Assembly: GCA_002286715.1 (NCBI GenBank)
Contig: NSJX01000012.1
Coordinates: forward strand, 271,916-335,915
DNA: 64,000 nucleotides
Source: Dentipellis sp. KUC8613
Lineage: Eukaryota > Basidiomycota > Agaricomycetes > Russulales > Hericiaceae
Direction of reading: 5' to 3'
The position numbers were made by a program, and so were the translations under genes. A model generated the notes under the pieces. That model saw nothing but the letters and a program-made list of their open reading frames with translations. It did not search any database and was not told the origin of the DNA. Positions 1 through 64,000 of this stretch are shown piece by piece (the first letter of the stretch is position 1; each line of letters opens with the position of its first letter).

Positions 1-3000
1 ACGACGAGCAGCGCCAGGAGCTGTACGATGTCTTGGACTATGACGAGAAGCAAGCGCTGGCCGAAGCTTTCGAAGCGCCAAGGGACGCACTGAAGACGCG
101 GGTCGTCGCTAGTCTGCAGAAAGGTTCGCTGGCGTTGCAGATAGATCCTCATGGAAAGGCGTCGGAAGTCACTTCAATCGTCTTCGATGGATTCGAGGCG
201 ACATTCATTCAGAGGAGAGATAACTTTGAGGTCACGACATCGCTGGATGGGCTTGAAGTCTTTGACGGCACAACAGACGACACGCTTTATCCTCAAATCG
301 TGCAAGTCAAGCACGATACACTCGCAATTCAGAGTCCCAGTACCGACAAGGTCGCCAAGCGAGAACCTTTCTTTTACGTCAAGTTTGAGAACAACCCGCT
401 AGACGAGAGAGCAGATACCGCTCTCGCAGTCCGCATGCTGCCCATGGAGGTCATATACCACAGGGGATACGTCGAAGCGGTTTATCGATTCTTCAAACCG
501 CCAGCTAGCCAGCTGGAATCCGTAGAGGCTTTGCTGGTACGTTTTGAAGCTCAATTACCTGGGTCTTAATGTCTAATCGGGGTGCAGAACGTTGCGAGTG
601 AAACACTTGAAGGATTCCGGAAGGAGACACGTGCAGGTCTGGAATACGCCTTGCAGACGCACAAGACGATCGATGTGCAGGTGGATATGAGTGCCCCGAT
701 CATCATAGTACCCGAAAGGTGGGTCGTTTACAAAGGCTCGAGAAGTGCACTGCTAACCGCTCGACAGCATCACGAGAGAGAAGTGCAAATACCTGGTGAT
801 CGATGCAGGTCACATCTCGGTAGAAAGTGACCTAGCCGACAAAGCTGCGATCCGCGAAATACACCTCAAGCGGAATCAAAGCTATACTGATGAGGATTAC
901 ACGCGATTGGAGTCTTTGATGTACGACAAGGTGTTCCTCAAGCTGGAAGCTGCTCAGGTAATTGTGCCATTATCTGAACTATCTTTCGTGTTCATCGTTT
1001 TTTTTTTTTCAGTTTGTCCTTGGAGAAGACTTGAAGACATGTCGTGACGCTCTCAAATCCCGAGAACGAGATTCTCTGCATCTCATAGAGCGGATTAACA
1101 TCGATTTGCAAGTCCAGAACTCCATTGTCCCCACCGCCGTAAACCTTTCGCGCTTCAAGGTTTCTGGAAACTTACCGCGACTGCAAGTCAACTTCTCGGA
1201 TTCCAAGTACAAGTCTATGATGCGCCTTCTGGATGTCACTATTCCCCAGTTTGACGGCGCACCCGCGAAGCCCAGTGGACCAATACCTCCGTCAGGAACT
1301 GGGTATCAGCTTCCGACAAATCTGTTCAATATATCGGCGACCGAATATAACATCGACGATGCAGACGAAGCAACGGGACGTGAGTTGCAACCTTCAGGCA
1401 ACGAAGGTAGCACTGAGGTTCGTCGCGATGCGTTGGGTGTTGCATCGAAAACTTAGACTTGTAACAGGAACAGGAACAAAGGCTTCATCAGAAGATTTTC
1501 GAGCTCGACTTCCATGTTGCACTGCTCAGCGCGTCTTTGTGGAAGAGTGAGAGCGAAGGTGCCGAAAATCAACTTGGAACCGTCTCATTCGAACGCTTTG
1601 CGCTCGGCGTAGCATTGCAGGAGTACAGTCTTCACGTTGACGTCCATCTAGGGTCTGCTCTTTTCGCATACGTCAGAAGCGGAATACTGAAACAGATCTT
1701 AGGTCATTGTCGATGCATTTATTGGAGCCTCAAGCGGGTTCCGTTGAAGTCCTTTCTTCCTCCAATGCGGCTAAGGAGGAAAAGGACCTTCTCAACATCA
1801 AATATAGCCGCGTTCAACAGATCTCGCCAGAGTTTCTGTCTGTATATGAAGGCATTGACCAAAATGTTGATATCAAGATCTCCACCGTCATCTTCCGCGC
1901 AGCGCCGGAACCTGTACTCACACTGTACGATTTTGTCATGACAACTTTTGTCCCCGACTCTAGCACTACAGTCGATGCGCCTGCTTCTGTGATAGATAGC
2001 AGCGACCCGTCGTCACATGCCAGCGCTGAATCAGCTGCTGGCAAAATACGTGTTGTAATGAACCTCGAAAGCGTTCAAGGTGAGGATCGGTCACATTAAT
2101 TGACGGCTCTTTATAATCTTACCTTCGTGTCCTTCCAGTGATCTTGATAAATGCTCGGATCCAACTTGCAACTCTGTCACTCTCAACCGCCGAGGCTTCA
2201 CTTTTGTTGTACCAAAATGCCCTTCGGGTTCATCTTCGCCTCGGCAGCTTGGCACTCAGTGACGATTCCCCTGTCGACGTGGTTTTGCCTGAGTTCAAGA
2301 GGATCGTGTCCATCGAAGGCGAGAACCTTGCCGAAATCACGTATCAAACGTACGACGATAGTGAGGCTGAAGCCCGTGGAGGCGTCAAATCCTCGGTGGA
2401 GTTGTCTGCGGCTTCGGTGACATTACATTATCTGGAACAGCCGTTGCACAATTTATACCTCTGGGTGTCTAAACTAGCTAAACTCAAGGGCTTGTACGAC
2501 GCAGCCACTCAGGTTGCAGTCCAAAGGGCTTCGGAGATCGAGCGTATGCACTTCAATATATCTGTCAAAACCCCGATCTTGGTCTTCCCATCGGATCCGC
2601 TCTCTTCGAAGGACACCTTGACCATGCGCCTCGGTGAGATCGCCGCAAGCAACAGCTTCAATGGAAACGTTGCGAACGCCACAGCCAGTCTTCGCGGCAT
2701 ACAGCTCATGTCTACCATATTCTATGACGATGTGCCATTCTCTCTGAAGATGATTGAGGATATAGAAGTGTCTTCTGACCTTGTTCAACTGGGCGACATC
2801 GACAGGGCCAAAGAAGGTAGCGACAAACCGACCACGCAGGTAATATTTTCATCATGCTTGTGATCGCGTCTAACTGTTGCTTGTGCAGGTATCCATCAAG
2901 GTCTCAGACGTCAATATGTCCTTGACCCAAATGCAGTATCAAATGGTCATGAATCTATCACGTTCCATACCTGTTGTGTTGGCTGGCGCGCCAGAGGGGA

Positions 3001-6000
3001 CGGCCGAGGCGATTGACTCAAGACCAGACTCTCAGGTGTCCCGTCGCCCTTCAGCGGATGACTTGCCGGAAAGTGAGGGCGTGAATCTGCTTCCGGAACT
3101 GGACCGTCCTCCTTCCATCCAAGCTTGGACGACACTCGATCTGTTCCTCGGCGTTGAGACGATAAAATTGCAACTTTACGACGGAGATGCGAAAGCGGAG
3201 AAGGACCTCAAGGAGCACGGTATAGCCAAATTTGCACTCAACAACAACACAGTGCGATGCAAGATGCTCTCGGATGGGGCTCTGGAAGCTCAGGTGGTAC
3301 AGAAATCTTTTACTATTGGCAACACCCGGCCGGGAGGATCTAAATTCAGAGAAATCATTCCCGCTGCTCAGCATGAGCGTAATCAATTCATGCTTCTATA
3401 CACGTCCTCTGGTGGCGCGACGCCATCGTCAATGGCGATCTTGACAGTCGATTCGCCTCGCATAATCTTCGCGCTTGACCCGGTCTTTGCCTTACTGGAC
3501 TTCTTCACTAGCGCATTCCAATCTGATGCCCCCGAAAGTACCCCGGAGATCGCGGATGAGGGCGTTGTCGACGATGTTCCCCCACCATCTACATTGGACT
3601 TCAGACTTGATCTTCATGACGTCTCTATCAGTGTCCTGGAGAATGATCTAGACGCTAATTCGCAAGCGATTCGGCTGTCTATAGCCCAGATGCTACTTTC
3701 TCAACAGGTACGTGACAAGTTCTTGCGTGGTTTCTATCACGCTGACCATTCTGCAGGGAATCATAGCGCTGACCGTGAATAAACTCGGAATGTCTTTGAC
3801 TAATATGGGCAGCCATTCTCAAGCCGTTCGCTTCCTTGATGACATGGACTTCACATTCACTATGGACAGCCGCGCAACGACCCCGTCATACAGAGTAACT
3901 GGCATCGATGTTAACGCCAAGCCTATCGTCTTCCGCTCGTCTTACCGGGATATTCAGCTGATCTTGACCATCGCCAACAAAGCACTAGAAGCTTACGGCC
4001 AAACAACCTCCCCTCCGCAACCTTCAAGCAACAGCAGCCTTACCGTATCATCTTCTCAGACTAAGCCGTCACCACCTGCCTCCATGATCACCGGGTCACA
4101 GACCAGATCGCAGGCTCTTGGAAAAGCTCAAGTATTGGCGACTACAGAGCAGGTGGGACGCGTCTTATTCTTCGTAGTCTCACAGACTCATAATAAGCCG
4201 ATGATTAGTTGAATGCATCGTTCGAAGGATTCCGTTTGATCTTAATCGGTGACCTGCACGAGCAGCCGATGCTTCATCTCAAAGTGAACCCATTCAACTT
4301 CACGGTGAAGGATTGGTCGAGGGCGGTGAGTTCGCGAGACGTTATCTGCATAAAATCTAACATTGACATGTAAATCAGCTCCAAGCCTCCGCAACGTTTG
4401 CTACGTCCATTAACTATTGGAACCTAACGAATTCGCATTGGGAGCCTCGTAAGTTATCGATTGTGAAGCACATACAATAGCTAAACTCAAGCTTTCAGTG
4501 ACTGATCCTTGGAGTTTGACTGCCTCCGTGAGTAACTACCCTACGTGAAAAAAAGGTATTTGCTCATTTGATCAGGTTTCGCGAGACAATCCGACCAGCG
4601 CTCTGTCACTCGTGCTTTCGTCTCGAGACCGGCTTAATCTCAACATAAGCACGACATTTGTCGAGCTGGCTATGGCTACCCTCAACACTTGGCGCAAAGA
4701 AGGCGAACGTGTACTTCAAAAGGAGCGAGGGAGCTATGCACCGTATCGAGTTCAGAACCTTACTGGCACGGCTCTTTACGTGTGGTCGGATCCCGATGGT
4801 AACGCTGAAAAAAAGCACTCCAATGCGGTGAAGCTTGACAACGGCAAGACCATCGATTGGAGATTCGATGACTGGAAAACTTTGCGAGAGGTATGTCTTC
4901 ATCTATGGTCCCGGTCATACGGTCGTTGACCCGACTTCTTTATCAGCATACTTCGTCTACTGGTTCAAACAGTCTCGCCGTGCAATTCATGGGACAGCCT
5001 TGGGAACAACTGCGGAGCATTCCCGTCGACAGAGAAGGAGAATATACCTTTGCTCTACGTCCGCGGATCGAGACGCTCTACAATCGTCTGGTTTGTGAAG
5101 TGAAGGTTGAAGCAAACGTCAAGGTCGTCATCCTCAGGTCGACCTATAAAGTTCACAACCAAACACTGTACCCAATTGAACTCGCACTCATCGACGAAGG
5201 TGGTCATCATACTCACGAGGCAGAAAAGATTGGTATGCAGTTGATATCAGCTTCTTGGGACGCAATCTCATCTCTCTTCAGCACCGGGACAAATATTCTC
5301 TCTACCGATCAACCTCATCGGGAAGTGCAAAGTGAGGATACAACCGGACCGTAAGACCTTTCGCCTCTTTCTTGACGCGCTTACTCAACCCTGTCTACAG
5401 AGGGGTTCGGCTACAAATGGTCTCCTGCTATTCGATGGGAGGACCTTATAGCACGCCAGACGTTTACGTTGAGGTGCCCTCATACAGATGAAAATGAAGC
5501 CGCGTTTCGGTTCCACACCTTTGTCAAGACGGATGCTGGACATGCCCCAATAAGGTGATTATCCATATAAGACCTGATTTGCGACGTTTAACGAAGCTGA
5601 CCATGCTCATGACATCCAGAAAATACCCGAAGATAGACCTGTTCCTACGTGCACCTATAGAGCTGGAAAATCTCTTACCGTTCAACCTGCAATACCGGAT
5701 CTATGACAAGAACACGGATCAAAATTGGAGAAGCTATCTTAGGAAAGGGGGTGTCATGCCAATTCATTCCGTTGAGTTGGGACACCTAGTTTTGCTCAAT
5801 GTTGAGGTGCAAGATACGAGTAAGCGATCATTTTTGTCTGTCATGAATATCATGTTAAATTTGGTGGTCAGTTTTCAAGCCCAGTGACTTTGCAATCATT
5901 AATACAGACGGAAATTCTGACTTTGACATCGAGAATCGCGTGATCTTGGAAGACCGAGCCGGACGAAAGCTTAACTTGAAGCTCAACTACGTGTACGTTT

Positions 6001-9000
6001 GAGACCCCATCAATGGTCTCATTGATGCTAACTGAGTTCCAGGCGCTATCCTGATGCAGGAGGCGCTTTCAAAGTTCAGATATACAGCCCGTATCTCATC
6101 GTGAATAAGACTGGGCTTACTTTCTCGGTCCGATCCCTTCGATTCAGTCGAGCAGGTCCTCCTCAAGAAGTTGCTGGGGAGACTCGCCCTGGTCAGCTAA
6201 TTTACGATCACTGGCATGAGAAATGCTGACGCATACACTTTCTCCAGAGGCGTTATGTAGCCCGACACCGTTCAGTATGCTAATTCGTCTTTGTCCTGAC
6301 GAAATTTCTCACAAGGCTTGTAGTGCTGTCCCATCCCAACGGCACGGGCAACGAATTCGTCTTCCAAGTAGGGACGTCAACGTGGTCAATGGTAAATTTT
6401 CGTGGCTGCGCATATAAACTGTATACTCATTACAGAATACGGTAGCCTGTAAACTTGGATGCGCCTTCTGCTGACACTGAGCTAGCAATTCCATTGCAAA
6501 CGCAGAAAACCGAGGAGGTGCACGTCGGCTTGTCCTGGACCGAAGGCATCGGCAAATACAAGCTGACAAAAGTGATCACCATCTCACCACGCTTCTTGGT
6601 CAAGAACAATCTCCCAGAATCAATCTGTTTCCGTGCCCATGCTGTTGGTCCGAAGGGCAAGTCGACACTGGAACCAGGAGAGCGAAGTGCTATGTACAGC
6701 ATGCGGACCGGGTACGAGAAGTTGCTGACGGTGGCGTTCTCGGGTCTGAATGCAGAATGGTCAGTGTCCTTTTTTTTCAAGGCAGCCATCGTTCTTCAAC
6801 AAAACAATGTTGCAGGTCGCCGCCCTTCAGCATAGAAGACATAGGAGCTGTGTACTTGCGGATGAAACATCCTAGTCAGACTGACTCAAGCCATTTGATT
6901 CGCGCGGACGTCAAGATGGATGGGGCCACCATTTTCGTATTCCTTCAACTAGCCGATGACAACTGGCCATTCCTCATAGAGAATGACAGCGACGCGTCTG
7001 TAGTATTTTGTCAAATTGTAAGCAATGACTCATCAACTTCAGACATACTGTATCTGACTAGTATTGCAGGATGAGGTGCACAATGTCGATGCTCCGGGAA
7101 ATTCTACTGCAAAATATACCTTACCGGAACACACAACGTCGCCCTATGCATGGGATTTCCCAGCAGCTCGAGAGAAGAGAATCCTGCTTTCTATTAACGG
7201 CGCCCGACGCGCTGTTGATATCATGGAAATAGGAGATCTCATTCCTTTCAGATATCCGGTGTGTATCAGAACGTCGAGATACTCTCTGACTGCAACTGAC
7301 AACAAATTAGCGTGGACAAGGCACAGCAGTTGTCTCAATGGACGTCCGTGTGTCAGGCCATCAGCAAGTCCTTCGAATCACGAACTACGTCTTGGAGAAG
7401 AGTTTGTACCGACCAAAGTCGCGTAGTTCAAGCTCTTCGTCGCTCCGCGTAGACACTATTTCCGGAACACATGAAGCTTTCGAGGCTGTGACAGAGGAAG
7501 TCTTACCGTCTCTCTCCTTCAGCGTCGACTTCCAAGGCATAGGACTTTCTCTTATCAACCGCCGACTGATTGAAGTAGTCTACCTCACCGTTGACAAGCT
7601 CAAGTTCGACTACACGAATAGCCCTGTAGCTCAAGCAATCAATGTATCCTGCGGAAGTCTTCAACTCGACAACCAGTTACATGACGCCATATTCCCAGTG
7701 GTCCTCCAGCCCACGCCGATATCGAAGGAAGCAAAGGATGTCGCTGCACTGCCTGCTGTTCAAGGTTCAATCATATGGTTAAATGACCAAGGTATAGTTT
7801 GGCATTTCATCTTGTGTTCCATGATCTCATAAAGCGCAGCACACGGTGTCCTTTTCGTCAAATATTGCTCCATTCTGCTGCAAGCGCTTACCATCGAAGC
7901 GGATGAAGACTTTTTGTTCTCGTTATACGAGCTCAGTCAGATCAAAGGAGCGTTTTGGGAAGAAGAAGAGCAGGAGTACGTGCGCGGCATCTGGCATGCA
8001 CACCGCTCATTGAGTTTTTCCACAGCATCCTGATCCCAAATGGAGAAGAGATCCCCGAGCCAGAAGACACAATGAGCGGCCCCGAGTTGTACTTCGAGGT
8101 TCTTGAACTACAACCGATTAGGTTGGCATTGTCATTCATGCGGACGGAGAGAGTAAGTGGAGAGGAAAAGTACGGTTTTCAACGTTTTCCACTAGAGTTT
8201 TCGCTTATTCTCTTGCCTCAGGTTGAGTATCAGGAACCCGCTGGCTGTAATTGTGAATGCCTTGACAATGGCTCTCGGCAACGTGAACGACGCGCCACTG
8301 GAGATGAATGCCCTCGCCATCAAGGACATGCGCCTCACTCTACCTGATCTGCAATCCCGAATAATGTATCACTACAGCCAAGAGGTCCTTCGCCAGCTGT
8401 ATCGTATCCTTGGATCGGCAGATTTTATCGGTAACCCGGTCGGCCTGTTTACAAACGTCAGTTCAGGTGTGGCAGACATTTTCTACGAGCCATTCAACGG
8501 TGCTGTCATGCACGGGAACCGAGAATTAGGCGTTGGTATCGCCAAGGTACGAGCAATTTGGATATCATTCAAGGATACGCTAACATCGTCCGCAGGGTGC
8601 AGCCAGCTTTGTCAAGAAGACCGTGTTCGGTGTGTCGAATAGCGTGACCATGGTCACCAGTAGTATCGGAAAAGGTATTTATCACTTTCGTCTGGAGCTC
8701 TTGCCGAAATGAACTGTCGGTCAGGTCTTTCTGCTGCCACTCTCGACTCCGAGTACCAGAAGCGGCGCACGATGGCGAAGAGGCGAAACAAGCCCCGTCA
8801 TGCTATGTACGACACTCTCCGTTCCTAACAAATGGCATTTCTAATCAAGCTATGCATTCCAGCTACGGTGTTGCTGCTGGCGCAGAAGCGTTCGCCAGCA
8901 GTATCGCAAGTAGCGTGGAGGGTGTCGTCGTAAGTGACGGCGATGTTTCCTGTTGCTTTCTAGCACTGACACCTCATCAGATGAAGCCAATCGAAGGAGC

Positions 9001-9853
9001 TGAGGCTGGAGGTGCCTTCGGATTCTTCAAGGGTGTAGGGAAGGGCTTGGTTGGGTATGCTACCTGTACCCTCTTGCTTACACGTTCGCATCCTGACGGT
9101 TTTGGACAGTGTGGTCACAAAACCGGTCGTGGGCGTTCTCGACCTCGCGTCTAGCGTCAGCGAAGGTCCGGCTCGTTCAGCACCGATTTCCTGGCAGACT
9201 GATTGACGTGTCCCACTTCTCAGGCGTCCGCAACACGACAACGGTCTTTGACAGCCCCGCCCGGGATCGTGTCCGGATGGTACGTATCTGAGCCGTTGCT
9301 TCACGCATATCGCAAACTAATTCGATTCGCCCACAGCCGCGGCACGTACCTGCTGATGGAGTTGTTGTGGTAAGTCGCTCAGATGTGTATGCATGGTCAA
9401 CAGCAGCTGACAGCACCTCCGCGACGCAGCCTTACTCTGCCCGCGAAGCATTGGGTCAATACTGGATGAAGGACCTCGACCAAGGCGCATACCGCCAGGA
9501 GGCATACGTCGCCCATCTCAGTCAGTATCCCTTCCCCCCCTTCCCTCTAGTTCATACTCACCGAACTCACCCCATCGCACCCCGCAGACCTGCCGGCCGG
9601 CCGCGTCGCGCTGCTCACTATGACGCGCGTCATCGTGTTCTCGACCGCGAACCTGCGGCTCGAGTGGGACCTGCCGTTCACGCACATCCAGGGCGTCACG
9701 ATCGAGGACAACGGGATCCGCTTCGCGCACAAGACGGGGCGCGAGCTCGACAAGTTCGTCGTCATCGCGGACAAGTCCGCGCAGGCGTGGTTCTTCGGCC
9801 AGGTCGCGGCCGTCGTCAAAGCGTTCAATGCGCGCAGGCGGATGGACTCGTAG
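1..9853 (+). CDS. VPS13: VPS13 lipid-transfer protein, 3' part (5' end outside the window)
   Basis: The reading frame is already open at base 3 and runs through more than twenty exons to TAG at 9851-9853. VPS13 is a very long rod-like protein that moves lipids between membranes at contact sites. Seen here: the N-terminal-half segment with DYDEKQALAEAFEAPRDAL, which is typical of fungal VPS13; the middle repeats; the SHR-BD/VAB region at about 5-7.3 kb (for example SPYLIVNKTGL and WDFPAAREKRILLSINGARR); the DUF1162-like block; and the C-terminal APT1/ATG2-C-like and PH-like end (YHYSQEVLRQLYRILGSADF, then FFKGVGKGLVG, then WDLPFTHIQGV). Introns are short with clean GT-AG ends, for example 541-587. 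The first several hundred residues, including the chorein tip, are missing. No frameshift was seen. The last exon (about 9590-9853) is more GC-rich than the rest. Confidence 0.93.
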
Positions 9854-10459
9854 GGCCAAAATAAAAACGGAGAATGGAGAATTAGGTGCACAGGGAACAT
9901 GGCGTGGTGGGGTGGGGTGTAAGGCATATGTGTAGGTGTATGGTGTATGGTGTATGGGTGGTTGTAAGGGGTAAGATGTGAAGTGAAGACTTAAGAGAAG
10001 GAAGTGTGTAGATAGATGGATAGATAGATACGACGATACCATGATACATTGCAGAAGTGCGAAAGTGCGAAAGTGCAGAAACGATAGGTGTGCGATGGCG
10101 ACGTACGTGGTATATATATGAAGGCGGATATATGTACAGGGGAACTCCGAGGACGCCGGCACGCGGGGCGCGGGCGCCATTATGCAAGGATAAGAAGGTA
10201 TGAAGGATGAAGGTATAGCGGCGGCGAATGTAAATGTAAATGTGGACGCGAGAATGGATTCAGATACTGAAGACAGAAAAGACGAAGACGAGCTCAACGA
10301 TCGGGTGCGGGTGCGCAAGCGGAGACGGAAACGGAGACGAAACACGAAAAGCGAAAAACCATCCCAAGCCGTGCGCCGCACGCGTTAAGTAGAGTGATAA
10401 ATACGAAAGTCGAAACCGGGTCTAAGATTTTTAAATAGTAAGCACGCCAGTGCAGACGC
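9854..10459. other. Intergenic spacer between convergent VPS13 and DENN genes
   Basis: This holds the 3' untranslated ends of two genes that converge. AATAAA lies at 9860-9865, just after the VPS13 stop, and could be its poly(A) signal. The rest is purine-rich low-complexity sequence with a GATA-type microsatellite near 10013-10030. No credible gene was seen on either strand. Confidence 0.6.
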
Positions 10460-13400
10460 TCACTGCGGGCGCGCAGCAGCAGAAGCCGACCGCTTCGCCG
10501 CACGCGCCTGCGACACGACGGTGTCCTCGCTGAGCGTCGGGCTCGGCTGCGCGTCGGACGAGCCGATCGTCGTCGCGACGCTCGACACGCGCTCGCGGCC
10601 CTTGATGAACGCGCTCGGCGCCGTGGTCGCGCGCGCGGGGAGCTCCTTGCCGAAGTCCTCGACCTCGGACGCGGAGCCGTCGCTCTCGCTCACGACGCGG
10701 CTGCCGTGCCCGTTCCCGGCGCCGGCGCCGTGCATGTGCGCGCTGCGGTAGCTGTCGCGCGGGCTCGGGCTCATGCTCATCGAGTACGCGCTCTGGAAGT
10801 CCGTGTCCGAGTCGTCCGTCGTGCCCGTCATGGCCGGCGTGAGTGCGGGCGTCGTCGGCGTGCGCAGCGCGGGGGACGCGGGGCGCGTCGCGCTGAGCGA
10901 GACGCTGGACGGGATCTTGCGCAGCTCGCGCGAGGTGCGCGGCATCTGCTCCTTGTCCGACAGCTGCTCGTCGGGGATCTCGCCGGCCGCGACGACCGCC
11001 GCGGCCGTCGTGGGCGTGGTCGTGGGTGTGCGCCGGCCGGACACGCTGCCGCGCGGTGTCGCTTGATGCGCGGTCGACGGCCGGGAGTGCGCATGCTCGG
11101 CCTTGCTGCCTTCTTCGGAGGGGCTGCTCGCATGGGCGAGTTGGGGGGTCTGGCGGCCTGAGGACGCAGTGCCGCTGCGGACGCGGGATCGCGGGGGCTT
11201 GCCGATGAGCTTGGTGCCCTTGGGAGGGCGCGGACGGACGCTTGCCGACTGGCGCATGTCAGAGAGCTCGCTCTCGCTGCCAGGGCTGGAGGACTTCCAG
11301 CCGCTGTCGTTCCCATCCGCCGCCAAGGCGTTCTCAAGCTGCGCGGAAAGTACAGACGGTGAGCCCACGCCGCAAATATAAGGAGAGGAGAGAACGCATT
11401 CGCACCTTCTTCTGGATCTGCAGGACCTTGCGCGCGATCCTGTCGCTGCGCTCGCTGATGCCCTCGTCCACGGCCGTCATGCCGTCCTGCTGCTGCTCCG
11501 TCTGCGAGTTGGAGAAGCGCTTCTTCCGGTGCGGCGACAGCGGCTTGTCCTCGTCCTCCTCTTCCTCAATGACCGCCTCCTTCGCGAGGTCCGTCTTCGC
11601 AGCAGCAGCCGCCGCGGCCTCGTCCTGCACCTGGCCGTCATACGACTCCGCTAGCGTCGACTCGGTGCCGTACGACCGGAGCTGCTTGACGCGCGACGCG
11701 TCGCTGGCGCCGCGCGAGCGCGACGAGATGCGGCTCGCGGGGCGCGACTCGTCGAACTCCGAGTCGCCCGCCATGCCGACGGCCATCGACGCGAGCGCCT
11801 TCTCGATCTGCTCCTCGACCTCGGCGACCATCGCCGCGCGCTCCTGCTCCATCGTCTCCATGGTGATGCGCATGTTCTGCAGCTCCACGATCGCCTCCTT
11901 GTGCGCCATCTCCGTGTCTCTGAGTTCTGCGGCATATCAAAGCAGAGATATCAAACGCCGGACATGCAAACAAAAGAAGCGATGTGAGCAATACATTCGG
12001 AGAAGCGAAATGTGGGAGAAAGAAGAAGCCGGTACGCACGGGACTGCAGCTTCGTCTTCTCCACGGCGGTCGACGTGACCAGGCCGCTCAAGCGCCTTGT
12101 CTCGCGCTGCTCCTTATTGATCTTCGACCGCAGCTCGTTCGCCTCGATGCTCAGCTTCTCCGCATACTGCTCGAACGTGACGAACTTGTCGCGCCAGAGG
12201 TCGCTCTCCGTCATCAAAAAGTTCAGCCGGCGCGACAGCCGCCCGATCTTCGTCTCGAGGTCGTCCCGCGCGTCCACGAACGCCGTCGCGCGCTTCCGGA
12301 TCGAGTGCTGGATGTGCTGCTCCGCGACCGTCAGCTGCGGCGGGCGCTTGACCGCCCCGAGCGAGCTGATGCGCTTCAGCAGAGACGGCTTTTTGAATCG
12401 GTCTTGCAGGACGGCGTCGAAGGCCTGGATGATGCGCGTCGAGTGCCACCACTCGGGCGGCTTGATGGTGTCCGCGACGGCAGCGGAGGAGCCGCCGCGC
12501 TTGGCTTGGATTTTGCATACGGGCCTGAAACGGCCGGCAGGGAAGGCCTCCTTGAACTCACTGTGGACCACGATGTTAGCGGAGCATCATAAAAATGACG
12601 AAGTGCACTTTACCTTGGCACAGAGTGATCCGGATGGTAGTGAGGTTCAAAGGCGGAAAGCAGGCGCTGACGATACCTCTCGCGCTGCTGCTTGGTCGAA
12701 ACGACGCCTGGAGGAGGCGACGGGCAAGAACTACAAGCCAGCATAAGCAACAACGGTAAGAATCCCAGGAGAAATGTCCTTACAGGTAATTGATGTCACT
12801 ATATGCGCGTCAATTCAGCAAAAGAAAGCAGAGGAGGCGAAAAGAACGTACAGATCACAGATACAAACCTCTTGCATAGGCCTGACACTGTACCGGGCCT
12901 CGGTGGCAAGGCCGATAATCCACGGGCCAGGATCGTCAATGTAGATCTTTGCATCACGGGAGTGGACGGCCTGGAGGGCGATCCCGTTCCACCCGCGCAG
13001 CTCGACGAGGTACTTGATCGTCGAGACAGCAATCTAGGCACACAGCGATAATGAGCACACATCTCCATCCAGGCATGCACGGGGGGACTTACACCGAGCA
13101 TCGCAGGATGGCGCGAAAAGAACAGAATGCGCCCGGTCGGCGCCAGCGCAATCTGCACCACCATCATCAGTACCCAGAACACCACCACTTAACTCGGCCC
13201 AGGACCAGGACCAAACACCCACCTCGCAGATCGTCAAGATGTTGTCGATGTTCAGCGCCTTGAACAGTGGCCACATGGTGAAGTTGATGTCCACGAGCCC
13301 GCGGCCAAAGTCCAGTCCGCCGGGAAACCGGGCGATCACCTCGAGACTGGTGTCGGCGCCCGCCGCTGCGCCCGCGGCCCCCGACGCGTCTGACTTGCCG

Positions 13401-15187
13401 GACGCAGAGGCGTCGAGCTTGATGAGGTCCCCGGCGCGCGGCGCGGGGTGCGAGAGGATCTTGGAGATTTGGAGCGTGTGCGACTGGACGTCCTTGGAGA
13501 AACGCGCCCAGGAGAGCGTCAGGTAGTCCCGCATGAGGTCGTAGATGGGATGACGCGACACCAGGGCTAGAAGCGGATCATATATAAGTTTACGCGCGAA
13601 ACTTTATCAGGACTACTCACTAAGCGCATAAGGCAGCCAGAAGACAGTATCTCCAGGCAAGAACAGCGTGCTCTCGCCAGGATTATGGCCGTTGACGGTG
13701 CTAGCAACCTCGAAATCGCTCTCGCTCATGGCGCCGTCCGTGTCGACATCCATGTCGGTCTCGCCATCCGTGACAGCGCCGTTGGGGCCGCCCCACGGAC
13801 CGCGTGCGCTGCGCTTCGTGCTGCGACGCGCCTGCAGCGACGGGTCGCCGCCGGCGCCCATCGCGTCTGCGCGCAGGCCCTTGATGCGTGCGGCGACCAA
13901 GCTTTGCGCAGACTCTTTGCGCGAGCGGCTGGCTTCGAGGGTGCGGCGAATGGCTGCGCTGCGCTCGGCGTCGGCGTGCGACCAGACGGTGAGGCATACA
14001 CCGTGGTACGTGACGGTGCTGCCGTGCTCGTCGCCGCCGGAGCCGTTGGCACCGGAGGAAGGGCCGCTTCCGGATGCGCCTGGTCCGGGAGGGAAAAGTC
14101 CCGGAGGGCCCAGAAAGGCGGAAGAGGGACGAGCGGTAGAGAAGGGATCGTTGTAAGGATAGATGCCCAGGGCAGAGCCCGTGGTGGATGTGGGACGGTG
14201 GATATCCGAGGCGGTGGCGGTGGAGAGGACAGAGGAGCGCAAAAGACCGGAAGATGAGTGGGAAGGAGCGAGGGGGGTAGAAGGAGCGGGAAGGGAAAAA
14301 GAGAATGTGTGTACGGTCGACGCTGGCTGGAGCGTGGACGCGATGATCTCAACCTCGCGTGTAAACGAGAGCTGTGGGCATGCACGGTAACGTCAACGTC
14401 AAGCTAGCGGAAAGAAGGCGCATATATGCGGCTGGGCGCGTACCTTGAGTGCCTTGGAAAGCATCTTGCCGACTTCCTGTTTGCTGAGCGCACCGGCACC
14501 CTTGTGAACTTCCTCGCCCTTGCCCTTTTTCTTCTTTTTGCCACCGCCAGCACCAGGACTGATGGTGCTGCCGAGGACCTCGGCTCGCCACCAGCGACTG
14601 ACGGCACCCTCGCTGTGAGTGAGACCCATGACAGAGTCGGGGTCAGCGAGAGTCCATGTGTGCGGGGCCTTGGGGAGGCCGGACACGACATAGAGCGAAG
14701 TGAGAGGCAAAGTGGGGGTGAATGAGGCGACGGGGGGCGGGTTGCGGGCGGAGCGTGTTGAAACAAGGGAAGTTCGGTTGGAGGCAGGGATGGGTTCCAT
14801 GGAGCGACGGTGCTGGATGCCGAGGACGCGGGCGGCCTTTTCACGGGAAGGAAGGACGAGTTGGGATGAAGGAGCGGAAGTGGTCGGAGAGGGCGGGGAG
14901 ACGGCGATGTAGTCGAGCTCGTCGGCGAGGGCGCCGCCGTCGTCGTCGGGAGGGTTGTCGATGGACTGTTGGACGGAGACGTCGATGATGGGCTGCTGGT
15001 AGATGGGGGCGGGTGCCTTTGGGGGGTTCTCTGCGGTGACGGACCTGAAGGAGCGGGACGTGGCGGTGGAACGGACGCTGAGAGTTGTCGCGCGGTGAGT
15101 TAGAGGCTTTTTGTTGTCAGAGGGCGAACGAGGGGACGCAGAGCCCGCGGGCGGCGTCATGGACGGACGACGACCCAACGTGGACAT
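10460..15187 (-). CDS. DENN-domain protein with C-terminal coiled coil and Ser/Pro-rich tail
   Basis: DENN proteins are usually guanine-nucleotide exchange factors or scaffolds for Rab GTPases in membrane traffic. The start is the first ATG in frame (15187, MSTLGRRPSMTPPAG). Exon 1 ends at 14444 and exon 2 opens at 14372. Order in the protein: a disordered Ser/Pro-rich leader; a uDENN-like part with GVCLTVWSHADAERSAAIRR and FLPGDTVFWLPYALSE; a cDENN core with LFKALNIDNILTICE, then ILFFSRHPAMLG, then TIKYLVELRGWNGIALQAVH (13567-12870); a dDENN-like helical part; a long coiled coil (12571-11370); and a low-complexity Ser/Thr tail ending ARPQ. The cDENN core is the firm evidence. I cannot name an orthologue or the Rab it would act on. 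Confidence 0.8.
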
Positions 15188-15710
15188 CTCAACTGAAAAG
15201 GAAGGGGAAACGAAAGGAAAGGCGAGGGCGAATGCGCGAAACAAGGCGACTGTCACGCCTCTCCCTCAATCTTATAATATAACCGCTAACCTCCCTCCAT
15301 CCCCCCTGACTCCCCCGTCCCTCCCCGTCCCGCGTCCCCGCCCCTCCGACGCGTCTCTACCTTCGTTCTGCCTCCTGCGCCCCTCCGCCCCCGCCCCTCG
15401 CGTGTTTGGCCCTCTCCAACGCGTCCGTCGCGCTCCTTGCAGATCGCCCTCCCTCTCGCTGCCGCGACCCCCAGCCACCGCAGCATCAGCCCCATATTCC
15501 GGCGCAGGCACTCTCGATGGGAATCTTATCCGGCAACTTGGCATCTCTACACTAAACCTCAACGGGACCTAAAGGTGCTCATATCACGACCCTCTTCCCA
15601 CTTGGAGCCTTCCTTCAACAAACACTAGCCCTTGTCGAGACAGCTGCTTCGCCAGCTTTGAAGCCAACGCGACGCCCAATATGATACAGTTTGATTCCCA
15701 CTGAAGCTGC
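15188..15710. other. Intergenic: promoter of the DENN gene and 3' end of the neighbouring minus-strand gene
   Basis: This is very C-rich/CT-rich on the + strand (15290-15480), a polypyrimidine bias common in basidiomycete promoters. I see no gene. The DENN reading frame is open upstream of its ATG, but only a GTG lies there, which supports the 15187 start. Confidence 0.5.
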
Positions 15711-17917
15711 TAGTCTTCCTCTTCCTTCACACCCACCCGCCCCTCGCGCTCGCGCTTCTCCCTTATCGCCCGGACATAATTCGGTGGCGGCCACGGCCTG
15801 TGCACCTCCGGCCTCTCCCACTCAAACTTGCCCTACAGAAACACCTCCTCAGCCACAATCCACCCAGACATGCCAGAACAACTCACCGTGACTTTCTTGC
15901 CATCGAAATACTTCGTGATCTTGACCCCGCACGCCTTCATGTGCTGCTCAAAATGCAGCGACACCATATCGTAGAACCTGCATATCACCCGCTCCGAGCG
16001 CAGCGACCACTCCTTCGCGCGCAAGAACGCCACGTCCGCCCGCCGCAACCCCATCACGTTCTCGTCCGTCAGGTTCATCAGGTCGATCCCGTAATGGCAC
16101 CCGTGCATGGGGCACCGCCACTTCATGTCGCCCCGCAGCTGCGGAGGGTGGCAGAATTCATTCGGGATCAGCGCAACGAGCTCAGGGTCGACGGACGAGA
16201 GCACGTCGGGCGAGGGCGACCGCGACGCGGGCGGCGTAGACGGCGTCGAGAAGTCCGAGTCGTAGACGTTCTGCGGCAGCTCGTCCTCCATGACGGGCGT
16301 GCGCGACGTTGTGCGCCGGGGCTGCACACAGCGGCGCTTTAGTACGGTCCCACCACGAGTGACGCATTGACTGTCTCACCGCAGCAGACGCTTTCTTCGA
16401 CCCGCCTCGCGTCGACTTGCCTCGCCCACGCGGGGCAGGCGCTGGTCTCCTGGCCGTGCGACTGCCCGAGGGCCGCGGGTCCACATCCATCGCATCCTCG
16501 TCCGCATCGCTTTCCACTACCTTCCTTGCCTTCGCTTGCTTGGCCTTTCCAGTGCTCTTCGGTTTCGGGGGCCGCCCCCGGCTCGGCGCAGGTACGGACA
16601 CAGGCGCAGGCACCGACACTGGAACCGACACTTGTTCCATCTCCACGTCCTCCGTCGCTTCCTCCTCGACGACATACTCATCCCGCACGCCCCATCGCAC
16701 GCCGCTCTTCCTTCCATGCGTCCGCTGCTCGCGCACCTCGCGCGCCCACTCCCGCCACGCGTCGAAATTGATGAACTTGAGGTCGCGCGAGCACACCTCC
16801 TGGTTCGCGATGATCCACTCGACGTGCGACGCGAGGACCGAGTACACCTCCGCGCGGTGCACGTGCCTTAGGTGGCGCGGGCGGCGCGTCGGCTTCCCCG
16901 CGTCCCTGCTCACAAGTTCGACGCCCGGCGGCGGCCGCTCCCGCTCGCCGTCCGAGTCCTCTTCCGTGTCGGACGCGTGCGCGTCGTAGAGCGTCCGGAT
17001 CCAGCGGTGCGCGGGCGCGTGCGCGAAGTGCTGGAGGTACTGCGAGACGAACCACGCGGGCGTGTGGTCCTCGAGCGTCGTGCCGTTGTCTTTGTTCTCT
17101 TTTGCGATGGTTTTTAGGACGTTGTAGGTGTGGTACCGCAGGAGGTACGTCCGCGAGAGCTCGTATGTCGTGACGTGCATGGATGCGACCTCGTATCTCC
17201 GTGAACTGTGAAGTAGAGCATTATGCACTTGATTGTAGCTATAGGGGGGCAAAGTGCACCTACTCATGGACGGACATGAGCATAAGACCATTCGGTACCA
17301 AATTCGCTGTATAGAGACATATATCAGCGAGCTGCTCGGTTCGGCACAAGAAAAGTAGATACTCACAAGTCAAATACCCCACCGCCATCGACTTCACCCC
17401 CTGCACAAGCACCCTCACCCGCGGCGCCTCCTCGCCCCCCTCCTCCACCTCGCGCGCCCTCCTCGCCAGCTGCGCAAAGTACCAATCCACCGTGTGCGCC
17501 GCGCCGCGCGTCGCATTCGCGCGCGTGTGGCGCAGCGCGAGGTCCGCATTGAGCATCGCGACGCCCGCGGGCGAGAGCTGCTTCATCGACGACAGCGCGA
17601 GCACGCCGCGGAAGCGCACGGGCGCGGACGACGCCTGCGCGGGCCGCTGCGCGAGGTGCCGCGGGCGCAGCTGCGTCGGCTCCGTCTCGTCGAGGCTGGG
17701 GCGGCGTCAGCGCGGCGTGCAGCGCGGCTGAGGGGGGCCGTACGTACCCCGTCGCGCGGCCGCCGTATTCGAGCATGAGGTTGTGCAGCTCGAGGAGGCT
17801 CTGGTTGGTGCTCTTGCAGGAGGCGCTGAGAAGGTCTTCGTCGCGATAGGGGCCGAAGGGCGGCTCGAGCAGCTCGAGGAGCCTCTCTGCTAGAAGTGGG
17901 CCCGGCGGTGAGGGCAT
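15711..17917 (-). CDS. Unrecognised nuclear-looking protein with AT-hook-like and Cys/His motifs
   Basis: I do not recognise the family. The start at 17917 gives MPSPPGPLLAERLLELL, followed by a helical N-terminal half (LLELHNLMLEYGGRATG, SMKQLSPAGVAMLNADLALR, TVDWYFAQLARRAREVEEG), then FVSQYLQHFAHAPAHRWIRTLYDA. A basic, disordered middle follows with GRPPKPK and PRGRGKSTRGG, which resemble AT-hooks and suggest DNA binding. The C-terminal part has WRCPMHGCHYGIDLMNLTD and HFEQHMKACGVK, a possible zinc site (C-x4-C ... H-x3-H). The reading frame runs to a stop at 15833. However, a GT-AG intron with GTGAGT as donor and TGTAG as acceptor joins KKVT to GKFEWERPEVHRPWPPPNYV and extends the protein to TAG at 15711-15713. 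I prefer that longer form. It shares a 233-bp upstream region with the transporter gene on the other strand. Confidence 0.7.
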
Positions 17918-18150
17918 GGCTGCGTGTGAAGACCAGTCTCAGAGCACCGTGCTACTGTGAACAGTACGTAGTGACTTGAAGCCGGTCACGGTGAAGGGCT
18001 CGATTTAGGCGCCTGAGAGGGGTGCAGCGCCACCGACGCGTCGCGGCAATCGCCGTCGCGCCGCCTGGGCAACATGCTCAGGCTCTAAAGCGCCGCTCCC
18101 GCAGAGCCTCCGCGCTCGTCCTCGTCTCGTCTCCCGTCCCGCCCACCACG
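17918..18150. promoter_or_regulatory. Short bidirectional promoter region
   Basis: Only 233 bp separate the start codons of the minus-strand unknown gene (17917) and the plus-strand NIPA transporter (18151), so both promoters must lie here or overlap the 5' ends. I see no clear TATA box. Confidence 0.55.
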
Positions 18151-20131
18151 ATGCGCACGCCTGTCGGCTCCATCGCCGCCGGCATTGTCGTCGGGCTCAT
18201 TGCGTCCTGCGTCCAGTCGCTGGGCCTCACCATCCAGCGCAAGAGCCATGTCCTCAACCAGGCGCTGCCCGCCTCGCAGCAGCGCGTGGAGCACCGCAGA
18301 CCGTACGTCCCCTGTCTCCGCCTCCCGCACCTCCCATTCATCCGCTCTCGTTGCGCCGGTGCAGACTGTGGCTTCTCGGTTTCGGTGCGTCGTCTTCCTG
18401 CTTTTTCCCTGGTTGCACGCCGACACCAGTTCTCCGCTCCCCGCAGCCATCTTCATAACGTCCAACATCCTCGGCTCGCTCTTCCAGATCGCCTCCCTCC
18501 CCGTCGTCATCCTCGCGCCCCTCGGCGCCGTCTCGCTCCTCTGGAACGCCTTCTTCGCGCGCCTGCTCCTCGGCGACGTCTTCTCGCCATGGATGATCAT
18601 CGGCACGCTGCTCATCGCCGGCGGCGCCGTCCTCATCGGGCTCTTCGGCATCGTCCCCGAGCCCACGCACTCCCTCGACGACCTCCTCGCGCTCTTCCGC
18701 CGCCCCGCGTTCGTGGCGTACTTCTCGCTCCTCGGCTTCGCCGTCGTCGTCTGCCTCGTAATCGTGCGTAGGCGCGCACCTGCCGCCTTTCCATTCATGC
18801 GCACGCGACAGGTTCACTGACTGACTGACTGTGCGGTTGCAGACGCATATATTTGAGTTCTCGTATACCCGCCACCTGCGCCGCGCGCGGCCCATCGTCG
18901 TGACGCCGCCGCTGTCACCCATGCTTGTCGCCACCGAATCTAGCACCGATCTACACGCCGAACGCACTCCCCTCCTCGACCGCAAACCGCGCTCCTCCAC
19001 CGCGTCACCTATACCCACACACGAGCACGAGCACGAGCACGAGCACACACACATCCTCGCCGCGCGCCCGTCGCGGACGGCGATGTTCCTCTCTCTTTCC
19101 TATGCATCGCATTCCGGCATCCTGTCCGGCATGTGCCTGCTCTTCGCCAAGTCGGGCGTCGAGCTCCTGCTGCTGACCATAGGCGGCGATAACCAGTTTT
19201 GGAGGTGGGAGGCGTGGATGCTGCTGCTGGGGCTTGTCGCGTTTGCGTTGCTGCAGCTGTGGTATCTCCATAGAGCGCTCATCCTCGCTGATCCTACCAT
19301 CGTCTGCCCTCGTACGTGAGTCTTTAATCTGAAAATTGCAGAGCTGACATTGGGTTGTTTGTAGTCGCATTCTGCTTCTACAACCTCTCGTCGATCGTGA
19401 ATGGCCTGGTGTATTTCGATCAGTTCTCGCTACTGCCCACAACGCACCTTATCCTCGTCATCGTCGGCATCGCAGTCCTGCTCGGCGGCGTATGGGTAGT
19501 CAGCGTGCACGCAGGGTCCGGCGTCGACGTCGGCTCATGGAACGAAGAGGAAGACGACGAAGAAGAGGAGATCGAGGGGCAGGAAGTGCTCGTGCGCGTC
19601 GACGAGGCGGAACCGCTCATCCTCGACCTAGAGCGCGCATCGCCAACGCACGGGGCGCCGGAGCGCGGGCGGCACGGCGTCGCGCTCGACCGCGCGACCG
19701 TGTCCGAGTCTGGCGTGGCGGGGTACGGAGCGACGTCGCCCGTGTCCGACCGCGACGTGCCGGCGTCGCCCAGCGCGCTGCTGTCGCCGCGCGCGTCGCG
19801 GCGGCGCCGGCCGACGCTGCACGGCGGCGAGGGCGACCTGGGGCCCCCGCCGGCGGTGGGCTTCTCGATTGGGCTGTCGCCGGTGAGCCCTGGGTTTGTG
19901 CCGATGCCGCGCGAGCGCCGGCGCGGGGCGAGCGGGAGCGGGGGGTGGGGCGAGGTGGTGCGGCGGATGCGGGTGCGGCGGGCGGTGAGCGATGGGGATG
20001 TGGGAGCTGGGGTGGTTACGGGTAGAGGAGGGGATGAGAGGCGGACGGAGGGAGAGGGAGAGACGGGGCGGGGCAAGGCGCGGAGTCGGTGGCGGTGGCT
20101 GCGGGCGGTGGTGGCGGGCGGAGGGCGATAA
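18151..20131 (+). CDS. NIPA-type (DUF803) magnesium transporter
   Basis: This is a membrane protein of the NIPA/DUF803 family, which carries Mg2+ and other divalent cations across plasma, endosomal or vacuolar membranes. The start is ATG 18151 (MRTPVGSIAAGIVVGLIASC), whose first helix fits the family. The family signature RKSHVLNQALPASQQRVEHRRP continues over an intron into LWLLGF and then IFITSNILGSLFQIASLPVV. Further helices are ILAPLGAVSLLWNAFFARLL, WMIIGTLLIAGGAVLIGLFG, FLSLSYASHSGILSGMCLLF, WMLLLGLVAFALLQLWYL and LILVIVGIAVLLGGVWVVSV, about nine in all. A cytosolic loop holds a His-Glu repeat (about 19019-19053). The tail after the last helix is long, acidic, then Ser/Pro/Arg-rich, ending at TAA 20129-20131. 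Introns are near 18303, 18388, 18770 and 19310. Confidence 0.85.
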
Positions 20132-20339
20132 GATGAGGCCTCGATGTAGCTTTTGGATCGATGTTCCTAGTGACGTCACGGACATTCTACTTTGTTCTCG
20201 ATGACTTCCGTCGCGTCCCGTCCGTTCGCAGTCAACCAGAGTCTGGGTCCCGCCCCTCCCGCTCCCCGCCCAGACTCTCCTATATATTCCGTCCCTTCAA
20301 GTCCCCGTCCCTCACCGTTCTCTTCATATCCCCCCTACC
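20132..20339 (+). promoter_or_regulatory. HSP104 promoter: CRE palindrome, CCCCT stress-type elements and TATA box
   Basis: GTGACGTCAC at 20170-20179 contains the perfect CRE/ATF site TGACGTCA. CCCCT (stress-response-element core) occurs near 20253-20257 and again just before the ATG. TATATATT at about 20281-20288 lies some 55-60 bp upstream of the start codon, a plausible TATA box. TTC triplets at 20185 and 20195 are 10 bp apart, as in a stepped heat-shock element, with a third at 20206 one base out of step. A canonical nGAAnnTTCn array was not seen. Function is inferred from motifs only. Confidence 0.5.
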
Positions 20340-22791
20340 ATGTCTATCAACATCGAACAGTTCACAGACAAGTCTCAGCAGACTTTGCAAGCAGCCATCC
20401 AGCTTGCGAAGGACTATGCAAACTCTCAAGGTACCAAGTCTCCTTTCTTCTGCTCGGAGGTTCTGTCCTGACTCTTTCCCTCCAGTTCACCCCGCACATC
20501 TCGGCTTCGTCCTCTTGAATGAGGGCGCCGCCGACGAGAACGCACCAGGCGGCGTCACACACGCCCAGACGCCCCTCTTTGCCTCTGTTATTCAAAGGGC
20601 TGGCGGTGAAGCAGTAAGTGTACCTCCTATGGCCTTTGTCGACGCGTAACTCACACAACCCTTCCAGACACTCGTCAAGCGCGCCCTGCAAAAGATCATT
20701 GTCCGCCTCCCCTCCCAATCCCCACCACCCGAAGACGTCTCGCTGCACCCCGAGACCGCCCGAACCCTCAAAGATGCGCAGGCGCTCTCCAAGACGATGC
20801 ACGACTCCTACGTCGCGCAAGACCACATCCTGCTCTCGCTGCTCAAGCAGCCGTCCATCGCGCCCGTGCTCAAGGAGGCGAACCTCACCGAGGCCGCGCT
20901 CAAGACCGCGATCGAGCAGATCCGCGGGAACAGGCGCGTCGAGAGCAGGTCCGCCGAGCAGGGCTTCGACGCGCTCACAAAGTACGCCGTCGACCTCACC
21001 GCGCTCGCGGAGGAGGGCAAGATCGACCCCGTCATTGGCCGCGACAACGAGATCCGCCGTGTCATCCGCATTCTGTGCAGAAGGTGCGTCTCCCGCGTCC
21101 AAGTTTTCTCTTTGCTTTTTTCCAGACACTTACATGTGATCTTTGTGCAGAACAAAGAACAACCCTGTCCTCATCGGCGAGCCCGGTGTCGGCAAGACGT
21201 CCATCGCCGAGGGCCTCGCGCAGCGCATCGTCAACCGCGACGTGCCCGCGTCGCTCATCGCGCGCCTCTACTCGCTCGACATGGGCGCGCTCATGGCGGG
21301 CGCGAAGTACAAGGGCGAGTACGAGGAGCGCGTCAAGGCCGTGCTGAACGAGGTCGAAAAGGCGTCCGAGGAGGGCGGGCCCGGCGTCATCCTCTTCATC
21401 GACGAGCTGCACCTCATCATGGCCGGCAAGGGCTCCGAGGGCGGCGGCATGGACGCCGCGAACCTCTTCAAGCCGCTCCTTGCGCGTGGCAAGCTGCGCT
21501 GCATCGGCGCGACGACGCTTGCGGAGTACAGGAAGTACATCGAGACGGATGCCGCGCTCGAGCGGCGGTTCGCGCAGGTGCTCGTCAACGAGCCGTCCGT
21601 CGGCGAGACGATTGGCATCCTGCGTGGCATTAGGGAGAAGTATGAGGTGCACCATGGTGTCAGGATCCTCGATGGCGCTTTGATCCAAGCTGCCACCCTC
21701 GCGCATCGATACCTCACCTCGAGGCGACTCCCGGATTCCGCTATTGATCTCGTAGATGAAGCTTGTGCAAGGTATGTCCTTCGGATCCTCCTGTTCTTGA
21801 CTTGATCTGACTTTGCCGCCTTGCAGTGTCCGTGTCACCCGTGAAACCGCCCCTGAAGCAATCGACAAACTCCAACGACGCAAGCTCGAACTCGAAGTCG
21901 AGATTCACGCACTCGAGCGCGAGAAGGACGATGCATCCAAGGAGCGCCTCCAGCTCGCGCGCAAGTCCATCTCGGAGGTCGAGGAGCAGCTGAACCCCAT
22001 GCTCGCGGCGTACGAGAACGAGAAGCACCGCGGCGACGAGATCACACAGATGCGGCGCAAGATCGACGAGCTCAAGGCCAAGGCAGACGACGCAGAGCGG
22101 CGGCACGACCTCGCGACGGCGTCGGACCTGCGCTACTACGCGCTGCCGGACCTGCAGAATCGGCTCGAGCGGCTCGTCGCGAAGAAGGCGGAGGAGGACG
22201 CGTCCGCGGGCGGGGGCACCGACACCGTCACGCCCGAGCAGATCGCGGAGATCGTCGCGCGCTGGACGTCGATCCCCGTCACGCGCCTGATGTCCACGGA
22301 GAAGGAGAAGCTGCTGCGCATGGAGCGCATCCTCGCCGAGAGCGTCGTGGGCCAGCCCGAGGCGGTCAAGGCGGTCGCGAACGCGATCCGGCTGTCGAGG
22401 AGCGGCCTGCGGAACACGGCGCGGCCCATCGCGTCCTTCCTGATGGCTGGTCCTTCTGGGACAGGTAAGACGCTCTTGACGAAGACGGTAAGCACTTGCT
22501 TTCTTTTTTTTCTCCCGCTGATCTGCGCGAAGCCTGTACTGACATGTTCTTGCGTTCTAGCTCGCCACTATCCTGTTCGACTCGCCCGACGCGATGATCC
22601 GCATCGACGGCTCGGAGTACTCTGAGAAGCACTCCATCGCGCGGCTCATCGGTGCCCCTCCCGGCTACGTCGGGCACGACCAGGGCGGGCAGCTGACCGA
22701 ATACGTGCGCCGCAAGCCGTACTGCATCGTGCTCATCGACGAGGTCGAGAAGGCCGCGCGCGAGTTCGTCACGCTCTTCCTGCAGGTCCTC

Positions 22792-22824
<33 letters not shown>

Positions 22825-23429
22825 GTCGTCGACTTCCGCAACACGGTCATTGTGATGACGAGCAATTTGGGCGCGGCGTATCTGAATGATATGGGCGAGG
22901 GCGCGGTGCAGCCGGAGACGAGGGAGCTCGTGATGGGTGCCATCCGCGCGCACTTCCCGCCTGAGTTTATCAACCGTATCGACGACATTGTCATCTTCGT
23001 GAGTACTCTCTTCATCTTAGATGCATGCGAACTGGGTTGCTGACCATTGTCTGTCTACAGCGCACCCTCTCAAGGAAGAACGTGGGCAAGATCGTCGACA
23101 TCCGGCTCAAGGAAGTGCAGGAGCGGCTCGTCGACCGCAAGATCACGCTGCAGGTCGACGACCTCGCGAAGAACTACCTCGCGTCGATGGGGTACTCGCC
23201 CGCGTACGGCGCGCGGCCGCTGAACCGCGCGATCCAGACGGAGCTGCTGAACCCGCTCTCGGTGATGCTGCTCTCGAACCAGGTGCGCGACGGCGAGGTC
23301 GTGCGCATCACGTTCGACGGCCCGCGCAACCGCCTGCTCATCCAGCCGAACCACGAGGGCACCGGCGTGGACGATATGGATGTGGACTACAACGACGACG
23401 ACGATATTTCGATCGAGGAGATGGATTAG
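20340..23429 (+). CDS. HSP104: HSP104/ClpB-type disaggregase
   Basis: This is a hexameric AAA+ chaperone that pulls proteins out of aggregates in the cytosol and nucleus, working with Hsp70. Start ATG 20340 ([20 protein letters not shown]). Order: Clp N-domain; first ATPase domain with Walker [14 protein letters not shown], pore loop KYKGEYEER and Walker [11 protein letters not shown]; a middle coiled-coil domain from about 21830 to 22190 ([19 protein letters not shown] and on); second ATPase domain with Walker [13 protein letters not shown], pore loop GYVGHDQGG and Walker [12 protein letters not shown]; the C-domain; and an acidic tail ending [11 protein letters not shown]. The acidic tail and the absence of a mitochondrial leader point to the cytosolic Hsp104 rather than mitochondrial Hsp78. 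Introns lie near 20430, 20614, 21084, 21772, 22488 and 23000. It looks intact. Confidence 0.95.
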
Positions 23430-24187
23430 GCGCGGGGATCTCTCGTATCTGCAGCTGGGAATCATGGGGACGTTGGCTGTTGGACGTTGGACGTTGGGCG
23501 CTGAAAAACCGAACGCGCCGGGTGTAAAATAATGGCTATGGGCTGCTCATAAGTAATCTCTCTCGAGTCTCCGGCGTAGATCTTGTACTTGCACTTACCA
23601 TCTCGCTTCACCTGCATACCATCCGCATATGCACATGCACGTACTGTATACTAGCACACATCTTATTACAATATACATCTTGTATCGTATCGTGATAGCA
23701 ATCGCACGCGTTGATCATGATAAGTAATGATTCACATTTGTGGGCTATAGCCAGCTATGGTAGGTGGTGCTCAACTTGGGACCGTGACTAGGACTAGGAC
23801 GAGGACTAGTCCGCTACGGGCATAGGTCACTTAAGCTTTTTTTGCTGGAAGTGGAAGCAGCTGGGCGTGGAGCAGAATACGGATCTTGGAAAGAAAGGAG
23901 GTGCCCTATCGCGACAAAACACTTCTGCCAGATAGCATACGGGGTGTGCAGCATGTGCAGTGTAGTGCTTCGGACGTTCGAAGACGTCGACTCGAAGACT
24001 TGACAGGAGCTCGTACCGTGGCTAAGGAACTTGCAATTGAAGGCGCGAGCGAATGAGCGATCGGGCGACTCAAATTTCCCACGAGCTCCCGCCTCCCGCC
24101 GCGCCGCCACCAGAAGTTAGAGCCACAACCAGAACTGGCAGCAGAACACCACCGCCGCCGTCGTCAGCACCGTCGTCAGCCCCAAGC
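23430..24187. other. Intergenic: HSP104 3' end and NDUFS6 promoter
   Basis: I see no gene. It holds a short direct repeat of TTGGACG (about 23473-23495, ending in GGGCGCTGAA) and a run of ACTAGG/GACTAG-like repeats near 23785-23812. Confidence 0.5.
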
Positions 24188-25001
24188 ATGCTCTCCGCCC
24201 GCCTCGCCCTCCGCGCCGTCCCGCGCCGTCTCCTGACGCGCGCCGCCTCCTCCTCGTCCTCCACCCCCACCCCGACTGCCCCTTCCACCCCTTCCACTAC
24301 CACCACTACGACACCCGCGCAGGCGCCGAACTACCCCACGACGTGGTCGACGAGCCAGCGCGCGCGCCCGAGCGGGACGGACGGCCCGCGTTTCGAGCAG
24401 ACGGTCATGGAGCTGCAGCCGACGCCGCTGAGCGCGATGGAGCTCATTGCGAACGAGCCCGTGCGGCTCGTGCAGGGCCGTAAGGCTGTGTGCGATGGTG
24501 GTGAGTTTTCGGTTTTTCTTCTGCTTGGTTTGCTTGAAAAAATGCTGTGTGGGGTTGGTGGGTACGTGGGGGTGGATTTGGGCGCTGAATGTTGAACGTT
24601 GGACATTGGTTGTGGTACTGGTCGGGGCAGAGAACGGACGGGTGCTGACGACCTTTGCGTGCGCTCACTAGGTATCGGACCGCTCGGCCACCCGAAGATC
24701 TTCATCAACCTCGTAAGTGCACCTCGAGTTCGAGTTCCGCGCGCCCGTACGTGGAAGCTCACATTTCCAACATCGCAGGACCAGCCCGGCCCCCACGCAT
24801 GCGGGTCAGTCCTCCGCCTCCGTTCTAGCTACCTCTGTACTAACGCACCCACTCTCCCCCGCGTATTCCATGCCCCGCCCTCTCAGATACTGGTGCGTCA
24901 TCCACTAACCCATACGCACCACGCCCATACTCACCTCGCACCCGCACCCGAACAGCGGCGTCCGGTTCGAGCAAGCCCCGCACCACGCACACGAGCACTA
25001 G
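24188..25001 (+). CDS. NDUFS6: NADH dehydrogenase (complex I) zinc subunit NDUFS6
   Basis: This is an accessory subunit of mitochondrial complex I that holds a zinc ion near the base of the matrix arm. ATG 24188 starts a basic, Ser/Thr-rich mitochondrial leader (MLSARLALRAVPRRLLTRAAS). The mature part has RFEQTVMELQPTPLSAMELI and then the zf-CHCC domain: VCDGGIGPLGHPKIFINLDQ, then HACGYCGVRFEQAPHHAHEH. Exons: 24188-24500, 24672-24712, 24779-24804, 24887-24892 and 24956-25001. The fourth is only 6 nt (reading as part of Gly, Tyr, part of Cys) and supplies the second cysteine of the C-x2-C pair; without it the frame is kept but the zinc site loses a ligand. TAG is at 24999-25001. Confidence 0.9.
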
Positions 25002-26041
25002 CCAAGCCCCCTTCTCCTCCCCCTTCCGCTTCCCCGCGGCCCGTCTACGTACGCTACGCTACGTGCAAATGCAATGCTATAGAAGCCCCTTTGCTCCTTC
25101 CCTTCCCTTCCCTTGCCTGGCCCGAGTCTTGAGTCAAAGCATAAGCATAACCTTGCACACACACATACGCACGCACACACACACGAGAGCCCGAGATTGA
25201 GTTTGAACTACTTTTCTTCCACGGGGCCCCGACCGCCTGCCGAGTCGAAGCCATAAGAATACATGGTGTCTACTAACTATGCCTCGTCTCCACGTAAAGG
25301 TAAAGGTAAAGGTGCGGGTAAGGGTAGGGGTAAGGGTAAAAAGCGTACTAGGTGAACAATATACTAATCGACAGCGCCGGCGGCGAAAAAAAGAGGTGAA
25401 AGGGGGCGAAAGGGAGGACAGGCGAGACGAGGAAAGGGCCCTATTATATGCGTGAATGGATTCGAAGGGAAGATGACCGGACCGGTGGCGACGACGGGTG
25501 GGAGGCGAAAGCGAAGGCGAAAAAGGCGAAGGCGGATGTGAATATAAGTATGGACACAGGATAACCTCCAGGGTCCGCTGAAGACGAAAGATAAAGCAGA
25601 ATGCGAAATGCGAAATGCGAAATATGAAGGAAAGAAACGCAAATGAGGGGCTGCGGCGGCTGTGGCCGCGGGCCAGGTCCGTTCTCCGTGCGAGCGATGA
25701 AATAAACATGCGTGTGCGGGCGGCAGGCCGGGGCGGGGATGCAGGGCGGGGCGGGGGGTCAGAGAGTGAGTGGTCCGAATACGAAAGGAGGCGAGGGAAA
25801 GAGCAAGGAGTGGATGTGTCGTCGGAACAGTGCGGGGGAGGTCATTTGTGTTTAGGGGCTGTGATCCAGAGACGGGGGATATGATGGAGCAAAAAGCAGA
25901 CTGAGAGAGACTGAGAGACTGAGAGGAAGAGAGAGAGAGAGAGAGCAATTAAATAAGTAGATGAAGGGAGTGCAGGTGTATGCGAGAGAGATGCGAGAAA
26001 GAGAGAGACGGAGAGAAAGCGAAGGAAGCGGGGGCGAAATG
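25002..26041. other. Intergenic spacer between convergent NDUFS6 and kinase genes, rich in simple repeats
   Basis: No gene was found. It contains an AC-type microsatellite (about 25155-25185), a GGTAAA/GGTAAGGG-type run that resembles a degenerate telomere repeat (about 25297-25342), AATGCGAA repeats (25598-25622), a GA-rich run (25900-25946) and general purine bias on the + strand. The 3' UTRs of both genes must lie here. Confidence 0.55.
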
Positions 26042-29000
26042 CTATAGCGGCGGCTCCTCGTCGGGCTCGGTGAACGACATGGGCGACAGCGGGGGATACT
26101 CTCCCTTGGACGCGATGGCATCAAGCTCTGAGAACGGGGGCAGCGACGGCGTCGCGGGGCCGCGGTCGTGGTGATGGCCCGGCCGCAGTGTCGGCAGCGA
26201 CGGCTAAAACCAATCACACACCAGACAGGACAGGACAGGCAAAGAAAGACACACGCATCAGCGGTCAAGTCAGCCACATCACATCGATCTGTGCGAGCGC
26301 GGGAGCACTCACCACCTTGAAAATCGGGTTGATTGCCGACTTTGGCGCGTCCAGGCCGGGACTGGGCGAGAGACCGTGCACATGCCCCGCGTACGGCATC
26401 TGCGGGCTCAGCTGCGGCATTGGGATCGTCACCCGCGGCTGGGGCTGGCGCATCGCCACGTCCGGGCTCTCGCTCGTGCGCGGGTGCACCGTCTGCCAGG
26501 AATGCGAGGGCGAGAGCGAGAGCGACTTCATCGGCGGGGGCGAGCCCGTGTCCGACATCGACTGCGCGTCGACCGACGCGTGCATGTGGAAGTCGTGCAC
26601 GAGCTGCTGCTCCAGCGACAGCGAGTTCGACGAGCGCGCCGACACGGGAAAGTCGTCGAACGCGCGCAGCGAGCTTGTGGTTGACGAGACGCGGTTGAGC
26701 CCGAGCATGCTGCGCTGGTGCGAGAGCCGCGACGGGCCCGGGTCGCTGTCGACCGTGGCGAACGAGATGGCGGAGATGGGCCCCAGGCTCTGCACGTCCG
26801 ACGAGGACATCGAGTGGTCGTCGTCGTGCTCTCTCCGGCGCGCCTTGGCCATGCGCTCGTCGCCCCGCCAGTCGTACGGCGCCGCGGAGGCAGGGGACGC
26901 CTGCGGCGCGTGGCGCACGGGGCCGCCCCCGCCGCGCTGCGCCGCCGCGTTCTTGTGCTTGCTCGCCGCGTCCGCCTCGAGCAGGCTCGCCGAATGCGCC
27001 CACTTCCACTCCAACTCGGGCGCGTGCACCTGCATGAGCACATGGTTCCGCTTCTCCATGACCGCGCGCGCCTGCTCCCGGTGCGACTTCTTCGCCTGCG
27101 CGCGCCGCTGCATCTCCGCCTCGCGCTGCACCCGCTCGGCCTCTTTGCGCAGCTTCTTCGGATCCACGGGCTGTGGTGGGGGCGGTGGGGGCGGCGGCTC
27201 GGCCATGGGCTGCGACATCTCTGGCAATGATCGGCTGTCGGTGCTCGAGGACTGCGTGCGCTTGAGCGAGGGCGTCGAGCTGCTCGACGTGACGTGCATC
27301 TCGTCCACGGGCGGGAGCCCGTTCTGCGGGGGCGCGGCCTGCTTGTCGCCGTGTCCGAACATGCCGCCGAGGCCGCTCCACTTGTGCTGGCGCCGAAAGC
27401 CCAGCGAGCTGAGCTTCCCGAGCTTCGTGCCCGCGTGCGCGACGTCCGGCACGATCGCGTTCGTGGTCTCCTGCATCGGGTCGGGCTCCAGTGGCGGCCG
27501 CGAGGGGTACTCCTGCGCCATCGGTGACGTCTGAATGTCCATGGGCTGGCCGAGGATGTACTCTTCGTGGATCTCTGTATGCGACGACACCACCATGCTG
27601 TCCCACTCGCTCTGCGTTTGTGGTGACGACATGTCTGCGCTCTGATATGACGAGACGCTGGACACGGTATTCGAGTGCTGGAGCTGGGGCGGAAAGTGTT
27701 GCGGATGCATGTTGTCGGAGCCCCGCCGAACATGCGCATACGACGGGTCGCTGGCATATTCGGAGGTGGTGGACGGTCCGGGCGAATGCGAGTAGAAGGC
27801 TTGCCGATGTGAGACGGACGCGTCGGGGATATGTGAGAGATGGAGCTGGGGAGGGGCTCGTGGGGATGCATGGGAGTGTGAGGGAGGCAGTGGACGGGGG
27901 GATTGTGCGGACAATGTCGACGCAGCCGTCGAAACGCCATTGCGGTGCGCGGAAAGGAGGGGGGCGGATGTAGAGATGGAAAGATGGGGTTGTGACGGTG
28001 CGGTGCGTGCGGCGGTTTCAAGGAGGTATGGGTGCTCGAGACACTGTCGGCTGGTGAGTCTGGCAGCAGGGTCGTACTTGAGCAGGTCAGCGATGCACTC
28101 GATGAGCTTGCGGGGGACGTTCCGGTCAAAGAGCGTGGTGATGTCTCTCGGGCGAATCTGCGATGTCAATGGATGAGCATTGTAAGTAACACTGAGAGAA
28201 AAATAGCGACGGACCTTCTGAAACGTAAAGCCAACATTCTTTGCCATTTTGATCCCCTTTGGCCATTTGCCCCCGCCGATCGACTTGCCCCGCGCATCAA
28301 CGCCATACTCATCACTCGGGTCGCCGAGGACCTCCGCAATCTTGGTGATCTGGTCGAGCTCGACCTTGCCGGGAAACAACGGACGGAGGTTGACGAGCTC
28401 GGCCATGATAGTCCCAAGCGCCCACATGTCGACAGGGTTGGAGTAGTCTCTACTCTTGAGGAGCACTTCTGGCGCACGATACCAACGGGTAGACACGTAC
28501 TCGGTGTAGGGAGGCTTGCTGCGTGTTTCGCGCGCGAGACCAAAGTCGGCGAGCTTGATGATCACGACCACGTCCTTTTCCGGGGGAGCGTCTGGGGGAG
28601 CAAGCGGTGAGAGGTTGGGGTAGTCGTGGAGGCCGGTGGTGGTGACGAGGACGTTCTCGGGCTTCATGTCGCGATGAAAGTAGCCCGAGGCGTGTATGTG
28701 GTGGAGGCCCGAGACGATCTGGCGGAAGATGGCAGCGACGAGCCCGCCGGCAAGCGGACGGCCCTTGCGAGCTTTGATGAGCTGGAAGAGATGGCCCTCC
28801 ATGGGTTCGAAGACGAAATAGAGCTCTTTAGACTCGGGAAGAAGAAAGGAATCGTAGAGGGGAATAATATTAGGGTGCATGGGTATCGCACGTAGAGCCT
28901 GGGGGGTGAGCGAAACGTGAGCGCGGGGCGGGGGAGCGGAGAAGGGGGACGGACCTCGAGTTCCTTGAGTCGTCTGCACTCGTCCCAGCCGCCTTCCCAC

Positions 29001-29472
29001 TTCTTTTTCATCCTCTTGACGGCGACGAGACGCTTGTTGGCGTACTCCGGTCTGGCGCCAGCTCCAGACTGCATGGCAGAGAGTGGTGTATTGGGCGGTA
29101 GCGGCCCATGCCAATCGCAGAGCCAGACTGTGCCGAAGGAGCCGTCGCCGACGGCCTTGATGGGGGTGAAGGAGCGGGTCGAACCTGTGGGAGGGTGAGC
29201 AGTGCGGGGGAGGTGGAGGGGGGGAGAGACGGACTGCTGTGGGCATCGCCGTAGCGGATGGCAGAGTCGGAGAGGTATACGGCGGGGATGCCCTGTGCGA
29301 CGAAGGGCTCCTTTGCGGCGGGGTAGGAGCGGTGAGAGTGGGCGGGGGAGGGGGCGGGATGCGGGGGTTGTGGTTGCGGTTGCGGGTGTTGCGGGGGATG
29401 AGGGAGAGAGTGGGGGGGAGCAGGGGCGGGTGCGTAGAGAGTGGTGGAGACATGGGCTGGAGATTGGTACAT
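26042..29472 (-). CDS. Ime2/MAK-type (RCK family) protein kinase
   Basis: This is a Ser/Thr kinase of the CMGC group, RCK branch (yeast Ime2, Ustilago Crk1, animal MAK/ICK), whose fungal members act in meiosis, mating and morphogenesis. ATG 29472 opens a Pro/His-rich leader. The kinase domain runs from about 29180 to 28000: glycine loop GDGSFGTVWL, catalytic Lys in VAVKRM (with an insert of about 25 residues between them), HRDMKPENVL, LADFGLARE, and the dual-phosphorylation motif TEY in YTEYVSTRWYRAPEVLL. TEY rather than TDY, plus the RWYRAPE form, fits the RCK branch. A very long disordered tail follows (Ser/His/Gln-rich, with a helical stretch near 27000-27150). After an intron (donor GTGAGT at about 26312), the last exon ends PDEEPPL at TAG 26042-26044. 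The assignment to Crk1/Ime2 orthology is inferred. Confidence 0.88.
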
Positions 29473-29948
29473 GATACAGGGAGAACTGGCATGGCCCTTG
29501 GGAGAGGGCGGGCGGGAGGGACGCGGCGCGACTCAGCACATCGAGGACAAGAGCAAGCGAGCGGATGCAGTGTCTTCTTTTTTTCCACTTGTATTTACCA
29601 CTCCATCCCCGATCGCACTTCCCTACTTTCTCTCTTTCCTCTCTTTCTTTCGCCTGCAACTAGTCCCCGCCGGCCTACTAGCTGCCCCGACCCCCGCCCG
29701 CCCGCTCGCCCGCCCGCCCGCCGCCCCGCCCCGCCGTACCCCGTCGGGGCGCCTGACTGTGGGCCGCCCGCTGGCCGGCACAGACAGCGAGATCCACGGC
29801 GATCTGAGATCGAGTCTGGGAGCGCATGGGATGACATAATCTGGACATTGGGCGCTAGAACACCGCTAGAACTCGTGCTGGCTCATGTGCTCTCTCATCA
29901 CGGCCCACTCTATCTTCCCATCTATCATCCTTCCCAATTACATCCCTC
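29473..29948. other. Intergenic: kinase promoter and 3' end of the PRS gene
   Basis: No gene was seen. It holds a C/G-only tract of CCCG/GCCC repeats around 29690-29730 and a T/C-rich stretch at 29580-29650. Confidence 0.45.
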
Positions 29949-31343
29949 TCAGTACGGCACTTCATTGAACAGCTTCGACACGCTCTCCCCGTAGTGGCTC
30001 CTCCGAATCACCTCCCCCAGCACCGGCCCTATGTCTATCGTCTCGATCTTCCCGCACTTGTCCATGTTCTCTCCCTGCGGCAGCGTGTTCGTCACGATCA
30101 GCTTCTCCAACGCGCTTTCCTCCACTATCTTCAGCGCGTTCCCGCTCAGAATCCCGTGCGTCACGATCGCGTACGACTTGGCCACCCCCGCCTCCGCCAG
30201 GTGTTTCGCCGCCAGGCTCAGCGTCCCGCACGTGTCCGCCATGTCGTCCACCAGGATCGCGATTTTCCCCTCGACGTGTCCCACCAGCACCATCCGCGAC
30301 ACCTCGTTCGCCTTTTTCCGCTCCTTGTGGAACAGCGCAAAGTCTACCCCCAGCCGGTCCGCCATCGACGTTGCTCTGTTCGCACCCAAAGTCCATTAGG
30401 AGTGTGCATCATGCCGGCACCATACGTCAACGCCTCGCTCCAGCCCCGATTAACGCCGCCACGCACCTTTTAGCCCCTCCGGCATCGGGCGACACGATGA
30501 CCACCTGCGAGAGGTCAAAGTGCGTGCGTATGTAGAGGATCACCGACGGCTCTGCATACAACTGCCGTCCACGTCGTGTGTGTGTGAAGCGCAATTTCAC
30601 CCGCAGCAGCGCAGATCACTTACACTGCACGGCGCGAGCACGGGCACGGGCACGGTCAGCGGCTGCACAGAGCGTCACGAACGCAGCAGAGAGACGCACT
30701 TGTCTACCGGAACATCGAAGAAGCCTTGGATCTGCGATGCGTGCAGGTCCATGGTCTGCCAGCGTCACAGGCGCAGGAGAAACGTGCGTCGAGCGCGTCT
30801 GTCAGCACGCCGCCGCCGAGCGCGAACGGCACAATGCACGCACAATGACATGGTCGCAGCCGCTCTTCTGCAGCATGTTCGCGACGAGCTTCGCCGTGAT
30901 CGGCGCGCGCGACTTGTCCTTCTTGTCCTGCCTGGCGTAAGGGAACAGCGGGAGCACCGCCGTAATCCGCTTTGCAGACGCAATCTTGCACGCATGGATC
31001 ATGATGCACATCTCCATGAGCGCCGTGTTCACCTGGCCGCAGCCGGTGTTGATGATGTACACATCGTCCTCGCGCACCGACTCGATGATGCGCACGGTCG
31101 ACTCGCCGATGCCGCTGCGCGAGACTTCTGCCTTGGAGAGGGAGATCCCGAGCCTGTAGACCAGTACGCATAGGTACCCGCCCAGCGTAATCCATAACAC
31201 AGAACGCACCGCCGCACAATAATCTCAGCGAGCTCGGGATGGCTAGTGCCTGCACACAAAATTTGCTCAATACGCCGCACAATCCATAGGAGGAGTCGGG
31301 GGTGCATACCAGTGAAAACTTTGATGCCACTACCGTTCAGCAT
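29949..31343 (-). CDS. PRS: Ribose-phosphate pyrophosphokinase (PRPP synthetase)
   Basis: It makes phosphoribosyl pyrophosphate from ribose 5-phosphate and ATP, the precursor of purines, pyrimidines, His, Trp and NAD. ATG 31343 gives [12 protein letters not shown], and a small second exon [14 protein letters not shown] leads into [20 protein letters not shown]. Diagnostic parts: [19 protein letters not shown]; flexible catalytic loop [20 protein letters not shown]; metal-binding [12 protein letters not shown]; ribose-5-phosphate/PRPP loop [17 protein letters not shown]; and the end [14 protein letters not shown]. Length and lack of a large insertion fit the short (non-insert) class, as in yeast Prs2-4. 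At least six introns; exon 1 is only 34 nt. No defect was seen. Confidence 0.93.
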
Positions 31344-33324
31344 CTTGCGCTCTTGCAGCCATGGACTGGCGCACGGCCAAATAGTACAACAGGTGTGGAG
31401 AGAGATGGTGGCGAGAGGAGCAGGAGCAGGCGGCGGAGCGGCAGTGCATAGGAGCTTTGCCCGGCGCGCCGCTGTATCAGATGCTGCCGGATTGGGGCCA
31501 AATTTTCGCCCGAGGCGATGATGTCAGCGAAACGTGATCCCGACGCGCCAGTCGCGACGCGTCGCGCTTTGACGAGGACCGCTTTGAACTGCAACAGCTC
31601 TGAACGTGCGTGGGCACCCACAACATCGCGACTGCTTCGTGAGTTTCAAATCCGCGCCGCGCCGCTGTGGCCACTCACCGTGTCCCCGTCAGATCTGGTG
31701 GGAACGTTTCCGAGTGATGCGGCATCCCGCGGCCGGGCGCGACCAACTGCTGACGTCGGACGGCCACGACTTCGACTGGCAACGACCTATACGTACGCTT
31801 CGCGATGGCGGTCGCAGCCTGAGCTGAGTGCTGTTCTCTCGAGACAGCGAAGCCACTTGCAGCCCCGCCTCCATCAACGATCAATGCCCCGCCAGGACTG
31901 CGCTGCGCCCAAATGGAGGAAATTCAATGCCCAAGCTCCAGAACGCGGACGTATACGTATACGTACCCTTCGCAACTGAGCCTGGAACCGAGCCTGAGAC
32001 GGCGACGCAGAGGACGCGGTATCGAAGATCATGCATGCCGTAGCATGCTCCCGTTCCCGTTCCCTTCCTGCTGTACTGTCGCGTCGTGTCGCGTCGCGAG
32101 GGTAAGCAGAACCCCAGTCAACCTCCATACCAGCGCTGCACCCCCAGCTACTGTAATATCGGCAGGGAACACGAAGACGAAGACCCACGTCCGATTGCCG
32201 TGGGTCGTCGCTAGCTCGCGTGGCAATCGCGCAGACGCACGGACGCTGGATGCTGTATATGGGACATGCTATTCCGCCGGCGTCGGGCCCGCACCCGCAC
32301 CCGCACGCGACACCCACCCTTGTTCAGAATACGGCCGTGCGATTGTACTCGTGTCCGAGTCTAGACGTGCGTGCTCCCATACCCATACCCATACAATCCT
32401 CGGCGCGGCACAGGTACTAGTACTGTACACGCCCCCGGCGTTCTTCTGCTCTGCGCGCCTCGCTCGCACGACGCGACGTGGCCGACCCGCACGTCCTTCT
32501 CTGCAGAAGGACAAGCTCAAGCAGGCAAGTACGTATCCGCCACCGCCCTTCGCACCGACCCGTGCAGCGGGGAATTGTCTGCCTTCCAGCCTGCGCGTGC
32601 GCACGGGGATGCTTCTCCTCCTGCGACAATTCACAGCGCGCTGATTGATGCAGATGGCGATGGCCAGACGCGTACGGACTCGGATTCAGAGGCGCCCCGT
32701 TCTCCGCTAGCTATAGCCACGTGTCGGCGTCGCGGCTCTCGGGTTGCGCATTGTGCTCGCATTTGGCCTGGGGGGTCCACCGCGCCGTCTCGTCCTCCGA
32801 GCCGTCGCCGTTGCCGGTGCCGACACGCTACTTGTGTGCAAATTCAGCACGCAATTATATGCAATTGTGTCCGATCTGCCATGCAGATCTCCCGAGACGC
32901 GGTCCGGGGGGCGGGACACTTACGCCTGAGCTAAGCTAACATTACTTGCAGGGTCTCTGCGCTCGTCCAGCTCTGCGTCACCGTGCGTCTGCGTCTGCGT
33001 CTGATGGCGCGCCACAATCAGCACGGCTTGGCGGCCATCACGATGCGATGGTGCAGGCCTGTGGAAAACTCGTCCGTCGTGCTCTATATGGATTAGAGCG
33101 GCGGCGGCAGTAGCTCCGGCAACGACGACGACAAACGACGCCATCCACATCGACGCACCCGCATCCACATCTGTTCTCACCAGATTCCAGAGCCCGCAGC
33201 TCGCGCGACCCACGACTCACGACCCACAGCCGGTGATGCAGCCGGCCCGCACTGCTCAGAACCGCAGGCTCGCGGGCGGCGGGCCGGGCCCAGGATGCGC
33301 TGCAGAGAAGCTGGACTGAATGCG
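31344..33324. other. Two-kilobase intergenic region left of the transposon
   Basis: It contains the PRS promoter. Frames are open here and there on both strands because of high GC, but none shows a recognisable domain or convincing splice pattern. Short features: CCATAC repeats near 32376-32394, CACCCG repeats near 32291-32303, and the palindrome GCTATAGC near 32709. Confidence 0.5.
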
Positions 33325-33330
33325 TACTGG
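33325..33330. repeat. Left target-site duplication TACTGG
   Basis: TACTGG stands directly outside the left terminal inverted repeat and is repeated in the same orientation at 45174-45179, directly outside the right one. This is what integration with a 6-bp staggered cut leaves. Confidence 0.85.
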
Positions 33331-33750
33331 TATGGCAAGCAAAAGTGAGCAGCATCGTTTTCCGTCACGGGCGTGACAGATCGGGATCTTTGATCTGGGA
33401 ATTGATCAGCCGACGCGCCGCGCGTCAAATCTTGTCACTCGTCACATCATCCCGCCGCGCCGCGCCGTGCCTCGTTCCTCGTCGGGCGCTGTCCTCCGCT
33501 CATCGTTTCTGGCAGCGTGGACCGCCATAGAGCAGGGCGGCAGTTGAGCAGGGTTCACGAGAGCCACAAGGCTCTCATTACGTAATGATTCCATTTTCGA
33601 GCGAGTGACAGAACAAAATTTCCATATATCTCGGGAACGAAGCAACGCACAGAGACGCGAATGGCACCGTTGAACTCGTATTTTCGAGACGATTCCGTAG
33701 GTATGTAGAACGACTTGAATCGATGCATTTTTAGATTCGGACTTCGAGGG
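33331..33750 (+). repeat. Left terminal inverted repeat, 420 bp
   Basis: Reverse-complement match to 44754-45173 over the full 420 bp, with no mismatch seen on manual comparison. Homology stops sharply at both edges. It contains a stem-loop GAGAGCC-ACAA-GGCTCTC (33559-33576), the perfect palindrome TCATTACGTAATGA (33575-33588) and TCACGGGCGTGA near its outer part, possible binding sites for the transposition proteins. Confidence 0.95.
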
Positions 33751-33761
33751 ACACGACAAAG

Positions 33762-35527
33762 CTACATTGTGCTACCTCCATTCTGCCTCTGCTCCTTCTC
33801 CCACTTCAGCAGCCATGCACGGTCTTCATTAAGATCATCATACTTTGATAACCTTCCCAAGACGGCCTCCCATCTTTCGTCATGTGTGCCCTCTAATCGG
33901 AGGCGTTCCCTTGCAGAGACGGTATGTGCAGGACGGAATCCAAGGCGCACCCAGCGGAGCAGCCCGCCTGCGCAGTACTGCGTGATGGAGTAGCGGTGCT
34001 CCCCGTCAGCGATCGGGGTGTTGCCGTGGCGCATGGCTGCTGACGAGAGAAGCAAGGTGGAGCCTGCAGGAAAACGGATGCAGAGCTTGAGGTCCCAAAG
34101 ATAGATGTCTCCGCCATCATCAGCGTTAAAGTCCCCCAAGGACGTCACAGCGCAGGGGACGTCTGGAGCGTTGCCGGAGTCGTTATGGTCAATGCATTCC
34201 GTCTTAGGACCAAGATTGAACGTAACGGATGGGTAGATGCTGCCGTGGAAGTTCTGCTTGAGCTCGGGCTGCTTCTCTGCGAGTGCCTGCATTGTTTCAT
34301 GAAGATTGGCGTAGACTTTCGGAAAGTACGAGGCCATTGCCTCTGCAGATAGTGATGAGAGCGCTGGTGCTGGAAAAAAGTGCATGCAGGCTCACGGCTT
34401 TGGAAATGTGCGATGCGCTGCACGTCCTTGTCAGCGAGGAGCATTTCGATGAGCTCCTCGTCTTCTGCAGAGTGCTTGCGCACTGCTGGAATCTGTTGGT
34501 GGAGAAATCAGCGGCGTGCTTGGGGAGGCTGATGAGGAGGGGGGGCAATGGAGGCGCAAACCTTCTGCCCAGTTCCATATGAGACGCCGACGTTCCAGGC
34601 AGCAAAATTGCCGCGGCTGTGGGACATCTTTTGCTCTGTGAACGAGCCGCGGCCGCGAGTCGCTTCGAAGAGGTCAGCCACGCGTTCCGTCGCCGTTGGC
34701 CAGCGGTGCTCGGGCTCTCGCTCGTCGTCTTCTTCGGGTTGGCCAATGAGCACGGCGATGACATGCCCCTGCCTATCAAGGATTGCGTACGGCGTTCTGC
34801 AGATGCGTGAGCGGCGTGGGCTTAGCAGAGAAATCAGATCGGCTTACACCCCGTCCCAGTTGAACCGCCTAAAGCCTTTGTTCTGAAGCTCCAGTTGGGT
34901 CCAAGGCACTGACGACATTCCGCGAAGGGCCTTCACGGTGTACCCGCCCTCTGTCACTGCGTAGTCTATGGCGGCGTTCACATCTTTGCAGACGATGGTT
35001 GGCGGCGCGCCTTTCTTGGCGAAAGAGGGCCTGTGGTGGTTCGGCACGCCGTCCCACCGTGCGGGACCCTCCCTCTCTGCTGCTCGTTTCGCCTGGCGCC
35101 GTCGTTTTTTGCCTGCCTTTGACGCCTCGGTTCGCTTGCGCTTGTTCTTCTTTGTCGAAGGGCGAGGCGGAAGCGACGGCGGTGGCGGTGGAAGCGACGA
35201 CGAAGGCAATGGTGGCGACGGTGGCGGGGATGCCGGTGCGTCCGACGGAGAGGGGTGGGCCCCTTCGAGTTCTGGGAGGCTTAGGTCCCCCTCGTCGGAG
35301 GCCGGTGGAAGCAGCGGGCTGCTGGGTGCAGTCGAAACCGGGGACAGCGTCGTGGGCGAATGGATGGCCGCGCCGTCGCCTGATTCCTGCGCAGCCTCCC
35401 GCCTGTCATTCAGTGCTTCGTTGGCAGCCATGGCCTTGAGGAGCAGGCTTGAGTATCGGAGGTTCGTTGAGAGCCGTGCGGCATTGGCAGGCACGTCGTA
35501 GTCGTTTCCGGAGCGCGTCTTTACCAT
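33762..35527 (-). CDS. TET/JBP-like 2-oxoglutarate/Fe(II) dioxygenase, transposon cargo
   Basis: Basidiomycete genomes hold many copies of this 2OG-Fe(II) oxygenase family. TET/JBP relatives oxidise 5-methylcytosine or thymine in DNA; the substrate here is unknown. ATG 35527 opens a Pro/Ser-rich disordered leader with a basic stretch KKNKRKRTEASKAGKKRRR. Next come FRRFNWDGV joined over an intron to TPYAILDRQGHVIAVLIGQP, then RGNFAAWNVGVSYGTGQ, a short exon HSAEDEELIEMLLADKDVQR, and the oxygenase core in the last exon: HNDSGN (iron ligands His and Asp of HxD), GGDIYLWDLKLCIRFPAGS, MRHGNTPI (third iron ligand His) and HRYSITQYCAGG (Arg that would hold 2-oxoglutarate). The catalytic set appears complete. 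The stop is at 33762-33764, 11 bp from the TIR, so any 3' UTR must use the TIR. Confidence 0.8.
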
Positions 35528-36300
35528 TGAAGCGGCCTCTCTGAGCGTAAGATGTGGAGTTTGGTGGGGTCTTGTTCAGAGATGGGGTGTGAGGCCCAGG
35601 TCCGGAATGCAGGTGTGGAAGAAGACGTACGCGTCGTGCGTGACAACGAGTTCAGCGGCCTCAACCGCGTTCTGCTGTGCGACGGGGAGGCGTAGGCTTC
35701 ACGAGTGGCGCAGCTAGCAGAGGCCAAAGAATTGCTGGCGGGCGCAAGCAGCGGATGGAACGGCACACAGGAGCTGCACGGGCCCGAAAAATCTAGTCAG
35801 TATTGAGCGCGCATGAGAAGGGTCGGGCGTAGGTGCATGACGGGCTCGTCGGCGGCGGAGAGGATGGTGTGGAGGTATTGAAAGAAAACGCGTCAGGGCC
35901 TGGGCAGGCCCATCAGCGATGCGAGTGGCGGCGTGAGGGTAAAATCAACAAACCGCACCAGAGCCAGGGCAGGCTCATCGGCGGCGAGGAGGGCAGAATG
36001 GGGGCTTTAAAAAACGCGTCAGGGCCTGGGCAGACCCATCAGCGACGTGGGGAGCAGTATGGAGGTGAAAGAAACGTGTCAGAGCCTGGGCAGACCCATC
36101 GGCGGTGAGGAGATCGGTGTGAAGCCGTCCAAAACGCGGCAGAGGCCCTACACAAGCCGTCGAAGGCAGCTGGGGGGAGGGCGTAGGCAAAGGGGCACTC
36201 ACAGGGTGTCGGTGGTGGGAGTTGGGAACGGCGAGACGATTTTTCGCGCTGTTGCCATCTCATATACTTACGATGCGGCGAGGTAGAGCCCTTCATTAGC
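35528..36300. repeat. Spacer with a minisatellite of about 60-65 bp units
   Basis: Between about 35885 and 36110 the motif GGGCCTGGGCAGGCCCATCA and its variants recurs with spacing of about 60-65 bp (near 35896, 35961, 36021 and 36081), and a decayed copy follows. Units also share AAAACGCGTCAG just before the motif and GGCGGNGAGGA after it. Open frames across it are a by-product of the repeat. No domain was recognised. Confidence 0.7.
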
Positions 36301-37063
36301 TTGACAGCTGCCAGACACGATCACATGACCGCGCCTAAGTCCCGTGCGTCCATACACTTGTCCGTCGCTCCCATCCTATTCTCCAACGTGCTTGCCCACC
36401 CTGCCCGCCTTGCCACTGCAGCATTGAAGAGCGCAGCATCGTCATTCGCGGACTTTTTTGCAATTTTGTCTGCGCAGGCGGTGTGGTGAGTCTTCACGCT
36501 TCCCTGGCTCTACGGTAAGGTGAGTCTTCGTGCTGCCTTGTCTCTACGTTCGCCGCAATTGAACAAGCTCGCAGGCGATCAAGGGTCAAATACGGGACAT
36601 CCCGAGCCTATGCGGTGCAGGGACAGAACCGGGGGCGAGAGAAAGGTCGCAACGGCGAGTTCTGCCGCCCGTCTAGGTGCGTGTTTCCTCGAGGCGCACT
36701 CTCGAGCTGCCGTCGCTTCTGCCCCAACTACACCCCCTATAGCAGCACGCGTGGCGCCGGCCGCTGCCCCCATTTACTTGCCTCTCCCTGATTTCGCCAT
36801 CCGCGTGCCGTCACAACGCGCACATGCAACAACCTCGGCGAGCCCGCCTGGGCCGTGCTCAGCGCCTCACGGGACTCTAAAAAAACACGATCTGGCACAT
36901 GGATGGGCCCCTGCGCGTCCTGCAGGGCTGTTTGCGCCTGCTTTGGAACGCGCTCACCGAATTGGAGCTCGGGGCGAGTCAACGCAGGTGCTGGACGATG
37001 CGCACCGCTTATTGACGCAGCGCCTTCCCCCAGCACTGCGCAAGCGCGCCCGCGTCCGTCCTG

Positions 37064-37985
37064 ATGCCAGCACGCTCGAACCTGCCGCTGTTCTGCGAGC
37101 CTCTGCTCAAGGGCGCGCCGGGCGCTGCCGTCTCCGACGTCTGGGCACGCCTCCCAAAGCTGGTCGCGCTCGACACGAAGTTCCTCGGCTCGGGCGCCCT
37201 GCGCCCACGGATGACTCCATGCCGCACATGCAAACGCTCGCCGTGCGCGCGAGCTCGGTCGACTTGCAGGTCCCGCAGCAGCCCTGCATGGCTGCGCCAG
37301 CTCATCCCGCGTCCGACGTCGCTCCTTGGGACGCTCACGCCCGGTGTGTTCTGCGCAGCTCGCGACAGCGCGCGGGCACGGCGATCAACTTCGCGGCGGT
37401 CGGGGGCGCCGGGTCTGGGGCGGAGAACGCGACAAGGCGCACTTCGAGGCGTGCGAGCTTGCGCAGGAGCTCGCCGTCGCACCGGAGACGGAAGTTTTCG
37501 AGCACAAAGTGTCGCAGGCGCGGGCTCGCAACCAACAGGCGCTCCGGGTGGCGCGCTGTCTCGTAGAACAAGCCGGTGCGCGCGGAAGCGGCGAGCACGA
37601 CCTCCAGCGACTCCAGCGCGGGTGGGGGCGAGTCGTGCAACGCGCCTGCGACTCGACGATGAGCTTGTCCGTGCGGATGCGCAGCTCGCACGTGTACGGC
37701 AGGTGCTCGAGCGCGAGCAGCACGGCCTGCGGCACTCGGCTCTTTCGGCGACGTCGAAGTCGCGCCGTATCGTGAGGGGCGCGGCGTGCGCTCGGCGTCG
37801 GAACTTGGCCATTGCGGCAGGTAGCGCACACGCGCTGCTCGTCCAGAGCGCGGGGGTCGCGTGGCGCCACCGCGCGCTAGCTGCCTGCGGCAAAGGTGCG
37901 AGAGGAGGGCCCAGCCGGAAGCCAGCGCCTCGCTGAAAACGAAGTCCACATGTCGGGTGTTCACGCTGGCATAATGGCGTGGCAC
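37064..37985 (-). pseudogene. Decayed F-box/LRR-like gene fragments
   Basis: On the minus strand three frames must be joined to follow a protein that looks like an Agaricomycete F-box protein: WRHATPALWTSS and APLTIRRDFDVAE (about 37875-37755) in one frame, PQAVLLALEHLPYTCELRIR (about 37750-37680) in a second, and PPPALESLEVVLAASARTGL through SPRLRHFVLENFRLRCDGEL (about 37640-37450) in a third. At least two frameshifts separate them, and these fragments hold no usual start. A further LRR-like piece (LPKLVALDTKFLGSGAL, MPHMQTLAVRASSVDL) reads on the plus strand at about 37064-37290, suggesting rearrangement. F-box proteins give substrates to SCF ubiquitin ligases. The family call rests on pattern only. 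Confidence 0.4.
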
Positions 37986-38458
37986 AAGCCGCTGTGGCTG
38001 ATCCTCAACGGCCGCCTGCCCCCTCGGCGACTTCGTTTTCTCTGAGCCCCGAGACCAACCCTGCCTGGTTGCTCCTCACGTCATCGCCGCACGCCTGCGT
38101 ACTATGCGCCGGAGCCCTTCGCCTGCACGCCATGCGGCCTCAAGGTTGACTTTTGAGCGCTCGGCGCTGCGGCGGCATTCAAGATGCTCACTGATGCTCG
38201 CTCTTTGTTGCACGCTCGTTTCGCTCACCCGACTGTCACCTTTTCCCACTGCTTCGCTAGATAGAATGAACGGCTTGCATTATCAAAGTAAGTAGAGAAT
38301 AAATGAGCGCGTCACTAAAGGTGATGGGTGATTAAGATGAGTGCAATGAAAGGATTAGATTTACGGCACATTGTATGGCCATGGTGAAGAAATGGGTACT
38401 CGGAACTGGCTGATGGTGATTAAACAAAGAATGGGCTGGTATGGGGTATCACTGGTGG

Positions 38459-41289
38459 CTATGCGTATGTTGGAAGCTCGAAAAATTTGCAATACATGTT
38501 GCAGACGTGATCACGCTCGAAACTGCGGTGGGTGTTCGAGATGTTGCCCTTGCAGAACAAGTCGCGGCCAAGGTGCCTAGAGGATAAGACGCGATGCCAG
38601 GTCAGAAATTGGAAAGTCCTAAGTAGTCGCTCATGCGTACGGGTCCGTGATGATCTGTGGATCAGAAAGCAGTGTGTCTCCCCCTATCCGAGCCCGGAAT
38701 AGTTAATTTGGTGATTGTCGCAATGAGATTATAGGCAAAAGCTGCATACCTTGAAAGTCAGTTATAAAGGCTTGCCCACAGGTTTTCCAATACTGGACAT
38801 GCTGGCAAAATGTGAGGAACTCGGCACGCTTGAAATTGGCTGGATCCTTGTCGTGCGTAAAGCGATGCCGAGCAGTGTTGTTATTCAAATATTTGCGCCA
38901 TGGTCCCTCTGCATTGGAATCAACAAGCTCTTCAACTAGGTAGACGTCCTTGTCTCGGGGTGAAGTATTTGTGAGTGCGAGGCCAGTGCGAACGTAACGG
39001 AATGAAGGGATGCCCCACGGGCACTGCAATGGGCTCCGATCCTGGTGGTAGGACTTTATAAAGTCATATACGAGCTGTAGAAGAGCAGCTGCCCAAACCG
39101 TAGCAAGAGCGTCCTGGGCGAGCTGCCCGACGCGCTCTTCAACAGACACATTGGATGCATTACCCGCTGAGAGTGACGTGGATCCATCGACCCTACGATC
39201 ACGCAGTTGCTTCAATGCAACACGCCCGTCAGGAGACTCTGCACGAAATGGTGGAGGGTGGATGCGCCCACGTCGCATGGATTTGAATGTCCCATACTCG
39301 AGATCCTGTGCAGTGTTGAAAAAGACTTCAGCTACCACCGGTCGAGCACCGCTCATCCAGGTGAGGAAACCGTTGGTCGCAACCTGGGGTCCCGTGACAA
39401 GGTCGTCATAGGATTTGACGGGACAATCATAGAAAATGATGGACACCGTCGTTACATTCACTGTTTTTGAAGTGCATGAGAGCCATGAAAAGAATACGAG
39501 AAATTGAAATGGTCTCAACAGAATTGTCTTATGTCCCTTGCATTCGGTTCACGTTGAGCGCTGAGTGCTTGCTGAATGCGTTCAACAGGCACGCTCGGAA
39601 GCATGCTCTTTGTCTGAGGTGGAGTTCTGGCGCCATTGAATTTGGATCCATGGCTGAAATCGTTTGCGCCGGAAGGAGAGAGGCGTGAATGTTGGGTGCG
39701 CACAACGGCTGCCGTTGGCTTGGAGTCTCCTCTGCTGAAAAGATCACGACGCAGCGCAGAGTCTGCTTGGGGATCAGCGGCAGCCTGTCATCAAGACACC
39801 ATTGTTGAATTTGCTGAAGGCATATGAAGGCCGATCCACAGACCTCTACAAAATCATCTGCATTGCCGTGCTCCCTGGTTTCCGACAGGCGTGGCCTCGG
39901 ACGACGCGTGCTTTGAGTGCGTGTGAGAGATGGGGCTGTGAGCAGCTCAGCTGTAAGCGATGGGACTGCAAGTGACGTGGCCGTAAGTGACGGGACCGGC
40001 TCTGATGTCTTTCGAGGAGATGCATCAGTCAGTACCATTTAGAAGGAAGTCGAAGCGAACACACCTGAAAGCCATGCTCTTCTTCCTGGCTATTGGGATC
40101 TGAGTGCATCTCTCGATAGAATTCAGCGTCCTTTACCAGTGACGCATCCACAACGGCCTCAACAATAACGTGCTGAGAGTCTTTACCCTTCTTTGGTTTC
40201 CCACCTGGTAAACACAGCTCCTGTATCGGATGCCCATCGTCATCCAGATTGCAGTGTTTTGAGTCCAGGAGTGCCCGGATGTGATGAAGCTCCAGGGAAT
40301 GGCCGTGGTACTCTTCGAGCCATTGGCCTCTGAAACCGTGCAAGATCAGATTCATCAAGTTGACTTTACTGATCGTCGAGGGAACGTGCTCGACATTCTC
40401 GGACTAGCACGTCCGCATCATTGAGTACCTCTGAAGGCGCGTAGACGTGATCCAAAGCTCACCATAAGTAGTGATGGAGCAGCCCGCTTCTTTGCACGCA
40501 CCACCAGCCGCATCTTCAAAACGACTGAGTGCTCTGCGTTGCTGCCCATCTGAGCTCGCTTTCGAAGTATCTCTCGAGTCTCCTTGTAATCATCTTGCGC
40601 CTGCGGATGGCAGAGTGCCGTGGGAACAGAGACGGCGAGAGGGGGCATGATGAAAGGTTGGCCCTGGCCCGCGGGTCCTGGTGCACGACCTCGCGGAAGT
40701 TGCTGTTGAGAGGAACCACTGGACTTGCGGCCAGAAGGTGATGGCAGTGGCAGTGGCAGCACGGTGTGAATATTCTGAGACCTGGAAGAGCTTGGCACGG
40801 GCTGTACGTTGGACTGATTTCCTGTGGTGTTTGACAAGTCATTCGCACATACATAAGCATCTGCAGTAATGGCAACATACCTCTCTGTGCAGCGGAGACA
40901 TGCCTGCGGATCTCGTGATGATTCACCGTCGAATGTTGGCGGTTTGCCTCTAGCACAAATGAAAAGTGATCAGCCCGAATGAAAAATCAGATGGGGGCCT
41001 GTTAATTTAGGACGCTACCTTGATGTTGAGAACTTGACTCCGAAGGCGACAGTACGGAGCCAGTCTTCTTCCGGTAATAAATCCAACATTTGGAACAGAC
41101 CATGATGCACTTCTGCGTGCCTTTGACCCTTAACGTAACAGACTTCCTTCGCTTACGAAGAAGTTCGGTGGTGCAGCTGGGACGCTGGCATTTTACCAAG
41201 TCAACACCCATCGAGCCACTTGATTGCACAGAGGGGAAAGCTTGCGTAGTCCCATCTGCATAGAGCTCCATTGAGGCAGAGTGCGACAT
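38459..41289 (-). CDS. Alpha-type protein kinase with N-terminal cysteine motif, transposon cargo
   Basis: Alpha-kinases are atypical protein kinases (eEF2K, myosin heavy chain kinase), expanded in Agaricomycetes. ATG 41289 starts a protein with a possible zinc site (CQRPSCTTELL ... CIMVCSKCWIYYRKKTG), then a Pro/Ser/Gln-rich linker. Several introns join well (for example LLM to VLNDADVLVRECRARSLDDQ to GQWLEEYHGHS). The kinase domain begins near 39310: GTFKSMRRGRI, VALKQ (ATP-binding Lys), VYLVEELVD, FLTFCQHVQYWKTCGQAFIT, DFQG, then LSDPQIITDP. A last intron (donor GTACGC, acceptor TAG before 38576) leads to LGRDLFCKGNISNTHRSFER and DHVCNMYCKFFELPTYA, the His/Cys zinc site that closes the alpha-kinase fold, ending at TAG 38459. 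The joins at 39.4-40.1 kb are not resolved, so an internal break there cannot be excluded. Confidence 0.78.
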
Positions 41290-41643
41290 GGTGGTATAGG
41301 GTCCCAGCCAGCAGCCAGTGGTGCCCTCGCAGCACTACCGCCACTGCCGCAACAGCAGTGACTCGGTGGGATATGAATGAAGGGCTAGTCGTAGAATGAG
41401 AAGAGAATGGGATGGGGAAGGCGGAGGATGATTCCGAGTGATGCCAATAAGGAGGACGGAGAGAGACAAATTTTACTCAACGCACGTTGGAATCAGGCCT
41501 GTGCGAAATCCAAATTCCCCCTGACCGTTTGTCATGTGATCACAATGGTATCCTGCATGCACGCAATCGCCCCAGATCCACCGAGCACGCAGCCTTGCAT
41601 CTTCCCGACGCACATGATACATAGAAAGGGGGCCAATGAATTG

Positions 41644-43717
41644 CTAAAAGAAATCTAGTCCAACTCCATGCCCTTCGCTCGTCTCGCTGCCCTCTGCGTC
41701 CGTCCCATCAGCAATGAGCTCCTCATCGTCATCCGACCCATCGCCTACGCTACTGTTGAGATCGTCAACAAATTCTATGTGAGCGAGGTCATCCGGAAGT
41801 TGAGTATTGATGTCATCGGCAGCCTCCTGAGTCTGAAGCTCGCTGCTTTCATTCAGCATCTTCCGAAACCCTGCATCTGCTGGCATGGACCGCAACCTGG
41901 CTAGGATTTCCCGGTAGATGTCCCAGACAGTTTCAAACTGGGGCTCTGGAGAGCCCATGGAAGCCCATGCTGCCGTTGCACGTACAAGGAATTCATCTGG
42001 CACAAGTTTGAATACCGGGTCATCCGGTGGAGCATACACAGCTTCAATCTCGTTGAATATGTCACTGGGGACAGGAATCTGGCAGACCGTCAATCATTTG
42101 TACCGTCACTCGTAAGACTGTGGACGACAAACCTTGTAGTTGGCTGCATTCCATTGGTGAGGCTTCTGCATTACGAGCATAGGAATACCATTTGGTAGGA
42201 TCTTCTTTCGATCAGCACGGCGTTTTGTCCAGTTGCGTAGGTGAACCCAGTCGTCAGTTTCACGTTGAAGGTACGGTATGAAAACGAAACGAAAAGTAAG
42301 CCTACAGATACAAATCAGAACAAATATATGCTCATTCAATGGTGGCAAGATTGTCTTACATCTCAAGGGGATCCCCGACGTCATACCACCCTTTCTCCAC
42401 ACCGTCGTCAATCATTGCTTCGAAGGCAGCAATAAAGCCTCGGCGGAATAGGGACCAGAATATCTCGGGCTTGATGTTGCCGTGTTTACGAAAGAAGCGA
42501 TGCTGGATGGATCCAGCGAGGCTCGGATCCAGGCGGTGACGTAGAGCTGTTTGAGCATAAGCAACACCAAAATTCTCTGTTCCAGGGTCGCTCTGCGTAG
42601 TGAGAGGGATGCCTGATAGACATTCATCAGCTGGATCTGAGAACGGTTGCTTGATGCTCGATGCATCTCATACCTTCAACTGCCCGAGCAGCATCTAGAT
42701 AGAATTTCGTGATCAGCGTTGGATTCTTGACCGTCCACCAGACACGACACCAGTGCGTTACGCCCGGATAAGGATCAAGGCCAACGTGCCAGAATAAACC
42801 ATGACGCTTTAACTTTTCATGCTGGTCGATGCACCACATGTCAAAAGGGCCGACGGCCACAAACTTCTTGCGCTTGAACTTGCGATGGCGACGCCTGGCA
42901 ACTGCGTCGGGTTCTGTTATTCTCAAATACTCTGCAACGACAGTCCTGTGCTGCAATGAGTTGTGCTGGAGCAAAGAATGCTGCTATCACACACCGTGAG
43001 ACCCGTATCTTCTCATTCTGAAGCAGCGCCTTCCGAAGTGTTTCAGCCCCGATATCCGGGAATCGCTTTTTGATAGCCTGGACGCGCTCATGAATGCTTT
43101 GTACCGTATGGCCTTGCTTACGGGTGCTCTTGAGGCCCCATTCCTTACGACGGCGACGAACCGTGAAGACGCTGCAGCTGAGTTAAACTAGAACAACGGC
43201 ATGAGCATACCACAACGCACCTCATGCTGTAGGTTTCTTTGTCAAAATGGTCCATGACATGTGAAGCAACGTCAATGTCTGACATGCCAAGGTACCAATA
43301 AAAGTCGAAAACGGGACGCAAATCTGCATCGGGTGCTGTTGCGAGCAAAACGGCTCGTGCCTCAGAACCTCGTCAAGACAAGAACACAGTAAGTAAATCG
43401 AACTCACGGCAAGGAAGATGCTGGTTGGTTCGTCGTGTTGAGGCACCAGCTGCGACGGCCTTAGGAGGTGCCTGTGAAGCTAGAGAATAACTGAATAATG
43501 ATTTTGAATCTCCAATGTAATGATTTGTACAGACGAAGCAAAGGAGCGTGTGAGGTTTTGGGCTTTGATCTCCTTGTTCTTGATGGAGGCATAATGCCAA
43601 CGCATGGAAAATCCGAGTAAAGACGGGCAAGTTGGGCTGAAACAGCGCCGATATGAATAACGATAGGTGTAGACGACGACTGAGTGAACGATGAATCGAT
43701 ATCCAGACAGACGTCAT
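41644..43717 (-). CDS. Retroviral-like DDE integrase (basidiomycete integrase-core family)
   Basis: This is the likely transposition enzyme of the element. Exons give, in order: YWYLGMSDIDVASHVMDHFD and VRRRRKEWGLKSTRKQGHTV with ERVQAIKKRFPDIGAETLRK (helix-turn-helix-like DNA-binding part); KRKKFVAVGPFDMWCIDQHE (first catalytic Asp) and GLFWHVGLDPYPGVTHWCRV; then TQSDPGTENFGVAYAQTALR (second Asp) and GNIKPEIFWSLFRRGFIAAF (Glu). The last two are 40 residues apart, as expected for a DDE integrase. After that come FVFIPYLQRETDDWVHLRNW and EIEAVYAPPDDPVFKLVPDE, a C-terminal part shared by this family, and an acidic tail to the stop at 41644. Frames join cleanly at GT-AG sites and I saw no stop within the core. 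The start is uncertain: 43717 keeps the first exon in frame, and an ATG at 43592 in another frame would need an extra intron. It lies 354 bp upstream of the alpha-kinase. Confidence 0.82.
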
Positions 43718-44753
43718 CTCGGATGACTCCGAATCTTTGATCGACCCTCACGAACCGTTCCTCATGCGTGCAGAAGACAAGCGACATCCGCCATGTTTAC
43801 AGCACCCTGATCCCACGGAAAACCCATAATAATACGACAGCTGGTGATCTGATGGCGAATACGGCAGGCTCGTGAGTATTTGACTGTCGTTATCTGAGCA
43901 TCAGTACTTACACTCGCAAGCACCAGGTTTGAGCTGGATGAGTGCACACGGCATTTGCATATGCCGCGCACCAGAAATACGCCCCGCCCTAGTGACTGCC
44001 GCACGAAGCTGTAGTTCAGCAAGAGGGCCTTCTGCAGGCCTGTGGCAGCAGTCTAGTCGGGCTACTCGGTGCGTGGTTGCATCTTTTACTGCTCCGCCCA
44101 GTGCTAACCACGCCGCTGCACCTGCTTCCCCTCACCATGCGCTGGTAGCCCCCGCATGCATGCCCGTATTGCCTGTCGCACGTTGCGTCACCGCTCTTGC
44201 GCCCACACCAACCGAGCGCTTGTGTGGCGACGGTCGAGCCCACACAGGCGCCCAAAGCCAGTCGGCTGAGGTGCCTTGCTGTAGAGAGAGCGCGAAGTGG
44301 CGGCACTTCATCGGCACTTCGGTCGCAGTGCTTGTCGTCACCCCGTTGCCGTGCTAGCTATGCCAAAGTTCTGTCTTAAACAGCGGGGGCCATCCCCCTC
44401 CTGGCTCTCGCCATAGCGCTCGTGGTAGCCAGCTACCGCCCGACGGCCTCGCGTATTGTCTCTGTGCGCCCCACAGTTGGCTGGCCGCTGCACTGCCCGT
44501 GCCGCTGAGTTGTCTCGATGTGCAGGCTTCCACGTCGCGAAACCACTCCCCTGCGCCCCCTACATACCGAGTTAGTGGAGCTCGTCCTCCCTCGGGACTT
44601 GCTCCATTCTGTTCTCAGGCATTCACACTCTATTTTTTGACCGGTTTCCCCACAACAAATACACATTTCAGAACTGTCTTGTCAGTATAAATTTGTTCGT
44701 GCCACACGGTTTGGCGTAGCAGCCCTTATTCGTGAGGTGAGAGGCGGATTCTG
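43718..44753. other. Spacer between integrase and right TIR
   Basis: About 1 kb inside the element. It should hold the integrase promoter. Short open frames occur on both strands, without recognisable domains. It is richer in GC than the integrase gene. No further gene can be supported. Confidence 0.45.
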
Positions 44754-45173
44754 CCCTCGAAGTCCGAATCTAAAAATGCATCGATTCAAGTCGTTCTACA
44801 TACCTACGGAATCGTCTCGAAAATACGAGTTCAACGGTGCCATTCGCGTCTCTGTGCGTTGCTTCGTTCCCGAGATATATGGAAATTTTGTTCTGTCACT
44901 CGCTCGAAAATGGAATCATTACGTAATGAGAGCCTTGTGGCTCTCGTGAACCCTGCTCAACTGCCGCCCTGCTCTATGGCGGTCCACGCTGCCAGAAACG
45001 ATGAGCGGAGGACAGCGCCCGACGAGGAACGAGGCACGGCGCGGCGCGGCGGGATGATGTGACGAGTGACAAGATTTGACGCGCGGCGCGTCGGCTGATC
45101 AATTCCCAGATCAAAGATCCCGATCTGTCACGCCCGTGACGGAAAACGATGCTGCTCACTTTTGCTTGCCATA
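44754..45173 (-). repeat. Right terminal inverted repeat, 420 bp
   Basis: Inverted copy of 33331-33750, ending GCTTGCCATA at 45173. Apparent full identity over 420 bp, and the same internal palindromes. Confidence 0.95.
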
Positions 45174-45179
45174 TACTGG
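45174..45179. repeat. Right target-site duplication TACTGG
   Basis: Direct copy of 33325-33330, directly after the right TIR. Confidence 0.85.
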
Positions 45180-47286
45180 TGATTTCTGGGGCCCGGCGAG
45201 AGAACCGCCGGGTGTGACAGACAGTGGTTTGACAGGTGGAGAGGCAGTCTGTCACCATGACCAACTCAGTTCGCAGTTCTGATGCAGATCGCTCCCAATG
45301 CAGCTGGGGCCATTCCGCATCCGGATCTGCGTTTTCCTGTAGCTAGCTATAGCGCTATTCCTATACGTTCATCCTCCTTTTGATTCACCTGTCCAGCGTC
45401 GAGAGGCTTTGTTTCTGTAGTAACAGGCTCGCTGGATGTCATGGCCAGGCTGGGCCAGATTCGTCGCAGTTGCTAGGATAGCCAAGCTGAGAGCTATCCG
45501 TTGTCGATGTCGGCAACCCCACAACGGGCAGCATTGCAACGTCGACTCCGGAATCAGATTCCACCTTCCACACAGCTAGCAGCGCGGACGCGACTGCATC
45601 CAAAACAACCGTCGAAGAGACAACGTTTTCCTTGGGGATCACGATGATATCGATTCTTTCGGATTCCCTGTTGTCGCACAACACTCACGGTGATGCGCCA
45701 CACCCACCAGCTGACCCAGTAATTGCAAGCCTCCCGTTGCCACCCCGTCACCGGCCACCAGCGCACCCGACGCCGAAGACAAGAACAAGGGTGAGGCGAG
45801 GACGAACCCTGGCCCGGATGTCGTCAAGCAATCGTGCTAGCTATAGCACGACGGGGCTCGTGCCAAAAACGCGCCCACAGAGCCCGATGGAGATCGGCGC
45901 GGCGCGGCGGCTGCCCATGGGGATGCCGACGTCGACGAAATTCAAATGCACATGCACGCTATGCGGGGCGGGGCGGACGGCGTCCGCACTACGTCCGCGT
46001 CGCTCTCGCTCTTCCTAGGCCTCTCGCTCTTGCTTTTGCTGCAGAGACGCACGCATTGTGAGTGTACAATAATACCCCGCATGGACCGGACGGAAGCTGC
46101 CTCGTCCATCGTCCGTCGTCCATAGCGGGTCACGCGTCCGTGGCCACGTTTTCCATTAATTTCACTTTCCCGTCCACTCAGTCTGCACCCCAGACTCCCG
46201 GGCGCCAGCCCTGAGCCCTCCGCGTCGTAGCCTCTTGATCAATCCGTGATCGCGAGCAATATGAAATACCAATTAGCTATAGCTATAGCTATCAGCGTCA
46301 CGACGACGATGATTCCGTCATGCGCTGTCTTAGACTCCGAGCCTCCTCCGAGCCGCGAGTGGTTTTTCGATTGATTGGCACGCACACGCACCGCATGCAT
46401 TCAATTGAGGATAATGAAAGGACGTAAGGATCAGGGAGAGCCTATTTTTCTGTCGGTGCTGGGTGCGTATATACGTGGTTGGACGTACATTGTATGTAAC
46501 GTTTTCATTTTATTGCCATCCAGTACTTATTGAGTCTGCGTCGCAGAATGCAGACAGCCTCACCTGATCTTGAAGCTCGAAGACACGATGACTCTGACGC
46601 GTAGGATGGTACCAAAGTCACCGCGACAGTCCCGAAATGCTAACAATAACACCACTACTTATATTGAAGGAACGGGGGCCGGGGGTTCAACGAGAAACGA
46701 CCGCGATAACAGATGAGAGCTAACTGCGCTACGCTACAAAACTACAAACTGCGATGTGACACGGACGCATGAGCAACGGGACCGGAGATCGGTAGACAGA
46801 ATCAGAATCGGGAACGGGGAACAGAGAACGGGGGTGTAAATGGGAATGGGAATGAGGATGGGAGCGTGGCTAGGTCTGGGATCGAGGAAGATTGCACATG
46901 GAATGAACGGGGAACGAGGAGCGAGAGCAGGGAGCAGGTAGAGTACGGGGGAACAGGAACGGGAAAGGACTACGACAGATGTGATGGTGCTCGGGGCTGA
47001 GGCTAGGACTATGAAACAGGGAAGAATAGGAATAGGTATGCGACATATGCACCGAGCCGTGTAGGTAGCAAACAACGAACCAAAGAAACGGAAACGCATG
47101 CGCAAGTCGGAGCAAGCGCCGCGAGCAAAAGCAGGGAACGCCACAGCGCTGAAGCAGGAGACAATAATTAGACTAATAAGCGTGGAATATAGCCAACAAC
47201 GCGAGGAAGAATGTATGTTACAGTTCATGTGACAAGATATAGGTGTCTGGGTCTGCGAGGCGCAGCGCTATGCGAGCTGTGTCCGC
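45180..47286. other. Two-kilobase intergenic region right of the transposon
   Basis: No gene is supported. The palindromic core GCTATAGC recurs near 45346, 45839 and 46276, the last as part of a short AGCTAT tandem repeat. Purine-rich GGGAAC/GGGAATG-type simple repeats fill 46790-46960, where the 3' UTR of DCP2 probably lies. Confidence 0.5.
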
Positions 47287-49872
47287 TCAGATGCGGCCGG
47301 AGGGCGCGATGCCTCCCGAGCCGCCGCTGTTGAGGATCGACAGCAGGTTCGAATTGTTGTGCGGCGGCGCGCGCATGGCATTGAAGTTGGGCGACAGCGC
47401 CGGAGCCGAGAGCGGCCCCGCGGCAGGAGCCGGTCCGGCCATGAGATGCGGGGGCACGACGCGCAGCGACGGGGGCGCAGCGCCCATGCGGATGGGGTCC
47501 TGCTGGTACTGCGGCGGCGGGGGCACCATCATCGCGTGCGGCGGCATCGGTGACACCTGCGGGAGCATAGGGCGCATCGGCGCGTGCATCTGGTTCCCGG
47601 CGAGCGCGCTGAGCAGCTGCACTTGGCCCATGCTGCCCCGCATGTTCGCATGCCTCGAGTGCGCGTACGGAACGGTGCGGAACGCATTGCTTGTCCTGGG
47701 GCGCACGGTGAACGGATCGTCGTCGATGGGCAGCATCTGCGGTGCACCATTCATGCCGCTGACGGGCGGGCGATGCATTAGGGGGTGTGGGTGCTGGTAC
47801 GGTCCATTATTAGGATACACTGAAGGTAGATTACCGAAAGCGGCTGGGGGGACGGAAGTCGAAGGGGGCGGGAGATGAGGAGGGTGCATTCTATTCCCGT
47901 ACGGCGCAAACTGCATGCCTTGTGCGGGCGAGGGGATCCGACGCTGGCCTAACGCCGGTGTCATGCGAGCGGATTCGTCGGCCACGCTCTCCAGAAGAGC
48001 AAGCTGCTTCAGCCGCTTGCCGCTGCTGGGAAGCTCTACCGGGCGGGTCAAGTAGGGCGAAATGTCGGCCGCAGTCGAAGAACGGTGCGAAGACTTCGAT
48101 CTGGAGGCTGTCATGGACCCATCCGACGTGCTGGACAACGCCGCCGACGCAGGAGGGGATGACACCGCGGAACGGGCGGGAGAATTGGCACGATGCTCCG
48201 ACATTCCCGTTACAGAAGGCCTGGAAGTATGCTTCGACACTCTGGAAGTCGAGCGTGGGGGCGCCTGAGCCTCAGACGCAGCAGTATGCAGGTGTTCTGT
48301 CGAGCGCCGCGGGCCGCGCATTGACCAGTCCCGTGGCTGTTCAATTTGGGCATGTAGATGACCAGATGTTGTGGAAGGAGCGGAACCAGGAACGGGAGTG
48401 CTTGAGGTTGCAGAGTTGCCTTTTGGAGCAGAGATGGCCGGGGGACAGTCAGAAGGCGGTGGTTTCCCATTGTCGAGACCATCGGTGAGCGACATGGCAG
48501 ATGAAGACAGTGCATTCATGAGACGGGCAAAGTGCGGGTCCATGGAGTCAGGAGCAATATCTTGAGATGTAGGCGCTACTGAAGCATCATTGACCAGACG
48601 CTCGCTATAGAGCGGAGACGGCGTTTGCGGATCTCCATTGTCTGCTGAAGATGATTGGGAGCTCGACTCTTGGACGTTCGGATCGATGATCCGCGATGCA
48701 TGAGAGTGGTATTCGACATCTGTCACTCCATGGTCTTTATGCACGTAAATGTCTTCATCGAAACGGATTTCCTTGACTCTGTTCGTCCGTCGTGCGAGCG
48801 TTCGAGGCTTCCGCTCATTGATGAACGCCTTGAGCGGCCTTTAGCAGGATTTAGTGACGTAAATCGAAGAAGAAAGAAGGGTGCTGCGTACGCAATGAAA
48901 GGAGAGATGAGATAGAACTTTCCAGGGACTGCCTTGTTCTTTTTCCAAGTCGGCAGGTCAGCAAGTCGGAACCATTCGATTTTCTGAGAAGAAAAAAGTC
49001 AACAATTAAACAGCGCACACCCAAAGATAACACACGTACACTGATCTCTTTCCGCGTCTTAGTCTGGAACGGATAGTTTTCTGGTACGCCGGGGACAATG
49101 AACAGCGATATCAACTGTTCTCGTATCGACATTTCAATAACATCGTCCCGTTCAATTTGTCCTGCCAGGTTGTACCCAGTCTCCTCCATCACCTTAGGGG
49201 GCAGGTCAGCCAAAAGTCGACGAAAAATAACCAATGTAGACATACTTCTCGTGCGGCACACGCATGCGGAGCTTCGTTCTGATTGATCTTTCCCTTCGGG
49301 AACCCCCAACCTGACGACGACTTCCAGCCCTTCACCAAAACGACCTGAAAAGGGTATTATATGTCAGCGGCCTTCCACGGCCTGCAGAAAATAGTGCGGA
49401 CCTTATCCCATGTATCGTTCAGCATGATAGCGCCACAGACGGGGACGCGGGTCTTATATTGCATGAAGTGGTTGAATGCGCCTTCGTGATCTCCACTCCA
49501 GCGGTGTAGAAGGGGGCAGGCTTGAAAAAGCATTTCGGAAAAGCGTTTGAGCGGGAGTGACGGAAACTTGGGATTTTCTTCGCGGATGAAGTCTTCGTAG
49601 AACCAGTGACTAGATGAGGCATGGAAGTTGGTTTGTGCAAGGGAAGTTTCAGAAACAACGGACGCACGCTTGTTCGACTTGAAAACATATCCGCTCTAAC
49701 GACGCAAGCTCCTCATCAGGAAGATTGAGAATAAACCGACTGAAACGCATGGTCAGAAGAGATATGTGGCTCCAGAGAACGTTCCGCACCTTGTGAGGTC
49801 ATCTAAAACTTCCTCTTGAGTAGTATACTTGTAACGATCGGGCGTATGTGAATATGGCGGAGCGCCAGACAT
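47287..49872 (-). CDS. DCP2: mRNA-decapping enzyme DCP2
   Basis: This Nudix hydrolase removes the 5' cap of mRNAs in the cytoplasm and P-bodies with DCP1. The true start is ATG 49872 ([20 protein letters not shown]), which joins over a 50-nt intron to [20 protein letters not shown], the DCP1-binding regulatory domain; starting at 49750 would lose this. Then come [52 protein letters not shown] and the rest of the Nudix box REVMEETGY, matching G-x5-E-x7-RE-x2-EE-x-G. Box B follows ([14 protein letters not shown]). The C-terminal half (about 480 residues) is disordered, rich in Ser, Pro and Met, with short helical leucine motifs such as [13 protein letters not shown] and LLSILNSGG. In other fungi such motifs bind Edc3 or Pat1; that role here is inferred. 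Confidence 0.94.
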
Positions 49873-50158
49873 TTCTGGAGACGATGATGATGATGAAGCC
49901 ATAGAGGGCAAGAGGGAAATAAGAGGAAAGGAAGGTTGCGAGGGCTAAGTGTGAGCCGGGGTTTATGTATGGACAGACAAGCGATTGTGTTGAGGATGTG
50001 GAGAGCGTCACAATCGCAAAGACCGTCAACCTCCCGCAAATTGCCGGAGCATCACGTGCACGTCTCGGCGCTTCTGGCTCTGTCTCGCAGCCAAAGCACA
50101 CTTACTTTGCCAGCCCTGTGCCACAAACTTGTGCCGCTTTGTCTGCTCGCCGTCTGCC
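49873..50158. promoter_or_regulatory. Bidirectional promoter region of DCP2 and the TPR-MYND gene
   Basis: 286 bp separate the two divergent start codons. No clear TATA box. An in-frame upstream ATG at 50129 could lengthen the TPR-MYND protein by ten residues. Confidence 0.5.
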
Positions 50159-50922
50159 ATGAACACAGACTTAATCGTCAACCCAGATGCTGGGTTCGCG
50201 AATGCCACCATGACTGGCTCATCGCTTCACAACCAAGGGTACGCTTTTGAAGCTCGCGGCGACTTCGCCAAAGCAGAATCCGCGTACCTACGCGCTATCG
50301 AGGTGAAGGAAAGCGGCTTTGGACCAGGCAACAAGTCTACAGCGGTGTCTCAGAATACACTAGGAGAGCTCTACATCAAAATGGACAGGCTGTCTGAGGC
50401 TGAGGAGATGTTGCAACGTGCTCTCAAGATCCGCAATGAGACAGGCCCTCAGTTCGACGCTGCTGTCACTCGCGAGAATCTTGGGCATCTGTACGAGAAG
50501 CAAGGCGACCTGCTGAAAGCCAAAGAAATCCGGCTTCAGGGCGCCAGCCAGGGTGCCATGGCGTGTGGAAACTTCTACGTAGGTTCTTGTTACTCTTTGA
50601 CTCTACTACGCGAGATTCTCAGTCAACGCGTGCACCCAGTGTCCGAAACAGATATTTGAGCGGAAGGACTTACAAAACTGTGGCCGTTGCAGGGTACGCT
50701 TTTGCATTATTACCCGGAGCACTGCAGCTGACCGCTAAAATAGGCTGTCTTTTATTGTTCCAAGCCTTGTCAGGTAAGTCGCCGCGCGTATGTTTGAAGC
50801 TAAAGCACAGCCTAAATTATATGCAGACCGCAGACTGGAAAGGTCGCCATAGGGAATATTGCAAGCCAAAGGAGGAGTTGAAGAAAGACACCTCGAATCC
50901 TGTCCCGAAGCAGAACAGATAA
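50159..50922 (+). CDS. Small TPR protein with C-terminal MYND zinc finger
   Basis: Three tetratricopeptide-like repeats fill the first exon (ATG 50159): NQGYAFEARGDFAKAESAYL, NTLGELYIKMDRLSEAEEML and ENLGHLYEKQGDLLKAKEIR. Three short introns then split a MYND finger: NFY joined to CPKQIFERKDLQNCGRCR, to AVFYCSKPCQ, to TADWKGRHREYC. The Cys/His pattern is complete. MYND fingers bind proline-rich peptides, and TPRs also bind proteins, so this is probably an adaptor. I cannot name a partner. It ends at 50922, converging on INCENP 198 bp away. Confidence 0.85.
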
Positions 50923-51120
50923 AGAACCGGACACCACCACAGTCTTGATTCCTTCGCATTTCACGGCGACGCGGTTGAGCCAGCACCTCGTAGAGGCGAA
51001 AACATTAGACGTATACAAAGAAAGTACACTATATTACAGGTCATCGTCATCCTGGTCATTGTAAACGTATATGTAATAGAATAATCAAATCAGAGTTCGC
51101 AAACCAATGAGCTCCTAGTC

Positions 51121-54100
51121 CTATGATCTGAATCCCATCCTCCTGGCATACTCCCTCTCCTCCTCGCCAGTAAGACCGTCAGGCCCAGACCAATTCGCAG
51201 AACTCGTCCGCGCCCTGAACCTACTATGCCTCGTCCTGAACATGTCCTCCATCCGCAACGGCCTGATGGCACCGAAAATCTCATCAGGGTTGACAGTCGC
51301 CTGCGACTCGAGCGCCGCCCTGAGCTCTGGCGACTGCGCCCACTCCGGCGCATCGAACTTGCTCGGCCGGCTCTCATCGTCAGAGTCGGAATACTCGCTG
51401 TTCGGCTCAGGCAGCTCGATCATTTCACTAGGGATGGGCTGGCTCTCTGGGTGCTTGCCAGCCTGGACTTGCGCCTTCATCCGGGCGGCCATATCGGCCT
51501 TGAGCTGCTTGCTAGGCTGCATGTCGGACTCGTAGCCGTCCTTGTTCGCGGCCTTGCCTTTAGCTGTAGAGCCAGCTGCTTTGGACGAACCTGCCTGCAA
51601 TGTTGACGAAGAAGGCTGTTTGCTAAGGGCCTTGGCAGTAGGCTTCGAGTTGGGAGTGGGTTTCGCGAGGCGCGAAGGGGCCGGGTCTTTCTTCTCCTTG
51701 GACGGAGGCTTCTTGCTCGATGCATCCGGCTTCTTCTCGATTTCAACCACCACTTTGCGTTTCTTCGTGGTGTCATCGTCCGACTAACATAATGAGACGT
51801 TAGTAACTGGATCGAGCCAATCGATTGTCACAATGCCCACCTTCTTGTCAGCAGCCTTCATCAGAGGCCTCTTGCCGGTGTGTTCTTCACGTTCCTTCTT
51901 GCGTCTCTCCGCTTCTTCCTTAGCCTTCTTCTGCTCCTCTTCCATCTTGACCTTCTCTTCGTCAGCCTTACGCTGCAGCGCAGCCTGCCGTCTAGCCTCC
52001 ATCTCCTTGAGCCGTTGAGCCTTACGGTCCTGCTCCTCCTGGTGCTATAACGCACATATGAGCACGCAATTCTACGCTGCAATAACCAGACGTACCTTCT
52101 TCGCTGCCACTGCCGCCAAATGGATACTCTTCGGAGGCTCAGGCTTGCCCTTCTTGCTACCTCCGAGCATATTGCTGACCATATTCGTAGCCTTACCGAA
52201 GAAGCCCATCTGGGACGACTGACTAGAGGAAGCCACAGACGCCTGGCTCTGGCTCGGAGCCGACTTCGTATCCGCCTTGTTCTACAAAAGTCGTTGTGAG
52301 TACCGAACCACGAAGCGAAAGCCAGGACTGCACTCACACTGACAAGGCTGACCGTCGACTTGCCAGCCTCAACAACGCTACCGATCTCGTCGTCAAAGTC
52401 CCGCATATCAGCCTGTCCGAGGTCGATCTCCAGCATGCCCTGATCCCCAAGTTCGTCGACCTCCATCTCGAACGTACCAGGAACGGCCTTAGGCTTTGAA
52501 CCAGATTTTTGGTCCTGGCGGTCAGACGCCTGGGCATCAGCGAACAAGGGTCCACTGTCTGCCCTCTGGCTCTCCGTAGGCAGCGTGCTCCACGTCATAC
52601 TGTCGTCCTTCGCGCTCGCACCGGCGCCTGCGAGAGCGAACGGCGTCCACATCTGGTTGGGCGCACCGAACTTGTCTTCCAGACGCCAGCTGTCATCGTC
52701 GTCATCCAGATCGCTGTCACGAGAGGCCTGTTTAGATTGGGAGCCGAACGGTGATGCCTCCACGGTCGTGTCTTGGGTGGTCGGCATCCATGCCGGGACG
52801 TCGTTCTGCGAGTCGAAGACAGCGTCCGAGAACATGCTCGCTTGCGTAGAGTGGGCAGTCAAAGCGGCACCGCGAGGCGGAGATAACCTTGAGGTCGAAG
52901 GCATCTGTGGCTGCAAACCAACAGTGAACGGATTGCGCGGAGGGAATGTCGTCGACGGAGGGAGCTTGAACGAGAAATCGCTCGCCCTGTCCTGCTGTGC
53001 ATTGGGCACGGGGGCGGGCGTGGGGTCGGCGAGTGGTGCTGGGGCCGGGGCCGTAAATACACGGCTAGGCTTCTTGAATACAGGTTCGACAGGAGGAGCA
53101 GGTTGCGGCACCACACTAGCCGGGGGTGAGTTGGGAGGTGTAGTGGACGTACTCAGGTCCCCGACATGTTCATCCTTAGTCTTGCCATGTCCAGCATTCG
53201 ATGAGTGCGTGGCACTCGCGGAATCTTTGCGCTTGGGCTTGGAGTTTGCTTCGCCAGATTTCGGGACCAGATCAGAGAGACTGAGCCGTCTGTCCGACTC
53301 GCCTGCGACTTGAGATGAGTCCGCACGGCTTGACGTACTTGGCTTTCGCTCTTGCGACGACCTCGGCTTCTCGAACGGTAGACCGTTCCCGAAAAGCGTT
53401 GGTGCGGACAGAGATTCGCGGACGACAGGCAGGCCCTGGGCTTCAGCCTCAGCCTTGTTCCTCTCCGCGATCCTCGCAGCTGCGGCAGCCTTAGCCTCCG
53501 CGATCTCAGCAGCAGCAGCCGTGCCCAAATGCGTCCCAGCATTCTTGTTTTCAATGACCTTCTTGAACCGATTCAAGAGCCTGTCAGACTCCGACTCATC
53601 CTGAGTATCTCGTACATCGTCCGCAGACTTGCTTTGCAGCTGCACAGGAGGTGTGGCCAGATGGACAATCGGGTTCGGTGCACTAGGCGCGTGGGGGAGC
53701 GGTTCGACCATAGCCATAGGCGATAGATGTGACGAGCCCCCTGATTGTGCTCGTAATGCATCAAGTCTGTCTCCGCTGGTCTTCGCGAGTTTTGTTATCC
53801 TCTCGCCTTCGTCTCCAACGGACGTCGCACTAGAGCTAGGCAGAAGGCCCGCAAGCATGTCACCACTCTTGCGTTTCGAACCAGAAGAGGGACCCACGGT
53901 GGGGAAACTGGGCGCAACTGTAGTGATAGTGCTCGTGCGCTTAGTGTTCGCAGCTTCCCGCGCCTTCGTGAGCCACGAAGACCGTTTGCTGGCGGGGCCG
54001 CCGGGAGTAGGACCAGACGCCATGCTAGGACCGACAGACGGCTCGCGTGCGATACGCATAGACTTGCGTAGCGGCGACGGAGCAGGCAGGGACTGGAACT

Positions 54101-55178
54101 GCGACAAGCTGGGTTTCCGCTTCAAGACGGAGTCGACATCCTCGAGGTCCTTCAGAGGCACTGTGAAGTCGACAGGAGACGGGAACATCGAAGATGCTAC
54201 AGCTTCAGTGAAATCCTGGTCCATTGGGACGTCTTCGTCGACAACATCTTCTTCCTCGGACATGTAGTCCTCCTCAGGAGCTGGTGACGGTGACGGTTGT
54301 CTCTCAGACTCCGGAGGTTGAACTGAGGGAGTGCGATCCGCTTGTGTTCGGCTGCGTTCCGCTGGCTCTTCCTCATCCTCAGCGATGATAGACAATCCGT
54401 TGTCGATGTTTGTCCGAGCGGGAGTAGCATCGTAAAGAGATGGCCCCTGCTGAGCGTCTACGTCTTCTTCGATGATGTCAGGGAGAGTGGTGGCCTGTGG
54501 TTGAGGAGATGAACTCATGACCTCGATAAAGTGGTCATCCTGCTCCTCCTGCTCCTCTTGCTGCTCTTCTGGTTCATGCTGAACTGGAGGGACGGGTTCC
54601 GGTTCCGGTTCGGGGGCGATCTTGACGGACTTCTGCTTGCTGGCAGGTTTGTGAGTGGGCTCTTGAAGAGGTTTGACGGATATTTGTCGCTGAGGCGAGA
54701 GTGCTCGGCTGGCGTCGGCGTGACTTGTTTTGACTTGTAGCAGTGATTCATGGAACTTGTTCATCGGAGCGACATTCTCCTTACTGCTGTCTTCAAGCTG
54801 GTAGTGCTTTCGTTAGCGTTGATGAGTGATTCATGACGAAGAACGTACATCGAAATTCAGAGCGACGGTGGCTTGTGATCTCGCTGCGGCAGCCGTTGCT
54901 GCTCTCGTTCTCTTGGGCATATCCTTCTTGCGACCAGGTGTCTTCACGAGATCAACAATTGCCCTTTACAGCCAGGTTAGTATGCTCAAACGAAGAATAG
55001 GTATGGGTCCTGCTCACTCTTGTCGCCCTCCCGAGAGAATGTTGTCCAAATAATCGTCGAGGAATAAAAAGCCACGGCTTTGGATCTTGTCGTCGAACAT
55101 CTGGCGGCCTGGGTCATTGGACATAGTCTTGCGTATCGTTGTTGCCCATGCGACGATTCCTGTCCCATCTTGCGACAT
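51121..55178 (-). CDS. INCENP-like inner centromere protein (Sli15/Pic1)
   Basis: This is the scaffold of the chromosomal passenger complex, which places and activates Aurora B kinase at centromeres and the spindle midzone. ATG 55178 (MSQDGTGIVAWATTIRKTMS) begins the N-terminal part (FLFLDDYLDNILSGG) that binds survivin/borealin in relatives. A long disordered, Ser/Pro/Glu-rich region follows (one exon about 54764-52290), then a charged single helix (EARRQAALQRKADEEKVKME and EEEQKKAKEEAERRKKEREE). The C-terminal IN-box is clear: IELPEPNSEYSDSDDE, PEWAQSPELRAALESQATVN, FRARTSSANWSG. The TSS motif is the site Aurora B phosphorylates in relatives. The stop is at 51121. Confidence 0.9.
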
Positions 55179-55807
55179 CTTGGCGGAACGGGGCGGGGTG
55201 CTGTTGTCGAGCGAAAGCTGGCGCCGCCGCGACTCGCAACTCAACCGGTCGCGTTGAGTAGTCATGTGACCGTATGGCCTATTCGCGTTCAACACCTTTT
55301 TTTCGCACGCCCCTCCCCTTGCCTCGTTCCTTCCTGCCTTCATGTTCGTCTCGAGTCTACGTGTATAAGTTGCTAACGTCTGTATGGCAGTACGTTTCTC
55401 CAGCAGCAGGATATGATCCTCTTTCTCTAGAACTGTGTAAGCACCATGGCGCAAAGATATCGATCTCTCGAGATCTTCCTGTCGCGATTCAGAGCTCTCA
55501 AGTATGAGTGGATCATGGCCCCCGGATCCTCAGAGATACTGATGCGCCATACAGCAACGCTTCTCGCTACCTACGAGTCGTGATTTGACGCGTCGGACGC
55601 GTCTGAAGCTCTGAAGCACTGAATAGTGACATGAACAGCTCGCGAACTTCATACTGATGAATCCAGTAGGTCGCCTTCCTCAACGGGAACGCTGCAACGA
55701 AGGAGCTCTCGCTCCAATCCCGAGTCCTCGCCGTTTCTCTTGAGCCTTTCTCCTTCTCCCCACACCGTACGTGTGTGCTCAGTCGTGTATTCCGCTTTTC
55801 CCTCGCG
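55179..55807. promoter_or_regulatory. Divergent INCENP/REC8 promoter with two MCB boxes
   Basis: ACGCGT (MluI cell-cycle box) occurs twice, at 55588-55593 and 55597-55602, 3 bp apart. It lies 206-220 bp upstream of the REC8 ATG and about 410 bp from the INCENP ATG. In yeasts MCB boxes bind MBF for G1/S genes, and meiotic genes including rec8 in fission yeast use them in premeiotic S phase. Binding here is inferred. Confidence 0.55.
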
Positions 55808-58800
55808 ATGTTTTTCTCACCTGAGCTTCTATCTCGACGCGATAGTGGTTTTGGCTTGCTCTGGTACAGCCCTTTGCTACTTAACGCGATGCTGTCTGAT
55901 TGTGTTGACCCCAGGCTTGCTGCTACGTTGGGTGCGAAGTCGTCATTCAAGAAGCTGCCCAAGCGCGATGTGCTCGGGGCGAATATTTCTCAGCTCTGTG
56001 GCCTCATCACGAATTCCGACGAGCCATTGGCTCTGCGGTTGTCGAGCAATCTCATGGTCGGTGTGGCTCGGTAGGCCGTTCGGTTTTTATGCTTTGGCGA
56101 TACTGAAGAGCTTTCGCTAGTGTATATAAAGGTGGATATATGCGCATATATGCTTGCATATTATGTACCTCTACTTAATCCTTCGTAGTCAAACACGAGA
56201 TATTTCTTGGGGACGTGACGGCATGCTTTGCCGCACTCAAGAAGGCTGTACAAGACTTCCAAGCCTTGTCTGCATCTGCTGCGACGTTGCAGATGGGCCA
56301 ACCAAGTGTCAGGTCCGTGCTATGCGTCCGTGGAGATCGCCCTCACCCTTACGCTCCTCGACCTCAGACCTGATACAGTCACACTCGCTGCCGATCCTGC
56401 TATGGCTCTTGGCCTGAACATGGATAATTTTCTTGCGGTGAGTTAATGCGAGATACATTTGAGTCTACCTTCTGACAACATATCGTAGGACTGGGACGAG
56501 CTTCTGAACAACGAAGGTAAGTTCGCCAGCAGTTCCCGGCCAAACCCACTATATATGCGCACCAAATCCAGACGCGGACTCGGACGACGAGTACGGAAAA
56601 CCCAAGAAAGGCGGCAAGAAGCCCGCGAAGAAGTCCATCCCCTTCCTCGAGCAGGCCCGCGAGAACCTGCACACACTCAACGAAAACCTGGAGCAAATGC
56701 TCTCCGGCTCTTTCGACATGTCGTTCCTCGGAAGCGCCATCGGAGGCATGGATCCCTCTTCGTCGCAGATCGACGGGGGGCTCGATTTCGGGTTCGATGA
56801 TAACATATTCGCACCCGTTGATGGACTTGACCTCGGTGATGGAATTGGAGACGAATTGGCTAAGGAGCTAGGGGATGGCTGGGGCGCTCCACCTGCCAGC
56901 ATCCCAGAACAGTACGTCCCCGAGATGCACCCCCTTTTGTTAGGTTCACAGGCCTCGCATAGTGATCCGATGCTCGTCGACGACGCTTTTAATTTGGGAC
57001 TGGAGCCCGAGCCGTTGGGCATGGCTTTGGACGAAGGCCCCGGCTTCTCTTTTTCTGGGCTGGGTCAGCCCTCGGAGGCTTCTTCGGCGACCAAGCGCAC
57101 CCTGGCCTCTACGAGTAAGAAGCGGGTAGGTCGTTTCACGATCGAATCGTATCGGGAATCTGACGCCTGAAATTTGCAGACGTTTGAAGAATTCGAAAGA
57201 GGTGCTTTTGACCGCTCTGGCTCATGAGGCTCGTTACTCACGGTCATGTAGAGAACACACAGTCGCCCATCCGGCCTATGGCTGTGTCTCCAGCTCCCGC
57301 GGTGACGACCCCACCCGGCTTGAACATGGACGATCCCGAAGTTCCAGCAGAAACCCAAGATCCCGAGACTATGGTCGAAGTTGAGGCCGAAATTGGAGAC
57401 AAGAAACAGCCCAGGAAGCCCAAGCGTGTCCGGTTGGTCCTCGATGCGAGGACCGAACTGACAGACGAGGAACTTAAAGTGAGCAATCCCATCGAGGCAT
57501 ACTTGTCCATCGGCTTAGTTTCGACCCTCTGTCAGGCTGCACGCGCGCACTATGTCGAGGAACAGGAAACCCTGCGGCGCGAGATGGAAGAGAAGAAACT
57601 CGAGAAAGAAAGCGGTCGACTCATCGAAGAGATGTTATGGGCTGCGCCTCAGTCTTGTCGGTTCACCACCACATCTTCCCCCTCTATATGTGCTGATTTC
57701 TTCAAAAATAGTTCGGGCGCCGATCCTCGTTGACTTCTGGCTGGAGAATTTCAAGGTAAAAGTGGAGGCGCGCTCTGGCGCTTTACACTTCGAGACCAAA
57801 GGTATTGTACACTTCCACCGCACGCACCGTGGGGCCGACTAAATTTGAATCAGGTTCCCCTCCGAAGAAGAGGCGCCGCACCGCTGGGCCAAATGACGAC
57901 GAGCCAAAGGAGAACAACGAAGCACCTGCTTTTAATATCGACTGGGATGCCCCGGTGCAAGGTGATATAGATTTTGAAGTCAGACCAGACGAAGGTTAGC
58001 CACGCTCAAGGATGTTGCATCGTCGTAGACTCAACTAATTTCCTAGGAATGTACCCTGGTTCAGTAACCGGGGGCTTCGGCTCCGCCCACCAGCGTTCCT
58101 CCGAAGTACGCAACCCCACTTCCCCTCTTCCATTCCACGCGCTAACCAAAACATAAATCTATCCAGGAACCCGGCCAAGCGCGTCGCGTCTCGCGCCCGC
58201 CCTCCCCCCTCGACGGCGCCTTCGCCTTCGGATTCGGGCGCGACGCGGGTGCCGAGCCCGGCTCCGTCTCGCAGAAGAGCTCCCTCTTCCCCTGGGACAA
58301 CGCCGGGCCGAGCTCCTCGGTCGCTGGAGTGGGCGGCGCGCACTTCGAGCCGGGCAGCGACAGGGTCAGCATCAGCATCGGGCGCGCGGAGAGCAGGATA
58401 AGGGGCAGCTCGGCGGGGCGCAGCAGGCGCGAGAGCTCGTTGATTCCGAGCCAGGTTGGTGTCGGCGGGGTGGGGTTCTCGCCGGGCCATTTCGTCACGG
58501 CTGCGTCCCACTTCAGTGGGGATAACTTCGAGTTCAATGGTACGAGCTACGAGCGTCGTCGTCTATGATGTACTGGTGCTGACGTTGAGATAGTCCCTGC
58601 GGAGGCGGAGGTGCCGATGAACGATGACTCGCAGATGACGGATGCGAATCTGGTCACGCTGGAAAGGAACTCGTTCAACTTCTTGGAGTAAGCCCGTTTG
58701 TTTATTCAGAGTACCATATCGGCAGCGCTCAGCGGTTCGGCTCACCGCCATGCACAGATACGCCAAGATGCAAACACATACCCTGGCGCAGCCCGAGGAT

Positions 58801-59030
58801 GGGCTCAGCTTCGACGACGTCGTCCCGAAGAACACGAGCACACCGCACGTCGCGGCAGCCGCGTTCTACCACTGCCTAGGTGAGCAGCACGGACACTGGC
58901 TCCGACGCGCGCGAGTGTCCGAGCAGAGCGCTGATCTTACGACCCTGGCGGCGCAGTGCTCGCGACGAAAGATCTTATCAGAGTGGTCCAACCCGAGGCG
59001 TACGGACCTGTTATGATACACATCACCTAG
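55808..59030 (+). CDS. REC8: REC8-type meiotic kleisin subunit of cohesin
   Basis: Kleisins close the cohesin ring; REC8 replaces RAD21 in meiosis. ATG 55808 gives MFFSPELLSRRDSGFGLLW. A 47-nt intron joins this to LAATLGAKSSFKKLPKRDVL, and EPLALRLSSNLMVGVARVYK follows. The LAATLG and LALRLSSNLM forms fit REC8 better than RAD21 (LAAHW, LALRLSGQLLLGV). The middle is acidic and disordered (GLDFGFDDNIFAPVDGLDLG). The conserved segment LVLDARTELTDEELK continues over an intron as AARAHYVEEQETLRREMEEK. The C-terminal winged helix that binds SMC1 is present: FNFLEYAKMQT ... TPHVAAAAFYHCL joined to VLATKDLIRVVQPEAYGPV. About ten introns; TAG is at 59028-59030. The exact joins at 57.1-57.3 kb are uncertain. 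Confidence 0.88.
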
Positions 59031-59511
59031 TATGTCAAATGCGTTCGAGGCACCGAAACGAAGTCGAAGCTGGCCTGTCCGACAAGGTCTGGCCATGCCT
59101 GTATAACCCGTCGGGGTCGCGGCTTTGCTATGTACGTTAGAGTTTGAGCCTGCTCCAGATACAGATGCGTTGAATGGAATCGATACCGATACGAGGCGGC
59201 AGACGAGCTGGACGCGGGGCCGACCGTTTATGTGATGTTCGCGGCTGAGGTGGTGGTCCGACGCTTACCGCGATCCGTTCGCAGCGCAGGAGAGCAGATA
59301 CGCACACGCGCGCCTCCAATGGCTGGGCTGCAAATTCCGGATTGGGTGGCGTGCGAAAGACATGCAGTCGCTTCATTCTTCAATCACTGTCGGACGATTA
59401 TGGCGGCGCACGCCTCTGCCCGCCCAGCGCCGCATAAATACGGCTTCGCGCATCACGATACCCCCCAGACGACCCCACGCCAAAACGCACGCTGGAACTC
59501 GCCCCAGAGCC
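59031..59511. other. Intergenic: REC8 3' end and IDI1 promoter
   Basis: No gene recognised; the two genes lie head to tail. No clear TATA box beyond CATAAATACG at about 59433, which could serve about 80 bp upstream of the IDI1 ATG. Confidence 0.4.
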
Positions 59512-60483
<972 letters not shown>

Positions 60484-61354
60484 GCTCGAATATGTATAGG
60501 TGAGCTGCTGCTCTGATGATGCTGGCACCCGAGCTTGTGATTGACAGACCGCCTGTTCGCAGTATCTAATAGAATACCTTGTATAGACTCTCGCAGACAT
60601 GTCTTTGACATGTAGATGCCGCATTCTCGGAAGGACGATATGGTATCATGGTCTGAGGCCGTCATGACAGGTACAGGGGGCTTGATACGGTATTAGCGCT
60701 CAGCGCTCATCTTTGAATTCGCCGGCTGATGCAGTTGCGTGGCCAATGTAAGCGTTTCACGTAGGACTGATAGCCAGATGGAAACAGTCGAGAGAACATC
60801 TCGCAATCCAGGCAGGTCTGCTCGTAACAGGCGCGGTCGCACATGATGGCGTCGGTCATACCTGCAAGGCACTCTCGTCCAATGCAGGCTGATTACCCGG
60901 GGTATTATCCGAGCAAGAGACGTTGCGAGCGCAGGATCGATCACAATGGACGTCGTGCAGCGCAACGTTGGTCATCATCAAGCCATGGCACGGAAGTCAG
61001 CGCTTCATTCTGAGACGCTCGGGATGATTCATGGCTGATGCAGTTGCCTCTCCAAACGGTGATGATTAGCGACGTGCGCCATGATTGTTGCGATGGGGGT
61101 AGTGGAATAGACGCGTACTGCAGAGGATAATGAGACGGAAAAAGCGAAACAAATAAAGAGAGGGGACGGGAAGAGAGGTCGGAAGGCGGATGAGTTGGCG
61201 GTGAGGCACGCGGGAAGGAGAGACACAGAAAGTGCCGAGATGTTATAAAGTGAGGACGATCGAACCCAGGCAGGGCCATTTAGTCCGCACCGACGGCTGT
61301 GCTCCTCCGTCTCTCTTACTTTCCCCTCGCATGCTGCCTCTCCATCCTTAGAAC
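60484..61354. other. Intergenic: IDI1 3' end and promoter of the glycosyltransferase-like gene
   Basis: Open frames on the minus strand (60693-61279) show no domain and no splice logic. A CT-rich stretch just before 61355 fits a promoter. Confidence 0.45.
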
Positions 61355-63696
61355 ATGTCCGACCACACCCCCTTCCTCCCCACTCGCGCGGACTCCCCGC
61401 CCTACTCTGCCAGGCCACGCCGCCGCTTTCTTCCAACCTTCGGTCGCCCGAGTAATGTCGGCCTTTTCTTCGGAACGGCTGCCCTCTCCGGCATTCTCTT
61501 CCATTTTCTCTTCTTCTCGCTCTTCGTAGCCCCTGCTTCGAACGAGTGGCAACTCGCCCTGCCCTTCTCCAAGTCCCCGCAGAGCCACCACCGTCCAGAA
61601 CCGACACCAAACGAGTTCGAGCACGAGCCATTGTCCTACCCGCCCCCGCCGACATCCGAACATTCTCACCTTCCGTCACCGTCAGCCTCTGTCGAAGCGT
61701 ACTCGGACGAACTCAGCGTCGAGGAGCTGCGCGACCTTGTCGCGGGCACCACTGGGTACTTTGTGCGCGACTTCAGTCTCGGATTGGGCTGGAACAACGT
61801 GAGTCCCCTATTTTAAGCATAAGGTTCTCTGTATACGAACCGCGACCCGCCCGCTTCTTCCAGGTGAGGTACATCATCGAAGCCGCTCTGATCCAAGCAA
61901 AAATCCTCAACCGAACTCTCGTCCTGCCGTCCTTTGTCTATGCCCGCGCCTGCGAGTACAACATGTGCGTATTCCCACTCCTCTCGCGGCGTCCATTCCA
62001 TGCCCACCGCCCCTATCTGCATCCTATCTTTACTCACGGCCCTGCAGCACCGTCTGCGCAGACTATGCGCCCATGGTCAACCGCGGCGAGGCGATCGGGT
62101 GGTCGGAGTGGTCCACGCTGCCGCTTGAGCAGCAGATGGGCTGGCGCATCCCGATGTCGATCATGCTCAACATGACGCTCCTGCGCCAGGCGCACCCCGC
62201 CATCCTCGTCTCGGACTACCTGCGCCTGCACGGGCTGCCGCTCGACACTGAGTTCAGCAACGGCGCGTGGCAGCGCGAGTCGTACCACAAGAACCCGACC
62301 GTCTTCGAGGCGGACAAGTCCAAGACGCCGTCGCTCTACGTGATCGAGAACCACTGGTACGACCCGACGGGCTCGATCCGCGTCGACTACATCCCGGACG
62401 ACATGAAACTGCGCGGGCACTGGAGCCGCGCGAGCATGACCGACGAGACGGGCCCGACTGGCCGCTGGGCGGAGCAGACGCAGACGCCGGCATTCAAATT
62501 GCTCATGTCCGCGCTGTCCGAGAACCAGTTTGCGCTCGACTGGGAGGCGGCGCGCGGCGCGCTGACGGCCGGCGATGGTAACGAGACGTGGGACGTGCAG
62601 ACCGACGCAGGCCTGGAACGCGTTCTGCTCGACAACGGCTGGGAGGTCCTCTACACCTTCCGGGGCGCGTAAGTGGCCATCAGCCGTACCCCCTGCGTGT
62701 CCTGACGCTGACGCGCACATGCAGCCTCGGCATGGATTACACAAAAACGGTCACAGAACCCGTCCGGCAAGTGGCGCCCCGCGGGACGATCCGCGGGCTG
62801 GTGGAGGAGTACCAGGACATCAAAGACGACGTGCTTCTCCTCGCCGGCGAAACTCACCTGGGCCGGAAACCGGTACGTCCGCCCCGCGGGCTCGTCCTTG
62901 CATACCGTATCTCTTGCTGACGCGGCGCTGGTCACGCACAGGGCGCTATGCGCTTCACGACGACGGCGACCCGCGCCGACTTTGCGCGCATCGTGCTCTT
63001 CCACCTGCACGCCGTCGACAAGGTGTTCGCGCTCGCGGAGAAGCTGGACAACCGCATGTCGCGCCTGACCGAGGGCCGGCTGTGGATGGGCGCGCACATG
63101 CGCCGCGGGGACTGTGAGTGCTTATACTTCCCGCGCATCAAACGTGAAATGCGGTATACTGATGCCACATGCCAGTCGTCCGAGTCGGGTGGGTGATGGA
63201 GAGCACGCCGGAAGCGCATATCACTAGGGTCGTGCAGCGCCTCGACGCAGGCCGCGAGATACTGCAGGGCCTTACGGATCTGACGACGTACGACGTGCCG
63301 AATGTGAAGCCTGACCAGTCGCAGCTCTACCGCGAACCGCCCGCGACCGACGATCCGTAAGCCCCCCCCCCTCTTCCCCTCCCCCTCCATCTCGTCCCAC
63401 TCTGACCTGGTGTCGTGTATCGCAGATTCTACATCGCGACGGACGAGCGCGACCCGGACGCGCTGGACACCATCGCGTCGCACGGGGCCGTCTTCTTCGA
63501 GGACCTGCTCACGATCGAGGACCGGCGCGAGTTCGGCTGGCCGCTCATGCTCACGGACGTGCGCGCGCTCGTCGAGCAGGCGATCCTCGCGCACGGCGCG
63601 TACTTCTACGCGCACGGCATGAGCTCCGTCGCCGGCGGCATCACGAACATGCGTGCCGCGCGCGGGGCGGATCCACGGACCATCCTGCTCGACTAG
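61355..63696 (+). CDS. Type II membrane O-fucosyltransferase-like protein
   Basis: This is probably a Golgi enzyme of the GDP-fucose O-fucosyltransferase-like superfamily. ATG 61355 (MSDHTPFLPTRADSPPYSAR) begins a short cytosolic part, then one membrane helix (VGLFFGTAALSGILFHFLFF, about residues 35-58) and a Pro/Ser-rich stem. The lumenal domain starts FSLGLGWNN and continues over an intron as VRYIIEAALIQAKILNRTLV and LPSFVYARACEYN, the usual N-terminal nucleotide-sugar-fold signature. Near the end, RLWMGAHMRRGDF is the HxRRGD-type motif that contacts GDP-fucose in relatives, followed by FYIATDERDPDALD. About six introns. The acceptor and sugar are not shown by the sequence. It ends at TAG 63694-63696. 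Confidence 0.8.
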
Positions 63697-64000
63697 CCCT
63701 TGGTCTCAATTCTGGTCCTGGTTCTGGTTTTGGTTCTGGTACCGGGACTGAGAATGAGCTCGAGCGGTGAGTGCACGGACGCGTCTATGGATATAGTCGT
63801 GCGCGATATCGATGAGGCCACGGCCTGTAGCCTATACAACATAATGCTATCTGTAGTCACACCTTACACCCCGCCCCGCCCGCGCTTCACCTGAATCGGC
63901 AGCATCATCGCAATCTCCCCTCTCCCCTCCTTCCCCCCTCCTTCCCTTGCATCCCGCATCCCCGCATCCCACATCAGGCTACGAACGAACTACGAGCTAC
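63697..64000. other. Downstream tail, no gene seen
   Basis: A TGGTTC/TGGTCC simple repeat (63700-63741) directly follows the stop. The last 100 bases are CT-rich and may be a promoter of a gene beyond the window. Confidence 0.4.

Follow-up and report, generated by a model that had tools for sequence, protein, structure and literature searches.

What kind of element, if any, occupies positions 33331-45173 of the 64-kb stretch of DNA analysed here (the window), and do the enzyme genes enclosed there serve it? The host, Dentipellis sp. KUC8613, is a wood-decay fungus of the Russulales (Agaricomycetes), and the initial annotation had proposed a complete, probably young integrase-type DNA transposon with enzyme cargo, bounded by 420-bp identical terminal inverted repeats (TIRs) and a 6-bp target site duplication (TSD). 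We aligned the left arm (33331-33750, plus strand, starting TATGGCAAG) with the reverse complement of the right arm (44754-45173, minus strand), which carries the same sequence, and found 0 mismatches over 420 bases, so the proposed repeats do enclose 11,843 bp. Identity ended sharply at base 420, with 157 of the 200 following bases differing, and there was no outward extension of the repeat. The hexamer TACTGG was present in direct orientation immediately outside both ends (33325-33330 and 45174-45179), again as proposed, and the element termini were TATGG..CCATA. A scan of the whole window for TA..TA ends combined with an inverted repeat and a 6-bp duplication returned 10 pairs, all of which were registers of this TIR. 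The window contained no N and the flanks of the element were unique.

The 34.1-Mb assembly yielded two TIR matches, which are the element's own arms; no further copy of exactly this family was found. With 0 differences at 420 sites, the divergence between the arms has a 95% upper bound of ~0.7% (rule of three), which fits a recent movement of the element as far as its sequence indicates, although gene conversion could instead have kept the arms alike. Observed/expected CpG was 1.01 within the element and 1.16 and 1.09 in the flanks, and the element thus shows no trace of CpG-directed C-to-T hypermutation. When the empty site was rejoined, two ORFs of at least 60 aa crossed the junction, of which the longer has 151 aa and is encoded on the minus strand. 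The assembly contains a single copy of the element, which may still be mobile. Elsewhere in the window, neighbouring ORFs encode a protein kinase (26265-29594; PF00069, E 1.1e-45) and a protein with a Clp_N domain (20650-21633; E 1.1e-13).

Reading inward from the right TIR, the element encoded a transposase, an alpha-kinase, a gene-poor stretch and a TET-type dioxygenase, with all genes on the minus strand, which bears out the three co-oriented enzymes of the initial annotation (integrase, alpha-kinase and TET/JBP-like dioxygenase). The first of these (41644-43592) was modelled as an IS3EU-type DDE transposase of 8 exons and 529 aa (rva_4, E 8.6e-10) that splices into an open frame. Over 90% of its length the model was 100% identical to DENSPDRAFT_776760, a partial annotated protein of Dentipellis sp. 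KUC8613 that offers no counterpart for the first two model exons. The sole disagreement was two extra residues at one acceptor: exon 4 starts at 43171 in the annotated protein and 6 bases earlier in the model. Residues D141, D200 and E241 were invariant in 21/21 aligned transposases, a selection from the 72 proteins found, and are probably the catalytic triad. An HHCC motif was absent upstream of the core, where the upstream exons contribute one cysteine; in P0001 the first cysteine stands at residue 139, two positions ahead of D141. No solved structure matched the transposase profile at E ≤ 0.1. The likeness to prokaryotic IS481/IS3 transposases lies in the DDE core, an upstream HTH region and weak profile matches, which score far below the curated cut-offs (19.7 bits against 224, and 15.6 against 160). 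In contrast to these, the window transposase is a spliced eukaryotic gene within an element that has long TIRs and enzyme cargo.

The nearest transposase relative outside the host came from Fomitopsis (Polyporales; 69% identical) and was closer than those from Lactarius, itself a member of the Russulales. In a tree of 31 of the 72 proteins plus the transposase of a second Dentipellis element described below, the window and Fomitopsis sequences paired with support of 100/99, with the Lactarius group alongside. The distance between the two is not short. A genome-wide search with PF24764 missed the window's own split transposase gene. The surroundings of the other rva_4 matches, on contigs C133, C89 and C95 (10-30 kb each), yielded no TA..TA inverted repeat flanked by a 6-bp duplication.

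Next to the transposase lies the alpha-kinase gene (38459-41289, minus strand), whose core (exons 39461-38750, 38683-38641 and 38576-38459) matched PF02816 (E 9.2e-12) and the TRPM-type channel kinase 1ia9 (E 9e-4). It also has the DxQG and DPQI stretches, together with cysteines near the C-terminus. The N-terminal exons, which begin at 41289 and include a Cys-rich stretch, are partly resolved, and the frame of the model hits a stop at the exon join near 39.8-39.5 kb. Between kinase and dioxygenase, the gene-poor stretch (35600-38250) comprised four 60-65-bp repeats at 35885-36135 and partial matches to contigs C161 and C69 (36200-38250, 75-81% identical). The F-box-like relic previously suggested here was not recovered: none of five ORFs scanned within 36.5-38.1 kb, both strands included, matched an F-box or any other Pfam family at E ≤ 1.

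The outermost gene, farthest from the transposase, encodes a TET/JBP-type 2OG-Fe(II) dioxygenase (33762-35527, minus strand), its four exons (35527-34848, 34796-34562, 34492-34396 and 34342-33762) joining into 530 residues without a stop; 11 bases separate the stop codon from the left TIR. The iron triad (HND...H in the window enzyme) was kept in 17/17 relatives, and synonymous changes far outnumbered replacements. Pfam support was weak, being confined to the last exon (E 0.047); the spliced domain matched no Pfam TET family at E ≤ 1, and 3 of the 17 relatives had a Pfam TET match at E ≤ 0.01. Profiles of neither this family nor that of the second element's dioxygenase found any CcTET chain at E ≤ 1. 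As sequence searches gave no link to solved TETs, folds were compared instead, and structure prediction assigned the window enzyme a TET fold that matches CcTET. Given this predicted fold and the HxD...H triad, the enzyme is a candidate TET dioxygenase that would act on methylated bases. Relatives of the window TET also occurred elsewhere in the genome (C89:396226, C143:73442, C1:2538069, C105:179674, C125:120290 and C162:34644; 39-79% identity over the matched pieces), those on C125 and C162 carrying internal stops. No TIR with a 6-bp duplication was found at any of the six (10 kb each).

A second complete IS3EU element was identified from its TIRs, TSD and genes on contig C80 (C80:52883-67290; 14,408 bp). 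Its TIRs were identical at 764/764 positions, starting TATGGCAAA, and its TSD was GAGGAG. The layout was that of the window element, namely transposase, alpha-kinase and TET-fold dioxygenase on one strand, and the two alpha-kinases were 43% identical. Inner repeats were present, with a gap of 585 N beside them. The C80 dioxygenase (P0089) has a TET fold by prediction, with HAD where the window TET has HND, matched no Pfam family at E ≤ 0.1, and shared 18% identity with the window TET in a profile alignment. Judged by these models, it is a putative TET-fold enzyme of a lineage deeply diverged from that of the window. The two elements therefore have a transposase-kinase core in common and a different enzyme in the TET slot.

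The C80-type dioxygenase family comprised P0089 and 54 further proteins; the 52 of these 55 that carry an organism name all come from Agaricomycetes. Within the same genome, C80-type genes were also observed at C69:247k, C3:40k, C149:15k, C2:772k, C79:6.9k, C125:100.7k, C156:10.9k and C32:9.5k. On C89, one such gene (206829-209734) and rva_4 integrase exons (218335-218927) lie on one strand ~9 kb apart; no TIR was found around this pair within 198-228 kb, and it is perhaps a decayed relative of these elements. TA..TA inverted repeats with a 6-bp duplication were likewise not found at the TET-like places C89b, C143, C1, C105, C125, C125b, C162, C69, C3, C149, C2 and C79 (10-30 kb each). Two stretches of 478 bp whose inverted TA..TA ends match at 30/30 bases (C162:36681-37158 and C80:48648-49125, the latter close to the C80 element) possibly represent one small non-autonomous transposon family.

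Which superfamily do these elements belong to? PMC10045372 describes IS3EU as having TA..TA termini and as lacking an upstream HHCC motif ahead of the transposase core. Both Dentipellis elements begin and end accordingly (TATGGCAAG.. and TATGGCAAA..), each has a 6-bp TSD, their TIRs (420 and 764 bp) exceed 30 bp, and the window transposase is of the IS3/IS481-like DDE type, with its three invariant acidic residues and weak IS481/IS3 matches. By its ends, TSD length and transposase type, the window element fits the IS3EU superfamily. The initial annotation had stated that no described class held this gene set and that basidiomycete TET/JBP genes travel with KDZ transposases rather than with this integrase. 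Neither statement can stand, since TET+ alpha-kinase+ IS3EU elements from rusts have been described in a paper of December 2025 (Kojima, PMC12730594), the only source joining TET, IS3EU and alpha-kinase that our literature search found. The kind of element is thus already known. A KDZ affiliation was also rejected for the locus itself, as a genome search listing 28 KDZ matches placed none of them in the window; the nearest of them lies at 662 kb on C22, and the element at 305-317 kb.

As set out in the main text of PMC12730594, TET+ IS3EU elements occur in seven Pucciniales species (Puccinia and Melampsora among the rusts), with a 6-bp TSD, TAYGG..CCRTA ends, TIRs >30 bp and an alpha-kinase, and the window element shares all of these traits together with the DDE transposase and the TET/JBP gene. 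However, its host is an agaricomycete, and the layout differs. In all TET+ IS3EU families treated there, the TET gene is flanked by a transposase and an alpha-kinase gene of opposite orientations, whereas in both Dentipellis elements the order is transposase, alpha-kinase, TET, co-oriented and with TET outermost. A further family from the ascomycete Tuber indicum, IS3EU-1_TuIn, belongs to the same superfamily and also has a TET gene, but is of the PE type, in which HxE replaces the HxD that both Dentipellis TETs retain (HND and HAD; PMC12730594). Kyakuja, the only TET+ transposon given for Russulales in that main text, is likewise a DNA transposon of Agaricomycetes that carries a TET-fold enzyme, with CcTET as a relative, but has a KDZ transposase, a 7-bp TSD and no TIR (PMC12730594), in contrast to the IS3EU-type transposase, 6-bp TSD and TIRs of the window element. 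Both Dentipellis TETs match the AG-type CcTET in fold without a sequence-level match. Of the two types compared, PE and AG, they thus appear from their sequences to have neither the PE hallmark nor a close kinship with CcTET. What is new relative to the main text of PMC12730594, whose Table S1 might list agaricomycete IS3EU elements, is the agaricomycete host, the layout, the sister element and a TET-fold cargo without a Pfam family.

Three other explanations were weighed against a mobile IS3EU transposon with functional cargo. Polinton/Maverick elements are marked by genes for DNA polymerase B, the capsid and packaging, and a 420-bp TIR and an rve-type integrase would agree with such an element or one derived from a virus, as would the 6-bp TSD, which Polintons also have (PMC10045372). 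However, none of the ORFs and models scanned (sets of 10, 3 and 6, covering the short ORFs in part) matched a family of polymerase B, of capsid proteins or of packaging ATPases, the TATGG..CCATA ends agree with IS3EU, and the gene set equals that published for TET+ IS3EU in the main text of PMC12730594. We consequently rejected this reading as very improbable. We hold it just as hard to credit that the identical arms arose in assembly from a collapsed or misjoined repeat. The 585-N gap in the C80 element does indicate that the assembly is imperfect in such regions, but the window is free of N, its flanks are unique, the TSDs match, and the same design recurs in a second element whose TIRs and TSD are different.

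A less remote alternative, though still an improbable one, accepts the transposon as real but takes the TET and alpha-kinase genes to be captured passengers without a role for it, in line with the view, published in PMC12730594, that TET genes were passed passively between transposon families. The alpha-kinase is, however, common to both Dentipellis elements and to the rust IS3EU elements of that study's main text, which argues, on sequence grounds, that it is part of the core gene set. The TET frame, moreover, is open through four exons, its iron triad is conserved in every relative compared, replacements are far outnumbered by synonymous changes, and the corresponding position in the two elements is filled by distinct TET-fold enzymes.

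We therefore favour, with a probability of about 0.8, a complete, autonomous-looking cut-and-paste IS3EU transposon whose TET enzyme would counter methylation silencing. The ends, the TSD, the gene content, the conserved catalytic residues, the predicted TET fold and the second element of the same layout are shown by the analysis; counted against this reading were the single copy, the possible gene conversion of the TIRs, the weak Pfam TET match and the failure of PF24764 to recover the window's own gene. From the anatomy and the superfamily we infer cut-and-paste movement that uses the TA..TA ends and a 6-bp stagger: the DDE transposase would bind the long TIRs and cut the element out, and reinsertion at a 6-bp staggered cut would generate the TACTGG duplication. 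The alpha-kinase may regulate transposition or a host nuclear factor. By oxidising methylated bases on the element, the TET/JBP dioxygenase would let the transposon escape methylation silencing, an anti-methylation role for transposon TETs that has been hypothesised in PMC12730594.

These findings extend TET-carrying IS3EU to the Agaricomycetes, where the genes are arranged differently, and place in one wood-decay fungus two complete elements with different TET-fold enzymes beside the same type of kinase. With these elements, two questions become testable, namely the function of the alpha-kinase and whether a transposon-borne TET shields the element that carries it against methylation. If the C80-type dioxygenase family acts on DNA, it would constitute a transposon-borne TET lineage without a Pfam family. 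More tentatively, and at rather less than even odds, agaricomycete IS3EU elements may constitute a lineage in which the core of transposase and alpha-kinase is fixed and the slot for a base-modifying dioxygenase is exchangeable; as the two elements carry TET-fold enzymes of two deeply separated lineages, the slot would then have been refilled at least once. Such refilling would imply repeated selection for TET-like activity, perhaps with different base specificities.
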